Part shown: positions 1-64,000 of the stretch, piece by piece
How the letters are laid out: each line of letters opens with the position of its first letter
Position numbering within the stretch: position 1 is the first letter of the stretch
Source: Prevotella histicola JCM 15637 = DNF00424
Lineage (GTDB): Bacteria > Bacteroidota > Bacteroidia > Bacteroidales > Bacteroidaceae
Assembly: GCF_000613925.1 (NCBI RefSeq)
Contig: NZ_BAJX01000004.1
Span: 124,001-188,000 of the forward strand
Length of the DNA stretch: 64,000 nt
Reading direction: 5' to 3'
Position numbers and translations under genes: made by a program
The notes under the pieces: model-generated
What the model saw: only the letters and a program-made list of their open reading frames with translations
What the model was told of the DNA's origin: nothing
The model's database searches: none

Positions 1-468
1 AGGGACAGCCTCTCCGAAGAAAACAATGAATGGTCTGAGTAGGCTACCATCGCCTGCTAACGCTCCGGGAGCAACCTCGCAGTGGTCTGGAGGAAGCTCT
101 TTGATATATCTACTGTCGTAAGGATCCTTGCTAGAGCATACCTTGGACAACTCACCATGTAAGTGGATGACATGCTTTGAACCAGCTTTCTCATGCAGAT
201 TGTCTACGTTTTGCGTGATAACAGTAACGTTATAGTCCTGTTCTAACTGTTTGATGAGACGATGACCATCGTTCGGTTCTGCAGCATAGAGCTTCTTTCG
301 CAGCATGTTATAGAAATTATTTACCAATGTAGGGTTAGCTTCCCACCCCTCATGTGAGGCAACTTGTTCCACAGGATAGTTCTCCCAGAGTCCGTCATTA
401 CCCCTGAAAGTCTTGAAACCACTCTCTACTGACATGCCAGCACCTGTCAGAAATACTATTTTCTTCAT
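1..468 (-). CDS. Sir2-family NAD-dependent protein deacylase, 3' end outside window
   Basis: About 156 codons are visible; the C-terminus lies beyond the window start. The protein begins MKKIVFLTGAGMSVESG, the Rossmann NAD-binding start of sirtuins (GAGxSxxSGxxxFR). The catalytic segment TQNVDNLH and the active-site histidine in IHLHGEL follow, then LRPFIVFFGEAVP, the conserved LRPxxVxFGE block. Sirtuins remove acyl groups from lysine using NAD+, making nicotinamide and O-acyl-ADP-ribose. Between the catalytic His and the LRP block, the usual CxxC pairs that bind zinc are absent; only isolated cysteines (CSS, DHCEV) are seen. This matches my recollection of many Bacteroidota sirtuins. There is no signal peptide, so it should be cytoplasmic. 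It diverges from the FKBP genes. The family call is secure; the acyl specificity cannot be read. Confidence 0.9.
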   Translation of the reverse strand, partial: MKKIVFLTGAGMSVESGFKTFRGNDGLWENYPVEQVASHEGWEANPTLVNNFYNMLRKKLYAAEPNDGHRLIKQLEQDYNVTVITQNVDNLHEKAGSKHVIHLHGELSKVCSSKDPYDSRYIKELPPDHCEVAPGALAGDGSLLRPFIVFFGEAVP

Positions 469-550
469 ATATTTCTTGTTTATGATGTCCAAGGTTTGAA
501 ATCTATAATACATTGTATTATCTTCCACAAATTTAGTTATTTTAATTCGA

Positions 551-587
551 TTATTGCTATACTATGTTTTAAAAATCGTATCTTTGC
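551..587 (+). promoter_or_regulatory. Bacteroidota-type promoter for FKBP gene 1
   Basis: The -7 box TATCTTTGC lies at 579-587 with a TTG about 22 nt upstream (554-556). It matches the TAnnTTTG consensus of the Bacteroidota primary sigma factor and sits 31 nt before the ATG at 619. Confidence 0.6.
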
Positions 588-618
588 ACATTAATTTTAA
601 ACAATATCAAAAAGAATA

Positions 619-1224
619 ATGGATAAATTAAGCTATGCATTGGGTATCGGTATTGGTTCCCAACTCGCTGGTATGGGCGCGAAAGAACTGAATATCGACG
701 ACTTCGCACAGGCTATTAAGGATGTTATCTCAGGTGCTGGACTGAAAGTTGACAATGCTGAAGCACAGACTTTGGTACAAAACTTCTTCCAGGAACAGGA
801 AGCTAAACAGCAAGCTGCAGCCGCTGAGGCTGGTAAAGCAGCAAAGGCTGCCGGTGAAGCGTTCCTTGCAGAGAATGCAAAGAAGGATGGAGTCGTTACA
901 CTTCCATCTGGTTTGCAGTATCAGGTGTTGAAGGAAGGCAATGGTAAGAAGCCTTCTGCAACGGATCAGGTAGTATGTCATTATGAGGGAACGCTCATAG
1001 ACGGAACAGTATTTGATAGTTCTTACAAGCGCAATGAGCCTGCAACATTCGGCTTGAATCAGGTTATTGCTGGTTGGACAGAGGGTGTACAACTGATGAG
1101 TGAAGGTGCTAAATACCGCTTCTTCATACCTTATAACCTCGCTTATGGTGAGCGTGGAGCAGGTGCACAGATACCTCCTTTTGCTGCTCTTGTCTTTGAT
1201 GTTGAGCTGATTCAGGTGAAATAA
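619..1224 (+). CDS. FKBP-type peptidyl-prolyl isomerase, cytoplasmic (FklB/Mip-like)
   Basis: This 201-residue protein catalyses cis-trans isomerisation of prolyl bonds. Residues 1-85 form the helical FKBP_N dimerisation domain (MDKLSYALGIGIGSQLA). Residues 95-201 form the FKBP_C catalytic domain, with the landmarks VVCHYEGTLIDGTVFDSS, VIAGWTEGVQLM and IPYNLAYGERGAG. There is no signal peptide or lipobox, so it should work in the cytoplasm, unlike the next two paralogues. It is the first of three tandem FKBP genes and has its own promoter. Length and domain order match FklB. The family call is secure; its client proteins are unknown. Confidence 0.93.
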   Translation: MDKLSYALGIGIGSQLAGMGAKELNIDDFAQAIKDVISGAGLKVDNAEAQTLVQNFFQEQEAKQQAAAAEAGKAAKAAGEAFLAENAKKDGVVTLPSGLQYQVLKEGNGKKPSATDQVVCHYEGTLIDGTVFDSSYKRNEPATFGLNQVIAGWTEGVQLMSEGAKYRFFIPYNLAYGERGAGAQIPPFAALVFDVELIQVK

Positions 1225-1302
1225 GACATATAAATGGGTGTTTATGGCATCCGTTTATAGCTTGTTGATACTAAAATAGACTAATAATTAAACAAAAGAA
1301 TA

Positions 1303-2210
1303 ATGAAGAAAATTTCAATTGTAGCCGCAATGGCTATCGTTGCCGTAGGTCTTGTTTCTTGCGGTAAGTCTGCTCCAAAAGAGGAGTTGAAGTCAGATGT
1401 AGACTCTTTGAGCTATGCTTTCGGTATTGATCAGGGTCAGAGTGTAAAACAATACCTCCAGCAAATGCAGATTGATACTGCTTATATCGATGAGTTTATC
1501 AAAGGTATGAACGATGGAGCACAGGGTGCTGACGATAAGAAACGTGCTGCTTACAATGCTGGTATTGGTGTTGGTATGCAGATGAACATGATTATCAAGC
1601 AGCAGATCAACCGTCAGATCTTTGGTGAAGATTCAACAAAGACAATCTCTTTGAATAACTTCCTCGCTGGTTTCGCAGCAAGTGCAAAGGGTAAAGGACA
1701 GAAGATGACAGTTGAGCAGGCTCGCAATATTGAGCAGAATACGTCTAAAGCAATCCAGATGAAGAATGCTGAAAAGACCTATGGTGCCAACAAAAAGAAG
1801 AGCGATGCTTATATGGCAGCCAATGCAAAGAAGCCAGGTGTGAAGACAATCGGCCAGGGTGTGCAGGTAAAAGAGCTCAAAGCTGGTAACGGTCCAATGC
1901 CAAAAGCTTCTGATGTAGTAAAGATTAACTATGTAGGTAAGACTATTGAAGGTAAGGTTTTCGACCAGCGTAATGACGCAACAATGCCTGTTGGTGGTGT
2001 AATCCCTGGCTTTACAGAGGCTCTGACCAAGATGCCTGTAGGCTCAAAGTGGAGATTACTATCCCTTATAGCGCAGGTTATGGTGCTCAACAGCCAAGTC
2101 CTGACCTCAAACCATTCTCTACTCTCGTCTTTACAGTAGAGTTACTTGGTATTGAGAAGGCTCCTCAAGGTCAGCCAGCTATGCCTCAGGGTCAGCCAGC
2201 TGTAAGGTAA
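1303..2210 (+). pseudogene. FKBP-type prolyl isomerase lipoprotein, frameshifted near the C-terminus
   Basis: A lipoprotein signal peptide ends in LVSC (Cys 20). An FKBP_N domain (about 35-170) and an FKBP_C domain (KINYVGKTIEGKVFDQR, GGVIPGFTEALTKMPVGSKW) follow. As written the frame leaves homology after the W codon at 2050-2052 and stops at 2139. Inserting one G there (TGG GAG ATT ACT) restores IPYSAGYGAQQPSP and STLVFTVELLGIEKA, then a short QGQPAMPQGQPAVR tail ending at 2210. The restored protein would be about 302 residues, a lipid-anchored periplasmic folding factor. The same kind of single-G loss occurs in other genes of this window, so a sequencing error is the likeliest cause. If real, the final strands of the catalytic fold would be lost. 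Confidence 0.82.
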
Positions 2211-2294
2211 TTGAAGGCTATAACATTACATATTAGGGTCGGATTTACGAATCCGACCCTTATTTGAGTATATTTTTTAAAGTGCAATAAGATC

Positions 2295-3323
2295 ATGAAG
2301 AAGGTATTTTTAATGGCAGTTTTGGTATTTGCCGGTGCTGCTTTCAACTCTGTTAGTGCGCAAAGTAAGAAGAAAGATAAGAAGAATAAGCAGAAGACAG
2401 AGTGCGCTGTAGAATGCAAAAAAGAAGGTTCTGCACAGCCAGTACAGCTTAAGACAGCTTCCGACTCGCTTAGTTATGCTGCGGGAGTGGTCATGACGCG
2501 TGGCTTGGAGGAGTATATTGGTCAGCAGTTTGGTGTGACGAAGGCACAGATGCCAATGTTTATGAAGGGCTTGCGTCAAGGTTTTGACAGCCGTAACGAC
2601 TCTACTTTTGCTGCTTATGTAGCAGGTTTGACCATCAGTCAGCAGGTTCAGAGCCGTATGTTGCCCAATATGGAAAAGCAATTTGAAGGGACTTCTGCTC
2701 CAATTCAGGGCGATTTGCTTTATAAAGGCTTCTTGGATGCGCTGCAGAAGGATACTACTTATTTCACTTCTGAGGCTGCTAACAACTTGTTTAATGCTAA
2801 GCAGGCTGCTTTAATAGCACAGAAAGAGGCTGAATTGAAGGCAAAGAACGAAGCATTCTTGGCTGAAAACAAGAAGAAAGAGGGCGTTGTAGTACTCCCT
2901 GATGGCTTACAATACCGTATAATTAAGAAAGGTACAGGTGCAACACCGAAGGCTTCAGATGCTGTTCGCGTTGTTTATGAGGGTAAAACCATTGATGGTA
3001 AGGTGTTCGATGCTACCTCTAAGCATGGTGCAGAGTATGATACCTTCAATGTTGGTGGTCTTATCAAAGGCTGGACAGAGGTCTTGCAGTTGATGCCTGT
3101 TGGTTCTAAGTGGGAAGTATTCATACCTCAAGACCTCGCTTATGGCTCACGTGGCGCAGGTAAAGACATTGCTCCATACTCTACTTTGATATTTACTTTG
3201 GAACTGAAGGGCATTGAACCTGCAACAGTAGCCATGCCTGAAGCAGTAAAAAAGGTTAAGGAGACTCCTGTCACGAAGACTTCTCCTGCGAAAAAGGTTG
3301 CTAAGAAAACTGTTAAGAAGTAA
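2295..3323 (+). CDS. Secreted FKBP-type prolyl isomerase with lysine-rich tail
   Basis: This 342-residue protein has a signal peptide ending in SVSA, with Gln as the predicted first mature residue. A very basic stretch (KKKDKKNKQK) follows, then FKBP_N (about 55-190) and FKBP_C (about 200-310; RVVYEGKTIDGKVFDATS, IPQDLAYGSRGAGKDI). The last 30 residues are rich in Lys, Thr and Pro and end KKVAKKTVKK, an extension not needed for the FKBP fold. It is a periplasmic or outer-membrane-associated folding catalyst by inference. It is the third FKBP in the tandem and is followed by a clear terminator. The role of the basic tails is unknown; they could bind nucleic acid or acidic glycans. Confidence 0.92.
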   Translation: MKKVFLMAVLVFAGAAFNSVSAQSKKKDKKNKQKTECAVECKKEGSAQPVQLKTASDSLSYAAGVVMTRGLEEYIGQQFGVTKAQMPMFMKGLRQGFDSRNDSTFAAYVAGLTISQQVQSRMLPNMEKQFEGTSAPIQGDLLYKGFLDALQKDTTYFTSEAANNLFNAKQAALIAQKEAELKAKNEAFLAENKKKEGVVVLPDGLQYRIIKKGTGATPKASDAVRVVYEGKTIDGKVFDATSKHGAEYDTFNVGGLIKGWTEVLQLMPVGSKWEVFIPQDLAYGSRGAGKDIAPYSTLIFTLELKGIEPATVAMPEAVKKVKETPVTKTSPAKKVAKKTVKK

Positions 3324-3368
3324 ACTTAACAACTGTTTTAAATATCATTTGGATATGCAAAAGAAAGC

Positions 3369-3396
3369 AAAATGCGCCTTAATGGCGCATTTTTTA
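3369..3396 (+). terminator. Rho-independent terminator after the FKBP cluster
   Basis: AAAATGCGCC and GGCGCATTTT form a 10-bp stem with a TTAAT loop, followed by a T run. It lies 45 nt after the stop codon at 3323. Confidence 0.85.
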
Positions 3397-3410
3397 TGTC
3401 ATTTTGTTGC

Positions 3411-3438
3411 TTGTTCAATATTTATTACCTACTTTTGC
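3411..3438 (+). promoter_or_regulatory. Promoter for the Lrp/AsnC gene
   Basis: A -7 box TACTTTTGC at 3430-3438 has a TTG element about 17 nt upstream (3411-3413). It lies 56 nt before the ATG at 3495 and just after the FKBP terminator. Confidence 0.45.
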
Positions 3439-3494
3439 TTGCAATCTATACTTATATTTAATTACCTAATAAACAAAGTTTATCAACAATAAAG

Positions 3495-3958
3495 ATGGAC
3501 AAAATTGACAGATTAGACAAGAAGATACTAGGTATCCTGTCGCAGAATGCTCGTATGCCTTTCAAGGATGTGGCTGCTCAGTGCGGTGTGTCGCGTGCAG
3601 CAATCCACCAACGTGTGCAGCATTTGGTAGAGAATGGCGTTATTACGGGTAGTGGTTTTAACATTAATCCCAAGAGCTTAGGCTATACGACTTGTACTTA
3701 TGTCGGACTGAATCTTGAGCGTGGTTCTATGTATAAGAAGGTGGTTGATCGTCTTAGCTCTATCCCTGAGATTGTGGAATGTCACTTCACAACGGTCCTT
3801 ACACCATGTTGGTGAAACTATATGCAAAGGATAATGAGCAATTAATGGACCTGCTTAACAACCAGATGCAAGGCATCGCTGGTGTGGTATCAACCGAAAC
3901 ACTTATCTCTTTAGAGCAGAGTATCAAGCGTGAAGTGCCCATTTCTGAAAATATGTAG
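3495..3958 (+). pseudogene. Lrp/AsnC-family transcriptional regulator, frameshifted
   Basis: The N-terminus (MDKIDRLDKKILGILSQNAR) opens a winged helix-turn-helix with the recognition helix near SRAAIHQRVQHL. It leads into a RAM/AsnC ligand-binding domain. As written the frame stops at 3815. Adding one G at about 3795 (ACG GGT CCT TAC) continues the domain as GPYTMLVKLYAKDNEQLMDL and ends SIKREVPISENM at 3958. The restored length of about 154 residues is normal for the family. These proteins respond to amino acids or related metabolites and act as octamers or dimers. A peptidase gene follows 51 nt downstream, which suggests a link to peptide or amino-acid use (inference). The loss is probably a consensus error. 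Confidence 0.85.
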
Positions 3959-4009
3959 GAGGAATTATCCAATAAACAATAACATAATAGCTTTCAAACA
4001 AGCGAAAGA

Positions 4010-5869
4010 ATGAAGTATGATCTACAGTCGCAGCTTGACAAAGTCTATGCGACTTACCCTGAGGCGAAGCGTCAGCCTATTATTGGTATCACCACAAATT
4101 TCACGGAAGGGGATGCTACTTTAAGAGACGTTTACTATAAACAGATTGTAAAGGCTGGTGGGACGCCTGTTCTTATACCACCTGTTGCAGATAAAGAAGT
4201 GTTGGTAAATACGCTAACCCACTTAGATGGTCTGTTGCTTACAGGTGGTGGAGATATCAATCCATTGTGGATGGGGGAGGAACCTTCTACCCATTTACAT
4301 AATATCAATGCTGAACGTGATCTGGCAGAACTGATGTTGACACGCTTGGCGTTCAACCGTCAGATCCCAATCCTTGGTATCTGTCGTGGTATACAGACGT
4401 TAGCTGTTGCCTTAGGAGGTATAGTTCAGCAGGATATTTATGAAGATTATCTCCGTATTGATGAGGCTGTAGGCAAGAAACTCAGCAAAGATAAAGTCGT
4501 AACAACCCTCCATTCTGCTACATTAAAGCATTCTCAGGATGCTGATCGTGGTGAGGCAACGCATAGCGTGACGTTAGAAAAGGGCTCAATCCTACGTGCT
4601 TTGTACAAGGAAGAGCATATTTTCGTTAATTCTTTCCACCATCAAGCAGTGAAAACGGCAGGCGATCGGTTCCGTGCCACGGCTTTTTCACCCGATGGAG
4701 TGATTGAAGCGATAGAGAGTAGGGAGTTTAAGTCGGTCATGGGAGTGCAGTGGCACCCAGAATGGATGGGTGACGAAGGTGGTAAACTCTTTGGTTGGCT
4801 CGCCACACAGGCAAACAATTTCTATATAGCAAAGCAACTTCACCAGCGTGTCCTCACGTTGGATACCCACTGTGATACCCCAATGTTCTTCCCACAAGGT
4901 GTTCGTTTTGATCAACGTGACCCACGTATCCTCTATGATCTCCATAAGATGACGGAGGGAAGGCAGGACGCAGTGACGATGGCTGCTTATCTTCCACAGC
5001 CGAAGATAGGTGAGACTTTCTCTTCAAAGATAGATGTTGCGGGGTTGAAACGCTTCAATCCGGATCTGATAGAGACGCTTGATCACCTGACACCAGCCGT
5101 ATATGCTGACCTTATCTTCAACAAATTGGAAGAGATTGTAAAGCAGAATCAACGTTATATCAGCATAGCGCGTACACCTTCCGACCTCTATGAAGACAAG
5201 CGAAAGGGACGTAAGAGTATCATGTTTGCCATTGAGAATGGTCTTGCTTTAGAGCATAAGTTGGAGAATGTGAAGCACTTTGCACAGCGTGGCGTAGTCT
5301 ATATTACTCTGTGTCATAACGGTGACAATGATATTTGTGACTCTGCTCGTGGCTGTAATACGCATGGTGGAGTGAGTAAGTTTGGTGCTGAAGTCATCAA
5401 AGAGATGAATCGTAATGGCATAATGGTCGACTTGAGCCACGGCGGTGAGAAGAGTTTCTATGATGCTTTGGACATAAGTACACAGCCAATTGTCTGCAGT
5501 CACTCCAATAGTAAGGTGCTTTGCGATGTACCTCGTAACCTTACAGACGATCAGATGCGCGCTTTGGCAAAGAAAGGTGGTGTAGCCCATATCACACTTT
5601 ATCATGGTTTCCTCAAGAAAGAAGGCGAAGCAACGGTCATGGATGCCATTGCTCACTTGGAACATGCTATTGAAGTGATGGGTATAGACCATGTTGGAGT
5701 AGGCACAGACTTTGATGGTGACGGTACGGTACGTGGTATGGCAGATGCTAGTGAGATGATAAACTTCACGCTTCATCTGCTTCGTCGTAAGTATAGTGAA
5801 CGTGATATTGAAAAGATATGGGGAGGAAATTGGCTGCGTGTCATGGCAAAGGTGCAGAGCGTTAGGTAA
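4010..5869 (+). CDS. Fusion of class I glutamine amidotransferase-like (C26) and membrane dipeptidase (M19) domains
   Basis: The protein has 619 residues and two enzymes. Residues 20-265 are a PuuD-like gamma-glutamyl hydrolase (peptidase C26): LLLTGGGDINP, the nucleophile elbow GICRGIQ, and the catalytic HPEW (GVQWHPEWMG). Residues 285-615 are a renal-dipeptidase (M19) barrel: metal-binding DTHCDTP, MVDLSHGG, VCSHSN, and GVGTDFDGDG near the end. A C26 domain cleaves gamma-glutamyl amides and an M19 domain cleaves dipeptides, so one protein could take gamma-glutamyl peptides such as glutathione to amino acids (inference). There is no clear signal peptide. The gene follows an Lrp-type regulator and is 21 nt from a lipoprotein gene, so the three may be co-transcribed. 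Domain calls are secure; substrates are not. Confidence 0.9.
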   Translation: MKYDLQSQLDKVYATYPEAKRQPIIGITTNFTEGDATLRDVYYKQIVKAGGTPVLIPPVADKEVLVNTLTHLDGLLLTGGGDINPLWMGEEPSTHLHNINAERDLAELMLTRLAFNRQIPILGICRGIQTLAVALGGIVQQDIYEDYLRIDEAVGKKLSKDKVVTTLHSATLKHSQDADRGEATHSVTLEKGSILRALYKEEHIFVNSFHHQAVKTAGDRFRATAFSPDGVIEAIESREFKSVMGVQWHPEWMGDEGGKLFGWLATQANNFYIAKQLHQRVLTLDTHCDTPMFFPQGVRFDQRDPRILYDLHKMTEGRQDAVTMAAYLPQPKIGETFSSKIDVAGLKRFNPDLIETLDHLTPAVYADLIFNKLEEIVKQNQRYISIARTPSDLYEDKRKGRKSIMFAIENGLALEHKLENVKHFAQRGVVYITLCHNGDNDICDSARGCNTHGGVSKFGAEVIKEMNRNGIMVDLSHGGEKSFYDALDISTQPIVCSHSNSKVLCDVPRNLTDDQMRALAKKGGVAHITLYHGFLKKEGEATVMDAIAHLEHAIEVMGIDHVGVGTDFDGDGTVRGMADASEMINFTLHLLRRKYSERDIEKIWGGNWLRVMAKVQSVR

Positions 5870-5890
5870 TTTTCTCATAGAAAATAAGTA

Positions 5891-6925
5891 ATGAAAGCTA
5901 AAATTAAAATTATCATTGGCTGTCTTTTGACGGCTCTCCTGACAACATCAACCTATGGTTGTAAAGAGAAAACAGGGAACAATAACAGTACAGCAGATGC
6001 TGATACAGTTGCCGCTGTCAAGCCTGTTGGTCCAAAGTTTAATGCTGATTCAGCTTATGCCTTTACTGCTGCACAGTGCAATTTCGGTCCACGAACTATG
6101 AATTCTACGGCACATGAGCAGTGCGGAAAGTGGATTGTGGCAAAGTTTAAGCAATATGGATGTGAGGTTTTAGAGCAAAAAGCTGACCTGAAGGGCTATG
6201 ATGGTACGATACTGAAGTCTACAAACATCATTGCACGTTACAATCCGAAAGCCAAGAAGCGTATTATGCTTTGTGCACACTGGGACAGTAGGCCTTGGGC
6301 TGATAATGATCCAGACTCAACAAATCATAAGAAACCCGTTATGGCAGCCAATGATGGAGCAAGTGGTGTTGCTGTTATGCTTGAGCTTGCACGACAGTTG
6401 CAGGCTGATAAGAAGCTGGAGATTGGTGTAGACTTCGTCTGTACAGATGCTGAAGACTGGGGTGTTCCGCAGTGGGCAACGAACTATCAGGATACTGGTG
6501 ATAGCTGGGCGCTGGGCGCACAATACTATTCTAAGAACCTTCCAGCTGGTGCAAAGCCCGTCTTTGGTATCCTTTTGGATATGGTTGGTGGTGAAGGCGC
6601 ACAGTTCTATCGTGAAGGTCAGTCCATGCAGTTCGCTCCTGACGTTGTAGATAAGGTCTGGAATGCAGCTAAAGCCGCTGGTTATGGGTCATACTTCCCT
6701 GATGCTGTGGGTGGAATGGTTACTGATGACCATGTCCCAATCAATGAAAATGCAGGAATCCCAACGATAGATATTATCCCATACTATCCTGATTGTGCAC
6801 AGAGTTCATTTGGACCTACGTGGCATACTGTCAATGACACGATGGCGCATATAGATAAGAATACACTGCAGGCAGTTGGTCAGACAATGATACAACTGTT
6901 GTATACAGAATCCAAAGAGTTGTAA
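5891..6925 (+). CDS. M28-family lipoprotein, bacterial type II glutaminyl-peptide cyclotransferase
   Basis: This 344-residue protein has a signal peptide ending at a cysteine (TYGC, about residue 24), so it is probably a lipoprotein. The M28 fold shows the zinc site AHWDSRPWADNDPD, AANDGASGVAVMLE and FVCTDAEDWG, and a late histidine in FGPTWHTVNDT. The NFGPRTMNSTAHEQC start and the HWDSRPWAD block resemble the glutaminyl cyclases described from Porphyromonas and Prevotella, which convert N-terminal Gln to pyroglutamate after signal-peptide removal. At least eight proteins in this window would expose Gln after signal cleavage, a plausible substrate pool. An aminopeptidase role is the alternative. 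It follows the C26-M19 gene by 21 nt. Confidence 0.82.
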   Translation: MKAKIKIIIGCLLTALLTTSTYGCKEKTGNNNSTADADTVAAVKPVGPKFNADSAYAFTAAQCNFGPRTMNSTAHEQCGKWIVAKFKQYGCEVLEQKADLKGYDGTILKSTNIIARYNPKAKKRIMLCAHWDSRPWADNDPDSTNHKKPVMAANDGASGVAVMLELARQLQADKKLEIGVDFVCTDAEDWGVPQWATNYQDTGDSWALGAQYYSKNLPAGAKPVFGILLDMVGGEGAQFYREGQSMQFAPDVVDKVWNAAKAAGYGSYFPDAVGGMVTDDHVPINENAGIPTIDIIPYYPDCAQSSFGPTWHTVNDTMAHIDKNTLQAVGQTMIQLLYTESKEL

Positions 6926-6958
6926 TATAAATTCGTAATAGTAACTCTATTGAAAAAT

Positions 6959-7118
6959 AGGAGATGCCCTTTTGCATTGTAAAAGACGCCCTTTTACATC
7001 GCAAAAGGGCATCTTTTGATGTGTAAAAGGTGCCCTTTTGAAGTGCAAAAGACGCCCTTTTGAAAGCCTGTTGATAACCTATTGATAATCAAGATAATAC
7101 AAAGCTGACTTTCTTGGT
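6959..7118 (+). repeat. Five-core palindromic repeat element, family A copy 1
   Basis: Five 15-nt cores of the type AAAAGRYGCCCTTTT (or its reverse complement) are separated by 7-nt linkers and fill 6959-7061, a 22-nt period. Core orientations run F-F-R-F-F; the first core is degenerate. The tail at 7062-7118 aligns with the tails of the other copies (GCC, TAACC, ATACAAAG) but has lost the GTAAC/GTTAC pairing. Apart from this element and the hairpin at 7422, I see nothing in the 663-nt gap between 6925 and 7589. Confidence 0.9.
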
Positions 7119-7421
7119 GTATTAACTGATTCCGTGAAAATATGACTTCTTTAAACTGTAAAGATACTTTCCCGTACTGACAGTTTATCCTATCAGAAGA
7201 AAAACTGTTTGATATTAGATTTGTTTTTGGCGATAAACTTGATACATTCAGCGGCAACAGAAGTGCTGAAACGAAAGTTGCTGTCACTTCTGTCACGCCT
7301 TCGTGCTCTGTAATAATTTGATTATAAGTATATTATATGAAGTGTTAAAAATGACAGGGAACCAATTCTAAACTTTATCAGGGGTATTATTACCAAAACG
7401 ATCAGAGCAGAAAGATAGCAG

Positions 7422-7461
7422 GATAAGCAGTTATATTCATAGCGAGCTGCTTATCTTTTTT
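7422..7461 (+). terminator. Strong terminator hairpin far from any stop codon
   Basis: GATAAGCAG (7422-7430) pairs perfectly with CTGCTTATC (7447-7455), followed by a T run. The nearest upstream coding end on this strand is almost 500 nt away, beyond the repeat element. It may end a long 3' UTR or an unrecognised small RNA. Confidence 0.65.
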
Positions 7462-7474
7462 ATTTATTATGACG

Positions 7475-7503
7475 ATAGTTCACGCATTATTGCGTATCTT
7501 TGC
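7475..7503 (+). promoter_or_regulatory. Promoter for the SpmA-SpmB gene
   Basis: The -7 box TATCTTTGC lies at 7495-7503, 85 nt before the ATG at 7589 and after the 7422 terminator. The -33 region is weak. Confidence 0.5.
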
Positions 7504-7588
7504 AATGGGAAAGAATGATGTTACCAAAGTCAGTCCATCCCATAATTATCATCAATAAATAAAAAAACAATCGCAAGAAAGAAACTGA

Positions 7589-8815
7589 ATGGTACTTAAC
7601 TATATTTGGATTGCCTTCTTCCTCATCGCTTTTGTCTTCGGAATAGTAGCCTTACTGACAGGTGATATGACGATTTTTCAAAAGATGGTGGATGCTACTT
7701 TTGACTCATCCAAGACTGCATTTGAAACATCTTTGGGCTTAACAGGTGTTCTCGCCTTATGGTTAGGTATCATGAAAGTTGGTGAGAAGGCGGGTATAGT
7801 AAACGTATTGGCACGTATGCTCAGCCCTTTCTTCACAAAACTCTTCCCTGATATTCCTAAGAACCATCCTGTTATGGGTTCTATTTTTATGAATATTGCA
7901 TCGAATATGTTGGGACTTGACAATGCCGCCACACCTACTGGACTTAAGGCAATGAGTCAGATGCAAGAGCTAAACACACAGAAGGACACCGCTACCAACC
8001 CCATGATAATGTTCTTGGTGCTGAATACTTCGGGCTTAACCATCATCCCAACGACTATTCTTGCTTTCCGAAGTTCATACGGAGCAGCACAACCAACTGA
8101 TGTTTTCATCCCTATCTTGCTTGCTACAACGGTTGCAACGCTCGCTGGAATCATCATTACTGCAGCCTGGCAACGTATCAATATCTTCCAACCAACACTC
8201 TTCTTAGGGCTTGTTGGACTGATGGCATTCGTTGGAATCATCATCTGGGGCTTTGGACAAATGGACAAACAGACGATGGGTACAGTGACATCTGTGGCTT
8301 CAAACCTCATCTTAATGTCTATAATCGTCCTTTTCATCGGTGCAGGACTGATGCGGAAGATAAACGTTTATGACGCTTTCATCGAAGGAGCAAAGGAGGG
8401 ATTTCATACCGCAGTACGCATTATCCCATACCTTGTAGCGATACTTGTTGCTGTAGGAGTGTTCCGTGCGTCAGGAGCAATGGACTTATTGATAAGTGGA
8501 ATACAGTGGTGTATGGAGCAATGTGGCTTAAATACCGACTTCGTAGGTGCCCTTCCAACAGCTTTCATGAAACCATTGTCAGGCAGTGGAGCACGAGGTT
8601 TGATGTTGGAAGCAATGAAAAGCTATGGTCCTGACTCCTTTGTGGGACGACTAAGTTGTATCTTCCAAGGTTCAACGGACACTACATTCTATATACTTGC
8701 AGTCTATTTCGGTAGTATTGGCGTGAGATATACACGTCACGCCGTGGCTTGTGGACTGCTTGCTGACCTGGTTGGTGTGATAGCAGCTATAGCAGTCTGC
8801 TACATGTTCTTTTAA
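7589..8815 (+). CDS. Fused SpmA-SpmB-like membrane protein (nucleoside-recognition/gate domains)
   Basis: This 408-residue polytopic membrane protein joins the spore-maturation protein A-like half (about 1-205: NIASNMLGLDNAATPTGLKA, FLVLNTSGLTIIPTT) to the SpmB-like half (about 235-408: ALPTAFMKPLSGSGARGLM, IFQGSTDTTFYILAVYFGS). Both halves carry the Gate (nucleoside recognition) domain found in transporters. In Bacillus the two are separate proteins linked to spore core dehydration. Here, in a non-sporing Bacteroidota, the job is unknown and transport of a small solute is the best guess. It has its own promoter and is followed 65 nt later by a flippase gene on the same strand. Confidence 0.85.
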   Translation: MVLNYIWIAFFLIAFVFGIVALLTGDMTIFQKMVDATFDSSKTAFETSLGLTGVLALWLGIMKVGEKAGIVNVLARMLSPFFTKLFPDIPKNHPVMGSIFMNIASNMLGLDNAATPTGLKAMSQMQELNTQKDTATNPMIMFLVLNTSGLTIIPTTILAFRSSYGAAQPTDVFIPILLATTVATLAGIIITAAWQRINIFQPTLFLGLVGLMAFVGIIIWGFGQMDKQTMGTVTSVASNLILMSIIVLFIGAGLMRKINVYDAFIEGAKEGFHTAVRIIPYLVAILVAVGVFRASGAMDLLISGIQWCMEQCGLNTDFVGALPTAFMKPLSGSGARGLMLEAMKSYGPDSFVGRLSCIFQGSTDTTFYILAVYFGSIGVRYTRHAVACGLLADLVGVIAAIAVCYMFF

Positions 8816-8880
8816 CAAAGCATTACGACTACAAGCTTAACTCACTTTGTCAGCCAGAACGTTCAATAACAAAACAAACA

Positions 8881-10322
8881 ATGGCAAATTTAAAATCACT
8901 TGCAAAAGATACAGCCATCTATGGCATGAGCAGTATCATCGGAAGGTTCTTGAATTACCTTCTTGTACCATTATACACCGCAAAGATTAGTGCTGCCAGT
9001 GGTGGTTATGGCGTTATTACGAACATATATGCCTATACAGCTTTGCTACTTGTGATTCTAACATACGGAATGGAGACCACTTTCTTCCGCTATGCAAATA
9101 AGGCTGACCAAGATCCAAAGAAGGTTTATTCAACGACTTTGTCGTTAGTTGGATTATCTTCGTTACTGTTCATCGCATTGGTTTTCATCTTCTTGCAACC
9201 CATTTGTAACTTTATGGGGTATCCAGATCATCCCTCTTATGTGTGGGTGATGGCTGTTACCGTTGCTATAGATGCCTTCCAATGTATTCCTTTTGCATAC
9301 CTTAGATACAAGAAACGACCTATAAAGTTTGCTGCTTTCAAGCTCTTGTTCATTGCATTGAATATCATTCTGAACATCGTTTACTACCTTATTCTCAACG
9401 GACATGAGGTTGGTTTCGCCTTCTATATTAACCTTGTATGTACGGGTACCATTACTTTCTGCTTCTGGAAGGAGCTGAAAGATGGTTTCTTTGCTGGTGG
9501 TAAACTGCTTGATATGCCCTTGGCAAAGAAGATGTTGTCTTACTCTTGGCCTATTCTTATCCTTGGTATAGCAGGAATTCTGAACCAAACAGCAGGTTAT
9601 ATCCTCTTTCCATACGTCTATAAGGATAGCGATGCACATGCACAACTTGGCATATTCGGTGCTGCAAGTAAGATAGCAATGATCATGTCAATGATAACAC
9701 AGGCCTTCCGTTACGCCTATGAGCCTTCGTTTTTGGTAAATCACGTGATAAGGACAACAAAGAAACATATGCCAGAGCAATGAAGTTCTTCCTCATTTTC
9801 ACCATACTTGCTTTCCTTGTTGTGATGGGTTACATGGATGTTCTGCGTCATATCATCGGCAGAGACTACTGGGTTGGACTCCGTGTCGTACCGATTGTCA
9901 TGGCAGGTGGTATCATGACGGGTGTCTATTTCAACCTAAGCTTCTGGTATAAGCTTATTGATAAAACCATTTGGGGCGCATATTTCTCGGGCATAGGATG
10001 TGCAGTAATCATCGGAATCAACGTTATTTTCGTGCCTCATTACGGCTATATGGCATGCGCATGGGCAGGATTCTTAGGGAATGCAACAGCGATGGTACTG
10101 TCGTATGTCGTTGGTCAACGTAAGTATCCCATTGATTATCCACTGAAGAGTATCCTCGTTTACGTGTTGATAGGAGGCTTCTTCTTCGCTATTATTACCT
10201 ACTGCAATGCTAATCTTTCTGTTCCAGAGGCATTAGGAGTCAATACATTAGTGATCATTGCCTTCATTGCACACGTGATTTATCATGATATGCCACAGGT
10301 AATAAGAAAGTTTAAGAAGTAG
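8881..10322 (+). pseudogene. Wzx/MATE-like polysaccharide flippase, frameshifted
   Basis: The first segment (8881-9783) begins MANLKSLAKDTAIYGMSSII and has the multi-helix pattern of lipopolysaccharide or O-antigen flippases. The second (from 9780) begins MKFFLIFTILAFLVVMGYMD and completes the fold with five or more helices. The two frames meet at CAC-GTG-ATA (9742-9750). Adding one G (CAC GGT GAT AAG GAC AAC) gives a continuous HGDKDNKETYARAMKFF and a protein of about 480 residues, normal for this family. Such proteins move lipid-linked sugars across the inner membrane; the substrate here is unknown and no glycosyltransferases adjoin it. The single-G loss matches other genes here and is probably an artefact. 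Confidence 0.85.
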
Positions 10323-10358
10323 AAAGTAGGGCGAAAAAACTTAAAAAGCAAGTAAAAA

Positions 10359-10399
10359 GGAGACGAAATGGTTCACAAAACCATCCTAATTTAGTCTCT
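10359..10399 (+). promoter_or_regulatory. Nested inverted repeat in the DPP7 leader
   Basis: ATGGTT (10368-10373) pairs with AACCAT (10379-10384), and around it GAGAC (10360-10364) pairs with GTCTC (10394-10398). No T run follows, so it is not an ordinary terminator. It sits 36 nt before the ATG at 10435 and could be an mRNA leader structure. Confidence 0.4.
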
Positions 10400-10434
10400 T
10401 AATACATAGATAAGCACCTCAAAACAAATAAATT

Positions 10435-12558
10435 ATGAAGAAAACAACTTTACTCATCGCTGGCCTTCTTGCATTGGGTAGTACCTCAATGCACGCCGAT
10501 GAAGGTATGTGGACACTCTACAACCTTCCGAATGCAGTCTATGATCAAATGGTAGCAGAGGGTTTCAAGCTACCTGCTGACATGCTGTACAGTTCTCCTA
10601 ACGCTATCAGTAACTATGTAATCAACTTCTCAGGCTTCTGTTCTGGAGTTGTAGTATCCCCTGATGGCTTAGTATTCACAAACCATCACTGTGGCTTCAG
10701 TGCTATTAATGCACACTCAACAGTAGAACATGACTACATGTTGAATGGCTTTTATGCTAAGAATTATGCGGAAGAGCTACCGAATGAGAACATGTTTGTC
10801 TCCTTCATGAAGAACCAAAAGGATGTCACAGCACGTGTGAATAAGCTTATTAATGGTAAAACTAAGGAGCAGGCAGACTCCCTTATTGATGTCTTGACGA
10901 ACCAGATGACGGACTCCGTGAAGAACATCGACAAGAGCTTACACGTGAATATTGACGCTTTCTATGAAGGTAATAAGTACTATGCTACAACTTATCAGGA
11001 CTTCCCTGACGTACGATTAGTGTTCACAGTACCGAAGAGTATGGGTAAGTTTGGTGGTGAAACCGACAACTGGATGTGGCCTCGACAGACGTGTGACTTC
11101 TCTGTTTTCCGCATCTATGCTGACCCAAAGACCAACGGACCGGCTGCTTACTCTAAGGATAATGTGCCTTATCACCCAGAACACTGGGCTCCAGTAAGCT
11201 TAGAAGGGTATAAGGATAAGGACTTTGCAATGACAGTAGGTTATCCAGGATCAACAAGTCGTTATCTGTCTTCGTATGGTATTAAACAACGTCGGGACAT
11301 AGAAAACACCACTCGCATACAGGCACGTGACATCAAACTAGCCATTATGAAGAAGTATATGGATATGAATGAGAAGACACGTATCCAATATGAGGACAAA
11401 TATGTCACTGCTGCTAACTACTGGAAGAACTCCATGGGTATGAACAAATGTATCGATTCAACGGGGCTTATCCGCCAGAAAGCAGAATACGAGGCAAGGA
11501 TACAGAAGTGGCTTGATGCTAAAAAGGTGAAAGATCCATCTGTAGATGTTAACTTCCCAGAGCTGAGTAAGCTCTATACGAACAGCAATGAATCTTCACT
11601 TGCAGCCAATTACTGGAATGAATCATTCTGGAAAGTCACAGAAATGTTCAAACGTGCGCTTGATCTTACCCGTGGTGCGATAGAGCCTCAAGGACCAAAG
11701 GACAATCCAAAGAAGCAATATATGCAGTTCAAAGACAATAGTGACGAATGGAATTTGGCACTTGATAAGGAGATGACTGCTGCCATGCTGAAGAATTATG
11801 CCGAACATGTACCAGCTAAATACCTACCTGATGTATACAGCACAATAAAGAAAAGCTTCGGTAATGATTATAAGAAGTATACGGAATGGCTCTATTCAAA
11901 GAGTAAGTTAATGGAGAAAGACCATAAGTTCTATAACGATGATAAGACCCTGAAAGACCCAGGTGTACAGCTAGGCTTGCAACTTATCGTTGCTTATCAA
12001 GGTATTCTGACGGACTTAACGGGCAAGTCTGACTCCATTGACAACGAAGAAAAGAAACTCTGTGAAGCAAAGGTACAGATGGAAATGGACATGCCTCATT
12101 ACAGTGATGCTAACTTTACGATGCGTCTTTCCTATGGTCAGGTGGGTGGATACATGATTGGTAACTTCGACAGTAACTACTACACAACAGCTGAAAGTAT
12201 TGTGGAGAAGATGAAACGTGGCGATAAACTCGAAGACTATAAGGCTGAACCAATCATGATGGACCTCATGAGTGCAAAGGATTTCGGGCGTTACACGGAT
12301 AAGACAACAGGTAAGATGCAACTGTGCTTCCTTACCAATAACGATATTACAGGTGGTAATTCAGGCTCTCCAATGTTCGATGGAAAGGGCAGACTCATTG
12401 GTCTTGCATTCGATGGAAACTGGGATAGTCTTGCCAGTGATATCTACTTCGACCGCAAGTTAGCACGTTGTATTGGTGTTGATATCCGCTTCGTTCTCTA
12501 TCTTATGGACAAGTGGGGACACGCTGACCGCCTGCTGAAGGAGATTAATCCACAGTAA
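10435..12558 (+). CDS. dpp7: S46-family dipeptidyl-peptidase 7
   Basis: This 707-residue protein has a signal peptide (cleavage near SMHA-DEG). The S46 chymotrypsin-like fold shows the catalytic histidine in FTNHHCGF (about 85) and the catalytic serine in TGGNSGSPMFD near the C-terminus; the catalytic Asp lies in the long middle region. S46 enzymes release dipeptides from peptide N-termini in the periplasm. The residue that separates DPP7 from DPP11 follows the serine: here the motif reads AFDGNWD, a Gly, the DPP7 type that prefers hydrophobic P1 residues, whereas DPP11 has Arg there for Asp/Glu. Length matches the family (about 700-720). It suits an asaccharolytic or proteolytic oral lifestyle and is monocistronic, with a terminator just after it. 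Confidence 0.92.
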   Translation: MKKTTLLIAGLLALGSTSMHADEGMWTLYNLPNAVYDQMVAEGFKLPADMLYSSPNAISNYVINFSGFCSGVVVSPDGLVFTNHHCGFSAINAHSTVEHDYMLNGFYAKNYAEELPNENMFVSFMKNQKDVTARVNKLINGKTKEQADSLIDVLTNQMTDSVKNIDKSLHVNIDAFYEGNKYYATTYQDFPDVRLVFTVPKSMGKFGGETDNWMWPRQTCDFSVFRIYADPKTNGPAAYSKDNVPYHPEHWAPVSLEGYKDKDFAMTVGYPGSTSRYLSSYGIKQRRDIENTTRIQARDIKLAIMKKYMDMNEKTRIQYEDKYVTAANYWKNSMGMNKCIDSTGLIRQKAEYEARIQKWLDAKKVKDPSVDVNFPELSKLYTNSNESSLAANYWNESFWKVTEMFKRALDLTRGAIEPQGPKDNPKKQYMQFKDNSDEWNLALDKEMTAAMLKNYAEHVPAKYLPDVYSTIKKSFGNDYKKYTEWLYSKSKLMEKDHKFYNDDKTLKDPGVQLGLQLIVAYQGILTDLTGKSDSIDNEEKKLCEAKVQMEMDMPHYSDANFTMRLSYGQVGGYMIGNFDSNYYTTAESIVEKMKRGDKLEDYKAEPIMMDLMSAKDFGRYTDKTTGKMQLCFLTNNDITGGNSGSPMFDGKGRLIGLAFDGNWDSLASDIYFDRKLARCIGVDIRFVLYLMDKWGHADRLLKEINPQ

Positions 12559-12581
12559 ACTGTAAGTGTATAAATACGGAA

Positions 12582-12619
12582 AAGGATGTGCAATGGATTG
12601 TTTTGCACATCCTTTTTTT
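12582..12619 (+). terminator. Terminator after DPP7
   Basis: AAGGATGTGCAA pairs with TTGCACATCCTT around a short loop and is followed by seven or more T residues, 24 nt after the stop codon at 12558. Confidence 0.9.
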
Positions 12620-12700
12620 ATGTGATTTAATCTGTATTAACGTATCTTCCAAATGCCTTATCAATGTCTCTTATGTAAAGTTGTTTCACATTTGAAAAGT

Positions 12701-12860
12701 AAGAGACGGTCTTTTGCATTGCAAAAGGGCATCTTTTACAACGCAAAAGGTGCTCTTTTGATGTGTAAAAGGTGCCCTTTTAGAAGGTAAAAGATGCCCT
12801 TTTACATTGCTCACCGTAACCCTCTAAGTATGTGATGGTTACAAAACCACATTTTGGATG
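12701..12860 (+). repeat. Five-core palindromic repeat element, family A copy 2
   Basis: Five 15-nt cores with 7-nt linkers fill 12701-12803. The first core is degenerate (AAGAGACGGTCTTTT); the others follow the AAAAGRYGCCCTTTT pattern in R-F-F-F order. In the tail, GTAACC (12816-12821) pairs with GGTTAC (12837-12842). The element sits between the convergent DPP7 and Ogt genes, in a 416-nt gap that otherwise holds only the two terminators. Confidence 0.92.
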
Positions 12861-12956
12861 ATTCCTTCGAGATATTAGACAGATTACTTCTGATGATTGT
12901 AAGATATTTTTCTGGTGCGAAACATTTGCTTTCTTGTATAGAGATAGTAGAACAAA

Positions 12957-12991
12957 AAACGTGTGTCAATAGCTCTATTGACACACGTTTT
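12957..12991 (-). terminator. Terminator overlapping the Ogt stop codon
   Basis: A perfect inverted repeat, AAAACGTGTGTCAATAG and its complement around two bases, spans 12957-12992 and is flanked by A and T runs. The stop codon of the minus-strand Ogt gene (12975-12977) lies inside it. Confidence 0.8.
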
Positions 12992-13457
12992 CAAATTTAT
13001 ACAACCACTTTTTCCTTTCTGTTCCACCAACATATCCTCCTATATGTCCATTGCTTCCTACTACTCTGTGGCACGGAATGATGATCATTAGTGGGTTATG
13101 ACGGTTGGCATTGCCTACTGCTCTTACAGCTTTAGGACTGTTCATCAGTCTTGCTTCTTCGGCGTAAGAGATGGTTTTGCCATAGGGAATCTTCTGTAGT
13201 GCTTGCCAGGCGTGCTGTTGAAAGACGGTACCAAAGGGCTTGAGCGGCAAGGAAAAGTTCTTACGTGTCCCTGAGAAGTACTCATCCATCTGTCGACAAG
13301 CCTCAGTAAGCACTGTCTCATGCGTAGTCTTGTCTTCTTCCCAATCGTCAAGGAGCTGATTATCCATGCTGTCTTCCCATAGACAGTAGCACAGGAAGCC
13401 GTTGTCTGCAGCAAGAATCAGATTGCCGATAGGCGAACGGTAACGATGAAATCGCAT
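12975..13457 (-). CDS. ogt: Methylated-DNA-protein-cysteine S-methyltransferase
   Basis: This suicide enzyme moves the alkyl group from O6-alkylguanine in DNA to its own cysteine. The acceptor site IIPCHRVVGSNGHIGGY is present with the helix-turn-helix GTVFQQHAWQALQKIPYGKT before it. I place the start at 13457 (MRFHRYRSPIGN), giving about 160 residues, the usual length. A longer reading from 13532 would add 25 unrelated residues that overlap the helicase gene. It lies directly downstream of the DEAD-box helicase on the same strand and ends inside a terminator palindrome. The assignment is secure. Confidence 0.92.
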   Translation of the reverse strand: MRFHRYRSPIGNLILAADNGFLCYCLWEDSMDNQLLDDWEEDKTTHETVLTEACRQMDEYFSGTRKNFSLPLKPFGTVFQQHAWQALQKIPYGKTISYAEEARLMNSPKAVRAVGNANRHNPLMIIIPCHRVVGSNGHIGGYVGGTERKKWLYKFENVCQ

Positions 13458-13504
13458 AATTCGGTGGACAGAAGCAGTAGATAATGAGAGGGTAGGAGGC
13501 TGGT

Positions 13505-15376
13505 TTACTTCTTTGGTCTGCGCCTTGCCCATCCCTCTTCTGAGAAGTCTGGTTCTTCACCTTTCAGCTTTGCAGGTGCTCCTTTCATAAGTTCTTTCCA
13601 GTCATCCTTTTTGAATTTGCGTGTGGAAGGATACATGTTGTCATCATATTGACGACGATTGCGACGTTCGCTACGTCCTTCCTTGTTTCCACGACCACCT
13701 GTAGAACGACCTGAATTACGACCATGTCCGCCTTCTTCAGCATCGTTACAACGCACTTTACGGCCTTTATATGTAGCACCATCCAGTGCATGCATTACCT
13801 TTTGGGCGTCCCGTTCGGGCACTTCAATGTAACTTTGCTTAGAAAGAAGGTCGATATGACCTACTGCCTGGTGCCCATGCATGTTCTTATTGATGAACTG
13901 CATCACCTCACCTGGATAGAAACCGTCAGCCTTACCAAGGTTGACAAACAACCGTTTGTAGCCACTCTCAGGCTTACGAGAACCACGACCACGGGTGCTT
14001 CTGCCTTCTCCTCGCATGCTACGGTTCTCCTCTTTAGAGCTACGTGATGATGGTTTCTCTATTTCAGGAGCGTTTTTATAGTAGTTCAGGAAGCGTCCGA
14101 AGGTTGAAGTAACAATCTTTTTGATGATGTCTTCCTTGTCTATATACTCAAACTGGCGGGTGATGTCCTTCATATAAGGAGCAATCTGGTCTTCGTCAAC
14201 ATCTGTTTTCAAGATATCATCCATTGACTTGAAGAGCTGCTTCTTACAGATTTCTTCAGGTGAAGGGAGTGTTCCGTCAACGAATTCCTTACCAATCTCA
14301 CGCTCAATATTACGTACCTTATACTTTTCACGTGAGTGGATGATGGAGATAGATGTACCCTTCTTGCCTGCACGACCCGTACGACCCGAGCGGTGAGTGT
14401 AGTTCTCTATGTCATCAGGTAAGCCATAGTTGATGACATGTGTGAGGTCATTCACGTCCAATCCACGTGCTGCAACGTCCGTTGCAACAAGGATCTGTGT
14501 CAGATGAGAACGGAACTTCTGCATTGTAAGGTCACGTTGCTGCTGTGAAAGGTCACCATGTAACGATTCTGCATTGTATCCATCCTTGATCAGTTTGTCT
14601 GCAATCTCCTGTGTTTCAACCTTAGTACGGCAGAATACGATGGCATAAATCTTAGGATAAAAGTCTACCAAGCGTTTCAAAGCAAGATATTTGTCGCGTG
14701 CATTCACCATATAATATATATGGTTTACACTCTCTGCCCCTTCATTACGGCTTCCAACGACAATCTCTTTGTAATCATGAAGATAGCCTTTTGCCACACG
14801 TTCCACATCACGACTCATCGTTGCAGAGAACAATAAAGTGTTTCTGTCCTCTGGAACACCGGTTAAGATCTCCGTAATACTCTCCTGAAAGCCCATGTTC
14901 AGCATCTCATCTGCCTCATCCAAAACAACGTTTGTTACTTTGTCAAGACGTGCTTTGCCACGGTGCATGAGGTCTATCAGTCGTCCAGGGGTAGCAACGA
15001 TAATCTGTACTCCATGTCTTAACTGATGAATCTGCGTCTCAATAGATGCTCCACCATACACTGCTGCTATGTGCAAGTGGGGGATGTACTTGCCAAAATC
15101 CTTCAAGTCATCGGCAATTTGCAGGCAAAGCTCACGCGTAGGGCTCAACACAATAGCTTGAGTTTCCTTGCTATTCGTATCAATACGTTGTAGCAATGGA
15201 AGCCCAAATGCCGCCGTCTTACCCGTACCAGTCTGTGCCAGTGCGATGACGTCATTACGATTACCAAGCAAATAAGGGATTACTTCTTCCTGAACAGGCA
15301 TTGGATGCTCAAATCCAAGCTCACTAATGGCGCGGCGAATCTCCTCGCTGACGCCCAATTCTTCAAATGTCTTCAA
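13505..15376 (-). CDS. DEAD-box ATP-dependent RNA helicase with DbpA RNA-binding domain
   Basis: This 623-residue helicase has all core motifs: Q motif near FEHPMPVQEEVI, Walker A AQTGTGKT (about 49), PTRELCLQ, DEADEMLNMGF, SATMSRD and HRSGRTGRAGKKG. After the two RecA-like domains (1-365) comes a linker, an Arg/Gly/Ser-rich stretch (about 450-475), a DbpA-type RNA-binding domain (about 480-550; RLFVNLGKADGFYPGEVM) and a second basic, glycine-rich tail. This resembles CsdA/DeaD, which unwinds structured RNA in ribosome assembly and cold adaptation. A good promoter lies 135 nt upstream. The long 5' leader, common in cold-shock helicases, may be regulatory (inference). Confidence 0.94.
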   Translation of the reverse strand: MKTFEELGVSEEIRRAISELGFEHPMPVQEEVIPYLLGNRNDVIALAQTGTGKTAAFGLPLLQRIDTNSKETQAIVLSPTRELCLQIADDLKDFGKYIPHLHIAAVYGGASIETQIHQLRHGVQIIVATPGRLIDLMHRGKARLDKVTNVVLDEADEMLNMGFQESITEILTGVPEDRNTLLFSATMSRDVERVAKGYLHDYKEIVVGSRNEGAESVNHIYYMVNARDKYLALKRLVDFYPKIYAIVFCRTKVETQEIADKLIKDGYNAESLHGDLSQQQRDLTMQKFRSHLTQILVATDVAARGLDVNDLTHVINYGLPDDIENYTHRSGRTGRAGKKGTSISIIHSREKYKVRNIEREIGKEFVDGTLPSPEEICKKQLFKSMDDILKTDVDEDQIAPYMKDITRQFEYIDKEDIIKKIVTSTFGRFLNYYKNAPEIEKPSSRSSKEENRSMRGEGRSTRGRGSRKPESGYKRLFVNLGKADGFYPGEVMQFINKNMHGHQAVGHIDLLSKQSYIEVPERDAQKVMHALDGATYKGRKVRCNDAEEGGHGRNSGRSTGGRGNKEGRSERRNRRQYDDNMYPSTRKFKKDDWKELMKGAPAKLKGEEPDFSEEGWARRRPKK

Positions 15377-15510
15377 ATTCGTTTGTATTTATTTATAATC
15401 TTACAAAAGGCAAACTCGCCACCAAACGAACCCACAACAGACACTTGCCTACGACTAATTTCTACCAATCGGTACGCAGACTCTCAGGTGGCATGTTACC
15501 TTTTTGGTGT

Positions 15511-15543
15511 GCAAAGGTACGGTAAGAAGGTGAGAGTAGCAAA
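15511..15543 (-). promoter_or_regulatory. Promoter for the DEAD-box helicase
   Basis: On the minus strand, TTTG (15540-15543) and TACCTTTGC (15511-15519) are separated by about 20 nt, a near-consensus Bacteroidota promoter. It implies a leader of roughly 130 nt before the ATG at 15376. Confidence 0.65.
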
Positions 15544-15719
15544 TAAAAGCCAAGAGAATGATACCCAAAGATTCGTAAATAATGAACTTAGGCGTTAACA
15601 ATAGATAATAAAAAGCCACTGATTGTGAATAGGATAGCTTGTATTTGTTATAAAGTCTAAAAGTAACACTATTTATATTCTCTGTTCCTTTTACTTATGT
15701 TCTTTTTTTGTAACTTTGT

Positions 15720-15841
15720 CCCGTCAAATAGAAAAATAGTCGTTATTAAAGTTAATTATTTGAGTTAGTACAAGGAAACATGACTTGCGTGAGCAAGCCA
15801 CATGTTAACGAAAGGTTTCGCAGTGATGCGAAGCCTTTTTG
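15720..15841 (+). ncRNA. Candidate small structured RNA
   Basis: A promoter-like TAACTTTGT (15711-15719) precedes about 120 nt with no open frame. Two hairpins follow. The first has arms AACATG (15777-15782) and CATGTT (15801-15806) enclosing CTTGC/GCAAG closed by a GTGA loop, a GNRA-type tetraloop (789-792 within 15784-15797). The second is a terminator, GGTTTCGC/GCGAAGCC with a T run at 15812-15841. I do not recognise a known RNA family. The terminator could also simply serve the convergent NDH-2 gene, and there is no clear -33 box, so this is a hypothesis. Confidence 0.4.
15812..15841. terminator. Bidirectional terminator between NDH-2 and the candidate RNA
   Basis: GGTTTCGC (15814-15821) pairs with GCGAAGCC with one G-U pair. 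T runs follow on the plus strand and, less strongly, on the minus strand just after the NDH-2 stop at 15842. Confidence 0.75.
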
Positions 15842-17112
15842 CTATTTAGCCTTTAATATCAGTCGTAAGCTCTGCTTATAGTTTATATAGTTCCATACCC
15901 AATTTAGTAGAATGAATGTTTTGTTCTTCACACCAAGGATAGAACGCAGATGAACAACAAGCCACAAAGCCCATGCAGGGAAGCCTCCGAACTTCTTGCC
16001 GGCAATCTCTGCCACAGCATGATTACGTCCTATCGTAGCCATAACACCCAAGTTATGATATTTAAAGGGCTTTAGTTCTTCCCCTTTCTGCATCCGCTGA
16101 AGGTTTGCTGCAACGGTCTTTGCCTGCTGCAAAGCCACCTGTGCTAACTGTGGATGCCCTAAAGGATACTCCTCATCACCCTCCACCAGACTCTGGTCGC
16201 CTATGGCATAGACATCCTGTAAGCCTTAACTTGGCAGAATCTATCGGTAAGTATACGCCCAGCATGCCCGATACTATCCTCTGGTAATCCATCTATATGA
16301 TTTGCACAGATACCACTTACCCAGATAACAGTCTCTGTTGGAATCTCTAATCCAGCGCTTGTCTTCAATACACCATCTTTATATTCCGTTGCAAATTGTG
16401 GCTGACGAATGTGTACATGTAAAGCTTTTAAGTCGCGTTCTGCACGTGCTGATGATGCAGGATCCATAGCAGACAGTAGTCTGTCGACAGCATTTACGAG
16501 GTAAATATGCATTTGTGAAGCATCAAGATCAGGGTAGTCACGCTGTATAACGTTCTTCTTCATCTCTGCAACAGCACCTGCAATCTCTACTCCAGAAGCA
16601 CCACCACCTACGACAACAATATTCATTAAGGCTTGTTTCTTCTTTGGATCTTCCTCCGTTTCAGCCTTTTCTAGATTGCGCAAAATAGTGTTGCGCAAGC
16701 GCATTGCCTCTGAAACGGACTTCATCGGTAGTGTGGTAGCCTCTATTTCTTTGTTCCCGAAGAAGTTCGTCTTGGCTCCTGCAGCCAACACAAGGTAATC
16801 ATAGTGGATGCTACCAACTGAAGTTATGATCTTCTTTTCCTTAGTATTAACACCTTCAACGGTTGCCATGCGGAAGAAGAAGTCCTTGTTTCCTTGGAAC
16901 AAACGTCGGAAAGGAAAAGATATACTACTTGGTTCAAGACCCGCTGATGCCACCTGATAAATCAATGGAGGGAACTGATGATAGTTGTTTTTATCCACTA
17001 ATACTACCTGAAAGTCGGCATCCGTCAGCTTCACAGCCAGCTCTAATCCACCCAATCCACCGCCAACGATTACTACTCTCTTCTTATCTGTGCGTTCGAT
17101 GTTTGCTTTCAT
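15842..17112 (-). pseudogene. ndh: Type II NADH dehydrogenase, frameshifted
   Basis: The upstream segment (17112-16201) starts with an FAD-binding motif (VVIVGGGLGGLELAVKL) and holds the NADH-binding motif VVVGGGASGVEIAGAVAEM. It then leaves frame at VKAYRMSMP and stops. Adding one G (a C on the plus strand near 16224) gives VKGLQDVYAIGDQSLVEGDE, the second FAD motif, and continues to the C-terminal membrane-associating segment (ALWLVVHLRSILGVKNKTF) at 15842. The restored length, about 423 residues, fits NDH-2, which passes electrons from NADH to quinone without pumping protons. If the loss is real the enzyme lacks part of its FAD site and would be dead; a consensus error is likelier. Confidence 0.88.
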
Positions 17113-17127
17113 TATCCTTAAAACATT

Positions 17128-17219
17128 TATATTACTATCCTTAATACAGATATATTACTATTCTTAATACAGATATATTACTATCCTTAATACAGATATA
17201 TTACTATTCTTAATACAGA
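17128..17219. repeat. Four perfect 23-nt tandem repeats upstream of NDH-2
   Basis: Four head-to-tail copies of a 23-nt unit (TATATTACTATCCTTAATAC plus AGA) fill 17128-17219. Copies 1 and 3 read CC where 2 and 4 read TC, so the array is also a duplicated 46-mer. It begins 16 nt before the NDH-2 start codon. Confidence 0.93.
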
Positions 17220-17334
17220 AAAAAACATGCCATACTGATATGGAATGGGGGGAAATAAAGGGGTAAAAGAGGTTAAGATAACGCTTCTCCCTTCCGTACT
17301 TCAACAGAGTCCTCCCTGTAAATATCCCTCTTTT

Positions 17335-18576
17335 TTATGCGTAAATAAGCTCCGTAAGCTGTTTGTTATCAAACAACTCCTGTGCTACGGATTGTACTTC
17401 GGCAGCTGTGATGGTGTCTATGTCATGATAAAGAGCCTGAATATCCTTCTTCCAACCATAGTGCAAGAACACCTTACCGAAGTCTAATGCAAGGTTCTCA
17501 CGGTTGTCACAGGCTATACCTATTTGCCCTTTTATCTGTTGTTTGGCAACTGACAGCTCTGCATCAGTCAGAGGTGTCGACATAAAACGGTCGAGTTCTT
17601 TCCGTACAAGGGTCTTACACTCATCTATATCTTCAGCGTCACAACCAAAATATATGCTCCATATCCCAGTCGTACTATAGCTTACCATTGTACTTTCTAC
17701 CGTGTAAACCAGTCCACGACGCTCTCGTAATGCAAGGTTCAGACGTGCGTTCATCCCTGGACCTCCTAATATATTGTTCAATAGATACAGTGCCATGCGG
17801 CGCTTGTCATGTACGCTATATGCTCTGTTTCCTATCATTACATGTGCCTGATGCGTATGTTTGTCCACCGTAATCTTCTGTGGTTCATATGCATTGAGTG
17901 CTGGCAAAGAAATCTCTTTAGGCTTCCAACTGTCATCTTTAGTGGTCACAAATGTGCCGTTTTCAGTTGACAAGAGAGACAATAACTGCTCGAAATCTAT
18001 ATTGCCATAGGCAAAGAACACAGCATTCTCTGGTCGATAATACTTCTGAGTGAAGCGAAGAGCATCCTCAGTGGTGAACTTTCTCACCCTTTTTGCCTCA
18101 CCTAAGATGTTATGTCCCAGTGGATGACCACGGAAAATGATGTTTTCAAACTCATCATAGATAAGTTCTGAAGGGCTGTCATTATATGATTCAATCTCGT
18201 CACAGATAACCTCTACCTCCTTATTAATCTCCTTTTGCGGATAGATACTGTGGAAAACAATATCCGTAAGGAGGTCTACTGCACGCGGAAGATGCTCCTT
18301 CAGAATAGCTGAATAATAGACAGTATCTGTCTTAGTGGTGAAGGCATTGAGGTCACCTCCAACCTGTTCCAAACAATTAATAACATCAAGTGCTGTTCGT
18401 TTGTTTGTTCCTTTAAAGCTGACATGCTCACAAAAGTGGGCAATACCCTCTTCATCTGTTTCCTCATTGGCTGTTCCTGCATTGATCTGGTAGCCACAAT
18501 AAACCACCGAAGATGCTGATGGGAGCACTATGATACGCAGTCCGTTATCCAAAACTGCTGTCTTATAACTTGTCAT
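17335..18576 (-). CDS. M16-family zinc metallopeptidase (pitrilysin/processing-peptidase type)
   Basis: The protein is about 413 residues from the start at 18576 (MTSYKTAVLDNGLRI), with the inverted zinc motif HFCEH (His 47, Glu 50, His 51) followed by VSFKGT, and a downstream acidic segment EVICDEIESYNDSP supplying the third ligand. The C-terminal half carries the substrate-binding RRGLVYTVES element. This length is that of single-unit M16B peptidases. I prefer this start because a near-ideal promoter sits 5 nt upstream of it; a reading from 18663 would translate the promoter itself. There is no signal peptide. HFCEH instead of the usual HFLEH is a small oddity. Substrate unknown. Confidence 0.9.
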   Translation of the reverse strand: MTSYKTAVLDNGLRIIVLPSASSVVYCGYQINAGTANEETDEEGIAHFCEHVSFKGTNKRTALDVINCLEQVGGDLNAFTTKTDTVYYSAILKEHLPRAVDLLTDIVFHSIYPQKEINKEVEVICDEIESYNDSPSELIYDEFENIIFRGHPLGHNILGEAKRVRKFTTEDALRFTQKYYRPENAVFFAYGNIDFEQLLSLLSTENGTFVTTKDDSWKPKEISLPALNAYEPQKITVDKHTHQAHVMIGNRAYSVHDKRRMALYLLNNILGGPGMNARLNLALRERRGLVYTVESTMVSYSTTGIWSIYFGCDAEDIDECKTLVRKELDRFMSTPLTDAELSVAKQQIKGQIGIACDNRENLALDFGKVFLHYGWKKDIQALYHDIDTITAAEVQSVAQELFDNKQLTELIYA

Positions 18577-18580
18577 GACT

Positions 18581-18611
18581 GCAAATTTAAGAAAAAAGAA
18601 CGAAACACAAA
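18581..18611 (-). promoter_or_regulatory. Promoter for the M16 peptidase, implying a leaderless mRNA
   Basis: Minus strand: TTTG (18608-18611), an 18-nt spacer, then TAAATTTGC (18581-18589). The ATG at 18576 begins only 5 nt further, about where transcription should start. Confidence 0.6.
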
Positions 18612-18650
18612 CCACTTTAAAAGCGTAAAGGAAAAAGAATCTTAATTCTT

Positions 18651-18682
18651 TTTTGTAGTCCACCTAATTTCATTATATTTGC
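18651..18682 (+). promoter_or_regulatory. Promoter for the PfkB kinase
   Basis: TTTTG (18651-18655), 18-19 nt spacer, TATATTTGC (18674-18682), 36 nt before the ATG at 18719. It is divergent from the M16 promoter. Confidence 0.65.
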
Positions 18683-18718
18683 AAAACTAATAAGGAAGTT
18701 AATATAAATCATAATAGA

Positions 18719-19648
18719 ATGCGGAAAGTTATAGGTATCGGTGAAACTGTCTTGGACATCATCTTCAAGGATAATAAGCCTGTTGAAGCTGTCCCAGGAG
18801 GCTCAACCTTTAATGCCATTATCTCTTTAGGACGTTGCGGAGTGAATGCATCCTTCATCTCTGAGGCTGGTAATGACCGTGTAGGAGACTATATCATTAA
18901 GTTCCTTAGGGAGAATGGGGTTAATGCAGATAATGTTAGCACCTTCCCAGACTCAAAGTCTCCAGTGTCATTGGCATTCCTTAATACCAAGAATGATGCA
19001 GAATACATCTTTTATAAGGACCATCCTCACGACCAATTAGAGTTCACTTACCCTGACATTCAGCCCGATGATATCGTTATTTTCAGCTCTTATTATGCTG
19101 TAAACCCTGTCATTCGTCCGCAAGTGTTGGGGCTTTTAGATTATGCCCGGTCACATGGCGCAATCATCTATTATGACGTTAACTATCGACCTGCACACAA
19201 AGACGATGTTATTAGGATTACTCCGAACTTATTAGAGAACCTCGATTATGCCGACATTGTGCGTGGAAGCAATGAAGATTTCACCACACTTTATAAAAAA
19301 GATGAGGCTGACAAGGTCTATAACGCAGAGATTTCATTCTATTGCAAGCAGTTCATTTACACGCAAGGAAGCCAACCTGTGGAGGTACGTGGTGGTAAAG
19401 ACTTTAAAAAGTCATACCCTGTCCATAACACGAATATCGTAAGCACCATTGGAGCTGGCGATAACTTCAATGCCGGTTTCATCTTCGGAATGCTGAAGTA
19501 TGGTATCACCCGCGACGACTTATTGCGTGGACTCACTGAAGAACAATGGGACAAGGCTATCAATTGTGGCTTGGATTTCTCTGCAGACTGCTGCAAAGAC
19601 ATCTTCAATTATGTAAGTCGGGAGTTTGGAGAGCAGATGAAAGGATAA
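18719..19648 (+). CDS. PfkB-family carbohydrate kinase
   Basis: This 309-residue ribokinase-fold sugar kinase shows the N-terminal substrate pattern VPGGSTFNAIISLGRCGV and the C-terminal PfkB signature TIGAGDNFNAGFIFGML, whose Asp is the catalytic base and whose GAGD forms the anion hole. The pattern is closest to fructokinases, and a fructokinase would fit the fructan locus at 56-64 kb, but the sugar cannot be read from sequence. It is cytoplasmic. It has its own promoter and is followed 33 nt later by a flavodiiron gene, so they may share a transcript. Confidence 0.9.
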   Translation: MRKVIGIGETVLDIIFKDNKPVEAVPGGSTFNAIISLGRCGVNASFISEAGNDRVGDYIIKFLRENGVNADNVSTFPDSKSPVSLAFLNTKNDAEYIFYKDHPHDQLEFTYPDIQPDDIVIFSSYYAVNPVIRPQVLGLLDYARSHGAIIYYDVNYRPAHKDDVIRITPNLLENLDYADIVRGSNEDFTTLYKKDEADKVYNAEISFYCKQFIYTQGSQPVEVRGGKDFKKSYPVHNTNIVSTIGAGDNFNAGFIFGMLKYGITRDDLLRGLTEEQWDKAINCGLDFSADCCKDIFNYVSREFGEQMKG

Positions 19649-19681
19649 CAAAAAAGAACCACACTAAATCAAAATAGAAAA

Positions 19682-20872
19682 ATGATAGAAATTGCCAACA
19701 AAGTTTATTATGTAGGTGTCAACGACCGTAACAAATCTCTTTTTGAAGGTTTATGGCCATTGCCATACGGCGTTAGCTACAATTCTTATCTCATTGACGA
19801 CGACAAAGTCTGCCTGATTGATACAGTAGAAGTGGACTTCTTTGTCCAGTTCATCGAGAATCTACATGCTGTTTTGGGTGATAGACAAATTGACTATCTT
19901 GTCATCAACCACATGGAACCTGACCATTCTGGTTCTTTAGCCTTGTTGAAGAAGTATTATCCTAACATACAAGTCATTGGAAACAAGAAGACATTCGACA
20001 TGATGTCAGGCTTCTACGGTATCAGAGAGAATACTATAGAAGTGAAAAATGGTGAGACTTTAGAGTTAGGACATCATACATTGCAGTTCTTTATGACACC
20101 AATGGTGCACTGGCCAGAGACGATGATGACTCTTAGCAAGGGTGAAGCATCCATCCTTTTCACAGGTGATGCCTTTGGATGTTTCGGTGCTTTAAACGGC
20201 GGATTCATCGATAAGGACATCGATACAGAGGGATATTGGTTGGAGATGGTTCGCTATTACTCTAACATTGTAGGTAAATACGGTATTCCAGTTCAGAATG
20301 CACTGAAGAAACTTGCAGGTATTCACATTGATTATATCTGTTCAACACATGGTCCTGTATGGCATGAGAACGTTGAAAAGGTGGTGAACCTGTATGATCG
20401 TATGTCGAAATATGAGACTGATCCAGGCTTGGTTATCTGCTACGGAACGATGTATGGGAACACAGAGCGTATGGCTGAACAGATAGCACGTGCTGCTTCA
20501 TTGGCTGGAGTCAGGAACATTCGACTCTACAACGTATCTAAAACGCATCATAGCTACATCCTTCAGGATATCTTCCGCTTCCGTGGACTGATTGTTGGTG
20601 CGCCAACTTACAATGCTGGGCTCTATCATGAGATGGATGTTTTGCTGCAGGAAGTGGCTAACAGGGATATCAAGAACCATCTCATTGGTTGGTTCGGGTC
20701 ATACTCATGGGCTTCAAAGGCTGTCTCTGCAATAGGAGAATGGAACGAGAATCACCTGCACTTTGAACAGGTGGGTGAGCCTGTAGAGATGAAGCAAGCA
20801 CTTACTCCAGAGATAAAAGAGGAGTGTGCACGACTCGGTCATGAGATGGCTGCAAAGCTATTGGCTGAGTAA
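19682..20872 (+). CDS. FprA-type flavodiiron protein (A-type flavoprotein)
   Basis: This 396-residue protein has an N-terminal metallo-beta-lactamase-like diiron domain (1-250), with iron ligands in NHMEPDHSG, PMVHWPETM, FTGDAFG and STHGPVWH, and a C-terminal flavodoxin domain (about 255-396) that binds FMN through YGTMYGNTERMA. Flavodiiron proteins reduce O2 to water or NO to N2O using electrons from rubredoxin or a similar donor and protect anaerobes against oxygen or nitrosative stress. No fused rubredoxin domain is present, so a separate donor is needed. It is cytoplasmic, in a likely operon with the upstream kinase. All iron ligands appear intact. Confidence 0.93.
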   Translation: MIEIANKVYYVGVNDRNKSLFEGLWPLPYGVSYNSYLIDDDKVCLIDTVEVDFFVQFIENLHAVLGDRQIDYLVINHMEPDHSGSLALLKKYYPNIQVIGNKKTFDMMSGFYGIRENTIEVKNGETLELGHHTLQFFMTPMVHWPETMMTLSKGEASILFTGDAFGCFGALNGGFIDKDIDTEGYWLEMVRYYSNIVGKYGIPVQNALKKLAGIHIDYICSTHGPVWHENVEKVVNLYDRMSKYETDPGLVICYGTMYGNTERMAEQIARAASLAGVRNIRLYNVSKTHHSYILQDIFRFRGLIVGAPTYNAGLYHEMDVLLQEVANRDIKNHLIGWFGSYSWASKAVSAIGEWNENHLHFEQVGEPVEMKQALTPEIKEECARLGHEMAAKLLAE

Positions 20873-20902
20873 TATGTAATAGAATTTCGTATAACGAAAA
20901 GT

Positions 20903-21062
20903 AATAGGTGCCCTTTCGCACTCTAAAAGACGCCCTTTTGCATGGTAAAAGATGCCCTTTTGCAATGTAAAAGGGCGTCTTTTGGATGCTAAAAGGGCAT
21001 CTTTTGTTTTGCCCTTTACAACCAATTGAATCTTAGGAAGTTACAAAGCAAGAAAAAATAGA
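20903..21062 (+). repeat. Five-core palindromic repeat element, family A copy 3
   Basis: Five cores with 7-nt linkers fill 20903-21005, in the order F-F-F-R-R, unlike copies 4-6. The tail (21006-21062) aligns with the others (GTTACAAAG conserved), but the first hairpin arm has changed to ACAACC, so pairing is lost. It lies in a 521-nt gap after the flavodiiron gene; I see nothing else there apart from the promoter near 21370. Confidence 0.9.
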
Positions 21063-21369
21063 TTTTTGTTTGATTTCGAAGTTATGTCACTTCAGTTTTT
21101 GTAAGATTATTTCTAACTGTGTCATCCTTCAGTCATTAATGGTGCAAAAGATCTTTCTTTTGCTTTCATCAGGTTGGAGAAAGAATGTGATTACGTGGCT
21201 TTCAGTTTGCCAAATTGTTCTCTTATAAGATAGAAGTCTTGATATATAGTCTGTTTTATTATTATAATTAGTCTATTTTGTAAGTACAAACTGATTGTCA
21301 ATCAAAAAGTACTTAGTTCAAATTTACCTTAAACTTCTGTATTCAGAGGTAAGATTGTGAAAAAATAAC

Positions 21370-21378
21370 TACCTTTGT
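21370..21378 (+). promoter_or_regulatory. Putative -7 box for the LOG gene
   Basis: TACCTTTGT lies 15 nt before the ATG at 21394. No good -33 element is visible. Confidence 0.4.
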
Positions 21379-21393
21379 GGAAAAGTAAATAAG

Positions 21394-21912
21394 ATGAAGA
21401 TAGCAGTATTTTGTTCGGCAAACAACAATATAGATCCAACCTACTTCAACATGGCAGAACGGTTGGGGAAATGGATAGGGGAGCATGGTCACACCCTCAT
21501 CTACGGTGGAGGAAACAGTGGACTCATGGAGTGTATTGGTAAAAGTGTGCATGAAGCAGGCGGAAGGACCATTGGTGTCGTCCCGCGTATCATGGAAGAG
21601 GGGCGCAGAATGAGTGATTATGTGGACGTAGAGATTCCATGTGAGGATCTTACTGACCGCAAAGCAATCATGATGCAACAGGCGGATGAGTTCTGTGCCT
21701 TGCCCGGTGGCATCGGGACTTTGGATGAAGTGTTCACTGTTGCTGCGTCTGCAACCATAGGATATCATCATAAACGTGTGACACTTTATGATGTAAATGG
21801 TTTCTGGGACAGCCTCATAGCACTGTTAGACGACCTTCAGCAGAAGGGAATGATACGTGGTGATTACCATGAATACATCCATGTGAAGCATATTGACAGC
21901 TTGAATCAATAA
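21394..21912 (+). CDS. LOG-family (TIGR00730) nucleotide phosphoribohydrolase-like protein
   Basis: This 172-residue Rossmann-like protein has the family signature PGGIGTLDEVF and the phosphate-binding YGGGNSGLMECIG. LOG proteins hydrolyse cytokinin riboside monophosphates to free base and ribose 5-phosphate; bacterial members such as YvdD act on AMP or related nucleotides. Length is typical. It is cytoplasmic and has its own promoter. The true substrate in this organism is unknown, and it is often misannotated as lysine decarboxylase. Confidence 0.9.
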   Translation: MKIAVFCSANNNIDPTYFNMAERLGKWIGEHGHTLIYGGGNSGLMECIGKSVHEAGGRTIGVVPRIMEEGRRMSDYVDVEIPCEDLTDRKAIMMQQADEFCALPGGIGTLDEVFTVAASATIGYHHKRVTLYDVNGFWDSLIALLDDLQQKGMIRGDYHEYIHVKHIDSLNQ

Positions 21913-21988
21913 GCCTTTGATAAGGAAAAACGTTCAGAAGACGGCTCTTCTGGCAACGAAAAGAAAGAAAAATTAATTAAAAGGCATG

Positions 21989-22018
21989 CTCATTTTATGT
22001 TCTTCAACATAAAATGAG
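21989..22018. terminator. Perfect 13-bp hairpin after the LOG gene
   Basis: CTCATTTTATGTT and AACATAAAATGAG pair around a CTTC loop. No T run follows on the plus strand, so termination strength is uncertain. Confidence 0.5.
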
Positions 22019-22070
22019 TACGTTTATAATACCTTATTTTTATTTTACATTACTGTGAGAAACGATGTCA

Positions 22071-22100
22071 TTGAGTTTATTTTAAATGCCGTACCTTTGC
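22071..22100 (+). promoter_or_regulatory. Promoter for GH16 gene 1
   Basis: TTG (22071-22073), 18-nt spacer, TACCTTTGC (22092-22100), 52 nt before the ATG at 22152. Confidence 0.6.
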
Positions 22101-22151
22101 ACGTAGATATTTATTCCGTGTTACATTAATATACACGAAAAGCAAAATCAT

Positions 22152-24098
22152 ATGAGAAAAATAATAATTACACTTTGTGGATTAGGCTTAGGAGTTCTTA
22201 GCCTAACGGCACAAGACAGACAAGACATAGTACCACCGTTGGCGGGATGGAGCTATTTTGGTGGTGATGAGTTCAATGGAAATGCTATCGATCGGAACCT
22301 GTGGGGACTCTATGGGGATAAGAAGAAAGACTATTCTAACGAGACATACGGTAACAATATTGGGCAAGGTATGGCACAAACTTACCGTGATAAAATGGTA
22401 ACAGTGCAGGATGGTAAAGCCTCCGTACGTGCTACTCGTGAACCGATTTATACTGGGTTACGATACCAAAAAGGAGTTGACACCAGTCCAAAGATGCGCG
22501 CTCCGTTGGCACCTACCCATAATTTTACGAAGAATGGTTGGTGGTCAGGGTTTCTGTCAAGTAGGGATGCAGACAATGGAGGGACTTATTATCCGCTCTA
22601 TTCTCGTATTGAGATAAAGGCAAAGATACCTTTTAGCATAGGAACATGGATGGCTTTGTGGCTCCGTCATCGGTATGGTGGTGCAGGAACGTTCGAGATT
22701 GACTTGGAAGAGTTCTTTGTAAATGATGATCAAAATGACTATGTTGCTGGTTGGGAAAAGCATACTTATCATAAGAAAGGGAAAAACTTCTTGCATCAAT
22801 CTATCCACGGATTGGATTATGATCAGACTGAATATGATGAGAAGACTAAGAAGTATATCCCTAAAACTACTTCCAATCATAACCCGTATGCTGATCGTGT
22901 AAGGGAGATAAAGTTTGATCCATCGAAGGGCTTCCATGTTTATGGTGCACAAATTGATCCCGAACCGGGTGATTCCTCACGGAACTTGGCAGTGACATTC
23001 CTGCTGGATGGAAGGGTAAGGTCGGTGTTCTTGACATCAGAATATAAGCCAAAGACGCTTAATTATTCTTCCAGATACAACGCACTTCTGCAGAATGAGT
23101 ATATTAAGAATAATATTGATCACATCTGGGATGTTGCCATTACGGGTGGAATAGGGGGTAAACCAGACGGAAAAGGTGGTGGAGTACTCTATCCAGAGAA
23201 TGATCCTCAGTATGGAGGAGACATAAACAGAGTCCCCAAGAACTATGTTATGGACCTCGATTGGTTACGTGTCTATAAGCGAACAAACAAGTTATTGTGG
23301 ATAGGATCTGTACCAAAGGGATATGATTGGCAGACGACAACCGTATCAATCAATGTTCCTAACGCACAGTTAGGTAACCTACAGGTGGGCGACAGGCTCA
23401 TCATGGATATAGACACACTCAGTACTTCGGAACACAGAAAGGCTGGTCCTGTGTCAATCGACATCTGTGATAAGACGGGTAAGAGTATCTTAAAGCAGAA
23501 GCCAGAGATTGCAAGAAACGACGCAGAGGTGACATTCCTCATAACAGATAACGACATGTTGCAGGCGTTGAAGGCTGGGGGATGCAAGATAAACGGCAAG
23601 AATGTTCGTTTCTTCACCCTTATGAGCGAGACGAAGAGAAGTGGATTGTGGAGTGGCTTCAAACAGATTGGACCTGATAAGGTTGTCCTTCCTGCCCTGC
23701 TTTTCAGTAATGTTTCTGAAGGACAGCAAATGGAATTTACCGTAAGGGATGTAGCTGGGGGTGGAAATATCGTACTAACACCTTTCGGAGGGAATGCAAC
23801 CAATATCCAACTGACCCCTTCACAAGACGAGAAACTGTACCGTATCACACTTGATGGACAGACTGTTCAACGCTTACGTACGAATGGTTTGCAGATATCA
23901 GGAGCTAATTACTACCTAAGAGGTGTAAGATTGACTGATAAAAAAAGTACGACTGACGTAAAAGGGGTTAATATTAACAAGGAAGAGGACGGTGCTGTGT
24001 ACACGATTGATGGTGTTAAGGTAAGAGAAGCCAATGATAAAAGTAAGTTAACCCCTGGTATATATATCACCAATGGGAAGAAATTTGTTGTGAAATAG
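22152..24098 (+). CDS. Secreted GH16-family glycosidase with C-terminal sorting-type tail (paralogue 1)
   Basis: This 648-residue protein has a signal peptide ending LTA, exposing Gln 21. The GH16 jelly-roll domain covers about 30-375: GGDEFNGNAIDRNLW, the catalytic ExDxE motif FEIDLEEFF (Glu 182, Asp 184, Glu 186), FHVYGAQIDP and a closing DWLRVYKR. Residues 380-610 hold two copies of an uncharacterised module of about 100 residues. The last 30 residues (IDGVKV, then PGIYITNGKKFVVK) form a tail shared by four other proteins here, resembling short type IX secretion signals. GH16 enzymes cut beta-1,3/1,4-glucans or galactans; the substrate is not readable. A paralogue follows and no SusC/SusD pair adjoins. 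Confidence 0.85.
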   Translation: MRKIIITLCGLGLGVLSLTAQDRQDIVPPLAGWSYFGGDEFNGNAIDRNLWGLYGDKKKDYSNETYGNNIGQGMAQTYRDKMVTVQDGKASVRATREPIYTGLRYQKGVDTSPKMRAPLAPTHNFTKNGWWSGFLSSRDADNGGTYYPLYSRIEIKAKIPFSIGTWMALWLRHRYGGAGTFEIDLEEFFVNDDQNDYVAGWEKHTYHKKGKNFLHQSIHGLDYDQTEYDEKTKKYIPKTTSNHNPYADRVREIKFDPSKGFHVYGAQIDPEPGDSSRNLAVTFLLDGRVRSVFLTSEYKPKTLNYSSRYNALLQNEYIKNNIDHIWDVAITGGIGGKPDGKGGGVLYPENDPQYGGDINRVPKNYVMDLDWLRVYKRTNKLLWIGSVPKGYDWQTTTVSINVPNAQLGNLQVGDRLIMDIDTLSTSEHRKAGPVSIDICDKTGKSILKQKPEIARNDAEVTFLITDNDMLQALKAGGCKINGKNVRFFTLMSETKRSGLWSGFKQIGPDKVVLPALLFSNVSEGQQMEFTVRDVAGGGNIVLTPFGGNATNIQLTPSQDEKLYRITLDGQTVQRLRTNGLQISGANYYLRGVRLTDKKSTTDVKGVNINKEEDGAVYTIDGVKVREANDKSKLTPGIYITNGKKFVVK

Positions 24099-24124
24099 TA
24101 ATTCTTTCTTTCCTATTTGGGTAT

Positions 24125-24161
24125 AAAGCCATTAGTATCATCATTGATATTAATGGCTTTT
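24125..24161 (+). terminator. Terminator after GH16 gene 1
   Basis: AAAGCCATTA and TTAATGGCTTTT enclose a second inverted repeat (TATCA/TGATA), followed by T-rich sequence. It lies 27 nt after the stop. Confidence 0.8.
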
Positions 24162-24332
24162 CTCTTTATAAATGGATAATGTGTCATTACCTATGGAAGA
24201 CAAGACATTCATCAGTTAAAGAAGGGATAATTACCTTTTAGCATGTTACTTATTATCTATCAGATAATGAAAATATTACTATTCCGTGGCATTTTTTTGT
24301 TGTTTTGATAACCAACTATACGAAAAAAAGTG

Positions 24333-24341
24333 TAACTTTGC
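24333..24341 (+). promoter_or_regulatory. Putative -7 box for GH16 gene 2
   Basis: TAACTTTGC at 24333-24341 implies a leader of about 155 nt before the ATG at 24505. The rest of the 406-nt gap shows only the upstream terminator. Confidence 0.45.
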
Positions 24342-24504
24342 CAACAAGGGTTAGTTGTACACTCAATTTAATACTCATAAACGACACCGAATCTTTAAGT
24401 ATTTGAGCTACATGCAGATTCGTATTGACACATGAAATAACTATTAATATAAGTAATTTACATAACCATGAGTAGCTAAATCCTACTCTATTACACATCA
24501 AAAC

Positions 24505-26520
24505 ATGAAAAAAATAGCAATTATTCTTTGTGGATTAGGGCTCGGACTCCTCAATCTATCCGCACAAGAGACAAAAGAAACAGTACCTCCACTGTCTGGT
24601 TGGAAGTACTATGGAGGAGATGAATTCAATGGTACAGCTATCAATAGGAAGCTGTGGGGTATCTATGGAGACAAGACGAGGGATTATTTCTTTGATGTTT
24701 ATGGTAACAATAAGAACCAAGGTATGGCCCAAACTTATCGTGATAACATGATTAAAGTGCAAGATGGATTGGCAATAGTAAGGGCTACCCGCAGCAAAAT
24801 CTTCACAGGATTAAGGAGCGATTATACGGAAAAGATGCGCTTCCCTCCTAAGCCTGGGCATGGTTACACAGACCATGGATGGTGGTCAGGGTTCTTATCC
24901 AGTAAGGATGCACAGACTGGTAATATGGATGAACAGAATAAAGAGATAGGCTGTTATTATCCTCTTTATTCGCGAATAGAGATAAAAGCCAAGATACCTT
25001 TCCGTATTGGGACATGGATGGCACTATGGTTGCGGCATTATACAGGGGCAAGTACGTTTGAAATTGACCTACAAGAGTTCTTCGTAAATGATGATCCTAA
25101 GGTTGACAGATATGACAAATACGAAAAGCATAGATACTACAATGCAAACAAAAACTTCCTGCATCAGTCGGTACATGGGATTGATTATCAAAGTGCAACA
25201 GATGAGAATCCTATTCCTAATAAACACAATAACAATGCATATGCAGACAGAGTAAAGGAAATTAAGTTTGATCCTTCAGAAGACTTTCATGTATATGGTG
25301 CACAAATTGACCCTCTTCCTACAGACTCAGGACGGCATTTGGCTGTTACATTCCTTCTGGATGGCAGGGTAAGGTCGGTCTTTTTGACATCAACAGATAT
25401 TGTATCGAACCCTAAATCCAGTCATAAATATAGATACAATGCACTGTTAAGACCTGAATTCATGCCACATGGTATTGACCATGTATGGGATGTTGCAATA
25501 ACAGGGGGTATTGGTGGTACGCCAGGAGACCATAATAGCGGTATTCTATACCCAGAAAGAGACCCTCAATATCATAATGATATCAACAAAACTCCAAAAG
25601 ATTACATCATGGATATAGACTGGTTACGTGTCTATAAACGTGCAAATGAGCTTTTATGGGTTGGTGCTGTACCTCAAGGATGGGACTGGGAAACAACAAC
25701 AGCAAAGATCAATTTATCTAAAGAAGTGCCTGTTGATCGGTTAGCAAAGTTGCAAGTTGGTGATAAGCTCATCTTAGATATAGATACTCTTCCTGCTAAA
25801 GACTTAACTGCTCCACCATGTACCGATCCGAATATGGGACCTGTCTGTGACCGGGATGCTGGACCTTCATCTATCGATATCTGCAATAAGAGCGGGAAAA
25901 GTATTGTGACTTTGAAACCTGAAGTCGCAAGAAATGACGCCCAAGTGACTTTCTATATCACAGATGAAGACATGCTTAACGCCTTAAAGGCAGATGGTTG
26001 TAGTATAATAGGACAGAATATTCGCTTGTTTTCTTTGGTAAGAGAGAAGAAAGATGACGGTATATGGAGTGGTTTCAAGCAAATAGATGATAATAATAAG
26101 GTGGTAATCCCAAAGACAATGTTTGATGGAGTAACAGAAAAACAGGCGTTGGAAGTTACTGTACGGGATGTTAAAAGGGATGCAAAGATTGTCCTACCGC
26201 AATGGAATGAAGCTGATAGAACTATTCCTTTAGTGGCTTCAAATGATGAGAAACAATACTATATCGCACTTGATAAGAACACCGTTAAGATGCTAAAAGA
26301 CAACGGGTTGTATTTTACAGGAGCGGGATTTTACTTAAGAAGTATCAAATTAAAGAACAAGAAAGACTTGCCATTGGGAATCAAAAACATTACTTCACAT
26401 AAGAAAGAAAACGAATCTGTGTATACGATGAGTGGGGTAAAGGTAAAAGAAACCAATGATAATAGCAAGTTAGCCCCTGGCATATACGTCACTAATGGAG
26501 CGAAATTCGTTGTGAAATAA
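24505..26520 (+). CDS. Secreted GH16-family glycosidase with C-terminal sorting-type tail (paralogue 2)
   Basis: This 671-residue paralogue of the preceding gene shares architecture throughout: signal peptide ending LSA-Q, GH16 domain with GGDEFNGTAINRKLWG, catalytic FEIDLQEFF (ExDxxE or ExDxE spacing), FHVYGAQIDP and DWLRVYKR, two C-terminal modules, and the tail MSGVKVKETNDNSKLAPGIY ending KFVVK. It differs by insertions, including a proline- and cysteine-containing loop (PPCTDPNMGPVCDRD) in the first module. The first paralogue keeps Glu at both positions after LEE where this one has LQE, so the acid residue must be the last Glu here. It has its own promoter and terminator, so the two copies can be regulated separately. 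Confidence 0.85.
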   Translation: MKKIAIILCGLGLGLLNLSAQETKETVPPLSGWKYYGGDEFNGTAINRKLWGIYGDKTRDYFFDVYGNNKNQGMAQTYRDNMIKVQDGLAIVRATRSKIFTGLRSDYTEKMRFPPKPGHGYTDHGWWSGFLSSKDAQTGNMDEQNKEIGCYYPLYSRIEIKAKIPFRIGTWMALWLRHYTGASTFEIDLQEFFVNDDPKVDRYDKYEKHRYYNANKNFLHQSVHGIDYQSATDENPIPNKHNNNAYADRVKEIKFDPSEDFHVYGAQIDPLPTDSGRHLAVTFLLDGRVRSVFLTSTDIVSNPKSSHKYRYNALLRPEFMPHGIDHVWDVAITGGIGGTPGDHNSGILYPERDPQYHNDINKTPKDYIMDIDWLRVYKRANELLWVGAVPQGWDWETTTAKINLSKEVPVDRLAKLQVGDKLILDIDTLPAKDLTAPPCTDPNMGPVCDRDAGPSSIDICNKSGKSIVTLKPEVARNDAQVTFYITDEDMLNALKADGCSIIGQNIRLFSLVREKKDDGIWSGFKQIDDNNKVVIPKTMFDGVTEKQALEVTVRDVKRDAKIVLPQWNEADRTIPLVASNDEKQYYIALDKNTVKMLKDNGLYFTGAGFYLRSIKLKNKKDLPLGIKNITSHKKENESVYTMSGVKVKETNDNSKLAPGIYVTNGAKFVVK

Positions 26521-26546
26521 TTCCTGAATAGGGATTTAAAAGCTAT

Positions 26547-26584
26547 AAAAACGCATTAGCACTGAAGCTAATGGCGTTTTTATT
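26547..26584 (+). terminator. Terminator after GH16 gene 2
   Basis: AAAACGCATTAGC pairs with GCTAATGGCGTTTT around ACTGAA, with a T-rich end, 27 nt after the stop. Confidence 0.85.
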
Positions 26585-26679
26585 GATCGTTACTGTCTGG
26601 TTGACCCTTCTGGTATTCGTTATTCATCAACGCCTTACTATATAGTTGATAACGTCAGAAACGAATACGTCATACTGTT

Positions 26680-26860
26680 TTCTACTTATGTGCTGCAGCC
26701 CAGCACCAGTGGAGCTGATGGTTAGCACCAGTGGGGCTAATGGTCAGCACTAGTGGAGCTGATGCCCAGCACCAGTCGTGTTTAGCGTTCAACACCTTCC
26801 GATATGCTACAGATGTGATAGCAGTTTATAATCAGAAGGATGTTGAAACACCAAAGGTGT
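26680..26860 (+). repeat. Five-core repeat element of unrelated sequence, family B
   Basis: Three clear 15-nt cores of the type AGCACCAGTGGAGCT lie at 26702, 26724 and 26746, flanked by degenerate cores at 26680 and 26768. All are spaced by 7-nt linkers, giving 103 nt in total (26680-26782). Each core is a quasi-palindrome (AGC-CCA-TGG-GCT). A tail holds a long inverted repeat, TTCAACACCTTC (26788-26799) against GAAGGATGTTGAA (26835-26847), then ACACC-AAA-GGTGT. It fills most of the 481-nt gap between GH16 gene 2 and the GH66 gene. Confidence 0.8.
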
Positions 26861-27001
26861 GATGATTTTATCCAATCATAAAGGCCTCGTTTCCTTAAAA
26901 GTAATATGCAGAAACCTATTTAAAGATCACCCTGCGGAAGCCCTTATGTTGTTTAAATCCCTTCAGACAGTAATATTTATTAGTATGGAATGTCTGAACT
27001 T

Positions 27002-30000
27002 CTACTTGATAACAACTTTCTTACCCTTGTGGATATACACACCCTTGGTTGGTTTGTCAACCTTGATACCAGATACTGTATAGTAGCCATCATCGGTGTT
27101 GTTAGCATTATCGGTTGTTACATTCTCAATACCTGCAGTCACTGGAACCAGTGATAATACTGACTGTAAAGAGCTGGCAGCATCAGATGGGAATGAAAGA
27201 TAAGCCTCACCGGCAGGTACGAAACCATAAGTCTTGTCGCTGAACTTATCACCCTGCAAAACATAATTGCGTGACTGAGCTGCTTGACTGCCAGGTTTAG
27301 CGCCATGCTCAACAACAATCATTGTCCAATACTTCAAAGAAGGCAGAGTAAACTTAACCACATCACGGTCCTGAGTAAACTTAACTTCCTGTGGAGCACC
27401 GCCCAATGCGTCTGGAGTAGCCACCCAAATACGAGTTACATTGCCCTCATCATAGAGTGTAACAGGTTCTTGAGTATACAAGTTTGGTTCGTTCATAACA
27501 TCCTCTTTCACCTTGCTCTTATCTTTTTCTTCACCATTCTCAAGCTTTGAAAGACGCCATGTCAAACGGTTGGCATTTGTGAAATTTAATAGTTGGATCA
27601 TAGTTTTGTTGTCTTTCTGAGTACTATAAGAGACAATCTTTCCTAACTCTGGCTCCCATGCTTTTACGTTTTTGCCTCCTATTTCCATAGTAACTGTCTT
27701 CTCAACATTACCATCTCTCAGATAGTTTTCATAGGCTGTTAGGAAGTCATAGTAAGTAACTAGACTATTCTCCAATGCGTTTTCTCTCTTTTTCCCAGCA
27801 TCAGGGAAGTACTCAGTATACAGCATATGATCACCGCTTAGTTCGATATGTGCACCGCCCAAAGCAAATATTACAGCATCTGTAAAACGTACTAATGGTG
27901 TGTTAAATGGCTTAATCTGTCCGCCAACCTTATCCATATCAAGATTATCACGGCGGTAATTCATATAAGCAGCGAAGACTGTATTAAGCTTAGGATTCGC
28001 ACTTTCTTCCCTATTACCCTTAATCGCATCTCGGAAACTAGTATACCAACGTTCACCTTCCCACATCTCGTTATATGCGAACTCTATGCTTCCTGAACCA
28101 ACAATATTACGACGTCCATAGTTTGAAACGGAGTTCATGACAAGATACTTTTCGGGTTGTGCAGCCTTCATAGCTTTCAAGAACTTTGCAAAACCTTCAT
28201 AAATCTCACGATCATCACGTCTGTTAGTATCGTCAGCATTATATAACCAATCTGTTCGTTTGCCTACTTGGTCTACATGGAAACCATCAAATGGAAGGTT
28301 TTTATATACTAAGTTAACAGAATCTGTCATATATTTAATCCAATGTTCATTTGAAGGATTCATCAGATAGATATTGGGCCACTCCTTATAAGCATTATAA
28401 CAACCTTGTCGGAGTATACCTTCATCATACCAAATCATTCCCCATTCACGTCCATTCACTCCATCCTTATTGAGGTAATTGACACGAAAAGCTTCACCAT
28501 TTAGTGTGTCTCCAGTTGCCCCATAGCAGAGATTATAGAACATACACTTGGCCCCTACGTTATGTAACTTACTAATGTAGTTGCGTAAAACATTAACAGA
28601 GATCTCACGATTAGCAAAATCCTTCCACGTACCATCGTTATCTTTCTTCCACATTCTATGATGTTGCCATTGCCAATCATAGAACTGTAAACCTGTAATA
28701 TGATGACGAAGAAGAACGTTTACTTCTTTGTTCATTGTATTCATCTTGCTGTTTTGGAAATCAGACAAGAACCCATAACGAGGGAAACGCTTCCAATTAG
28801 AAGAAACATCTATACCGATAGTTGAAAGAACCTTATCCTTATCACCCTCTTTTACATAAACTTCAGCTAAGTAACCTTTGAAGTCGTCCTTAGGAACCTT
28901 CCATGTCCAAGACTTCTTACCACCTACATCTGCGGTGCCAACAACAGTATTGCCATGTAAGTAACGTACCTTTGCACCATTAGGGAATGTGATAAGGCTG
29001 AGTGTGAAGTTAACCATATCACCTGGTCTATAACGAACTTTATCTGTAGAAAGGAGCTTTGGTAAATAAGCATTTGTCCCATCTGACTTAAATCTTATTG
29101 CGTCAAGGTCTGACTTATTTGTCTCTACAACGACACCATCTGATGGGTTCAGAAGGTTGTCTTCATAGCTTTTACCATTGCTTGAGATGGTTAAATTATA
29201 GGTCTGACCTACATTTCCTTTAAGTATTAGACCCGTACCAGCAGCAACAGCACCAGTAACTGCCACCAACTTTATTGATGCATTGTTATTACGTTGAGCA
29301 ACATAAGCTGTCAATCCAGGTGCTGATGAGAAATCAATGGCAAAGTCTCGAGAGAATGTTACATAGTTACTTGTAAGTACATAAGGGATCTTATCCTTTA
29401 CTTTATTACCATAATAAGCCATCCCACTAACGCTATTGAAAGCGCTTGGGTTTACATAGATTGTGAAATCTTTAGGTGTATCGGCAAAGGTGCTACCCTC
29501 TATTGCAAGGCAATTATTACCAGAGTAATAGACACTTGAGAGCGAACGACAGCCGCAGAAGGACTGATCTCCAAAGCCTTCAAAGCCTGCAGGAAGTGCT
29601 ATAGATGTCAAAGCTGTATTGGCAAAACTACGTTGACCGATTCTCTTGAGCGCATTTGATAACCTAACTACCGTTAGATTGCTACAATCTGTGAAGATGT
29701 AGCCATCCATTACCTCTACACTTGAGTTGTCAATTACCGTTGTCAAGCCCTGACATCTATTGAAAGCTGACCATTCAATCTTGGTGACTGAGCGAGGAAT
29801 TGTCACCGATGTAATGTGGTTGTTACCTTCGAAGGCATTGTGACGAATGGCTGTTACCCGATAATTATGTCCATTGTTAGACACGCTTTCGGGGATGTCT
29901 ACAGCGCCATTCACGCCATTACCTCCAACGACTTGGACCTCCGTTTGGGAAGTAGTCTCGTAGTTGATACCTTTCTTATTGAAGCTATCGGCAAATGAAA

Positions 30001-30052
30001 CCAATGCTACAAACAAGGCAAGTGTCAACACGAATGTTTTCTTGATGTTCAT
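27002..30052 (-). CDS. BspA-type LRR fused to GH66 dextranase-like glycosidase, secreted
   Basis: This 1016-residue protein has a signal peptide (about 1-21). Residues 45-210 are LRR_5 (BspA-type) repeats such as VTIPRSVTKIEWSAFNRC. A beta-sandwich region follows, and residues 430-850 form a GH66 barrel. The putative nucleophile is Asp 594 in FHVDQVG and the putative acid Glu 662 in YNEMWEG; their 68-residue spacing matches that of the streptococcal dextranase pair (Asp 385/Glu 453). GH66 enzymes cut alpha-1,6-glucan. The C-terminus carries the shared tail (VSGIKV, then KGVYIHKGKKVVIK). A dextranase fits life in glucan-rich dental plaque. LRR modules joined to GH66 are unusual and may attach the enzyme to cells or matrix (inference). 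Confidence 0.85.
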   Translation of the reverse strand: MNIKKTFVLTLALFVALVSFADSFNKKGINYETTSQTEVQVVGGNGVNGAVDIPESVSNNGHNYRVTAIRHNAFEGNNHITSVTIPRSVTKIEWSAFNRCQGLTTVIDNSSVEVMDGYIFTDCSNLTVVRLSNALKRIGQRSFANTALTSIALPAGFEGFGDQSFCGCRSLSSVYYSGNNCLAIEGSTFADTPKDFTIYVNPSAFNSVSGMAYYGNKVKDKIPYVLTSNYVTFSRDFAIDFSSAPGLTAYVAQRNNNASIKLVAVTGAVAAGTGLILKGNVGQTYNLTISSNGKSYEDNLLNPSDGVVVETNKSDLDAIRFKSDGTNAYLPKLLSTDKVRYRPGDMVNFTLSLITFPNGAKVRYLHGNTVVGTADVGGKKSWTWKVPKDDFKGYLAEVYVKEGDKDKVLSTIGIDVSSNWKRFPRYGFLSDFQNSKMNTMNKEVNVLLRHHITGLQFYDWQWQHHRMWKKDNDGTWKDFANREISVNVLRNYISKLHNVGAKCMFYNLCYGATGDTLNGEAFRVNYLNKDGVNGREWGMIWYDEGILRQGCYNAYKEWPNIYLMNPSNEHWIKYMTDSVNLVYKNLPFDGFHVDQVGKRTDWLYNADDTNRRDDREIYEGFAKFLKAMKAAQPEKYLVMNSVSNYGRRNIVGSGSIEFAYNEMWEGERWYTSFRDAIKGNREESANPKLNTVFAAYMNYRRDNLDMDKVGGQIKPFNTPLVRFTDAVIFALGGAHIELSGDHMLYTEYFPDAGKKRENALENSLVTYYDFLTAYENYLRDGNVEKTVTMEIGGKNVKAWEPELGKIVSYSTQKDNKTMIQLLNFTNANRLTWRLSKLENGEEKDKSKVKEDVMNEPNLYTQEPVTLYDEGNVTRIWVATPDALGGAPQEVKFTQDRDVVKFTLPSLKYWTMIVVEHGAKPGSQAAQSRNYVLQGDKFSDKTYGFVPAGEAYLSFPSDAASSLQSVLSLVPVTAGIENVTTDNANNTDDGYYTVSGIKVDKPTKGVYIHKGKKVVIK

Positions 30053-30254
30053 GATTTTAAAATTGTTGATTGTAAAACTATATATTATAAATAGGCTATA
30101 ATATTCGACTACTTTGTCATTACTTCCTTACCATTATGTATATATACACCTTAGATGTTCATGGTTGAGTCTCTATTTATAGTAGAGTTCTACTATACTA
30201 CTGATAGTTTAAAGGCTTCAACCTTTCGTTTCCTTTGTTTCAGCATATCATTTT

Positions 30255-30324
30255 TTAATAAAAAAAAGGCATCACCACTCCTTTACTCTTTCGAGTAATT
30301 TCTTTAGTGGTAATGCCTTCTTAA
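30255..30324 (-). terminator. Minus-strand terminator after the 70-residue protein gene
   Basis: On the minus strand GGCATTACCACT pairs with AGTGGTGATGCC, enclosing a smaller ACTC/GAGT hairpin, and is followed by nine T residues. It separates the BspA-like pair from the GH66 gene. Nothing else is seen in the gap 30053-30338. Confidence 0.8.
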
Positions 30325-30338
30325 AAAATCTTTGGAAC

Positions 30339-30551
30339 TTAGTCATCCCATACAGAATGCTTTCCTATTGAGACTACTCCAGTAGAATTGATATCTAACT
30401 GGTCATTGTTGTCATCCTCAAGCAGGACATGTGGTTTCGCAAGAGCAGAACCTGGGTCTGCTGGTGTGTCATCAAATGACAAGTCTAATAAGTGTCTCTC
30501 GAGTTTTATTGTTATCTGTTCTGTAACAGGTGTTATATAATTTCGTTTCAT
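30339..30551 (-). CDS. Small 70-residue protein coupled to the BspA-like gene
   Basis: The protein starts MKRNYITPVTEQITIKLERH, continues LLDLS and has an acidic, Asp-rich middle and an end of KHSVWDD. It has no signal peptide, membrane segment or cysteine. The ATG overlaps the stop codon of the upstream BspA-like gene (ATGA), and a strong terminator follows, so the two form an operon with probable translational coupling. The opening (MKxxYxxP, then a hydrophobic stretch and LLxxS) recalls small Bacteroidota proteins of unknown function often found beside secreted proteins. I assign no function; it could be a chaperone-like partner or a peptide precursor. Confidence 0.65.
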   Translation of the reverse strand: MKRNYITPVTEQITIKLERHLLDLSFDDTPADPGSALAKPHVLLEDDNNDQLDINSTGVVSIGKHSVWDD

Positions 30552-32824
30552 CTTATGATTACCTTTCTTCCGTTTTTAATGTAGATACCCTTCTCTGTTG
30601 GGTTGATGACACGTACACCTGAAAGTGTATAATAAACGTTGTCATTATCTTTCTTATTGCCTTCAACCGTGTTGATGCCTGCTGTCGCAGGATTATCATC
30701 AAGCTCTAATGCAAAGGAAACACTCTTTGCGCCCTGTACTCCAGCCTCATTCTGCTCATGAATATAAGCTCTACCACAATAGATGGTCTTTGCATTCTCT
30801 GATAAATGTAGCTTGTAATCAGGTTGTAATGTCCAGTTACTCTTACCATCAGCCTCTGTTTGATAAAGAAGTGTATCCTCACGTACAGGCATTACCTTGT
30901 TATCAGCAAGCTTTGTAGCTGCTGTTTCAGCAATACGGTAAGTGTAAGTAGTATTAGGTGTGCCAGCAAGGATTACTCCTTCATTAGCTGCAATGGCGTT
31001 AACCTTCGTCATCTTCAGAATCTTCTGAACTTTCGTTGGTTGTGTTACTTTGTATGTACTCTTGCCCACATAAGCCACCATAGCTTCACGACCGTTAGCT
31101 GCAACAAACTCTACTGGGAAGTCATGGGTCATGGTGGCATACTTAGTTGTCAATGTACGCTCGTAAGTATCCTTAAGGTTAAGTGCATTCCAAGCGGCAT
31201 TTGCCTGATAAGCAGACAGCTTGCTTGCTTTCACATAGATATCCTTTGGGGTATTATCGAATGCATTAGCAGCCAAAGTTGCAGGGCTGTCCGCCAGGAT
31301 ATTAACGTATTTCAAGGCTGCACAACCATTGAAAGCATTGGCTTTAATTGTTGTTATTGAAGCAGGAAGTGTGATGAAAGGCAAGCTTGTACAACCTGCG
31401 AACATACCCTCAGATACATTATTTAATGGTTGAGAAGCATTAGAAGTGGCAGGGATTTCAACATACTTCAAGCCTGTACACATCATGAAAGCTTCTTTAC
31501 CGATAGTCATATCACCCTTTAAGTGTACGCAGGTAAGACCGCTTTCTTGGAATGCATTAGTACCAAGAGTCTTAACAGATCCCTTGAAAAAGAACTTCTT
31601 CAATGCACCAGTAGACATAAAAGTACCGTCGCCGATGGTCTCCAATTTTGTGCCATAATCAACTGTTGCCAGACTCGTACAAGTACGGAATGCTTGTGCA
31701 TCAATAGTCTTCAGCTCTGCTGGTAGCTTGATAGTTGTCAAAGCAGTACACTCATTGAAGGCGTTAGCACCAATCTTCGTGATGTTGTCCCATGCACCTG
31801 GCTGACTGGGAATACCTTTGATGGTTGTTAACTGATGACAACCCCAGAAAGTATTTGCAGGTATTTCTGTCACTGCAGCAGGCCATTCTACGGATGTAAG
31901 TGGTGTATGCCAGAACACTCCGGTATCCATCTTCTTGATTCTTGATAGGTCAACAGAAGTCAAGCTACTACACTCATAGAAGCAAGTTGCCCCTAACTCC
32001 TCTACAGATTGAGGTATTTGAGACCATGTAATCTTACTGCAACCGTAGAAAGCGCTATTGTTTAAGCGTTTTGGATTGAAGCCATTCCAATTGATTGTAG
32101 TTAAGTTCGTACAGTTTTTGAAGGTGAAACTTGATACATTACTTGAGGCATAGCTACTTGGAAAGGTGAAGGATGTAAGCGTTTCGCAGCCTTCAAACAC
32201 ACCGCCTTCTATGGAATTAGGAACATTATCGCCTAAGTAAGTGACTGAATTAGGAAGAGTAATAGACGCCAACTTCTTACAATTCAAGAATGCATGTGAG
32301 TCAATCTCCTTCAATTGGGATGTTCCATCCGTTGCTCCTTCAATGACAAAGGCTGTCATATTCACACATTCATCGAAGCAACGTGACTCGATATGCTGAA
32401 CAGTCTTAGGAATAGTGATCTTTGTTATCTGACTTGTTACGCCCGAACCAGCTGCCCGAAAGAGGTTAGCACGAAGCATAATCACCTTATATGTAGCGTT
32501 ACCTTGGAGTTGTCCGTTGTATGTAACAGCAGCCTGTACTGTTTCGGGAATAGTAATTTCTCCCGTCTTGCGCACTGATTGATAAAGAGCGTCGTTTAAA
32601 GCAGCAGTCTTTTCAGCTTCATTAGCTACACTAGTTTTAGTGGTCCAACCACAGAACTCTACAGTATTGTTCTGTGAGCCGATACTCTCGAAATGCTGAA
32701 TACTGAACAACATGCCATTGTAAATGAACAGGTTGGCCTTTCGTTCGGCATCGGTTGGCTGAGAGTCAGCAAAGCATCCAATAGAGATGATTGTCAAAAT
32801 TGCCAAAAGTAGTTTTCGTTTCAT
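30548..32824 (-). CDS. BspA-like leucine-rich-repeat surface protein
   Basis: The protein has 758 residues and a signal peptide (about 1-19; GCFADSQ follows). Residues 60-560 are many LRR_5 repeats of about 23 residues with the BspA pattern (for example TKITIPKTVQHIESRCFDEC). A beta-rich region and the shared C-terminal tail (LSGVRVINP, then KGIYIKNGRKVIIR) complete it. BspA-type proteins bind fibronectin, fibrinogen or other bacteria in oral Bacteroidota. The tail suggests type IX secretion to the cell surface. It lacks an enzymatic domain, unlike the neighbouring GH66 protein, whose N-terminal repeats are shorter. The gene ends in an ATGA overlap with the 70-residue protein gene. The LRR call is secure; the ligand is unknown. 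Confidence 0.9.
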   Translation of the reverse strand: MKRKLLLAILTIISIGCFADSQPTDAERKANLFIYNGMLFSIQHFESIGSQNNTVEFCGWTTKTSVANEAEKTAALNDALYQSVRKTGEITIPETVQAAVTYNGQLQGNATYKVIMLRANLFRAAGSGVTSQITKITIPKTVQHIESRCFDECVNMTAFVIEGATDGTSQLKEIDSHAFLNCKKLASITLPNSVTYLGDNVPNSIEGGVFEGCETLTSFTFPSSYASSNVSSFTFKNCTNLTTINWNGFNPKRLNNSAFYGCSKITWSQIPQSVEELGATCFYECSSLTSVDLSRIKKMDTGVFWHTPLTSVEWPAAVTEIPANTFWGCHQLTTIKGIPSQPGAWDNITKIGANAFNECTALTTIKLPAELKTIDAQAFRTCTSLATVDYGTKLETIGDGTFMSTGALKKFFFKGSVKTLGTNAFQESGLTCVHLKGDMTIGKEAFMMCTGLKYVEIPATSNASQPLNNVSEGMFAGCTSLPFITLPASITTIKANAFNGCAALKYVNILADSPATLAANAFDNTPKDIYVKASKLSAYQANAAWNALNLKDTYERTLTTKYATMTHDFPVEFVAANGREAMVAYVGKSTYKVTQPTKVQKILKMTKVNAIAANEGVILAGTPNTTYTYRIAETAATKLADNKVMPVREDTLLYQTEADGKSNWTLQPDYKLHLSENAKTIYCGRAYIHEQNEAGVQGAKSVSFALELDDNPATAGINTVEGNKKDNDNVYYTLSGVRVINPTEKGIYIKNGRKVIIR

Positions 32825-33324
32825 TGTTTGTTTGTACTTTATTTAATTGTTTAATGAGTTTTTTTGCGGCTTTAGTTCCCTTCAGGTTCACCCAAGTCTA
32901 CTGATTAGATAGTCTTGAGTTGTTTCTGGAAATACGTCGTTATAATAATTTATCCATCAAGAAACTCCATGCAGTAGATGTATATGTCATACGCTGTGGA
33001 TTGTTTCTGACTTCTGTCAAACGAATACAAAGTTATGAAATGTTAGATAGAAAGAATATCGATATGGATGTGAATATAAACATTTAGATAGTTATATACA
33101 CTGTTAATCAGTGTGTTATGCCTGTTATTGTGATAGGTTTTTATAAAGAATATATAATCTAATAGCAAATAAAAAATGGCTATTTAAGCACAGATATGTA
33201 TTAGTCTGAATGCTTAACTGCCAACTAAAGAAGTACGCACAGAGAATCTTTAAGTATTGAAATATGGCGAGGGTAGAGGACGAAGATGATCCTTTTTTGT
33301 AAAACTATTTACTCTTTCATTTTT
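32825..33324. other. Intergenic region, only a weak promoter seen
   Basis: About 500 AT-rich nt lie upstream of the BspA-like gene. Apart from a minus-strand TAACTTTGT (33027-33035) no coding, RNA or repeat signal is evident. Confidence 0.5.
33027..33035 (-). promoter_or_regulatory. Putative -7 box for the BspA-like operon
   Basis: On the minus strand this reads TAACTTTGT. It implies a leader of about 200 nt before the ATG at 32824; the -33 region is not convincing. Confidence 0.35.
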
Positions 33325-33487
33325 AATAGGGCGTCTTTTGCATTCTAAAAGGGCGTCTTTTGCAATGTAAAAGATGCCCTTTTGCGTTGTAAAAGGTGCC
33401 CTTTTACATGGTAAAACATGCCCTTTTACAAGCCGTTTTGTAACTGTTTGAGTCTGTGGATGTTACAAAGTCGAAAAAAGAAGGTTT
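33325..33487 (+). repeat. Five-core palindromic repeat element, family A copy 4
   Basis: Five cores (R-R-F-F-F) with linkers GCATTCT, GCAATGT, GCGTTGT and ACATGGT fill 33325-33427. In the tail, TGTAAC (33439-33444) pairs with GTTACA (33462-33467), and the tail ends GTCGAAAAAAGAAGG. Linkers match copy 5 (read in reverse) at 27 of 28 positions. The gap from here to 33842 shows nothing else convincing. Confidence 0.93.
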
Positions 33488-33842
33488 CCTCTTACTTTGC
33501 TCTTCCTTAGGCACTTTTATTTGTAAGGTTGTTTTACCATTCGTGTTGTCTTTACTTTCATGTTTTCTCTTACGGCATAATGTGTGATAGAAGAGCATGC
33601 AGCCCTTTGCTAGCCTACCTTTCCAGCTTGCCTCTTTACTAGATTCGGAGATAGGCTTCAAACCTTTATACTTCCTATGATGGCATAGTGTGGGATGTAG
33701 TCTTTGCTTCCTGATATCCCAAACATCCTACTTAACGCCGTTGATGATTGTGCATTGACACAAGAGAAAATGAATGAGAGTGAACTAAATGTGCTTATCG
33801 TATTAGTTCTTGTATAATGATGAAAGATATAATAGAAAAGAG

Positions 33843-33878
33843 TTCTGCCCATTTCTCACGAAAGAGAAATGGGCAGAA
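33843..33878 (-). terminator. Terminator after the SusR-like gene
   Basis: A perfect 15-bp stem, TTCTGCCCATTTCTC and its complement around six bases, starts 9 nt beyond the stop of the minus-strand gene. On that strand T-rich sequence follows. Confidence 0.8.
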
Positions 33879-33886
33879 GAATGTTT

Positions 33887-35494
33887 TTATAACTGTAAGA
33901 TTTGCTCATCAAAGCTGTCTGGATCCAGAGATTTCAGTCGGATTCGAGACCGATAAGCATATACTGTGGCTTTAGAACAGCGCAAGAAAGAGCAAATCAG
34001 CTCATTTTCTGTTACCCCCAGACGGATAAGAGCAAAGATACGGAGATCGGTTGACAGGTGTCCTGCTTGCTTCGGGATGATCTGTTCCTCTGGTTTCAGC
34101 AACGCATTGAACTTTTCAACGAAGTCTGGGAAGAGTCCAAGGAAGGTTTCGTCAAAGCTATTATAGAATGTTTCAAGCTCTCGATCGACAAAATCCTGAG
34201 ATTTCAACGTCTCTAATAGCTCCGTTCGTTTGCCTGCAGTGAAGAGTCGATAGATGTGTTTCCGATAACTGTCAAGCTTATCAATGTATGTAGAACACTG
34301 TGCCAGGAAGCGTGTAATATACTCATCCTTGATCTGATTGGATTCCTTTAGCTGTTTATTTGTATTCGAAAGCTGTGTACGTACCACCTTTAATACAGCC
34401 ATTTTACGGCGAATATAGATAATCATCACAAGGAGGAAGATTGATAACAACGTGATAACCACCAGCGCCAAGGTAAGCCAAATCATCCTCATGGTGGTTT
34501 CCCGCTCGTGTGATTTCAGTATAACCGGCCACACATCAGCCATAGCTATGGTGCGTTGGCGGGCATTACAGAAGATAGCATCATTCAGTGCATGGTCCAT
34601 ATAGGCGTAAGCACGCTGCGTATCGCCCTCATCAAAGAGGATGACGGCAAGTTGTTGCAGAGCGAGATACTCCTTTACGGAGTTGCGAAGGTCGGAAATT
34701 GCAGCTGCAATGAGGTACTGTTTCTCAGCTTCTGTGTTCTTCTGTCTGCCATACAATGTCGCAAGAGCATAGGCTATAAAGCCCATTCGGCGATCTCCAA
34801 CATCCAGTTTTCGATAAGAATCTAATAGAATTTTCTTCGCTTGTTCGTCTTGATGATGGTTTACATATTGCTCAGCTCTCGACCATATATCAGGTTTATC
34901 GCTGTGAGCAAGCAGAGAATCGTTGCAACTCTTTGCTATTTGATTATAGTAATTCCGCTTTCCTGATGTCAATGCAGCACTAGCAAGTGACTCATACAGT
35001 GTCTTGCGGGTAGAGAAATAGTAGAAAAAGAGGTTTGGATCGAGCTGTTGAAGCTGGATGGAGTTGACAAAATCGCTGGCATCCTTCAGCTGTCCACCCT
35101 TCATCATGAGGTAAGCAAGGTTGAGTTTTGAGTCATCTATATACTTCTTATCGTTCATTTGCTGAGCCAATTGTAGCTTATGTTCAGCGTAAACAATCGC
35201 CGAATCAATACGATAAGAGGTATATAGATTGAAAATCTTATCACTCAGCTTGTATCGTTCCTCCTTTGTTCGGGCAGCTTTATACTGCTTTTTCACTTTG
35301 AGAATCTCATTTTCAAAGTGCTTATCATAGCTTGCAGACATGGCAATCTCCCTGTCGAGGTCGTCAAGTGTCGGCATTGGTCTGTTGTTTTGGGCATGTA
35401 ATAAGAACGCAGAGAAGACTGCTATAACTGTAGCAAGCCCTCTACCTTTCATCATTCTTAGATGATTCTGTTGTTTTAAATCCTCTTTTTTCAT
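33887..35494 (-). CDS. SusR-like membrane-spanning transcriptional regulator (DUF6377 type)
   Basis: This 535-residue protein has a signal peptide (about 15-35, HAQ at its end), a periplasmic helical region of TPR-like repeats (about 50-330), one transmembrane helix (WLTLALVVITLLSIFLL, about 342-365), a coiled coil (LSNTNKQLKESNQIKDEYI), and a C-terminal cytoplasmic domain ending in a LuxR-like helix-turn-helix (LRIFALIRLGVTENELI, then SKATVYAYRSRI). SusR of the Bacteroides starch system has this layout and binds maltose periplasmically. Its neighbour on the same strand is a GH97 alpha-glucosidase, the SusB type, so it probably controls alpha-glucan use. An inner start (about 35455) is also possible. 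No SusC/SusD lies beside it. Confidence 0.85.
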   Translation of the reverse strand: MKKEDLKQQNHLRMMKGRGLATVIAVFSAFLLHAQNNRPMPTLDDLDREIAMSASYDKHFENEILKVKKQYKAARTKEERYKLSDKIFNLYTSYRIDSAIVYAEHKLQLAQQMNDKKYIDDSKLNLAYLMMKGGQLKDASDFVNSIQLQQLDPNLFFYYFSTRKTLYESLASAALTSGKRNYYNQIAKSCNDSLLAHSDKPDIWSRAEQYVNHHQDEQAKKILLDSYRKLDVGDRRMGFIAYALATLYGRQKNTEAEKQYLIAAAISDLRNSVKEYLALQQLAVILFDEGDTQRAYAYMDHALNDAIFCNARQRTIAMADVWPVILKSHERETTMRMIWLTLALVVITLLSIFLLVMIIYIRRKMAVLKVVRTQLSNTNKQLKESNQIKDEYITRFLAQCSTYIDKLDSYRKHIYRLFTAGKRTELLETLKSQDFVDRELETFYNSFDETFLGLFPDFVEKFNALLKPEEQIIPKQAGHLSTDLRIFALIRLGVTENELICSFLRCSKATVYAYRSRIRLKSLDPDSFDEQILQL

Positions 35495-35591
35495 TAGTCG
35501 TCGACTCTATTCAAGGTTCTTAAACCTCTTTTTGGGTTTGTATTGTGTTGTGTTGCAGAGTTCCCTTCATAGAAGGGAGAGAGATGAAAAG

Positions 35592-35674
35592 GCAATCTGT
35601 AGGGAGTATTAGCATTGAGTATGTCTCTTTTTCTGATGTAGTAGACGTACTTACTGTGCGTCCCTACAGATTGC
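35592..35674. repeat. 14-bp inverted repeat between GH97 and SusR-like genes
   Basis: GCAATCTGTAGGGA (35592-35605) is exactly complementary to TCCCTACAGATTGC (35661-35674), with 55 nt between them. It could be the ends of a small non-autonomous element or a long-loop hairpin; no target duplication is evident. Confidence 0.7.
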
Positions 35675-35714
35675 GTTCTATATATAATAAGGTGTTATTC
35701 CTTATTGATTGCTC

Positions 35715-37886
<2,172 letters not shown>

Positions 37887-37902
37887 TTAAGCCACGTTAG
37901 CT

Positions 37903-37911
37903 GCAAAGATA
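37903..37911 (-). promoter_or_regulatory. Promoter -7 box for the GH97 gene
   Basis: Minus-strand TATCTTTGC, 49 nt before the ATG at 37853. A divergent -7 box lies at 38134; nothing else is seen in the 376-nt gap. Confidence 0.55.
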
Positions 37912-38133
37912 ATAAAAAAAACTCAGTGAACATTCTTTTTAACATTATAACTGCGAAAAAAGTAAATTGTTGTCTTCTGTTTCCTTGATATTTATGACAT
38001 TAATGAAGTATAATGAAGATATCTTTATCGGTAAAGATAGAGGAGAACAGAGCTTGTAAACGCTTAAAATTCAGCATACTGTAAATTATTAGAAATTATG
38101 TTAAGTGTAACGATTATCTATCTTGAAAACTTT

Positions 38134-38142
38134 TATCTTTGC
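38134..38142 (+). promoter_or_regulatory. Promoter -7 box for the DUF3332 gene
   Basis: TATCTTTGC, 87 nt before the ATG at 38230; the -33 region is weak. Confidence 0.45.
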
Positions 38143-38229
38143 AGTATTAAGCGATAGGCTGGTGTTTCCTGCCGACCTTTTACTGGCAACAAAAAAGATT
38201 AGTATTCAATAAATAAACAACCAAAAAGA

Positions 38230-38784
38230 ATGAAAACGAAAGGATTAAAATCAACAGTATGCTTGTTTATGGCAGCAATTACGATGAGTTCATGCGTTGG
38301 ATCATTTGCTTTGTTCAATAAACTGGCACGCTGGAATAAGCATGCAACAAACTCTAAGTTCCTCAATGAGATTATCTTCATTGCCATTTCTCCTGCTTAT
38401 GTGTTCTGTGGTGCTGCGGACATGTTGGTGGTTAACTCTATTGAGTTCTGGTCAGGAAAGAACCCTGTTGCCAACCGTGTGGGCAAAACTGAGAATATTA
38501 AGGGTGACGATGGACTGATGTATGCCGTAAAATACTTGGAGGATGGCTATCAGATTACTAAGCCAGACGGCAGTGTTCTCTACTTTACTTATAATAAACA
38601 GGAGGATACTTGGTACATGAATGCTGAGGGTAAAGAGAAGAAAATCATCCATTTCAACGGTGATGGTACCATCAAGACCTTCCTTAACAATGGTCTCACG
38701 GTTGACATTACACCTGATGCTGCTGGACTTTACGAACTAAAGCAGGCACAGGCTGGTACCAGTTTCTTTATGGCAAGACGATAA
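38230..38784 (+). CDS. DUF3332-family lipoprotein
   Basis: This 184-residue protein has a lipoprotein signal ending MSSC (Cys 22). The next residues (VGSFALFNKLARWNKHATNS) are the hallmark of DUF3332, and a hydrophobic stretch (IIFIAISPAYVFCGAADMLVV) follows that may be a membrane segment. The C-terminal half (about 80-184) is beta-rich with regularly spaced Asp/Gly turns. The family is common in Bacteroidota and has no known function. It is a single gene with its own promoter and a strong terminator. No partner is suggested by the neighbours. Confidence 0.85.
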   Translation: MKTKGLKSTVCLFMAAITMSSCVGSFALFNKLARWNKHATNSKFLNEIIFIAISPAYVFCGAADMLVVNSIEFWSGKNPVANRVGKTENIKGDDGLMYAVKYLEDGYQITKPDGSVLYFTYNKQEDTWYMNAEGKEKKIIHFNGDGTIKTFLNNGLTVDITPDAAGLYELKQAQAGTSFFMARR

Positions 38785-38835
38785 AGCAGACTACAGGAGA
38801 TGTAATTATAAGGCTCCCAAACTTATCCTGTTTTT

Positions 38836-38885
38836 CTCCCTCAGGTTGTCCTTCATGGAAAGGAACACCTGAGGGAGTGTTTTGT
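38836..38885 (+). terminator. Terminator after the DUF3332 gene
   Basis: CTCCCTCAGGT pairs with ACCTGAGGGAG, enclosing TCCTT/AAGGA, with a T-rich end. Confidence 0.85.
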
Positions 38886-38999
38886 TAGACTGTCTTGTCG
38901 AGGAAGGAATATTAAGTTTGGGGAGTCGAAAGGGAACAAACGTCTAGCAGTAAAATAACCTTACACTTTGCGAGGCGTACGAAAGTGTGAAATGAATGA

Positions 39000-39162
39000 A
39001 AACCTTCTTTTTGCGACTTTGTAACCTTCACAGAATCAAAAGGTTACAGAGAGGCTTGTAAAAGGGCATGTTTTACGATGTAAAAGGGCGTCTTTTACAA
39101 CGCAAAAGGGCATCTTTTACATTGCAAAAGGTGCCCTTTTAGAATGCAAAAGACGCCCTTCT
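39000..39162 (-). repeat. Five-core palindromic repeat element, family A copy 5 (inverted)
   Basis: This is the only copy in reverse orientation. The array is 39060-39162; read on the minus strand it is R-R-F-F-F like copies 4 and 6. The tail (39000-39059) has the best hairpin of the family: TGTAACCTT (39020-39028) and AAGGTTACA (39040-39048), a perfect 9-bp stem. It lies between two convergent genes. Confidence 0.93.
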
Positions 39163-39261
39163 GAAAAGTGAATGGGATTTTTCTTGACAAAAGAAGTAGG
39201 TTTTGGGTAGTATGAAGTATGACTCCGTTTTTTGCAAAGGCTGCATCATGGGAGCATAAAC

Positions 39262-39310
39262 GATAAGCGGGTGCCTTGTGGAAATCCACAAAACACCCGC
39301 TTATTCTTTC
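39262..39310. terminator. Long bidirectional hairpin before the esterase stop
   Basis: AAGCGGGTG pairs with CACCCGCTT, enclosing TTGTGGA/TCCACAA. It can form on both strands. It sits 71 nt from the stop of the minus-strand esterase gene and probably serves that gene. Confidence 0.7.
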
Positions 39311-39380
39311 CTGTATGCAGCGTATTACTCCATACAGTGTGAGGGAGTGATCCCTCTGATATGTTTCAAAAATGAATGAA

Positions 39381-40214
39381 TTAAAAACTCTTCAACCAAG
39401 CTTTGAGGTCCATCATCATTTCCTCATGATAACGGAAACCTATCTTGCTGCCCCATCCATGACCACCTCCGGGATAGACGTGGAGCGATGCACGGACATC
39501 ATTCCGATAGAGTTCCATATAATAATTCACACCGTTTGCAGGTGGAACAGTGTCGTCATCGTCGCTGAGAGCAATGAATGCGCGTGGTGTAACACGGCTT
39601 ACATTCATGTCAGCACTGTACTTTTTCTCGTCACGCTTGGATGGTCGCTTGCCCAAGAAGTTGATTCTGCTACCTTCATGACCATATCCTTCCATCATAG
39701 AGATGACAGGATAGAAGAGAATCTGGAAGTTTGGCTTAGCCTCTCCCTGGCTTTGTGTAGCGATGGTTGCCGCTAAGTGCGCTCCTGCAGAGAACCCCAT
39801 GATGCCAACGTCATTCCGATTTATTTTCCATCCGGTTGCATTCAGACGTACAAGTTTCATAGCTTGTTCAGCGTCAGAGATAGGAACATTGGGCTCACCA
39901 TGTGGCATGCGATACTTCAAAACAATGGCTGCTATGCCCATATTCTGGAAGTATTCTCCCCAGTCATAGCCTTCTTTTTCCATTGAAAGTGAGGAATATC
40001 CACCGCCAGGACAAATGACAACAGCCCTTCCTGTTGCCTCCTTCTCATAGGGAAGGAATACGCGCACCTTTGCAGTGTCCTGTGAATCGCCGTTATCGTA
40101 TGGTGGACGACTATTGTAAAGTTTCACATCAAAACTTCTCTGAGCCGACATTGACATAGCAATGGCAGCCATTCCAAGAGTTAGGAAGATTTTTCTTAAT
40201 TTCATTCTGTACAA
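39381..40214 (-). CDS. Secreted alpha/beta-hydrolase (carbohydrate-esterase-like)
   Basis: This 277-residue protein has a signal peptide ending MSA with Gln as the first mature residue. The alpha/beta-hydrolase fold shows the oxyanion-hole motif CPGGGYSSLS, the nucleophile elbow GFSAGAHLAA (about 145), an acid in ALSDDDDTVPP and the catalytic His in PGGGHGWG. This pattern is shared with acetyl-xylan and feruloyl esterases of Bacteroidota and with BD-FAE-type enzymes. It probably deacylates plant or microbial glycans in the periplasm or outside. It has its own promoter (40301) and is not inside a PUL. The fold call is secure; the substrate is not. Confidence 0.87.
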   Translation of the reverse strand: MYRMKLRKIFLTLGMAAIAMSMSAQRSFDVKLYNSRPPYDNGDSQDTAKVRVFLPYEKEATGRAVVICPGGGYSSLSMEKEGYDWGEYFQNMGIAAIVLKYRMPHGEPNVPISDAEQAMKLVRLNATGWKINRNDVGIMGFSAGAHLAATIATQSQGEAKPNFQILFYPVISMMEGYGHEGSRINFLGKRPSKRDEKKYSADMNVSRVTPRAFIALSDDDDTVPPANGVNYYMELYRNDVRASLHVYPGGGHGWGSKIGFRYHEEMMMDLKAWLKSF

Positions 40215-40300
40215 TGTTTAGTTATGTTTTTCAAGCCCACATTCAATCTTTCAACGCATTTATGGGCTGAATAAAACGTCTCATTAGGGGTCTATATTTT

Positions 40301-40309
40301 GCAAAGTTA
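40301..40309 (-). promoter_or_regulatory. Promoter -7 box for the esterase gene
   Basis: Minus-strand TAACTTTGC, 87 nt before the ATG at 40214, divergent from the NUDIX promoter. Confidence 0.5.
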
Positions 40310-40352
40310 ACAAAAATATACTGTTTAGAGGGTGGAAGTTTAGAGTTTTTAG

Positions 40353-40361
40353 TATATTTGC
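40353..40361 (+). promoter_or_regulatory. Promoter -7 box for the NUDIX gene
   Basis: TATATTTGC, with a leader of about 120 nt before the ATG at 40490. Confidence 0.5.
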
Positions 40362-40489
40362 AGTCGGATATAGGAAAAGTGATTTGTTTCTAAACGAATT
40401 TTAATAATTCGGTATTTCTGTTAACAACCATTTCAGAAGCACTACCGTAAAGGCTATATTCGTATGTCGTTATTACCCAATATTCTATT

Positions 40490-41023
40490 ATGCACGTATT
40501 AGAGAAGTTCCAATATTGCCCTGTATGCGGTAGTAAACATTTTGTAGAACAGACTGAAAAGAGTAAGCGTTGTGAGAGTTGTGGCTTTGAGTATTTCCTC
40601 AATCCAAGCTCAGCTGTTGCAGCTTTCATCCTGAATGAGAAGGGAGAATTGCTGGTAACGCAGCGTAGATATGACCCAGGAAAGGGGACTCTTGACCTTC
40701 CTGGTGGCTTTTGTGACATTGGTGAGACCGTCTTGGAGGCGTTACGACGTGAAGTAAAGGAGGAAACCAATCTTGAGATACAGGATGTTAGGTATTTCTG
40801 TTCATTGCCTAATAAGTATCGTTATAGTGGCTTTGATGTCCCTACGCTCGATACGTTCTTTATTTGTCAACCCGTAGATGCCAGCGTTCTTAGTGCAGCT
40901 GATGATGTGAAGGAAGCCCTCTGGATACCTTTAGAAGATATTCATACGGAGCAATTCGGTCTTCGTTCTATTCGACAAGCACTCCATGACTTCCTCCAAA
41001 GTAAAGCTGGTGAGATGAAATAA
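40490..41023 (+). CDS. NUDIX hydrolase with N-terminal zinc ribbon
   Basis: This 177-residue protein begins with a zinc ribbon (CPVCGSKHF, then CESCGF) followed by a NUDIX domain (about 42-165). The NUDIX box is complete: GGFCDIGETVLEALRREVKEETNLEI, conforming to GX5EX7REUXEEXGU. The ribbon-plus-NUDIX layout resembles NudC-like NADH pyrophosphatases, although the NudC-specific downstream motif is not obvious here. It would hydrolyse a nucleoside diphosphate linked to another moiety in the cytoplasm. It lies 90 nt before the topA promoter region on the same strand. Confidence 0.88.
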   Translation: MHVLEKFQYCPVCGSKHFVEQTEKSKRCESCGFEYFLNPSSAVAAFILNEKGELLVTQRRYDPGKGTLDLPGGFCDIGETVLEALRREVKEETNLEIQDVRYFCSLPNKYRYSGFDVPTLDTFFICQPVDASVLSAADDVKEALWIPLEDIHTEQFGLRSIRQALHDFLQSKAGEMK

Positions 41024-41091
41024 CCTACGGGTGAAAACTTAAAAAAGTAGAAATTTTGCCTATTATATAAGGTGTAAGAGAAAAGATTGAT

Positions 41092-41100
41092 TACTTTTGC
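41092..41100 (+). promoter_or_regulatory. Promoter -7 box for topA
   Basis: TACTTTTGC, 31 nt before the preferred topA start at 41131. Confidence 0.5.
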
Positions 41101-41130
41101 GTCCTTGAAAAAATGTATAAGTTTGATTAT

Positions 41131-43467
41131 ATGCAAGAAAACCTGGTAATAGTAGAGAGCCCTGCAAAGGCAAAAACAATAGAGAAGTTCCTTGGAAAAG
41201 ATTACAAGGTGATGTCATCTTATGGGCATATCCGTGATCTAAAGAAGAAGGAATTGAGCATTGACCTTGATACGTTGAATCCCGATTATGAAATTCCTGA
41301 AGAGAAAAAGAAGGTTGTCAGCGAGCTGAAGAAGAACGCTAAGGCGGCAAAAAAGATATGGCTTGCATCCGATGAGGACCGTGAAGGAGAAGCAATCAGT
41401 TGGCATTTGTGTGAAGTCTTGGGACTTGACGAGGCAAATACGAACCGTATTGTCTTTCATGAGATAACCAAACCAGCGATTCTGAAGGCAATTGAGACGC
41501 CAAGACACCTGGATATGAATCTTGTTAATGCGCAACAAGCACGCCGAGTGTTGGACCGTTTGGTTGGTTTTCGCCTCTCTCCAGTTCTATGGCGTAAGGT
41601 TAAGCCAGCGTTAAGTGCGGGACGTGTGCAGAGTGTAGCCGTCCGTTTAATCGTAGAACGTGAACGTGAGATCCAGAATTTCGTGTCAGAACCTTATTAT
41701 AGGGTGAATGCTGTCTTTGCAGTAACAAGTGATGACGGAGCAAAGAACGAAGTAAAAGCTGAATTAAGCAATCGTTTTAAAACACATGAGGAAGCTCTTG
41801 CATTCCTAGAGGAGTGTAAAAAGTCAAAATTTACGGTTTCATCGATAACGAAAAAGCCATTGAAGCGTACGCCAGCTCCTCCTTTTACAACCTCAACTTT
41901 GCAACAAGAGGCTGCTAGAAAGCTTGGCTTTACGGTTAGTCAGACAATGATGGTGGCACAAAGACTGTATGAGGCAGGACGTATTACATACATGCGTACT
42001 GACAGTGTCAACCTTTCTTCATTGGCAATCAATACCAGTAAGGATGAAATAGTACGTCTTTACGGTGAAGAATATAGTAAGGTCAGGATGTATCATACGC
42101 ATAGTAAAGGAGCACAGGAGGCCCATGAAGCTATCCGACCAACCTATATAGATAATGTTTCGATTGAAGGGACAAGTCAGGAAAAGCGCCTTTATGACCT
42201 TATTTGGAAACGTACGATTGCTTCACAGATGGCTGATGCTCAGATAGAAAAGACTACTGTAAACATCGCTATGGAGTCAGAAGATGGGAAGACAACGAAT
42301 GATTTGCAGTTCATTGCCAATGGTGAGGTGGTCGCTTTTGAGGGTTTCTTAAAGGTATACCATGAGTCTACTGATGATGAAGACGCTGGTGAGGAATTCT
42401 CTCATGCACTTCCTATAATGCATGAGGGTGAAGAATTGGAGCGTCGGGAGATTGTTTCTACAGAAAGATACTCACAAAGTCCAAACCGATATACAGAAGC
42501 TAGCCTCGTCCGCAAGCTGGAAGAACTGGGAATTGGTCGTCCTTCAACCTATGCACCGACAATCTCTACTATCCAACAGAGGGACTATGTGCATAAAGGT
42601 GACCGTAAAGGGGAAGAAAGAAAGTACGCAGTTGACTCTCTCTTAGGCTTGAAAATTACGTCAAAGACCAAGAAAGAGATGGCTGGAGCAGATAAAGGTA
42701 AACTGATTCCAACGGATATCGGTATGGTCGTGAATGACTTCTTGATGGAAAACTTCCCTGAAATCATGGACTATAACTTCACTGCTAAGGTGGAACAGGA
42801 GTTCGATAAGATCGCAGAAGGGAAGGCTGAATGGAACAAAGAGATGAAAGTTTTCTATCAAGGGTTTGAACCTGAGGTGGAAAAGGTGATGAATGCACGT
42901 TCAGAACATAAGGCTGGAGAACGTGAATTGGGTATTGATCCTGCTACAGGGAAGCCTGTTTTCGTCAAGATCGGGCGTTTTGGACCTGTCGTTCAGATTG
43001 GAACTGCAGAAGATGAAGACAAACCTCGCTTCTCACAGTTGCCTTCTGACAAGAGCATGGAGACCATAACGTTGGATGAAGCATTAGAACTTTTTAAGCT
43101 ACCACGTACTGTTGGACAGTTTGAAGGTACTGATGTTGTTATTGGTGCAGGACGTTTCGGCCCTTATGTATTGCATAATAAGAAATATGTTTCTCTTCCT
43201 AAAGATGAGAATCCGATGACGATTACTCTTGATGCAGCGATCAATCTTATTCAAAAGAAACGCCTTCAGGAAGCTCAACGTCACTTGAAAACCTTTGAAG
43301 AGGATGCTAATATGGAAGTGATGAATGGTCGTTATGGTCCTTATATAGCATATAATGGAAAGAATTACCGTATGCCAAAGGCCCTACATGAGAAAGCTTC
43401 AGAACTTACTTATGAGCAATGTATGGACATTGTAAACAATGCTCCAGAGCCAAAACGGAAGAAATAA
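41131..43467 (+). CDS. topA: DNA topoisomerase I
   Basis: This type IA topoisomerase relaxes negative supercoils through a transient 5'-phosphotyrosine. I start it at 41131 (MQENLVIVESPAKAKTIEKF), where the family begins; a reading from 41113 adds six residues. The Toprim domain has VESPAKAKTIEKFLG and DEDREGEAISWH. The catalytic tyrosine is in AGRITYMRTDS (about 290). The C-terminus has three repeats (GRFGPVVQIG, GRFGPYVLHN, GRYGPYIAYN) of the zinc-ribbon-like DNA-binding type, but the cysteines are missing, a known variant. It is the first gene of a topA-aroK-speA run on one strand. Confidence 0.96.
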   Translation: MQENLVIVESPAKAKTIEKFLGKDYKVMSSYGHIRDLKKKELSIDLDTLNPDYEIPEEKKKVVSELKKNAKAAKKIWLASDEDREGEAISWHLCEVLGLDEANTNRIVFHEITKPAILKAIETPRHLDMNLVNAQQARRVLDRLVGFRLSPVLWRKVKPALSAGRVQSVAVRLIVEREREIQNFVSEPYYRVNAVFAVTSDDGAKNEVKAELSNRFKTHEEALAFLEECKKSKFTVSSITKKPLKRTPAPPFTTSTLQQEAARKLGFTVSQTMMVAQRLYEAGRITYMRTDSVNLSSLAINTSKDEIVRLYGEEYSKVRMYHTHSKGAQEAHEAIRPTYIDNVSIEGTSQEKRLYDLIWKRTIASQMADAQIEKTTVNIAMESEDGKTTNDLQFIANGEVVAFEGFLKVYHESTDDEDAGEEFSHALPIMHEGEELERREIVSTERYSQSPNRYTEASLVRKLEELGIGRPSTYAPTISTIQQRDYVHKGDRKGEERKYAVDSLLGLKITSKTKKEMAGADKGKLIPTDIGMVVNDFLMENFPEIMDYNFTAKVEQEFDKIAEGKAEWNKEMKVFYQGFEPEVEKVMNARSEHKAGERELGIDPATGKPVFVKIGRFGPVVQIGTAEDEDKPRFSQLPSDKSMETITLDEALELFKLPRTVGQFEGTDVVIGAGRFGPYVLHNKKYVSLPKDENPMTITLDAAINLIQKKRLQEAQRHLKTFEEDANMEVMNGRYGPYIAYNGKNYRMPKALHEKASELTYEQCMDIVNNAPEPKRKK

Positions 43468-43552
43468 GACGGAAAAAGCTTCTTCTGTAGAGAGCAAAAA
43501 ATATCTGTCTACTGCTTATGAAAGGGTAGACAGACCTCCAAATCTCGTGGAT

Positions 43553-44113
43553 ATGACAGACAACAAGGCCGAGAAGATACCACTTCGGATTATCCTTATT
43601 GGGTATATGGGAGCTGGAAAGACGACTGTAGGTAAGGCGTTGTCGAAGGAACTTGGTATCCCTTTCTATGATTTAGATTGGTATATTGAGAGCAGAATGT
43701 ATAAAACTGTGAAGCAAATCTTCGATGAAAAGGGAGAAGATGGCTTCCGTAAGGTGGAGCAAGCGATGCTCCATGAGGTGGCAGAGTTTGAAAATGTGAT
43801 CATCTCTTGTGGTGGTGGTACTCCTTGTTTCTTTGATAATATGGATTATATGAACGCCCAAGGAGAGACCGTTTATCTGAAGGCTGTACCTGAAGTCCTC
43901 CATGGTCACTTGGTAATGGGTAAGTCCGTGCGCCCATTATTGTTGAATAAAACACCAGAACAGGTCGATGTTTTCATTCGTGAACAGCTGAAACTGCGTG
44001 AGCCTTTCTATACTAAGGCAAAGTATACGTTGGATGTGAGCCTGATGGATAATTATGAAAAGATACAACTTTCGGTGGAAAAGCTCCGCCATTTATTAAA
44101 TATAGAGAACTGA
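43553..44113 (+). CDS. aroK: Shikimate kinase
   Basis: This P-loop kinase phosphorylates shikimate in aromatic amino acid and chorismate synthesis. From the start at 43553 (MTDNKAEKIPLRIILIGYMG) it is 186 residues. Walker A is GYMGAGKTTVGKAL; the shikimate-binding residues are in FYDLDWYIESR and in ISCGGGTPCF; the lid carries GKSVRPLL. A longer reading from 43439 overlaps topA and adds residues without family similarity, so I reject it. It begins 86 nt after topA and 22 nt before speA, suggesting one operon. Assignment is secure. Confidence 0.94.
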   Translation: MTDNKAEKIPLRIILIGYMGAGKTTVGKALSKELGIPFYDLDWYIESRMYKTVKQIFDEKGEDGFRKVEQAMLHEVAEFENVIISCGGGTPCFFDNMDYMNAQGETVYLKAVPEVLHGHLVMGKSVRPLLLNKTPEQVDVFIREQLKLREPFYTKAKYTLDVSLMDNYEKIQLSVEKLRHLLNIEN

Positions 44114-44135
44114 TTTACCAGGGATAGACTGTAAA

Positions 44136-46028
44136 ATGAAAAAGTGGACGATTGAAGATTCGCGTGAACTGTACAACATCTCAGGATGGGGTACCTCTTA
44201 TTTTGGAATCAATGACAAGGGCGATGTGTATGTAACACCTTGTAAAGACAATACTCAGATTGACTTACGTGACGTGATGGACGAGCTTGCTTTGCGTGAT
44301 GTGACTCCTCCTGTACTGTTACGTTTCCCTGATATCCTTGATAATCGAATCGAAAAAACGTCTTCTTGCTTCGACAAAGCAAGGAAAGAATATGACTTTA
44401 AGGCCGAGAATTTCATTATATACCCTATAAAGGTAAACCAGATGCAACCTGTTGTTGAGGAGATAATCTCGCATGGTCGCAAGTTCAATCTTGGTCTTGA
44501 AGCTGGCTCAAAGCCAGAGTTGCATGCTGTCATAGCCGTACAATGCAAGAGCGACTCGCTTATTATCTGTAATGGTTATAAGGATCAGAGCTACATTGAG
44601 CTTGCTTTGCTTGCACAAAAGATGGGTAAGCGGATCTTTATTGTTGTTGAAAAGCTCAACGAAATAGAACTTATTGCACGTGCAGCAAAGAAGTTAAACG
44701 TTAAACCAAACCTTGGTATACGTATTAAACTGGCCTCAAGTGGTTCCGGGAAGTGGGCTGAAAGTGGTGGTGATGCCTCTAAATTTGGTCTTACTTCATC
44801 TGAATTATTACAGGCTTTACAAACTTTAGATGATAAAGGGTTGCATGATTGCTTGCATCTTATCCACTTTCATATAGGTTCACAGATAACAAAAATACGC
44901 AGAATACAGACTGCTTTGAATGAAGCAGCACAGTATTATGTCAACCTACGTAAGTTAGGTTACGATGTAGACTTCGTAGATTGTGGTGGTGGACTTGGTG
45001 TTGATTATGATGGAACACGCTCTTCAAGTAGTGAGAGTTCTGTCAATTATTCTATACAAGAGTATGTCAACGACTGTGTTTATACCTTTGTTGATGCAGC
45101 AAACAAGAATGATATCCCTCATCCGAACATCATCACAGAGAGTGGCCGTAGCCTTTCTGCCCATCATTCCATCCTTGTCATTGATGTCTTAGAGACTGCT
45201 TCACTGCCTGAGATGTCAGAAGACTTTGAAGCAAAGGATACCGATCACCAGTTAGTTAAGGACCTTTACGATATATGGGACAACCTTGACTCTCGCAATA
45301 TGTTGGAAGATTGGCACGATGCAGAGCAGATTCGCGAAGAAGCATTGGAACTTTTCTCTCATGGATTGGTTGATTTACGTACCAGAGCAGAGATAGAAGC
45401 AATGTATTGGAGCGTCTGTCATGAGATCAATAGCCTGTCAAAGAACATGAAACATGTGCCTGATGAACTTCGAAACCTTGACAAGCTGTTAGCAGATAAG
45501 TACTTCTGCAACTTCTCTCTCTTCCAATCACTTCCTGATAGTTGGGCTATTGACCAGCTATTCCCTGTTATGCCGATTCAAAGACTCAATGAACGGCCGG
45601 CACGTAATGCTACTTTACAGGATATTACATGTGACAGTGATGGTAAAATCTCCAACTTTGTTGCAGCAGGACGTAGCAGTCATGTGCTTCCTGTACATTC
45701 TTTGAAGCGCAATGAGCCTTATTATTTAGGTGTATTCCTTGTCGGTGCATATCAAGAAATACTTGGTGATATGCACAATCTCTTTGGTGATACGAATGCT
45801 GTTCACATCTCTGTGAAGGACGGAAGCTATCATATTGACCAGATATTTGACGGAGAAACAGTTGAGGAAGTACTTGAATATGTACAGTATAATCCCAAGA
45901 AGCTTGTCCGACAACTCGAGATTTGGGTAACCAAGAGTGTCAAACAAGGAAAGATTTCACTTGAGGAAGGCAAGGAGTTTCTCAATAATTACCGCAGCGG
46001 ACTATACGGATATACGTACTTGGAATAA
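44136..46028 (+). CDS. speA: Biosynthetic arginine decarboxylase
   Basis: This 630-residue PLP enzyme converts arginine to agmatine, the first step of polyamine synthesis by the agmatine route. The fold-III alanine-racemase-like barrel begins near residue 70; the PLP lysine is in FIIYPIKVNQMQ, phosphate binding in DCGGGLGVDYDG, and the active-site segment ITESGRSLSAHHS follows. The length and the ending (NNYRSGLYGYTYLE) are those of SpeA. It is cytoplasmic. It is the last gene of the topA-aroK-speA run, with a terminator 35 nt after the stop. Confidence 0.96.
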   Translation: MKKWTIEDSRELYNISGWGTSYFGINDKGDVYVTPCKDNTQIDLRDVMDELALRDVTPPVLLRFPDILDNRIEKTSSCFDKARKEYDFKAENFIIYPIKVNQMQPVVEEIISHGRKFNLGLEAGSKPELHAVIAVQCKSDSLIICNGYKDQSYIELALLAQKMGKRIFIVVEKLNEIELIARAAKKLNVKPNLGIRIKLASSGSGKWAESGGDASKFGLTSSELLQALQTLDDKGLHDCLHLIHFHIGSQITKIRRIQTALNEAAQYYVNLRKLGYDVDFVDCGGGLGVDYDGTRSSSSESSVNYSIQEYVNDCVYTFVDAANKNDIPHPNIITESGRSLSAHHSILVIDVLETASLPEMSEDFEAKDTDHQLVKDLYDIWDNLDSRNMLEDWHDAEQIREEALELFSHGLVDLRTRAEIEAMYWSVCHEINSLSKNMKHVPDELRNLDKLLADKYFCNFSLFQSLPDSWAIDQLFPVMPIQRLNERPARNATLQDITCDSDGKISNFVAAGRSSHVLPVHSLKRNEPYYLGVFLVGAYQEILGDMHNLFGDTNAVHISVKDGSYHIDQIFDGETVEEVLEYVQYNPKKLVRQLEIWVTKSVKQGKISLEEGKEFLNNYRSGLYGYTYLE

Positions 46029-46062
46029 GCAATTGAGGAGTTATCACATATTTAATAATAGG

Positions 46063-46094
46063 AAAGGCGGCACAGATAATGTCGCCTTTTGTTT
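46063..46094 (+). terminator. Terminator after speA
   Basis: AAAGGCG (46063-46069) pairs with CGCCTTT (46083-46089), with a T-rich end. The remainder of the 348-nt gap to 46377 shows nothing I can support. Confidence 0.75.
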
Positions 46095-46376
46095 TAAATA
46101 ACCAATGCTTATCAATGGGAATGCTGAAGTAATGATGGTTGAAGATACAGTTGTTGGGGCTCTTGCCCGGCAGAAAATATAGTAAATAGCTTTCCCCTTC
46201 ATTCTCAAAAAGAAGATACTTTCCCATTGTTGTGAGCGTTTTACCAAACAGATTACCACCAGTTCAATAGTAGAGTATTTACCCAATATAGTGTTAATGA
46301 ATTTTAAATATTGAAGAATCTAACCATTCTTCTGTAACTTTCCCCCATATATAATCGTCATTTAAACAGAGAGAAG

Positions 46377-46889
46377 ATGAAGAAAGTCAGTTTCCGTAAC
46401 GATGTGTTGCCGCTGAAAAATGAGCTTTTTCGGCTTGCACTCCGTATCACTCTCAACAGAGTAGAGGCAGAGGACATCGTTCAAGACACGCTGATAAAGG
46501 TCTGGGATCGCCGCTTTGAGTGGGAGAGTATCGACTCTATTGAGGCTTTTAGCCTAACGGTATGCCGGAATCTATCGCTCGATCGCCTCAGAAAGAAGGA
46601 GAATAGCAATGATTCTCTTGAAGATGTGAACATAGCCGAGCCCGTTGCTTCATCTAATCCACAAGACCGAATGATACAAGAGGACAGGGTTAGCCTCGTG
46701 AGACAGATTATTGACTCACTTCCCGAGAAGCAAAGAAGCTGCATGCAGCTGAGAGATTTCGAAGGAAAATCATACAAGGAGATAGCCCAAGTGCTTGATA
46801 TTACAGAAGAGCAGGTGAAGGTAAATATCTTCAGAGCTCGTCAAATGGTCAAACAAAAATACTTGAAATTAGATAATTATGGATTATAA
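46377..46889 (+). CDS. RNA polymerase ECF-type sigma factor
   Basis: This 170-residue sigma-70 family protein has region 2 (about 15-80: LALRITLNRVEAEDIVQDTL) and region 4 (about 110-165: LPEKQRSCMQLRDFEGKSYK, ITEEQVKVNIFRARQMVK) and no region 3, the ECF layout. It redirects RNA polymerase to specific promoters. Its stop overlaps the start of the next gene by 11 nt, the usual sign of a sigma/anti-sigma pair. Many Bacteroidota ECF pairs control envelope stress or TonB transporters, but no SusC-type gene adjoins this pair, so the regulon is unknown. Confidence 0.93.
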   Translation: MKKVSFRNDVLPLKNELFRLALRITLNRVEAEDIVQDTLIKVWDRRFEWESIDSIEAFSLTVCRNLSLDRLRKKENSNDSLEDVNIAEPVASSNPQDRMIQEDRVSLVRQIIDSLPEKQRSCMQLRDFEGKSYKEIAQVLDITEEQVKVNIFRARQMVKQKYLKLDNYGL

Positions 46890-47358
46890 GTACATTGAAC
46901 AGTTACTGGAACGCTACTGGCGTTGTGAGACTTCTCTTCAAGAAGAGGAGATACTTCGCATGTTTTTCCTACAGGAAAACATCCCAGCTAACTTGCAACC
47001 TTATCGCCATCTGTTTACTTATGAACAGAATGAAAAGACGGTGAACGTGCTGGGAGATGACTTTGACCAGAAGATATTAGGAATGGTTGAAGAAGACGAG
47101 CCTGTAAAGGCACGCATAATAACAATGCGTCAGCGTCTTATGCCACTGTTTAAGGCAGCGGCAGTTGTGGCAATCATTCTCACATTAGGTAATGCAGTAC
47201 AGGTTGCAGTGTCTGATGGTGATGCGCAACATGCCGTTCCGAGCACAGCAGCAATGGACAAACCACATGAGGGACCATCCGTTGCAAAGGCTGATTCTGT
47301 ACAGAATGACACCTTACAACATAAGTTACAGGTGCCTGTATCAACCCTTATGAAATAG
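46879..47358 (+). CDS. Putative anti-sigma factor with one membrane helix
   Basis: This 159-residue protein starts MDYKYIEQLLERYWRCETSL. It has a helical cytoplasmic part (1-85), a predicted transmembrane helix (LFKAAAVVAIILTLGNAVQVAV, about 93-114, written here as the core of a longer stretch) and a polar external tail. The gene overlaps the sigma factor gene by 11 nt. Position, size and topology suggest an anti-sigma factor that holds the sigma at the membrane, but no classical zinc or FecR motif is visible, so the call rests on context. The tail is too short for a typical FecR periplasmic domain. Confidence 0.65.
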   Translation: MDYKYIEQLLERYWRCETSLQEEEILRMFFLQENIPANLQPYRHLFTYEQNEKTVNVLGDDFDQKILGMVEEDEPVKARIITMRQRLMPLFKAAAVVAIILTLGNAVQVAVSDGDAQHAVPSTAAMDKPHEGPSVAKADSVQNDTLQHKLQVPVSTLMK

Positions 47359-47461
47359 AAATTTTCTATGCTTTCTCTATAAAAAATCATTTTAATTAAA
47401 ACAAGTCCGAGGCTGTGAAGCCTCACAATTCTCTCAAATTTTTCATAACATACTAACGTAG

Positions 47462-47500
47462 AAGAGCCGATATCCCTTGTGGATTTCGGCTCTTTCTGTT
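47462..47500. terminator. Terminator after the sigma/anti-sigma pair
   Basis: AAGAGCCGA pairs with TTCGGCTCTT, then T-rich sequence. A second hairpin, GAGGCT-GTGA-AGCCTC (47409-47424), lies just before it. The rest of the 676-nt gap holds the repeat element at 47801 and little else. Confidence 0.75.
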
Positions 47501-47800
47501 ATGTTTCTCATACCATGGGTTGGACTTTTGTGATCGTGTTTCATCCTTTCTTTCTTATACTTGTAAGGTATGTCAACACGGAACTGCAGTCTGATGATGA
47601 CAGGAATATCCAGCATTTATCTTTGTTTTGCATGTTTTCTTTGTGCCTGACGGTAGTGATAGATCTGTCTTTGGGGACTTTTTCTTCTGCTAGTTCCCTA
47701 TTCCCCGTGTGTAGAGTTATCTTTTATTCGTAACATTATACACATAGGGTTGAGGCAAAGCATAATCCTCTTTTGTAAAATTTATTCCTCTTCCGTTTTT

Positions 47801-47963
47801 AATAGGGCGTCTTTTGCATTCTAAAAGGGCACCTTTTGCATTGCAAAAGATGCCCTTTTGAGGTGTAAAAGGTGCCCTTTTACATGGTAAAACATACCCT
47901 TTTATAAGCCGTTTTGTAACTGATTGAATACTTGGACGTTACAAAGGCGAAAAGAGTTGGTTT
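47801..47963 (+). repeat. Five-core palindromic repeat element, family A copy 6
   Basis: The array 47801-47903 has five cores in R-R-F-F-F order, as in copies 4 and 5. First and last linkers (GCATTCT, ACATGGT) equal those of copy 4. In the tail TGTAAC (47915-47920) pairs with GTTACA (47938-47943). About 35 nt on the left (TTTTGTAAAA, CTCTT, TTTTTAATAGGG) are also shared with copy 4, so the full element is near 200 nt. It lies between convergent genes. Confidence 0.93.
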
Positions 47964-48034
47964 TCTCTTGTTTTGAACTTTCTTATATTTTTAAAAGTGT
48001 AATATTGTTTTATCATCAACTCTATTACTCCTTT

Positions 48035-49153
48035 TTACACGATCAAGTGGTAGCATCCGCCCGCCATAGTCCTGATAACACCTTTCATTTCTAAGGAGAA
48101 AAGGAGCCCCGAGAGCTGAGAAATAGGGATGTTAGCTTGTGTGGAAAGAAGGTTAATCTGCAGATCATTGTTCTTACTGAGCGTCTTCACTATGGTATCC
48201 TCTTCTGCTGAAAGCTCTGGAAAACAGTTACGTTCAATTCCTTTTTGCTGCGCTTGCTCCAAAATTAAGTCTTCATTCCATCCCATAGCCTTCACAAAGT
48301 CAGTTGCAGAGGTGATGAGTGCAGCGCCATTGTCACGTATCAGATTATTGCATCCCTCACTGTATTCAGTCCCAATAGCACCTGGGAAAGCGAAGATCTC
48401 ACGTCCATAGCTTCGAGCAATACTGCAAGTGATGAGTCCACCACCCTTAGCTGCAGACTCAATGAGGATAGTTGCGTCCGAACAACCAGCTACAATACGG
48501 TTTCTTTGCACGAAATTACGAGCTACAGGCTGCGTATGTGTCATGTATTCGGTGAGCAATCCTCCGTGTTTTATCATCTCCAGCGCAGTATCACGGTGTC
48601 CTCTTGGGTAGATATCATCAAGTCCGTGTGCAAGAACTCCTACTGTTTCAAGCCCATTTTCTAATGCAGCACGATGTGCATGGATGTCAACGCCATACGC
48701 CAGTCCGCTGAAAATAAGAACATTTGGGCACAAAGTCTTCAATTCTCTCACAAAGGAGCGGATGAGATCTTGCCCATATGGGGTGCAATGCCGAGTGCCA
48801 ATAATGTTTATTATCCGTCGGTTGTTGAGGTCAGCATTCCCCAATTGATAGAGTAGGAGAGGTGCATCTGGACATTCACGTAGGCGTTGTGGATATCTTT
48901 CATCGTTCATGCAGATAGGTAGGATGTTGTGTTTTTCATCGTATGTCAGCTCTTCTTCAGCCCTTTTCCTCAGTTCATCAATGTCTTTCAGTGCATTGAC
49001 AAGATGCGTAGAGGCATCAGGAAGAATCTCTCTGATGTCTTTATGGTGTTCAATAACAGTCGTTGCCGACCCTGCACGACGGTATAGTTCCACTAATTCA
49101 GTAAGGTGGAACCGTGTCATACGTGTGAGAAGGATGGTATTAAGTGTTTCCAT
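48035..49153 (-). CDS. dprA: DNA-processing protein DprA
   Basis: This 372-residue protein loads RecA onto incoming single-stranded DNA in natural transformation. The Rossmann-like core (about 100-300) shows IIGTRHCTPYG, FSGLAYGVDIHAHRAALENG, TVGVLAHGLDDIYPRGHRD and the nucleotide-binding-like segment IVAGCSDATILIESAAKGG. A C-terminal winged-helix-like domain (about 310-372) completes the family layout. It is cytoplasmic. The thioesterase gene lies 51 nt upstream on the same strand. Its presence implies a capacity to take up and integrate DNA, relevant to the dispersed repeats nearby (inference). Confidence 0.94.
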   Translation of the reverse strand: METLNTILLTRMTRFHLTELVELYRRAGSATTVIEHHKDIREILPDASTHLVNALKDIDELRKRAEEELTYDEKHNILPICMNDERYPQRLRECPDAPLLLYQLGNADLNNRRIINIIGTRHCTPYGQDLIRSFVRELKTLCPNVLIFSGLAYGVDIHAHRAALENGLETVGVLAHGLDDIYPRGHRDTALEMIKHGGLLTEYMTHTQPVARNFVQRNRIVAGCSDATILIESAAKGGGLITCSIARSYGREIFAFPGAIGTEYSEGCNNLIRDNGAALITSATDFVKAMGWNEDLILEQAQQKGIERNCFPELSAEEDTIVKTLSKNNDLQINLLSTQANIPISQLSGLLFSLEMKGVIRTMAGGCYHLIV

Positions 49154-49204
49154 AAGTAGTTAGCCCTTCCCTCTTTTTAGGAGAGAAGGGCGTTGTTTTT
49201 TTGC

Positions 49205-49612
49205 TTATTCTAAAACTTTTGAAAATGCTTCGTCGTACTCTTTGCTCAGTCCTAACTTACCATTGATAAGCGTAACGAGGTCTACGTCGGCATGAAAGCA
49301 CAGACACTCATCACTGGCACGGAAGATATCATGTGTGAAAACCCAACGTAATCCCTGCTTCTTCAGTCCCATACGTGAGATGAACTCGTCATCACAGCGC
49401 AACGGAACCTTGTAAGTTAATTGCATACGAGCCACAACGGCGTCTATTCCTTTCTCATGTAATTCAGAGAAACTCACCCCCAATGACCGCAGAAAACGGT
49501 GGCGTGTGTGTTCTGTGTAATGTAGATAGTTGGCGTTGTTAACAATACCCTCGATGTCACATTCATAGTCACGGACATCCATTCGGGTTTCATAAATGTA
49601 TTTCTTCTCCAT
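49205..49612 (-). CDS. Acyl-CoA thioesterase, hotdog fold (YbgC/FadM-like)
   Basis: This 135-residue protein has the 4-hydroxybenzoyl-CoA thioesterase pattern: TRMDVRDYECDIEGIVNNAN with the catalytic Asp-like region followed by YLHYTEHTRHRFL. Such enzymes hydrolyse acyl-CoA thioesters in the cytoplasm; the acyl chain is not predictable. Length is typical. It lies between dprA and the DUF2851 gene on the same strand, 25 nt downstream of the latter, so the three probably form an operon. Confidence 0.87.
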   Translation of the reverse strand: MEKKYIYETRMDVRDYECDIEGIVNNANYLHYTEHTRHRFLRSLGVSFSELHEKGIDAVVARMQLTYKVPLRCDDEFISRMGLKKQGLRWVFTHDIFRASDECLCFHADVDLVTLINGKLGLSKEYDEAFSKVLE

Positions 49613-49637
49613 TGTTTTGTTTTTATTCTCTTGTTGT

Positions 49638-50939
49638 TTATGCGTCTTTTTTCTTCAAATATTCATATCCAATGCGGCATCGTAGGCAGTCTTTCTTGTC
49701 ACAATATGTCTTCTTCAGTTGTATGAGAGCTTGTGAGTCACCTGCTGTTCCAACGGCTAACCCCACTTCTTTCCACATTCTTACAATGTGATTGTTCTCT
49801 GCTTTCAAAGCTTCTAAGAAGTCGAAGGCACGGTTGCAGAGTCGTTCTGAACCTTTGTGTCTGCCGTAAGCAAAGAGCATTGGGACGACAGTATTGATGA
49901 CTAACAGATTCAAAGAGGATGTTGAGAGATGCTTTTCGTTCTTCTCACTCTCTGCACCGAACATGTAGTGCGTCTCCCAGTAGGGTGTTACCTGTGTTGC
50001 AAGAAGCTCTTTAGCCTGTTTTACGGTTTCACATTCTAATAGTTGCGACAGTCCTGCATGCCGTTGATAATAGAGATGTGCTAGTTGTGCAATGCGTATA
50101 TGTGGGAAATTCTGTGGTCGTAATCTCAGAAAACGCCATTGATGAGCATCCATTTTATGTAGTCCGAACTTGTGGGCTAAGTATCTATACTCTTGTTGAA
50201 GACGTATGAAATATTCATCTTTTGCAGCCTCCTGCTGGTATCTTTCTGGTATAGCAGGTACTTCTAATAGCCCTGCTTGCCCCAGGAAGATAGCCTCTAT
50301 TTGCATGATATCATCCCTATGATGGTCTACACTCTGCAGAGGAACCGTCTTTGCCCACGTCTCAAAGGCATCACCATTGATGCCAAAGCCATAGTTTCGG
50401 GCGAGTGTTACAAAGTAAGCAGCCTCCCATGAACCGTTGCAGGCGGTCAGTCTTTCTGTGATAGCATCTGTCTTCTGCTCTAAACGTTCTACTTGTAGAG
50501 CACTCATCCACGCATGAATCATCAGTTTGGGTAGGTCTGGAATAATGCAATAGCAGGCAGGATAGTTATCTGTAGTTATCAGTTCGTCGTAATGTTCACG
50601 TATCTTGACGGGAACATTCAGTTGCATCTGTGGAGGATAGTCACCTTGTTCCGTCCTTACATCCGCATCAATCGACTCTGCTACATGCAGGATTACGTTG
50701 TTATAGTTTGCATCTTGCTCATGATGATGTAGAAACCAGTCTGATGAACGATCGTGAATTTCAACATTCCCCACCCATAAAGTGCCGTCAATCTTTACCT
50801 TTGCATTGAAGAAATCAGGCCCAGCATTGTGATTATGTAGTCCGGGATCAATGACTTCCACAGGCTTTCCGTCGGTTGTTTTAAGTCCAGTCAGGGGAAA
50901 CAGTTTGTGTTTCCATACATAATGGATGAGTTGTTCCAT
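49638..50939 (-). CDS. DUF2851-family protein
   Basis: This 433-residue protein begins MEQLIHYVWKHKLFPLTGLK and contains the family's conserved segments DPGLHNHNAGPDFFNAKVKI, VGNVEIHDRSSDWFLHHH, and a C-terminal cysteine cluster (CDKKDCLRCRIGYEYL) that could bind metal. The HNxxGPDF and VEIH motifs recall nuclease-like folds, but the family has no proven function that I know. No signal peptide is present. It is the first gene of the minus-strand run ending with dprA, so a link to DNA handling is possible but only inferred. Confidence 0.87.
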   Translation of the reverse strand: MEQLIHYVWKHKLFPLTGLKTTDGKPVEVIDPGLHNHNAGPDFFNAKVKIDGTLWVGNVEIHDRSSDWFLHHHEQDANYNNVILHVAESIDADVRTEQGDYPPQMQLNVPVKIREHYDELITTDNYPACYCIIPDLPKLMIHAWMSALQVERLEQKTDAITERLTACNGSWEAAYFVTLARNYGFGINGDAFETWAKTVPLQSVDHHRDDIMQIEAIFLGQAGLLEVPAIPERYQQEAAKDEYFIRLQQEYRYLAHKFGLHKMDAHQWRFLRLRPQNFPHIRIAQLAHLYYQRHAGLSQLLECETVKQAKELLATQVTPYWETHYMFGAESEKNEKHLSTSSLNLLVINTVVPMLFAYGRHKGSERLCNRAFDFLEALKAENNHIVRMWKEVGLAVGTAGDSQALIQLKKTYCDKKDCLRCRIGYEYLKKKDA

Positions 50940-51080
50940 ACAGATTCTTGGTATTTTATAGACGACAAAAATACAAAAAATCCACTACAATGCTCGCATA
51001 GATGGTTTATTTTTTGCTGTCGTGGGGTTCCACCTTATATAAAATACGTGAAGTTATTTTGTTTTGTGTGACAAATCAGC

Positions 51081-51089
51081 TACCTTTGC
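51081..51089 (+). promoter_or_regulatory. Promoter -7 box for dapB
   Basis: TACCTTTGC, 24 nt before the ATG at 51113, with TTTTG about 15 nt upstream. Confidence 0.6.
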
Positions 51090-51112
51090 ATGTGTTTTAA
51101 TTCGAATTAATT

Positions 51113-51868
51113 ATGAAGATAGCATTGATTGGCTATGGTAAAATGGGGCATATGATTGAAGAAATAGCCCGTGATCGTGGCCACGAAATCGTGAGTATTA
51201 TAGATGTTAATAATACAAATGACTTCGATTCTCCTGCGTTTGCATCAGCAGATGTGGCAATAGAGTTTACGAATCCAACGGCAGCTTATGACAATTATAA
51301 GCGTGCTTTTGCGCATAATGTGAAAGTTGTAAGTGGTTCAACAGGCTGGATGCAGGACCATAAGGCTGATGTGGAACGCCTTTGTAATGAGGAAGGGCAG
51401 ACGCTTTTTTGGGCAAGTAACTTCTCAATCGGCGTAGCTATCTTCTCTGCAGTGAACCGTTATCTGGCTAAAATCATGAATAAATTCCCTCAATATGATG
51501 TTCAGATGGAGGAGGTTCATCATGTTCATAAGCTGGATGCGCCGTCTGGAACAGCCATAACTCTGGCAGAAGAGATCATTGATAATCTCGACCGGAAGGA
51601 TAAATGGGTAAAAGGTTTCCAGCATGCTGCCGATGGTACGGAGTCGGGAAGTAATGATGTTGCTGCCGATGAGTTGCCCATTGCCTCTATTCGTCGTGAT
51701 GAAGTGCCAGGTATTCATAGTATCAGTTATGACTCTGATGCCGACAAAATCACTATAACGCATGATGCCCACAGTCGTAAGGGCTTTGCGTTGGGAGCTG
51801 TTCTTGCAGCTGAATATACACAGAATCATCATGGATTGCTTACGACAAGTGATCTTTTCCAGTTTTAA
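51113..51868 (+). CDS. dapB: 4-hydroxy-tetrahydrodipicolinate reductase
   Basis: This 251-residue NAD(P)H-dependent enzyme acts in lysine and diaminopimelate synthesis, which feeds peptidoglycan. The N-terminal Rossmann motif is ALIGYGKMGHMIEEIA. The substrate-binding segment is EVHHVHKLDAPSGTAITLAE, with the KxDxPSGT signature, and HDAHSRKGFALGA closes the fold. Length is slightly shorter than in E. coli and typical of Bacteroidota. The signal-peptidase gene follows 42 nt later on the same strand. Confidence 0.95.
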   Translation: MKIALIGYGKMGHMIEEIARDRGHEIVSIIDVNNTNDFDSPAFASADVAIEFTNPTAAYDNYKRAFAHNVKVVSGSTGWMQDHKADVERLCNEEGQTLFWASNFSIGVAIFSAVNRYLAKIMNKFPQYDVQMEEVHHVHKLDAPSGTAITLAEEIIDNLDRKDKWVKGFQHAADGTESGSNDVAADELPIASIRRDEVPGIHSISYDSDADKITITHDAHSRKGFALGAVLAAEYTQNHHGLLTTSDLFQF

Positions 51869-51910
51869 TAGCAACTATCAACGTTTGATATCGCCTAAAA
51901 ATAATCTCCT

Positions 51911-53439
51911 ATGATTGATAAAGAGAAAGCCGCACTCAACCTACTAAGCAATGGGTAAAGTTTATTGTAGTTCTTGTTCTCTATCTTCTCTTCCTCTTAT
52001 GGGTAGAGAGCTGGTGGGGACTCCTTGTTGTTCCTTTCATCTTTGATGCGTATATAACAAAGAAAATACGCTGGCAGTGGTGGAAAGATGCCGAGGGACC
52101 AGTCCGATTCATAATGGGTTGGGTGGATGCTTTGGTATTCGCGTTGGTTGCAGTGTACTTCATTAACCTCTTTTTCTTCCAGAATTATGTTATCCCTTCA
52201 TCGTCTCTTGAGAAGTCATTGCTTACGGGTGACTATCTGTTTGTCTCTAAAGTAAGCTATGGTCCACGTATTCCAGAGACGCCGTTGACCATGCCTTTGA
52301 CTCAACATACACTGCCAATCATCAATACAAAGAGTTATATCTCATGGCCACATTGGGATTATCGTCGTGTAAAAGGACTTGGAAAAGTACAATTAAACGA
52401 TATTGTAGTGTTCAATTTCCCTGCTGGTGACACCATAATGAGCGAACCTGCTTATCAAGGAGATGACTATTATCGTGATGTTTATACAATGGGTGAGAAC
52501 ATCTTAGCCCAACAGAACCCTCATATAAATCTGTCTAAGATGACCACACTGCAGCAACGTGACTTCTATAACAAGGCATATGCTGTCGGGAGAGCTTACA
52601 TTGTAAGGAATGTAGGGACGTATGGGGTGTTGGATTGGCGTCCTACTGACCGTCGTGAGAACTATGTTAAGCGTTGTGTTGGCCTCCCAGGGCAGACCTT
52701 ACAGATAAAGAATAAAATCGTTTATCTCGATGGAAAGGCAAATAAAGAACCTGAAAATGTAGAATATACGTACCTTATAAAGTTCAATAATATCACTGCT
52801 GCTGACCTCCTTGGTGAGCGTTTTGATGAACTCCGTAAGGACTTAGACATTAGTGCAGAGGATGTTCAGAGCCTCAGCAGACTGCATGGATATGATGTTG
52901 ATCAGGGATATGTACTCAACAATGCGGCTCTTGCCTATGATGGTTACATGCCTTTGACCAAGCGAGCTGCGGCAGAGTTGAAGCGCCAAGGTCTTGTTAA
53001 GTCAATGCGTTTGGTTACAGACAAAGATCTTTATTCTGGTCCTAACTATCCATTGAACGCCTTTACTGGGTGGACACGTGATAATTATGGACCTGTATGG
53101 ATACCTGCAAAGGGAAAGAGCATAGACCTTACACTGAAGAACCTGCCTGTTTATGAGCGCTGTATCAAGGTGTATGAGAAGAATGACCTGCAGGTTAAGA
53201 ATGGAAAAATCTATATTAATGGTAAGCCTGCGAGCCGCTATACGTTCAAACTTGACTACTATTGGATGATGGGAGACAACCGTCATAACTCTGCAGATAG
53301 CCGCTATTGGGGCTTTGTTCCGGAGGATCATATTGTCGGAAAACCACTGTTTATATGGTGGTCAAGCGATCCTGACCGTAAAGGCTTGGGTGGAATCCGC
53401 TGGCATAGACTGTTTAACTGGGTTGATAATATAAAGTAG
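51911..53439 (+). CDS. lepB: Signal peptidase I, with a one-base loss near the N-terminus
   Basis: This S26 serine protease removes signal peptides at the inner membrane. The full gene begins at 51911 (MIDKEKAA) but the frame breaks near 51932. One added base restores TKQWVKFIVVLVLYLL and a first membrane helix, and the rest reads on to 53439 (about 509 residues). Without it, the first usable ATG is 52114 (MGWVDALVFALVAVYF), which keeps the second helix and the catalytic core: Ser in YVIPSSSLEKSLLTGDYL, the Lys region VKRCVGLPGQTLQIKN and MMGDNRHNSADSRYWG. The long insertion between the catalytic Ser and Lys regions is typical of Bacteroidota. It lies between dapB and a WbqC gene. Confidence 0.88.
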
Positions 53440-53503
53440 AAGCATGTATAAGTACAGCTTCATCCTCGCCCTCTCCCAGCTTTGAGAGGGGAGATATTAC
53501 CAA

Positions 53504-53555
53504 AGAGGACAATGAATAGCTGTTGTTAAAGACTGTCTTTCATTGTCCTTTTCTT
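53504..53555 (+). terminator. Terminator after lepB
   Basis: GGACAATGA pairs with TCATTGTCC over a loop of about 25 nt, followed by TTTTC. A smaller CCCTCTC/GAGAGGG hairpin precedes it at 53469-53491. Confidence 0.65.
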
Positions 53556-53604
53556 ATGTATAAGTATTTATTTTTCCCCATTCCATCACATATCTCAATA
53601 TATT

Positions 53605-54219
53605 ATGGCAATAGCATTGCTTTCCTCTGCTTACTTCGCACCCATTCAATGGTATCAGAAACTGAACCGTTTTGATGCATGTCTGATAGAACAACATGAC
53701 CATTTTGTCAAGCAGACCTACAGGAATCGTTGTGTTATTGCTACGACTAATGGTTTACAAGCACTTTCCATACCAGTAGAAAAGTTTGAAGGATTGAAGT
53801 GTGAGATGAAAGATGTGCGCATCAGTGACCATGCTAATTGGCGCCATCTACATTGGAATGCTTTGCAATCTGCTTATGGAGAGAGTCCGTTCTTTGAATA
53901 TTATGCAGATGATTTACATCCTTTTTTTGAACGAAAGTGGGAATATCTTTATGATTTCAATTGGGAGATAACGTTGAAAATGTGCGAACTCATCGATATT
54001 ATGCCTTCTCTCCGACGTACAGAATGCTATGATTCAGACCCTTCAGGCAGCATTGTTGATTTCCGTGAAGTGATCCGTCCTAAGCATCCAGGTGCTGATC
54101 CTGATTTCTCCCCACGCCCTTATTATCAGGTTTATGAGCATAAAATAGGTTTTCACCCCAATCTTAGTATTCTTGATTTGCTCTTTAATGAGGGCAACGA
54201 AAGTGTCTTATACTTATGA
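53605..54219 (+). CDS. WbqC-like family protein
   Basis: This 204-residue protein matches the WbqC-like family: APIQWYQKLNRFDACLIEQH near the start, then KQTYRNRCVI, and KIGFHPNLSILDLLFNEG near the end. WbqC was first noted in an O-antigen cluster and its reaction is unproven, though a role in sugar or aminotransfer chemistry has been suggested. There is no signal peptide. It follows lepB by about 165 nt, with a terminator between, an arrangement I recall from other Bacteroidota. Confidence 0.86.
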   Translation: MAIALLSSAYFAPIQWYQKLNRFDACLIEQHDHFVKQTYRNRCVIATTNGLQALSIPVEKFEGLKCEMKDVRISDHANWRHLHWNALQSAYGESPFFEYYADDLHPFFERKWEYLYDFNWEITLKMCELIDIMPSLRRTECYDSDPSGSIVDFREVIRPKHPGADPDFSPRPYYQVYEHKIGFHPNLSILDLLFNEGNESVLYL

Positions 54220-54470
54220 AAGATTGGTAAAGGCGTTTACTTTTTTTCATATATCCCGTTTTTAATGTTTCTTTTGTAAATATTAAAAGTTATTCTTCTA
54301 CTTGTATTTTTTAGAAGATTGAAACATTAATTACATTTCTTCTATATATTTGTATGTTGTTGTTTATTAGTGACTTATAAGTGTTTCTTCTGATAAGAAT
54401 CGATTCTTTTCCTCTTTGTATTATGTTGGTAAGGTAGTTGTATGCTTATTTTTCTTTAAGTATTATTTTG
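54220..54470. other. AT-rich intergenic region with no gene seen
   Basis: No coding frame, repeat or RNA-like structure is evident before the promoter-like box near 54471. Confidence 0.5.
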
Positions 54471-54479
54471 TAATATTGC
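54471..54479 (+). promoter_or_regulatory. Weak promoter -7 box for the SusE/F-like gene
   Basis: TAATATTGC, about 99 nt before the ATG at 54578. One base departs from the consensus. Confidence 0.35.
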
Positions 54480-54577
54480 AGTCAGAAGTGTGGTCTTATT
54501 CACCACAACTATATATATACGCCTAAACATAGTAATAGAACTTAAATCAATTAATAAACTTTTAAACTAAATCGATT

Positions 54578-55471
54578 ATGGGATTAAAGACTTTTACCAA
54601 ATCAATCTTATGTGGTACCCTCCTTGCTGTAGGTGTACTGAACGTAAATGCTCAAGGCAAACTCTACATCATTGGACCTGCTACAGAGGCTGGCTGGAAT
54701 CCAGGCAAGAGTGTTTCTATGCTTTCTGATGCGGGTGATGCTAATGTTTTCAAAGCAACTGTCTATTTGAAAGCAAATGAAGAGTTCAAGTTTCTTACGG
54801 AACCTGAGTTCACGAAGACGGAATATAGAGCAAAGTCTGCAGATGATGTAGAGGTAACTCCAGGTGTAGCAAAGGATATTACAGCTGTACAGGGTGATGC
54901 TGAAGATTATAAATTTCATGTAACAGAGTCTGGAAACTATGATATTTCGTGTGATCTTGGGACGAATGTCATGCTCATAAATAAGTCAGCTTACCAAGAC
55001 ACAAATGTTAATTATGCAGCTTTATGGTTGATTGGTAATGCTTGTGATGCAGGATGGGACCTTGGTAAGGCGCCCATTATGCCTCAAGATCCATCCAAGC
55101 CTTATGTTTATTCTGGTGTTTATAACCTGAATGCAGGAGAACTTAAGTTTACAATTTCGCCTAATGCTGGCTTCGATGATTCCGCATATTACTTCAGTAA
55201 CCCTAATGATCCAGGCAAGATGGAATTCGGAACAGCTGGTGATCATAAGTGGAATATCACAGAAGCAGGTCCTTATAGAATCACTGCTAACGTTGCTGAT
55301 ATGACCATCTCTTTCGTAAAGGATTCCTCTGCAGGTATTTCTTCTGTAGAGACAGGAAAGGATGCACCTGCAGAATACTTCACTTTGAGTGGTGTTAAGG
55401 TTACTAATCCTACGGCTGGTGTCTATGTGAAACGCCAGGGTGGTAAGACTGTAAAGGTTGTTTTGAAATAG
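54578..55471 (+). CDS. SusE/SusF-like glycan-binding protein with C-terminal sorting-type tail
   Basis: This 297-residue protein has a signal peptide ending VNA with Gln next. Two similar beta-sandwich repeats follow: KLYIIGPATEAGWNPGKSVS (about 28-130) and LWLIGNACDAGWDLGKAPIM (about 148-245), both with the GxAxxAGWxxGK pattern of SusE/SusF starch-binding domains. The C-terminus has the shared tail (LSGVKVTNPTAGVYVKRQGG, ending KVVLK). Classical SusE and SusF are lipoproteins; here no lipobox cysteine is present and secretion appears to depend on the tail instead (inference). It is monocistronic, with a terminator after it, about 670 nt upstream of the SusC gene. Its ligand is unknown. Confidence 0.82.
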   Translation: MGLKTFTKSILCGTLLAVGVLNVNAQGKLYIIGPATEAGWNPGKSVSMLSDAGDANVFKATVYLKANEEFKFLTEPEFTKTEYRAKSADDVEVTPGVAKDITAVQGDAEDYKFHVTESGNYDISCDLGTNVMLINKSAYQDTNVNYAALWLIGNACDAGWDLGKAPIMPQDPSKPYVYSGVYNLNAGELKFTISPNAGFDDSAYYFSNPNDPGKMEFGTAGDHKWNITEAGPYRITANVADMTISFVKDSSAGISSVETGKDAPAEYFTLSGVKVTNPTAGVYVKRQGGKTVKVVLK

Positions 55472-55507
55472 CAGACAAATAGAACTTCTTTTCAATTTAA
55501 ATAAGAA

Positions 55508-55543
55508 AGCCTCTGTAGCGAAGTGTATGTTACAGGGGCTTTT
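55508..55543 (+). terminator. Terminator after the SusE/F-like gene
   Basis: AAGCCTCTGTA pairs with TACAGGGGCTTT around 11 nt. It separates this gene from the PUL. Confidence 0.8.
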
Positions 55544-56085
55544 ATGTGTATTTACGTGTATATAAAGGTTTTGCTAAAATCTCACATATGTCTTTTGTTT
55601 TTCCAAAACAAGTATGTCCTTTGAGTAATAAGAGGGTAAGTTCATTTTAGAATCTCCACAGGTGTTGTGCTTTTTATTATGAGGTCTCGTTTAAACTATC
55701 TCCTATTCTTTTGCCAAGGACTACATTTAATCATTCTGTCTATACCAGTTTAGAGGATAATAGAGTTAAGAAATAAAACTGGAAAAGATAATTTTTGATA
55801 ATGAAAAGCTAAAAAGATACTATAAAGGCTTGGCTGGAATTAATCTATTCTATAAATCGCTTCTATAGAGAACAGAGTCTTGTCTGTAAAATGTCTGTCA
55901 AAAGTTAGAATAGGAAAATACTCCATTTTATCGAAAAAAGAACGCCTTTGTTTATAACGACAATATTCTTTTGATACAAGAACAGGCTTTTAATATTTAC
56001 AAGATAATCCATTCCGGTCTCGTCTTATGTAACATTTATGTTATTATAAGAACGATTCATAAGCTATTGATATAAATACTTTGTA
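55544..56085. other. Intergenic region upstream of the SusC gene, nothing recognised
   Basis: About 540 AT-rich nt with no supported coding frame. It probably holds the control region of the PUL, but I see no clear operator repeats. Confidence 0.45.
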
Positions 56086-56094
56086 TAGTTTTGC
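56086..56094 (+). promoter_or_regulatory. Promoter -7 box for the SusC operon
   Basis: TAGTTTTGC, about 45 nt before the ATG at 56140; one base from TAnnTTTGC spacing variants. Confidence 0.45.
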
Positions 56095-56139
56095 AACACA
56101 TAATTAAAAATTAAATTAGTATTACTAACTATCTAAAGT

Positions 56140-59100
56140 ATGAAACAATTATCTCGGATCATCATGAGTCTGTTGGGTATGATGTACTGTGTAGGTGTAA
56201 TGGCACAGAACGTTGACGTCAGCGGAACAGTCGTAGATGAACAGGATCAGCCTGTCATTGGTGCCTCTGTATTGCAGAAAGGTTCATCTAACGGAACCGT
56301 TACGGACATTGATGGTAATTTCTCATTCAAAGCTCCACAAGGAGTAACGTTAGTTGTATCCTATATTGGATACAAGACAACTGAGGTTAAAGCTGGTACT
56401 GGACTCAAAATTAAATTACAAACCAATGCCAGTGAACTTAATGAGGTTGTTGTAACTGGTTACACAACACAACGTAAGGCAGATTTAACGGGTGCTGTTT
56501 CGGTTGTCAATGTTGACGAACTGGCTAAGCAAAATGAGAATAATCCTATGAAAGCCCTTCAAGGACGTGTCCCAGGAATGAACATTTCAGCTGATGGTTC
56601 ACCATCAGGTTCTGCTACAGTACGCATTCGTGGTATCGGAACGTTGAATAATAATGATCCACTTTATATCATTGATGGTGTTCCAACCAAAGCTGGTATG
56701 CATGAATTGAATGGTAGTGACATTGAGAGTGTTCAGGTTCTGAAAGATGCAGCATCGGCATCTATATATGGTAGTCGTGCTGCTAACGGTGTAATCATCA
56801 TTACAACAAAGAAAGGAAAAGAAGGAAAAGTAAAAGTAGATGTCGATGCCTCTGTAGCTGCTTCTATGTATGCTCACAAAATGGATGTGTTGAATGCAAA
56901 GGAATACGGGCAGGTTATGTGGCAAGCATACGTTAATGATGGTATGGACCCTAACACAAATGGTTTAGGTTATCACTATGATTGGGGGTATGATGCACAA
57001 GGTCATCCTGTACTCAATAGTCTTACCATGAAGAAATACCTTGATGCAGCTGGTACAACACCTGCGGCAGACACAGATTGGTTTAAGGAAACAACTCGTA
57101 CTGGTGTTGTTCAGAACTATAATGTTGCTGTAAGCAGTGGTTCTGATCGCCATTCTTCTTATTTTTCATTAGGATATTATAAGAATCTCGGTATTATCAA
57201 GTCATCAGACTTTGACCGTTATTCAGCTCGTATGAATACTGAATACAAGCTTATTAAAGATGTTTTGACCATCGGAGAGCACTTCACTTTGAACCGGACT
57301 TCTGAAGTTCAGGCACCTGGTGGGTTCCTTGAGAACGTTCTTCAGTTTAACCCTTCACTCCCTGTATATACTGAAAGAGGTGATTTTGCAGGTCCTGTTG
57401 GTGGTTATCCTGACCGTGAGAACCCCGTAGCACGCCTCAGTCGTAATAGTCATAATCGCTATACTTATTGGCGTACCTTCGGTGATGCTTACGTAAACCT
57501 CCATCTTTTCAAAGGCTTTAACCTGCGTTCTACCTTCGGTTTGGACTATTCACAGAAGCAACAGCGCATCTTTACATTCCCTGTTACAGAAGGAACGGTC
57601 GCCAATCCAAAGAATGCTGTCGAAGCAAAGCAGGAACATTGGACGAAATGGATGTGGAATGCCGTAGCAACCTATAACTTTGAGACAGGTAAACATCATG
57701 TAGATGCAATGGCAGGTATAGAATTGAACAGGCAAGATGATGATTATTTCTCAGGCTATAAAGAAGATTATATTATCCTTAATCCAACATATATGTGGCC
57801 TGATGCTGGTACAGGAACAGCTCAAGCTTATGGTAATGGTGGCGGTTATTCGCTCGTTTCTTACTTTGGAAAGTTGAATTATAACTACGCTGACAAGTAT
57901 CTTGCTTCATTTACACTGCGTTATGATGGCTCTTCCCGCTTTGGTAAGAATAATCGTTATGCCACTTTCCCCTCTGTATCTCTCGGTTGGCGTATCAATC
58001 AAGAGAAGTTCTTAAAGGATAAACAGTGGTTGAATGATCTCAAGTTGCGTGCATCATGGGGTGCAACAGGTAATCAGGAAATCTCAAATATTGCGCGATA
58101 TACTATCTATGTCAGCAATTATGGTGTGAATGAGAATGGTGGTCAGAGTTATGGAACATCGTATGATATCACTGGATCAAATGGAGGTGGACAGCTTCCA
58201 AGTGGTTTCAAACGCAATCAATTGGGTAATAATGACATAAAATGGGAAACAACAACACAAACAAACCTTGGTTTAGATTTCTCTATATTCAATTCTTCAC
58301 TCTATGGAAGCTTTGATTGGTACTACAAAAAGACCAAGGATATTCTTGTACAGATGGCTGGTATAGCTGCTATGGGAGAAGGTAGTATGCAATGGATCAA
58401 TGCTGGTGCAATGGAAAACCGTGGTGTTGAGTTCAATGTTGGATACCGTAAGACAACCAATTGGGGTCTCCATTACGATCTAACGGGTAACATTAGCACG
58501 TATCGAAACAAGATTACTGCACTCCCAGCAACTGTCGCTGCCAATGGAACATTCGGTGGTAATGGCGTGAAGAGCGTCATTGGGCATCCGATGGGGGCAC
58601 AGGTTGGATACATTGAGGAAGGAATCTTCAAGAGTCAAGACGAAGTTGACAATCATGCAAAGCAAGATGGAGCAGCTGTAGGGCGTATGCGTTGGAAGGA
58701 TTTGAATGGTGATAAGGTTATAACAGAGGCTGATCAAGATTGGATTTATGACCCAACACCAGACTTTTCATATGGTTTCAACGTATATTTGGAGTACAAG
58801 AACTTTGACTTCACTATGTTCTGGCAAGGAGTACAAGGTGTAGATGTTATCTCGGACTTAAAGCGTGAGACAGATATCTGGGCTGGTTTGAACATTGGAT
58901 TCTTGAACAAAGGAAAGCGTTTGACAGAAGCTTGGAGCGCAACTAACCCTGGAAGCAATATTCCTGCACTATCATTATCTGACAATAACAATGAGAAGCG
59001 TGTGTCATCTTACTGGGTTGAGAATGGCTCTTATCTGAAGCTTCGCACCATTCAGTTAGGTTACAACCTCCCTAACAGCGTAGCCAGCCGGCTCGCTATG

Positions 59101-59241
59101 CAGCGTATGCGTTTCTATATCAGTGCACAGAATCTGCTGACAATCCATAGTAAGAGCTTTACAGGTGTTGACCCTGAGAACCCCAACTACGGTTATCCAA
59201 TTCCTCTCAACATCACTTTTGGTATCAACGTAACATTTTAA
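56140..59241 (+). CDS. SusC/RagA-family TonB-dependent transporter
   Basis: This 1033-residue outer-membrane transporter has a signal peptide ending VMA with Gln next. It has an N-terminal carboxypeptidase-like regulatory domain (about 25-105: VSGTVVDEQDQPVIGASVLQ), a plug domain (about 115-225: KALQGRVPGMNISADGSPSG, PLYIIDGVP, VLKDAASASIYGSRAANGV) and a 22-strand barrel ending NITFGINVTF. It imports glycan fragments with its SusD partner, powered by TonB. The TonB box lies near ELNEVVVTGY. It is the first gene of a SusC-SusD-DUF4960-GH32 operon, the order known for levan/fructan use in Bacteroides. Confidence 0.96.
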   Translation: MKQLSRIIMSLLGMMYCVGVMAQNVDVSGTVVDEQDQPVIGASVLQKGSSNGTVTDIDGNFSFKAPQGVTLVVSYIGYKTTEVKAGTGLKIKLQTNASELNEVVVTGYTTQRKADLTGAVSVVNVDELAKQNENNPMKALQGRVPGMNISADGSPSGSATVRIRGIGTLNNNDPLYIIDGVPTKAGMHELNGSDIESVQVLKDAASASIYGSRAANGVIIITTKKGKEGKVKVDVDASVAASMYAHKMDVLNAKEYGQVMWQAYVNDGMDPNTNGLGYHYDWGYDAQGHPVLNSLTMKKYLDAAGTTPAADTDWFKETTRTGVVQNYNVAVSSGSDRHSSYFSLGYYKNLGIIKSSDFDRYSARMNTEYKLIKDVLTIGEHFTLNRTSEVQAPGGFLENVLQFNPSLPVYTERGDFAGPVGGYPDRENPVARLSRNSHNRYTYWRTFGDAYVNLHLFKGFNLRSTFGLDYSQKQQRIFTFPVTEGTVANPKNAVEAKQEHWTKWMWNAVATYNFETGKHHVDAMAGIELNRQDDDYFSGYKEDYIILNPTYMWPDAGTGTAQAYGNGGGYSLVSYFGKLNYNYADKYLASFTLRYDGSSRFGKNNRYATFPSVSLGWRINQEKFLKDKQWLNDLKLRASWGATGNQEISNIARYTIYVSNYGVNENGGQSYGTSYDITGSNGGGQLPSGFKRNQLGNNDIKWETTTQTNLGLDFSIFNSSLYGSFDWYYKKTKDILVQMAGIAAMGEGSMQWINAGAMENRGVEFNVGYRKTTNWGLHYDLTGNISTYRNKITALPATVAANGTFGGNGVKSVIGHPMGAQVGYIEEGIFKSQDEVDNHAKQDGAAVGRMRWKDLNGDKVITEADQDWIYDPTPDFSYGFNVYLEYKNFDFTMFWQGVQGVDVISDLKRETDIWAGLNIGFLNKGKRLTEAWSATNPGSNIPALSLSDNNNEKRVSSYWVENGSYLKLRTIQLGYNLPNSVASRLAMQRMRFYISAQNLLTIHSKSFTGVDPENPNYGYPIPLNITFGINVTF

Positions 59242-59262
59242 TAGATAATATCTGATAACAAT

Positions 59263-60996
59263 ATGAAAAAGATAATATATATAGTGCTTATGCTAGCGAC
59301 GTTAGGCATGACGAGTTGTTCGGACTTTCTGGATGATCAAAAGCCTCAGGGTACGTTGAGTGATGAGCAGGTTAAGGACCCCAAATATGTAGATAATTTG
59401 GTTATCTCGGCTTATGCAATCTTTATTTCAGCAGAAGATATCAATTCCTCTTTCTCTATGTGGAACTTTGATGTGCGCAGTGATGATGCCTATAAAGGTG
59501 GCAATGGTACCAGTGATGGTGATGTATTCCATCAGCTAGAGATAGAACAAGGTGTATTAACAACTAACTGGAATATTAGTGATATGTGGCAACGTTTGTA
59601 TAATTGTATCTCACGTGTGAATACAGCCATATCACTTCTAGACCAAGTCGATGCTTCTTCTTATCCCAAGAAGAGTGAGCGTCTTGCAGAAATGAAGTTC
59701 CTTCGTGCCTATGCACACTTCCTTTTAAAGCGCTTGTATAAGAACATTCCATTCATTATTGATGCAAACTTAACAGCGGCCCAGTATAATACATTGTCTA
59801 ACCGTGAGTACACTAATGATCAAGGATGGCAGGTTATCATTGATGATTTGATGGAAGCCTACAACAATCTTCCTGTACATCAGGCTGACAAGGGACGCCC
59901 AACAAAGGCTTCTGCTGCAGCTTTCCTCACGAAAGTTTATATGTATAAAGCTTATCATCAAGACAATGAGAATACGAATGAAGTGACAAGTATCTCTAAA
60001 GATGACCTATTAAAAGCTATACAATTCAGTGATCCTGCTATCTATTCAGCTGGTGGATATGGTTTGGAGAGTGACTTCCACAATAACTTCCGCCCTGAAC
60101 CACAGTATGAAAATGGTAAGGAGAGCCTTTGGGCAATGCAATATTCCATCAATGATGGTACTAAAAATGGTAATTTGAATTGGAGTTATGGTCTTATTGT
60201 TCCGAATATTCCAGGTGTTACAGACGGTGGATGTGACTTCTATAAGCCTAGTCAGAATCTGGTTAATGCCTATCGTACAGATGCCAATGGACATCCTTAC
60301 ATCGGAACTTTCAATACTAAAGACTATGATAAGACAACCGATTATGCTGATCCACGTCTTTTCTTGACGGTAGGTATACCAGGGTTGCCCTATGAATTCA
60401 ATCCTAAGTTCATCATGGATCAAAGTGCAACTTGGAGTAGAAGTAATGGTTTGTATGGCTATTACGTAACATTAAAGCAGAATGTAGACCCAGAAAGTCC
60501 TTATTTAAAGAAAGGAGCTTGGTGGGGAACGTCAGAGAATCGCATCGTATTCCGTTATGCTGACGTGCTATTAGAACGGGCAGAAGCACTTGTTCAATTG
60601 AACGATGGTAGAATTAATGAGGCTATCAATATCGTTAATGAGATCCGTAATCGTGCTAAACAGAGTACTGGAGCTATCAGTAACTACCAAAGTGATTATG
60701 GTGTAAGGATGAATATTATGCCTTATTCGGGAACATATAACCAGACAGAAGCACTCAACATCATAAAGATGGAACGTCGTCTGGAGATGGGAATGGAGTC
60801 AGAACGCTTCTTCGACCTCGTTAGATGGGGGGAAGCTGATATTGTTCTGAATAAGTATTTTGCAGAGGAAGCGAGCCATTGTTCTATCTATACGAATGCT
60901 CACTTCACCAAAAACAAGAATGAATATTTACCAATCCCATACGCACAGATTGCTGCTTCTAACGGACATTACAAACAAAACATTGGACAATGGTAA
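59263..60996 (+). CDS. SusD/RagB-family glycan-binding lipoprotein
   Basis: This 577-residue protein has a lipobox (MTSC, Cys 19), with acidic residues soon after (SDFLDDQ), in keeping with export to the cell surface. SusD landmarks are present: the TPR-rich alpha fold with MWQRLYNCISRVNTAISLLD, the family pattern LRAYAHFLLKRLYKNIPFI, and the C-terminal segment IKMERRLEMGMESERFFDLV followed by YLPIPYAQIAAS. It caps the SusC transporter and delivers oligosaccharide. It starts 21 nt after the SusC stop, and the next gene begins 2 nt after its stop, so translation is probably coupled. Confidence 0.95.
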   Translation: MKKIIYIVLMLATLGMTSCSDFLDDQKPQGTLSDEQVKDPKYVDNLVISAYAIFISAEDINSSFSMWNFDVRSDDAYKGGNGTSDGDVFHQLEIEQGVLTTNWNISDMWQRLYNCISRVNTAISLLDQVDASSYPKKSERLAEMKFLRAYAHFLLKRLYKNIPFIIDANLTAAQYNTLSNREYTNDQGWQVIIDDLMEAYNNLPVHQADKGRPTKASAAAFLTKVYMYKAYHQDNENTNEVTSISKDDLLKAIQFSDPAIYSAGGYGLESDFHNNFRPEPQYENGKESLWAMQYSINDGTKNGNLNWSYGLIVPNIPGVTDGGCDFYKPSQNLVNAYRTDANGHPYIGTFNTKDYDKTTDYADPRLFLTVGIPGLPYEFNPKFIMDQSATWSRSNGLYGYYVTLKQNVDPESPYLKKGAWWGTSENRIVFRYADVLLERAEALVQLNDGRINEAINIVNEIRNRAKQSTGAISNYQSDYGVRMNIMPYSGTYNQTEALNIIKMERRLEMGMESERFFDLVRWGEADIVLNKYFAEEASHCSIYTNAHFTKNKNEYLPIPYAQIAASNGHYKQNIGQW

Positions 60997-60998
60997 TC

Positions 60999-62384
60999 AT
61001 GAAGACTAAGATAATAACATTTTTCGTTGCTTTAATAGCCCTTTTGGCATTAGGCAGCTGCAGTAGTGATAATGTATCTGACCTGCAACTTGACGGGCAT
61101 TGCTCTGTTGAAAATATCAAATTAGATGACTATCAGGGTATTGTAGATAAGACTTCACGTACAATTACAGTACGAGTTCCTGAGACTTATGATGTCACCA
61201 ATATGACAGTCTCCAAACTTTCAATAAGCCAAGGAGCTATTAGTAATATTAAAGAAGGTGACAAACTTAATATGATAGCTCCACAGGTTATCCGTATTAA
61301 GAATGGTGATGTGTACCTTGATTGGACCGTAAAGGTTATGAGAGACGAGGCAAAGATTACCTCTTTCAAGATAAACGGTATCTATAATGGCGTTATTGAT
61401 GAGGCTAACAAGACCATATCTGTCTATGTTCCAAACTCTCTCAATCTCCATTCACTTACACCATCTATCACCTTCAGTGCCAATGCATCTATTAGTCCAG
61501 GGTCAGGTGTCGCCACAGACTTCACTAATCCTGTTGTCTACACCGTCACAAATAACACGGCAACGGCATCTTACACCGTGACAGTAACAGCAATAGGTAA
61601 ACCAAAAGCTGTCTTTGTTGGACTCCCAGCAACGATGAATGAACTCAATATAGAGGAACTTACAGCATGTAAGTGGATGTTACAGAATATTCCAAATTCT
61701 CTTTATGTCTCCTTTAGTGATATAAAGAACGGAACTATAGACCTTAGTGAGTGTAAGGTTATATGGTGGCACTATCACAAAGATGGTGGTGTTGATGGGA
61801 AGGAAGCATTCGAACGTGCGGCACCAGAAGCAGTGAATGCCTCTGTAGCATTACGCGATTATTATAATAATGGTGGCTCATTCCTCTTCACTCGTTATGC
61901 AACCAATATGCCAGCAGAACTCGGAGCTGTAGCAAACAATGCTACCCCAAACAATTGTTGGGGCGGTAAAGAGGCTGATGCGGAGAAGGTTAATTCTCCA
62001 TGGAGCTTCTTTATTCAGGGACATACGAATCATCCACTCTTCCAAGGACTCATCATGAAGACAGGAGAACCTAATGCTGTGTATACCTGTGACGCTGGTT
62101 ATCGAATAACAAACTCTACTGCACAGTGGCACATTGGCGCAGACTGGGGTGGTTATGCCGACTATAACAAGTGGCGTACAGAGACAGGAGCGCAAGATAT
62201 TGCCTATGGTGGCGACGGTGCTATCGTTGCTTGGGAGTTCCCTGCAACAGGTTCTAAGGGTAAAATCCTTTGCATTGGATCTGGTTGTTACGACTGGTAT
62301 AGTATCGATGAGGTGCCTTCTCATTATCATGACAACATCGGTAAGATGACGATGAATGCCTTTAATTATCTTATGAACAATTAA
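60999..62384 (+). CDS. DUF4960-domain surface lipoprotein of the fructan-type PUL
   Basis: This protein of about 461 residues has a lipobox (LGSC, then SSDN). I start it at 60999 (MKTKIITFFVALIALLALGS); an ATG at 60990 is in frame but overlaps the SusD stop and adds three residues. The N-terminal half (about 30-205) has two immunoglobulin-like DUF5018-type strands repeats (ITVRVPETYDVTNMTVSKL, ISVYVPNSLNLHSLTPSITF). The C-terminal half (about 210-461) is DUF4960, with WWHYHKDGGVDGKEAF and GGKEADAEKVNSPWSFF. Genes with this domain occupy the same slot in levan PULs and the product is thought to bind fructan at the surface. Confidence 0.85.
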   Translation: MKTKIITFFVALIALLALGSCSSDNVSDLQLDGHCSVENIKLDDYQGIVDKTSRTITVRVPETYDVTNMTVSKLSISQGAISNIKEGDKLNMIAPQVIRIKNGDVYLDWTVKVMRDEAKITSFKINGIYNGVIDEANKTISVYVPNSLNLHSLTPSITFSANASISPGSGVATDFTNPVVYTVTNNTATASYTVTVTAIGKPKAVFVGLPATMNELNIEELTACKWMLQNIPNSLYVSFSDIKNGTIDLSECKVIWWHYHKDGGVDGKEAFERAAPEAVNASVALRDYYNNGGSFLFTRYATNMPAELGAVANNATPNNCWGGKEADAEKVNSPWSFFIQGHTNHPLFQGLIMKTGEPNAVYTCDAGYRITNSTAQWHIGADWGGYADYNKWRTETGAQDIAYGGDGAIVAWEFPATGSKGKILCIGSGCYDWYSIDEVPSHYHDNIGKMTMNAFNYLMNN

Positions 62385-62398
62385 AATAACGGTTTTAT

Positions 62399-63993
62399 AT
62401 GAAGACAATATTATATTCGTTTGCACTTGTCGCATGCACTGTAGCCCCTCTGACGGGCTGCAGTGATAACAATGTTGCTGCAGAAGAGAAGGATTGGAAC
62501 ACTACAACTTACTTCCAATCTACCGATGAAAGCGGACAAAAAACGTACTATAAGCCAGAAGTTGGTTATGTTGGAGACCCTATGCCTTTCTTTGATCCTA
62601 AAGCAAAAGACTTCAAGATCCTCTATCTTCAGGACTTCCGCCCTAACCCTGCAGGTACTTTTCACCCTATTTGGGGGGTGTCAACAAAGGACATAGCTAA
62701 CTATGAGTCCTTGGGTGAGTTAATTCATTGTGGTGGACTCAATGAGCAAGATGCAGCATTGGGAACAGGTTCTACTGTTTATAATGATGCCGACGGACTT
62801 TATTATACCTTCTATACAGGGCATCGGACACAAGCTTCAGCATCAGACTACGGAGAAATGGTTATGATGGCTACTTCTCCTGACTTCAAAGTATGGACTA
62901 AAAATCATACCTTCCGTCTGAAGGGAAGTGACTATGGATATAGTAGAGACGACTTCCGTGATCCATTTGTATTTAAAGGTGATGACAATAAATGGCACAT
63001 GTTAGTGGCAACACAGCAAGGAAGTAAAGGCCATTTGGCAGAGTTCACTTCTCCTGACCTCAAGAATTGGACTCATGCAGGTACTTTCATGACCATGATG
63101 TGGGACCGTTTCTATGAGTGTCCAGATGTCTTTAAGATGGGTGACTGGTGGTATCTTGTTTATAGTGAGAAGCATTCTGCAATCCGTCGTGTACAGTACT
63201 TCAAAGGAAGAAGTCTCGATGAGTTGAAAGCTTGTACGCTGAATGATGCTGGTCGTTGGCCTGATAGCCATGAAGCTTCTTAGATAGCCGTGCCTTCTAT
63301 GCTGGGAAGACAGCATCAGATGGACAAAACCGATATATTTGGGGCTGGTGTCCAACCCGTCCAGGCAGAGATAATACAGCTGTTGGAGCTGCTCCTAACG
63401 AACCAGAATGGGCAGGAAATCTCGTAGCACATCGTCTTGTTCAGCATGAAGACGGTACATTAACACTCGGAGAGGTAAAGGGTATCAACGAAAAATATAG
63501 TCAAAAGCAGGAAGTAAAGCTTGTAGGACAGAGTGAGAATGGTGTTGAAAAGACCAATAACGGATTCACACTCACAGGAGATTCCTATATTCTCTTCGAC
63601 CGCTTGGGCTATCACAACAAGATATCCTTCACAGTGAAGACTGCATCCAACACTGATAAGTTCGGCATTTCCCTCGTCCGTGGAAGTGATTCTGAGAAGT
63701 ATTACTCTATGGTTGTTAATCCTGAGAATGACAATACACGTAAGATTAATTTCGAGCAGGAAGGCAAAGCAGGAATGGGATTCATTGCAGGAGCTGACGG
63801 ATATAACTTCTCTCGTCCTGCTGATAATATTTATCATGTCACTATTTACACGGATAACAGTGTTTCCGTTATGTATATCAACGACGTATGCAGCTATACA
63901 AACCGCATCTATGGTACACAGAAGAACTGCTGGAGCATAAATAATTATGGCGGAAAGATTGATATAAGCGACCTTACTGTCAGTCATTATTAA
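62399..63993 (+). pseudogene. GH32-family glycosidase lipoprotein (fructan-active), frameshifted
   Basis: The lipoprotein signal ends LTGC. The GH32 five-bladed propeller shows GDPMPFFDP near the start, where the nucleophile Asp lies, the RDP motif in DDFRDPFVFKGDDNKWHM, and the acid in FYECPDVFKMGDWWYLVY. As written the frame stops at 63283 after DSHEAS. One added G at 63275 gives DSHEGFLDSRAFYAGKTASD and continues through the last blade and a C-terminal beta-sandwich to 63993, about 531 residues. GH32 enzymes cleave beta-fructosides. With SusC, SusD and DUF4960 upstream, levan or inulin breakdown is the likely role. The loss is probably a consensus error; if real, the propeller is incomplete. 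Confidence 0.85.
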
Positions 63994-64000
63994 CAGAAAA

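Follow-up and report, generated by a model that had tools for sequence, protein, structure and literature searches.

Families of repeats in bacterial genomes are usually defined by their sequence and explained by copying. For REP elements, each palindrome is adjoined by a constant GTAG or CGTC tag. As described in the accessible text of the sources, the REP and BIME elements of enterobacteria (PMC6379681, PMC2817692, PMC3733652) are intergenic palindrome arrays of high copy number; E. coli BIME-2 is a gyrase site with a helically phased G+C pattern, and may contribute to genome organisation (PMC6379681). By the accessible text on two further systems, Prevotella intermedia and P. nigrescens carry PINSR, a 188-bp intergenic repeat of 177-184 copies per genome that was judged non-coding, with about three-quarters of its positions conserved between two strains (PMC4755523), while Porphyromonas gingivalis carries the BrickBuilt MITE, in which 23-nt direct repeats occur in variable number across 19 copies, with IS5-like terminal repeats and 4-nt duplications at some sites (PMC4596501). 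In the accessible text of the open-access literature, neither even spacing nor dyad arrays with a 22-nt period turned up for the Prevotella group, PINSR and BrickBuilt being the closest reports.

The arrays analysed here contain a small number of imperfect dyads, each 15 nt long and set exactly 22 nt from the next, with paired arms of about 5 nt and 5-7-nt stretches between them. Like REP/BIME-type elements, they are high-copy intergenic palindromes near gene 3' ends. Unlike REP and BIME, as far as the source text describes these, they are built of complete 15-nt dyads at one exact pitch, no Y1/RAYT gene was found with them, and several unrelated families follow one spacing rule in a single genome. 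By eye, neither GTAG nor CGTC is fixed in the B units, and CGTC occurs in A as one 7-nt block variant. PINSR, compared by description and not by sequence, is likewise intergenic, high-copy, non-coding and of the same genus, but as described it has no 22-nt periodicity, spacing rule or family exchange. BrickBuilt, as described, resembles the present arrays in being an intergenic element of the Bacteroidales with a leader, a tandem repeat, a tail and predicted long stem-loops; the present arrays, in contrast, have no 23-nt repeat unit, keep to a pitch of 22, and show no clear duplications. They also differ from a CRISPR array, since the 7-nt stretches between cores are alike and there are no unique spacers. 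Hence, relative to PINSR and BrickBuilt as these are described, what is new is the 22-nt dyad pitch, the even spacing, and the exchange of sites between unrelated families. The arrays keep their pitch and palindromy, vary freely in sequence between families, are jointly and evenly spaced, prefer convergent intergenic regions, and exchange families at given sites. This suggests that the cell uses the geometry of the array, and not its letters, to mark or organise the chromosome.

In the window (the whole stretch of 64,000 nt that was analysed), the array lies between a gene at 24505-26520 (+), whose GH16-like match is weak and below the cut-off, and a GH66 gene at 27002-30052 (−). The closest named relative found is P. 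multiformis, with 84% amino-acid identity for one peptidase, in a search that may omit very near records. The first-pass annotation had described five units of 15+7 nt with degenerate outer cores. The three central cores are indeed present at 22-nt intervals, and together with the fourth they hold this pitch exactly over 26702-26782, matching 6, 6, 5 and 5 of 7 dyad positions, respectively. As for the outer cores, the one at 26768 is degenerate as claimed, while the 15-mer at 26680 amounts to a left half-core, which the right half-core mirrors. The window array is thus really made of four full cores and two half-cores (Table 1). The inverted repeat of the tail, proposed at 26788-26799 with 26835-26847, is present, with a 1-nt bulge. 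It does not hold as a conserved feature of family B: among the displayed copies only L007 has the region, by eye, and there the repeat has decayed. Matches to the core within the window number 10, against 1.6 expected by chance; Rfam 15 covariance models gave no match to the window above the gathering score.

Table 1. Family B array with its neighbouring hairpins, and the family A elements of the window
Feature	Position	Strand	Basis or remark
Family B element, leader TTCTACTTATGTGCT + array	26674..26806	+	Family-B HMM, nhmmer C52:150674-150806, E 2.7e-27 (this copy is one of the 16 used to build the HMM)
Left half-core GTGCT	26690..26694	+	2/7 dyad pairs in the 15-mer at 26680; recurs in other B copies
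Core 1 AGCACCAGTGGAGCT, then 7-nt GATGGTT	26702..26716	+	
Core 2 AGCACCAGTGGGGCT, then 7-nt AATGGTC	26724..26738	+	
Core 3 AGCACTAGTGGAGCT, then 7-nt GATGCCC	26746..26760	+	
Core 4 AGCACCAGTCGTGTT, degenerate, 5/7 dyad pairs	26768..26782	+	
Right half-core CAACACC	26790..26796	+	
Tail hairpin TTCAACACCTTC / GAAGGATGTTGAA, 1-nt bulge	26788..26847	+	Sequence common to one other displayed copy (by eye)
Intrinsic-terminator-like hairpin, separate, after the upstream gene and before the array	26554..26573	+	Pattern match only
Family A	6938..7178	+	nhmmer C52:130938-131178; syntenic site occupied by A in G148 and G162
Family A	12667..12925	+	Syntenic site occupied by a B-type array in G148 and G162
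Family A	20873..21127	+	Short syntenic intergenic region of G162 and G003 without array
Family A	33289..33543	+	A in G148; B in G162 (one anchored flank)
Family A	38941..39197	−	B in G148 (one anchored flank); B beside both, rearranged, flanks in G162
Family A	47765..48019	+	No A or B within 2.5 kb of the anchors in G148 or G162

Family B has at least 20 copies in the genome: 16 places by blastn, including the window, and four more by HMM (C52:16551, C52:114192, one in L287 and one in L289). The blastn places were taken at E≤1, with overlapping or adjoining matches merged (L011/L012, L013/L014) and a 16-base match (L019) dropped; L017 and L018 were kept despite E-values of 0.19 and 0.36 because their cores are plain to the eye. 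The pitch is 22 in all 16 copies. Five units, the number given in the first-pass annotation, is not the mode: three full cores are found in 10 of the 16 copies, four in 3 and two in 3. By eye, the consensus is a leader TTTTACTTATGTGCTGCAGCC followed by units of AGCACCANTGGWGCT + GATGSYY. By blastn among 60 evenly drawn genomes, the present one included, family B occurs in its own genome only; by HMM it is also found in G148 and G162, both of which lie outside that draw.

Family A is an element of about 260 bp with a leader TTGTAAaataaaTTC, cores of the form AAAAG-N5-CTTTT at pitch 22, a tail hairpin TTTGTAAC..GTTACAAA, and an end motif TTTTGTAAGnTTATTTC. In a sample of 448 kb (C52 1-188000 and C54 1-260000), nhmmer finds 53 A places, 51 of them near full length, and by extrapolation there would be about 350 copies per genome. 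Five cores are present in 49 of the 51 copies and four in the other 2. The ends of the element resemble direct repeats, TTGTAA..TTC. A-like arrays with lineage-specific 7-mers were found by blastn in 7 of 40 genomes of the genus, again with the present one included. A family C, of TTACAAGGCGTCTGTA type, contributes two arrays within the 448 kb. Families A and B are unrelated in sequence, as the first-pass annotation had it: their best unit identity is 10-11 of 22, the level of random palindromic units (P 0.24-0.60). An apparent likeness in shifted register (common CATTG, GATGCCC) was no better than that of random palindromic units and was dropped. Separately, a period-22 dyad array at about 4300 of L284 (G000:C38) fits neither the A nor the B model, and possibly belongs to family C or to another.

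The period of 22 is specific. Over all families, there are 52 period-22 arrays of at least four dyads in the 448 kb, against 0-1 in Markov sequence, and the period is 22 in 44 of 44 arrays of C52 and C54. A de novo scan of 80 named loci at a stricter threshold gave 13 arrays at pitch 22 and at most four at any other pitch from 17 to 29. The arms differ wholly between arrays in these loci (TGGAA/TTCCA, GATAA/TTATC, GGTAA/TTACC, TACAA/TTGTA), and in the window genome they are AGCAC/GTGCT in B and AAAA/TTTT in A. An array reported in L055 by the first scan proved to be an artefact of runs of N matching one another. Since the scan requires dyads, palindromy follows by construction, and only pitch, spacing and family swaps are independent evidence for the architecture. 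In P. multiformis, a near-perfect TACAAACGCTTTGTA array at pitch 22 lies at 21602-21711 of L020 and is single-copy in its own genome by blastn; perhaps it is young or relict. Its single copy counts against a boundary role.

Along the chromosome, the families are evenly spaced when taken together. In the 448 kb, 53 elements of A, 5 of B and 2 of C are separated by 58 gaps with a mean of 7.3 kb, a coefficient of variation (CV) of 0.31, a minimum of 3.17 kb and a maximum of 12.0 kb, whereas random intergenic placement gives a CV of 0.89 ± 0.12; no gap is below 3 kb, against 15.8 expected under that placement. When the null keeps the convergent, co-directional or divergent class of each region, its CV is 0.86 (P<1/5000; 59 elements, without the C that lies at a contig end). 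In the window, the centres lie at 7058, 12796 and 21000 (A), 26720 (B), and 33416, 39069 and 47892 (A). The five B elements of the 448 kb, and the single C that is flanked by A to either side, fill large gaps of A, at 5.1-8.7 kb from the nearest A; in 20,000 draws of six A-free intergenic regions, none kept such a distance. In 12 further stretches around other B copies there are 15 B, none of which comes closer than 2.35 kb to an A of its own stretch; for five of them the stretch holds no A, and two B are 2.5 kb apart. Compared with free intergenic regions, the avoidance of A by the 10 B in the seven stretches that hold an A has P=0.039, a test that is conservative because the stretches are centred on B.

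Spacing of the same kind is found in two sister species, G148 and G162. In G148, 8 A and 9 B over 100 kb have a CV of 0.44 against 0.80 for random intergenic placement (P 3e-4), and in G162, 8 A and 6 B over 120 kb have 0.44 against 0.81 (P 4e-3); gaps below 3 kb number 2 against 5.7 expected and 1 against 3.5, respectively. A GH66 search across 398 genomes was used solely for locating near relatives. Sites of C52 were compared with those of the two sister species using flanking genes as anchors. In G148, 9 of 10 comparable sites are occupied: by the same family at 100751 (where a B is also nearby), 105055, 114250, 119523, 131058 and 157416, and by the other family at 88743, 136796 and 163069, with nothing at 171892. 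In G162, 5 of 7 are occupied, by the same family at 119523 and 131058 and by the other at 136796, 157416 and 163069, with nothing at 145000 and 171892. Only one flank is anchored at 163069 and at the empty 171892 in G148, and at 157416 in G162; at 163069 and 171892 in G162 the anchored flanks are no longer neighbours. With sites treated as random intergenic regions, the chance of such occupancy is 7e-4 for G148 and 0.02 for G162. Conserved sites alone could reflect inheritance, but a change of family at one site is not explained by it. Outside these counts, since only one flank is available, G162 also has an A element about 0.45 kb past the sequence matching the end of the window GH66 gene, where the present genome (G000) has the B array. 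By contrast, G003 has no A or B by HMM, even at E≤1, in 80 kb that span several of the compared sites, and one A-like place elsewhere; the system is therefore not essential in the genus.

In another genus, two other families, unrelated in sequence, keep the pitch of 22. Among 165 first-look candidates in Hoylesella loescheii DSM 19665, the 40 that were scored contained 55 matches to a T family (TGGAA-N5-TTCCA); the other family is C-like. Seven arrays found de novo served to build the C-like model, which recovered just these seven. Along 400 kb of contig 1 there are 27 T places, which the merging of close pairs reduces to 24; together with the 7 C-like arrays they make 31 sites, with a merged CV of 0.39 against 0.87 (P<1/5000) and one gap below 3 kb against 4.9 expected. 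Six of the seven C-like arrays lie 5.6-12.8 kb from the nearest T, and one at 2.1 kb. Counting against even spacing, three T pairs are only 387-463 bp apart, and T alone, unmerged, is less even (CV 0.56, P 0.009). As an observation by eye, the T copies in L239 and L248 have long outer inverted repeats, so that the whole element is a long imperfect palindrome.

Gene context adds a further regularity. Intergenic regions of at least 60 bp were counted between genes taken as greedily called ORFs of at least 90 aa, by which small genes may be misread. ORFs below 450 bases overlying elements were removed first; otherwise 46 of 50 A arrays lie between called genes and the other 4 inside short ORFs. 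In the 448 kb, an element is present in 27 of 40 convergent regions, i.e. two-thirds, compared with 26 of the 123 co-directional regions and 6 of the 37 divergent ones (convergent versus the rest, Fisher P 2e-8). In H. loescheii, the corresponding counts are 14 of 42, 13 of 109 and 4 of 42 (combined Fisher P 0.0015), the convergent excess arising from T (13 of 42) and not from the C-like family (1 of 42).

The interpretation of the first-pass annotation is thus partly supported. Its main claim, that architecture and not sequence matters, is favoured by the swaps between A and B at syntenic sites, the placing of B in large A gaps and the two families of H. loescheii; a fixed number of five units does not hold. 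Its suggestion of lineages of one element type fits these results. The reading we prefer, at a probability of roughly 0.4, is that the arrays are chromosomal or topological boundary elements whose architecture is what is read, a function to which the spacing, the preference for convergent regions and the swaps would point, as would the separate terminator-like hairpin that precedes the window array. A tentative and broader form of this, still short of an even chance, is that they are milestone elements by geometry alone: any palindrome family of 22-nt pitch would serve, families would swap at fixed sites, one spacing rule would extend across genera of the Prevotellaceae, and a factor or a DNA/RNA structure would sense the spacing of the dyads rather than their sequence. 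The element would act on the chromosome as DNA. Its phased dyads may serve for the cooperative binding of dimers of a topological protein or one that bends DNA, such as a nucleoid protein or gyrase, or alternatively may extrude as a hairpin array. At a density of about one per 7-12 kb, each element would then separate neighbouring units as a topological or transcriptional boundary. If selection favours one site of this kind in every domain, families would be interchangeable provided that their geometry is right. As to gyrase, for which E. coli BIME-2 is a precedent, the 11-bp G+C periodicity of gyrase sites is seen in A and the sister A (power 12) and is absent in B and T, and even the value for A does not reach the 90th percentile, 13.6, given by random palindromic arrays of 22 nt. 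Gyrase wrapping is therefore not a general account, and this periodicity was rejected as a common mechanism. It also counts against the boundary reading that in the sister-species A several local dyads are lost, as judged by eye from the consensus, and yet the copies are alike.

Other explanations must be weighed against the boundary reading. The arrays may be non-autonomous, MITE-like mobile elements that avoid existing copies, with even spacing produced by target immunity and counter-selection in genes and any function secondary. The homology of A copies over about 260 bp, leader and tail included, is what mobility would leave, as are the high copy number and the location of A arrays between genes or in short ORFs. 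For P. gingivalis, the accessible text describes a MITE of comparable build, composed of a leader, a tandem repeat and a tail (PMC4596501). No clear target-site duplication is apparent, however: among 51 own and 15 sister copies, the best result over thousands of offset pairs was 6 of 51 4-mers against 1.9 expected, with diffuse element boundaries. For the Y1 (RAYT) family, the one transposase family covered, PF01797 had no match in the present genome (G000, 95% complete), while 5 of 14 control genomes were positive. Moreover, A and B avoid each other without significant common sequence, and the species that share sites are 65-83% identical (G162) in aligned blocks of at least 250 bases. On balance we find mobility alone a rather improbable account. 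That the arrays are instead a passive product of template switching and loop inversion, which would keep tandem palindromes alike with no function at all, is very improbable. At each of the five positions, the 7-nt blocks of A do occur either way round, with 17 orientation patterns among the 51 copies, and seven block types occur both ways in H. loescheii; flipping of loops between paired arms would be expected to give such two-way blocks. But an exact 22-nt pitch across unrelated families, the even spacing and the family swaps are left unexplained by it. The six A elements of the window (6938-48019) likewise have 7-nt blocks of either orientation, which looks as though the loops between the palindromic arms were often inverted.

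A further, unlikely alternative places the function in RNA, with long bidirectional hairpins at 3' ends that would stop read-through between convergent genes or protect the ends of transcripts. One turn of A-form RNA takes up about 11 nt. The convergent bias in both the 448 kb and H. loescheii is consistent with this, and on either strand the arrays fold much more stably than shuffled sequence does (mean z about −7 for 25 A copies and −3 for 15 sister copies), although good folding on both strands is what repeats of palindromes must show. In addition, the sister consensus forms one long hairpin despite its lost local dyads. Against this, base-pair coupling between A units is not consistently positive: in 51 A copies, z is 2.9 for the block pair s1_1 x s1_5 and 2.0 for one nested set, several others are negative, and the G-test is dominated by block inversions, for which reason RNA covariation was rejected as support. 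At the window locus, a separate terminator-like hairpin already precedes the array. Finally, such a function alone does not predict even spacing, which persists with gene context fixed.

If the architecture reading is true, these arrays would be a new kind of intergenic palindrome element. Unrelated sequences of the same pitch at the same evenly spaced sites would be a rare natural experiment, in which the reader must sense shape or symmetry. Should the arrays mark domain boundaries, oral Prevotella would provide a boundary map legible from sequence, and the role of intergenic palindromes would become directly testable by family swapping.

Two minor observations concern neighbouring sequences. 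In G148, a transposase-like gene at 5034-7544 of L209, ISL3-like by eye, adjoins the A element at the site syntenic to window position 33416. In the window itself, a near-perfect 23-nt tandem repeat of 4.7 copies (92% matches), not of the 22-nt dyad kind, occupies 17113-17219, directly upstream of the gene at 16201-17112 (−).
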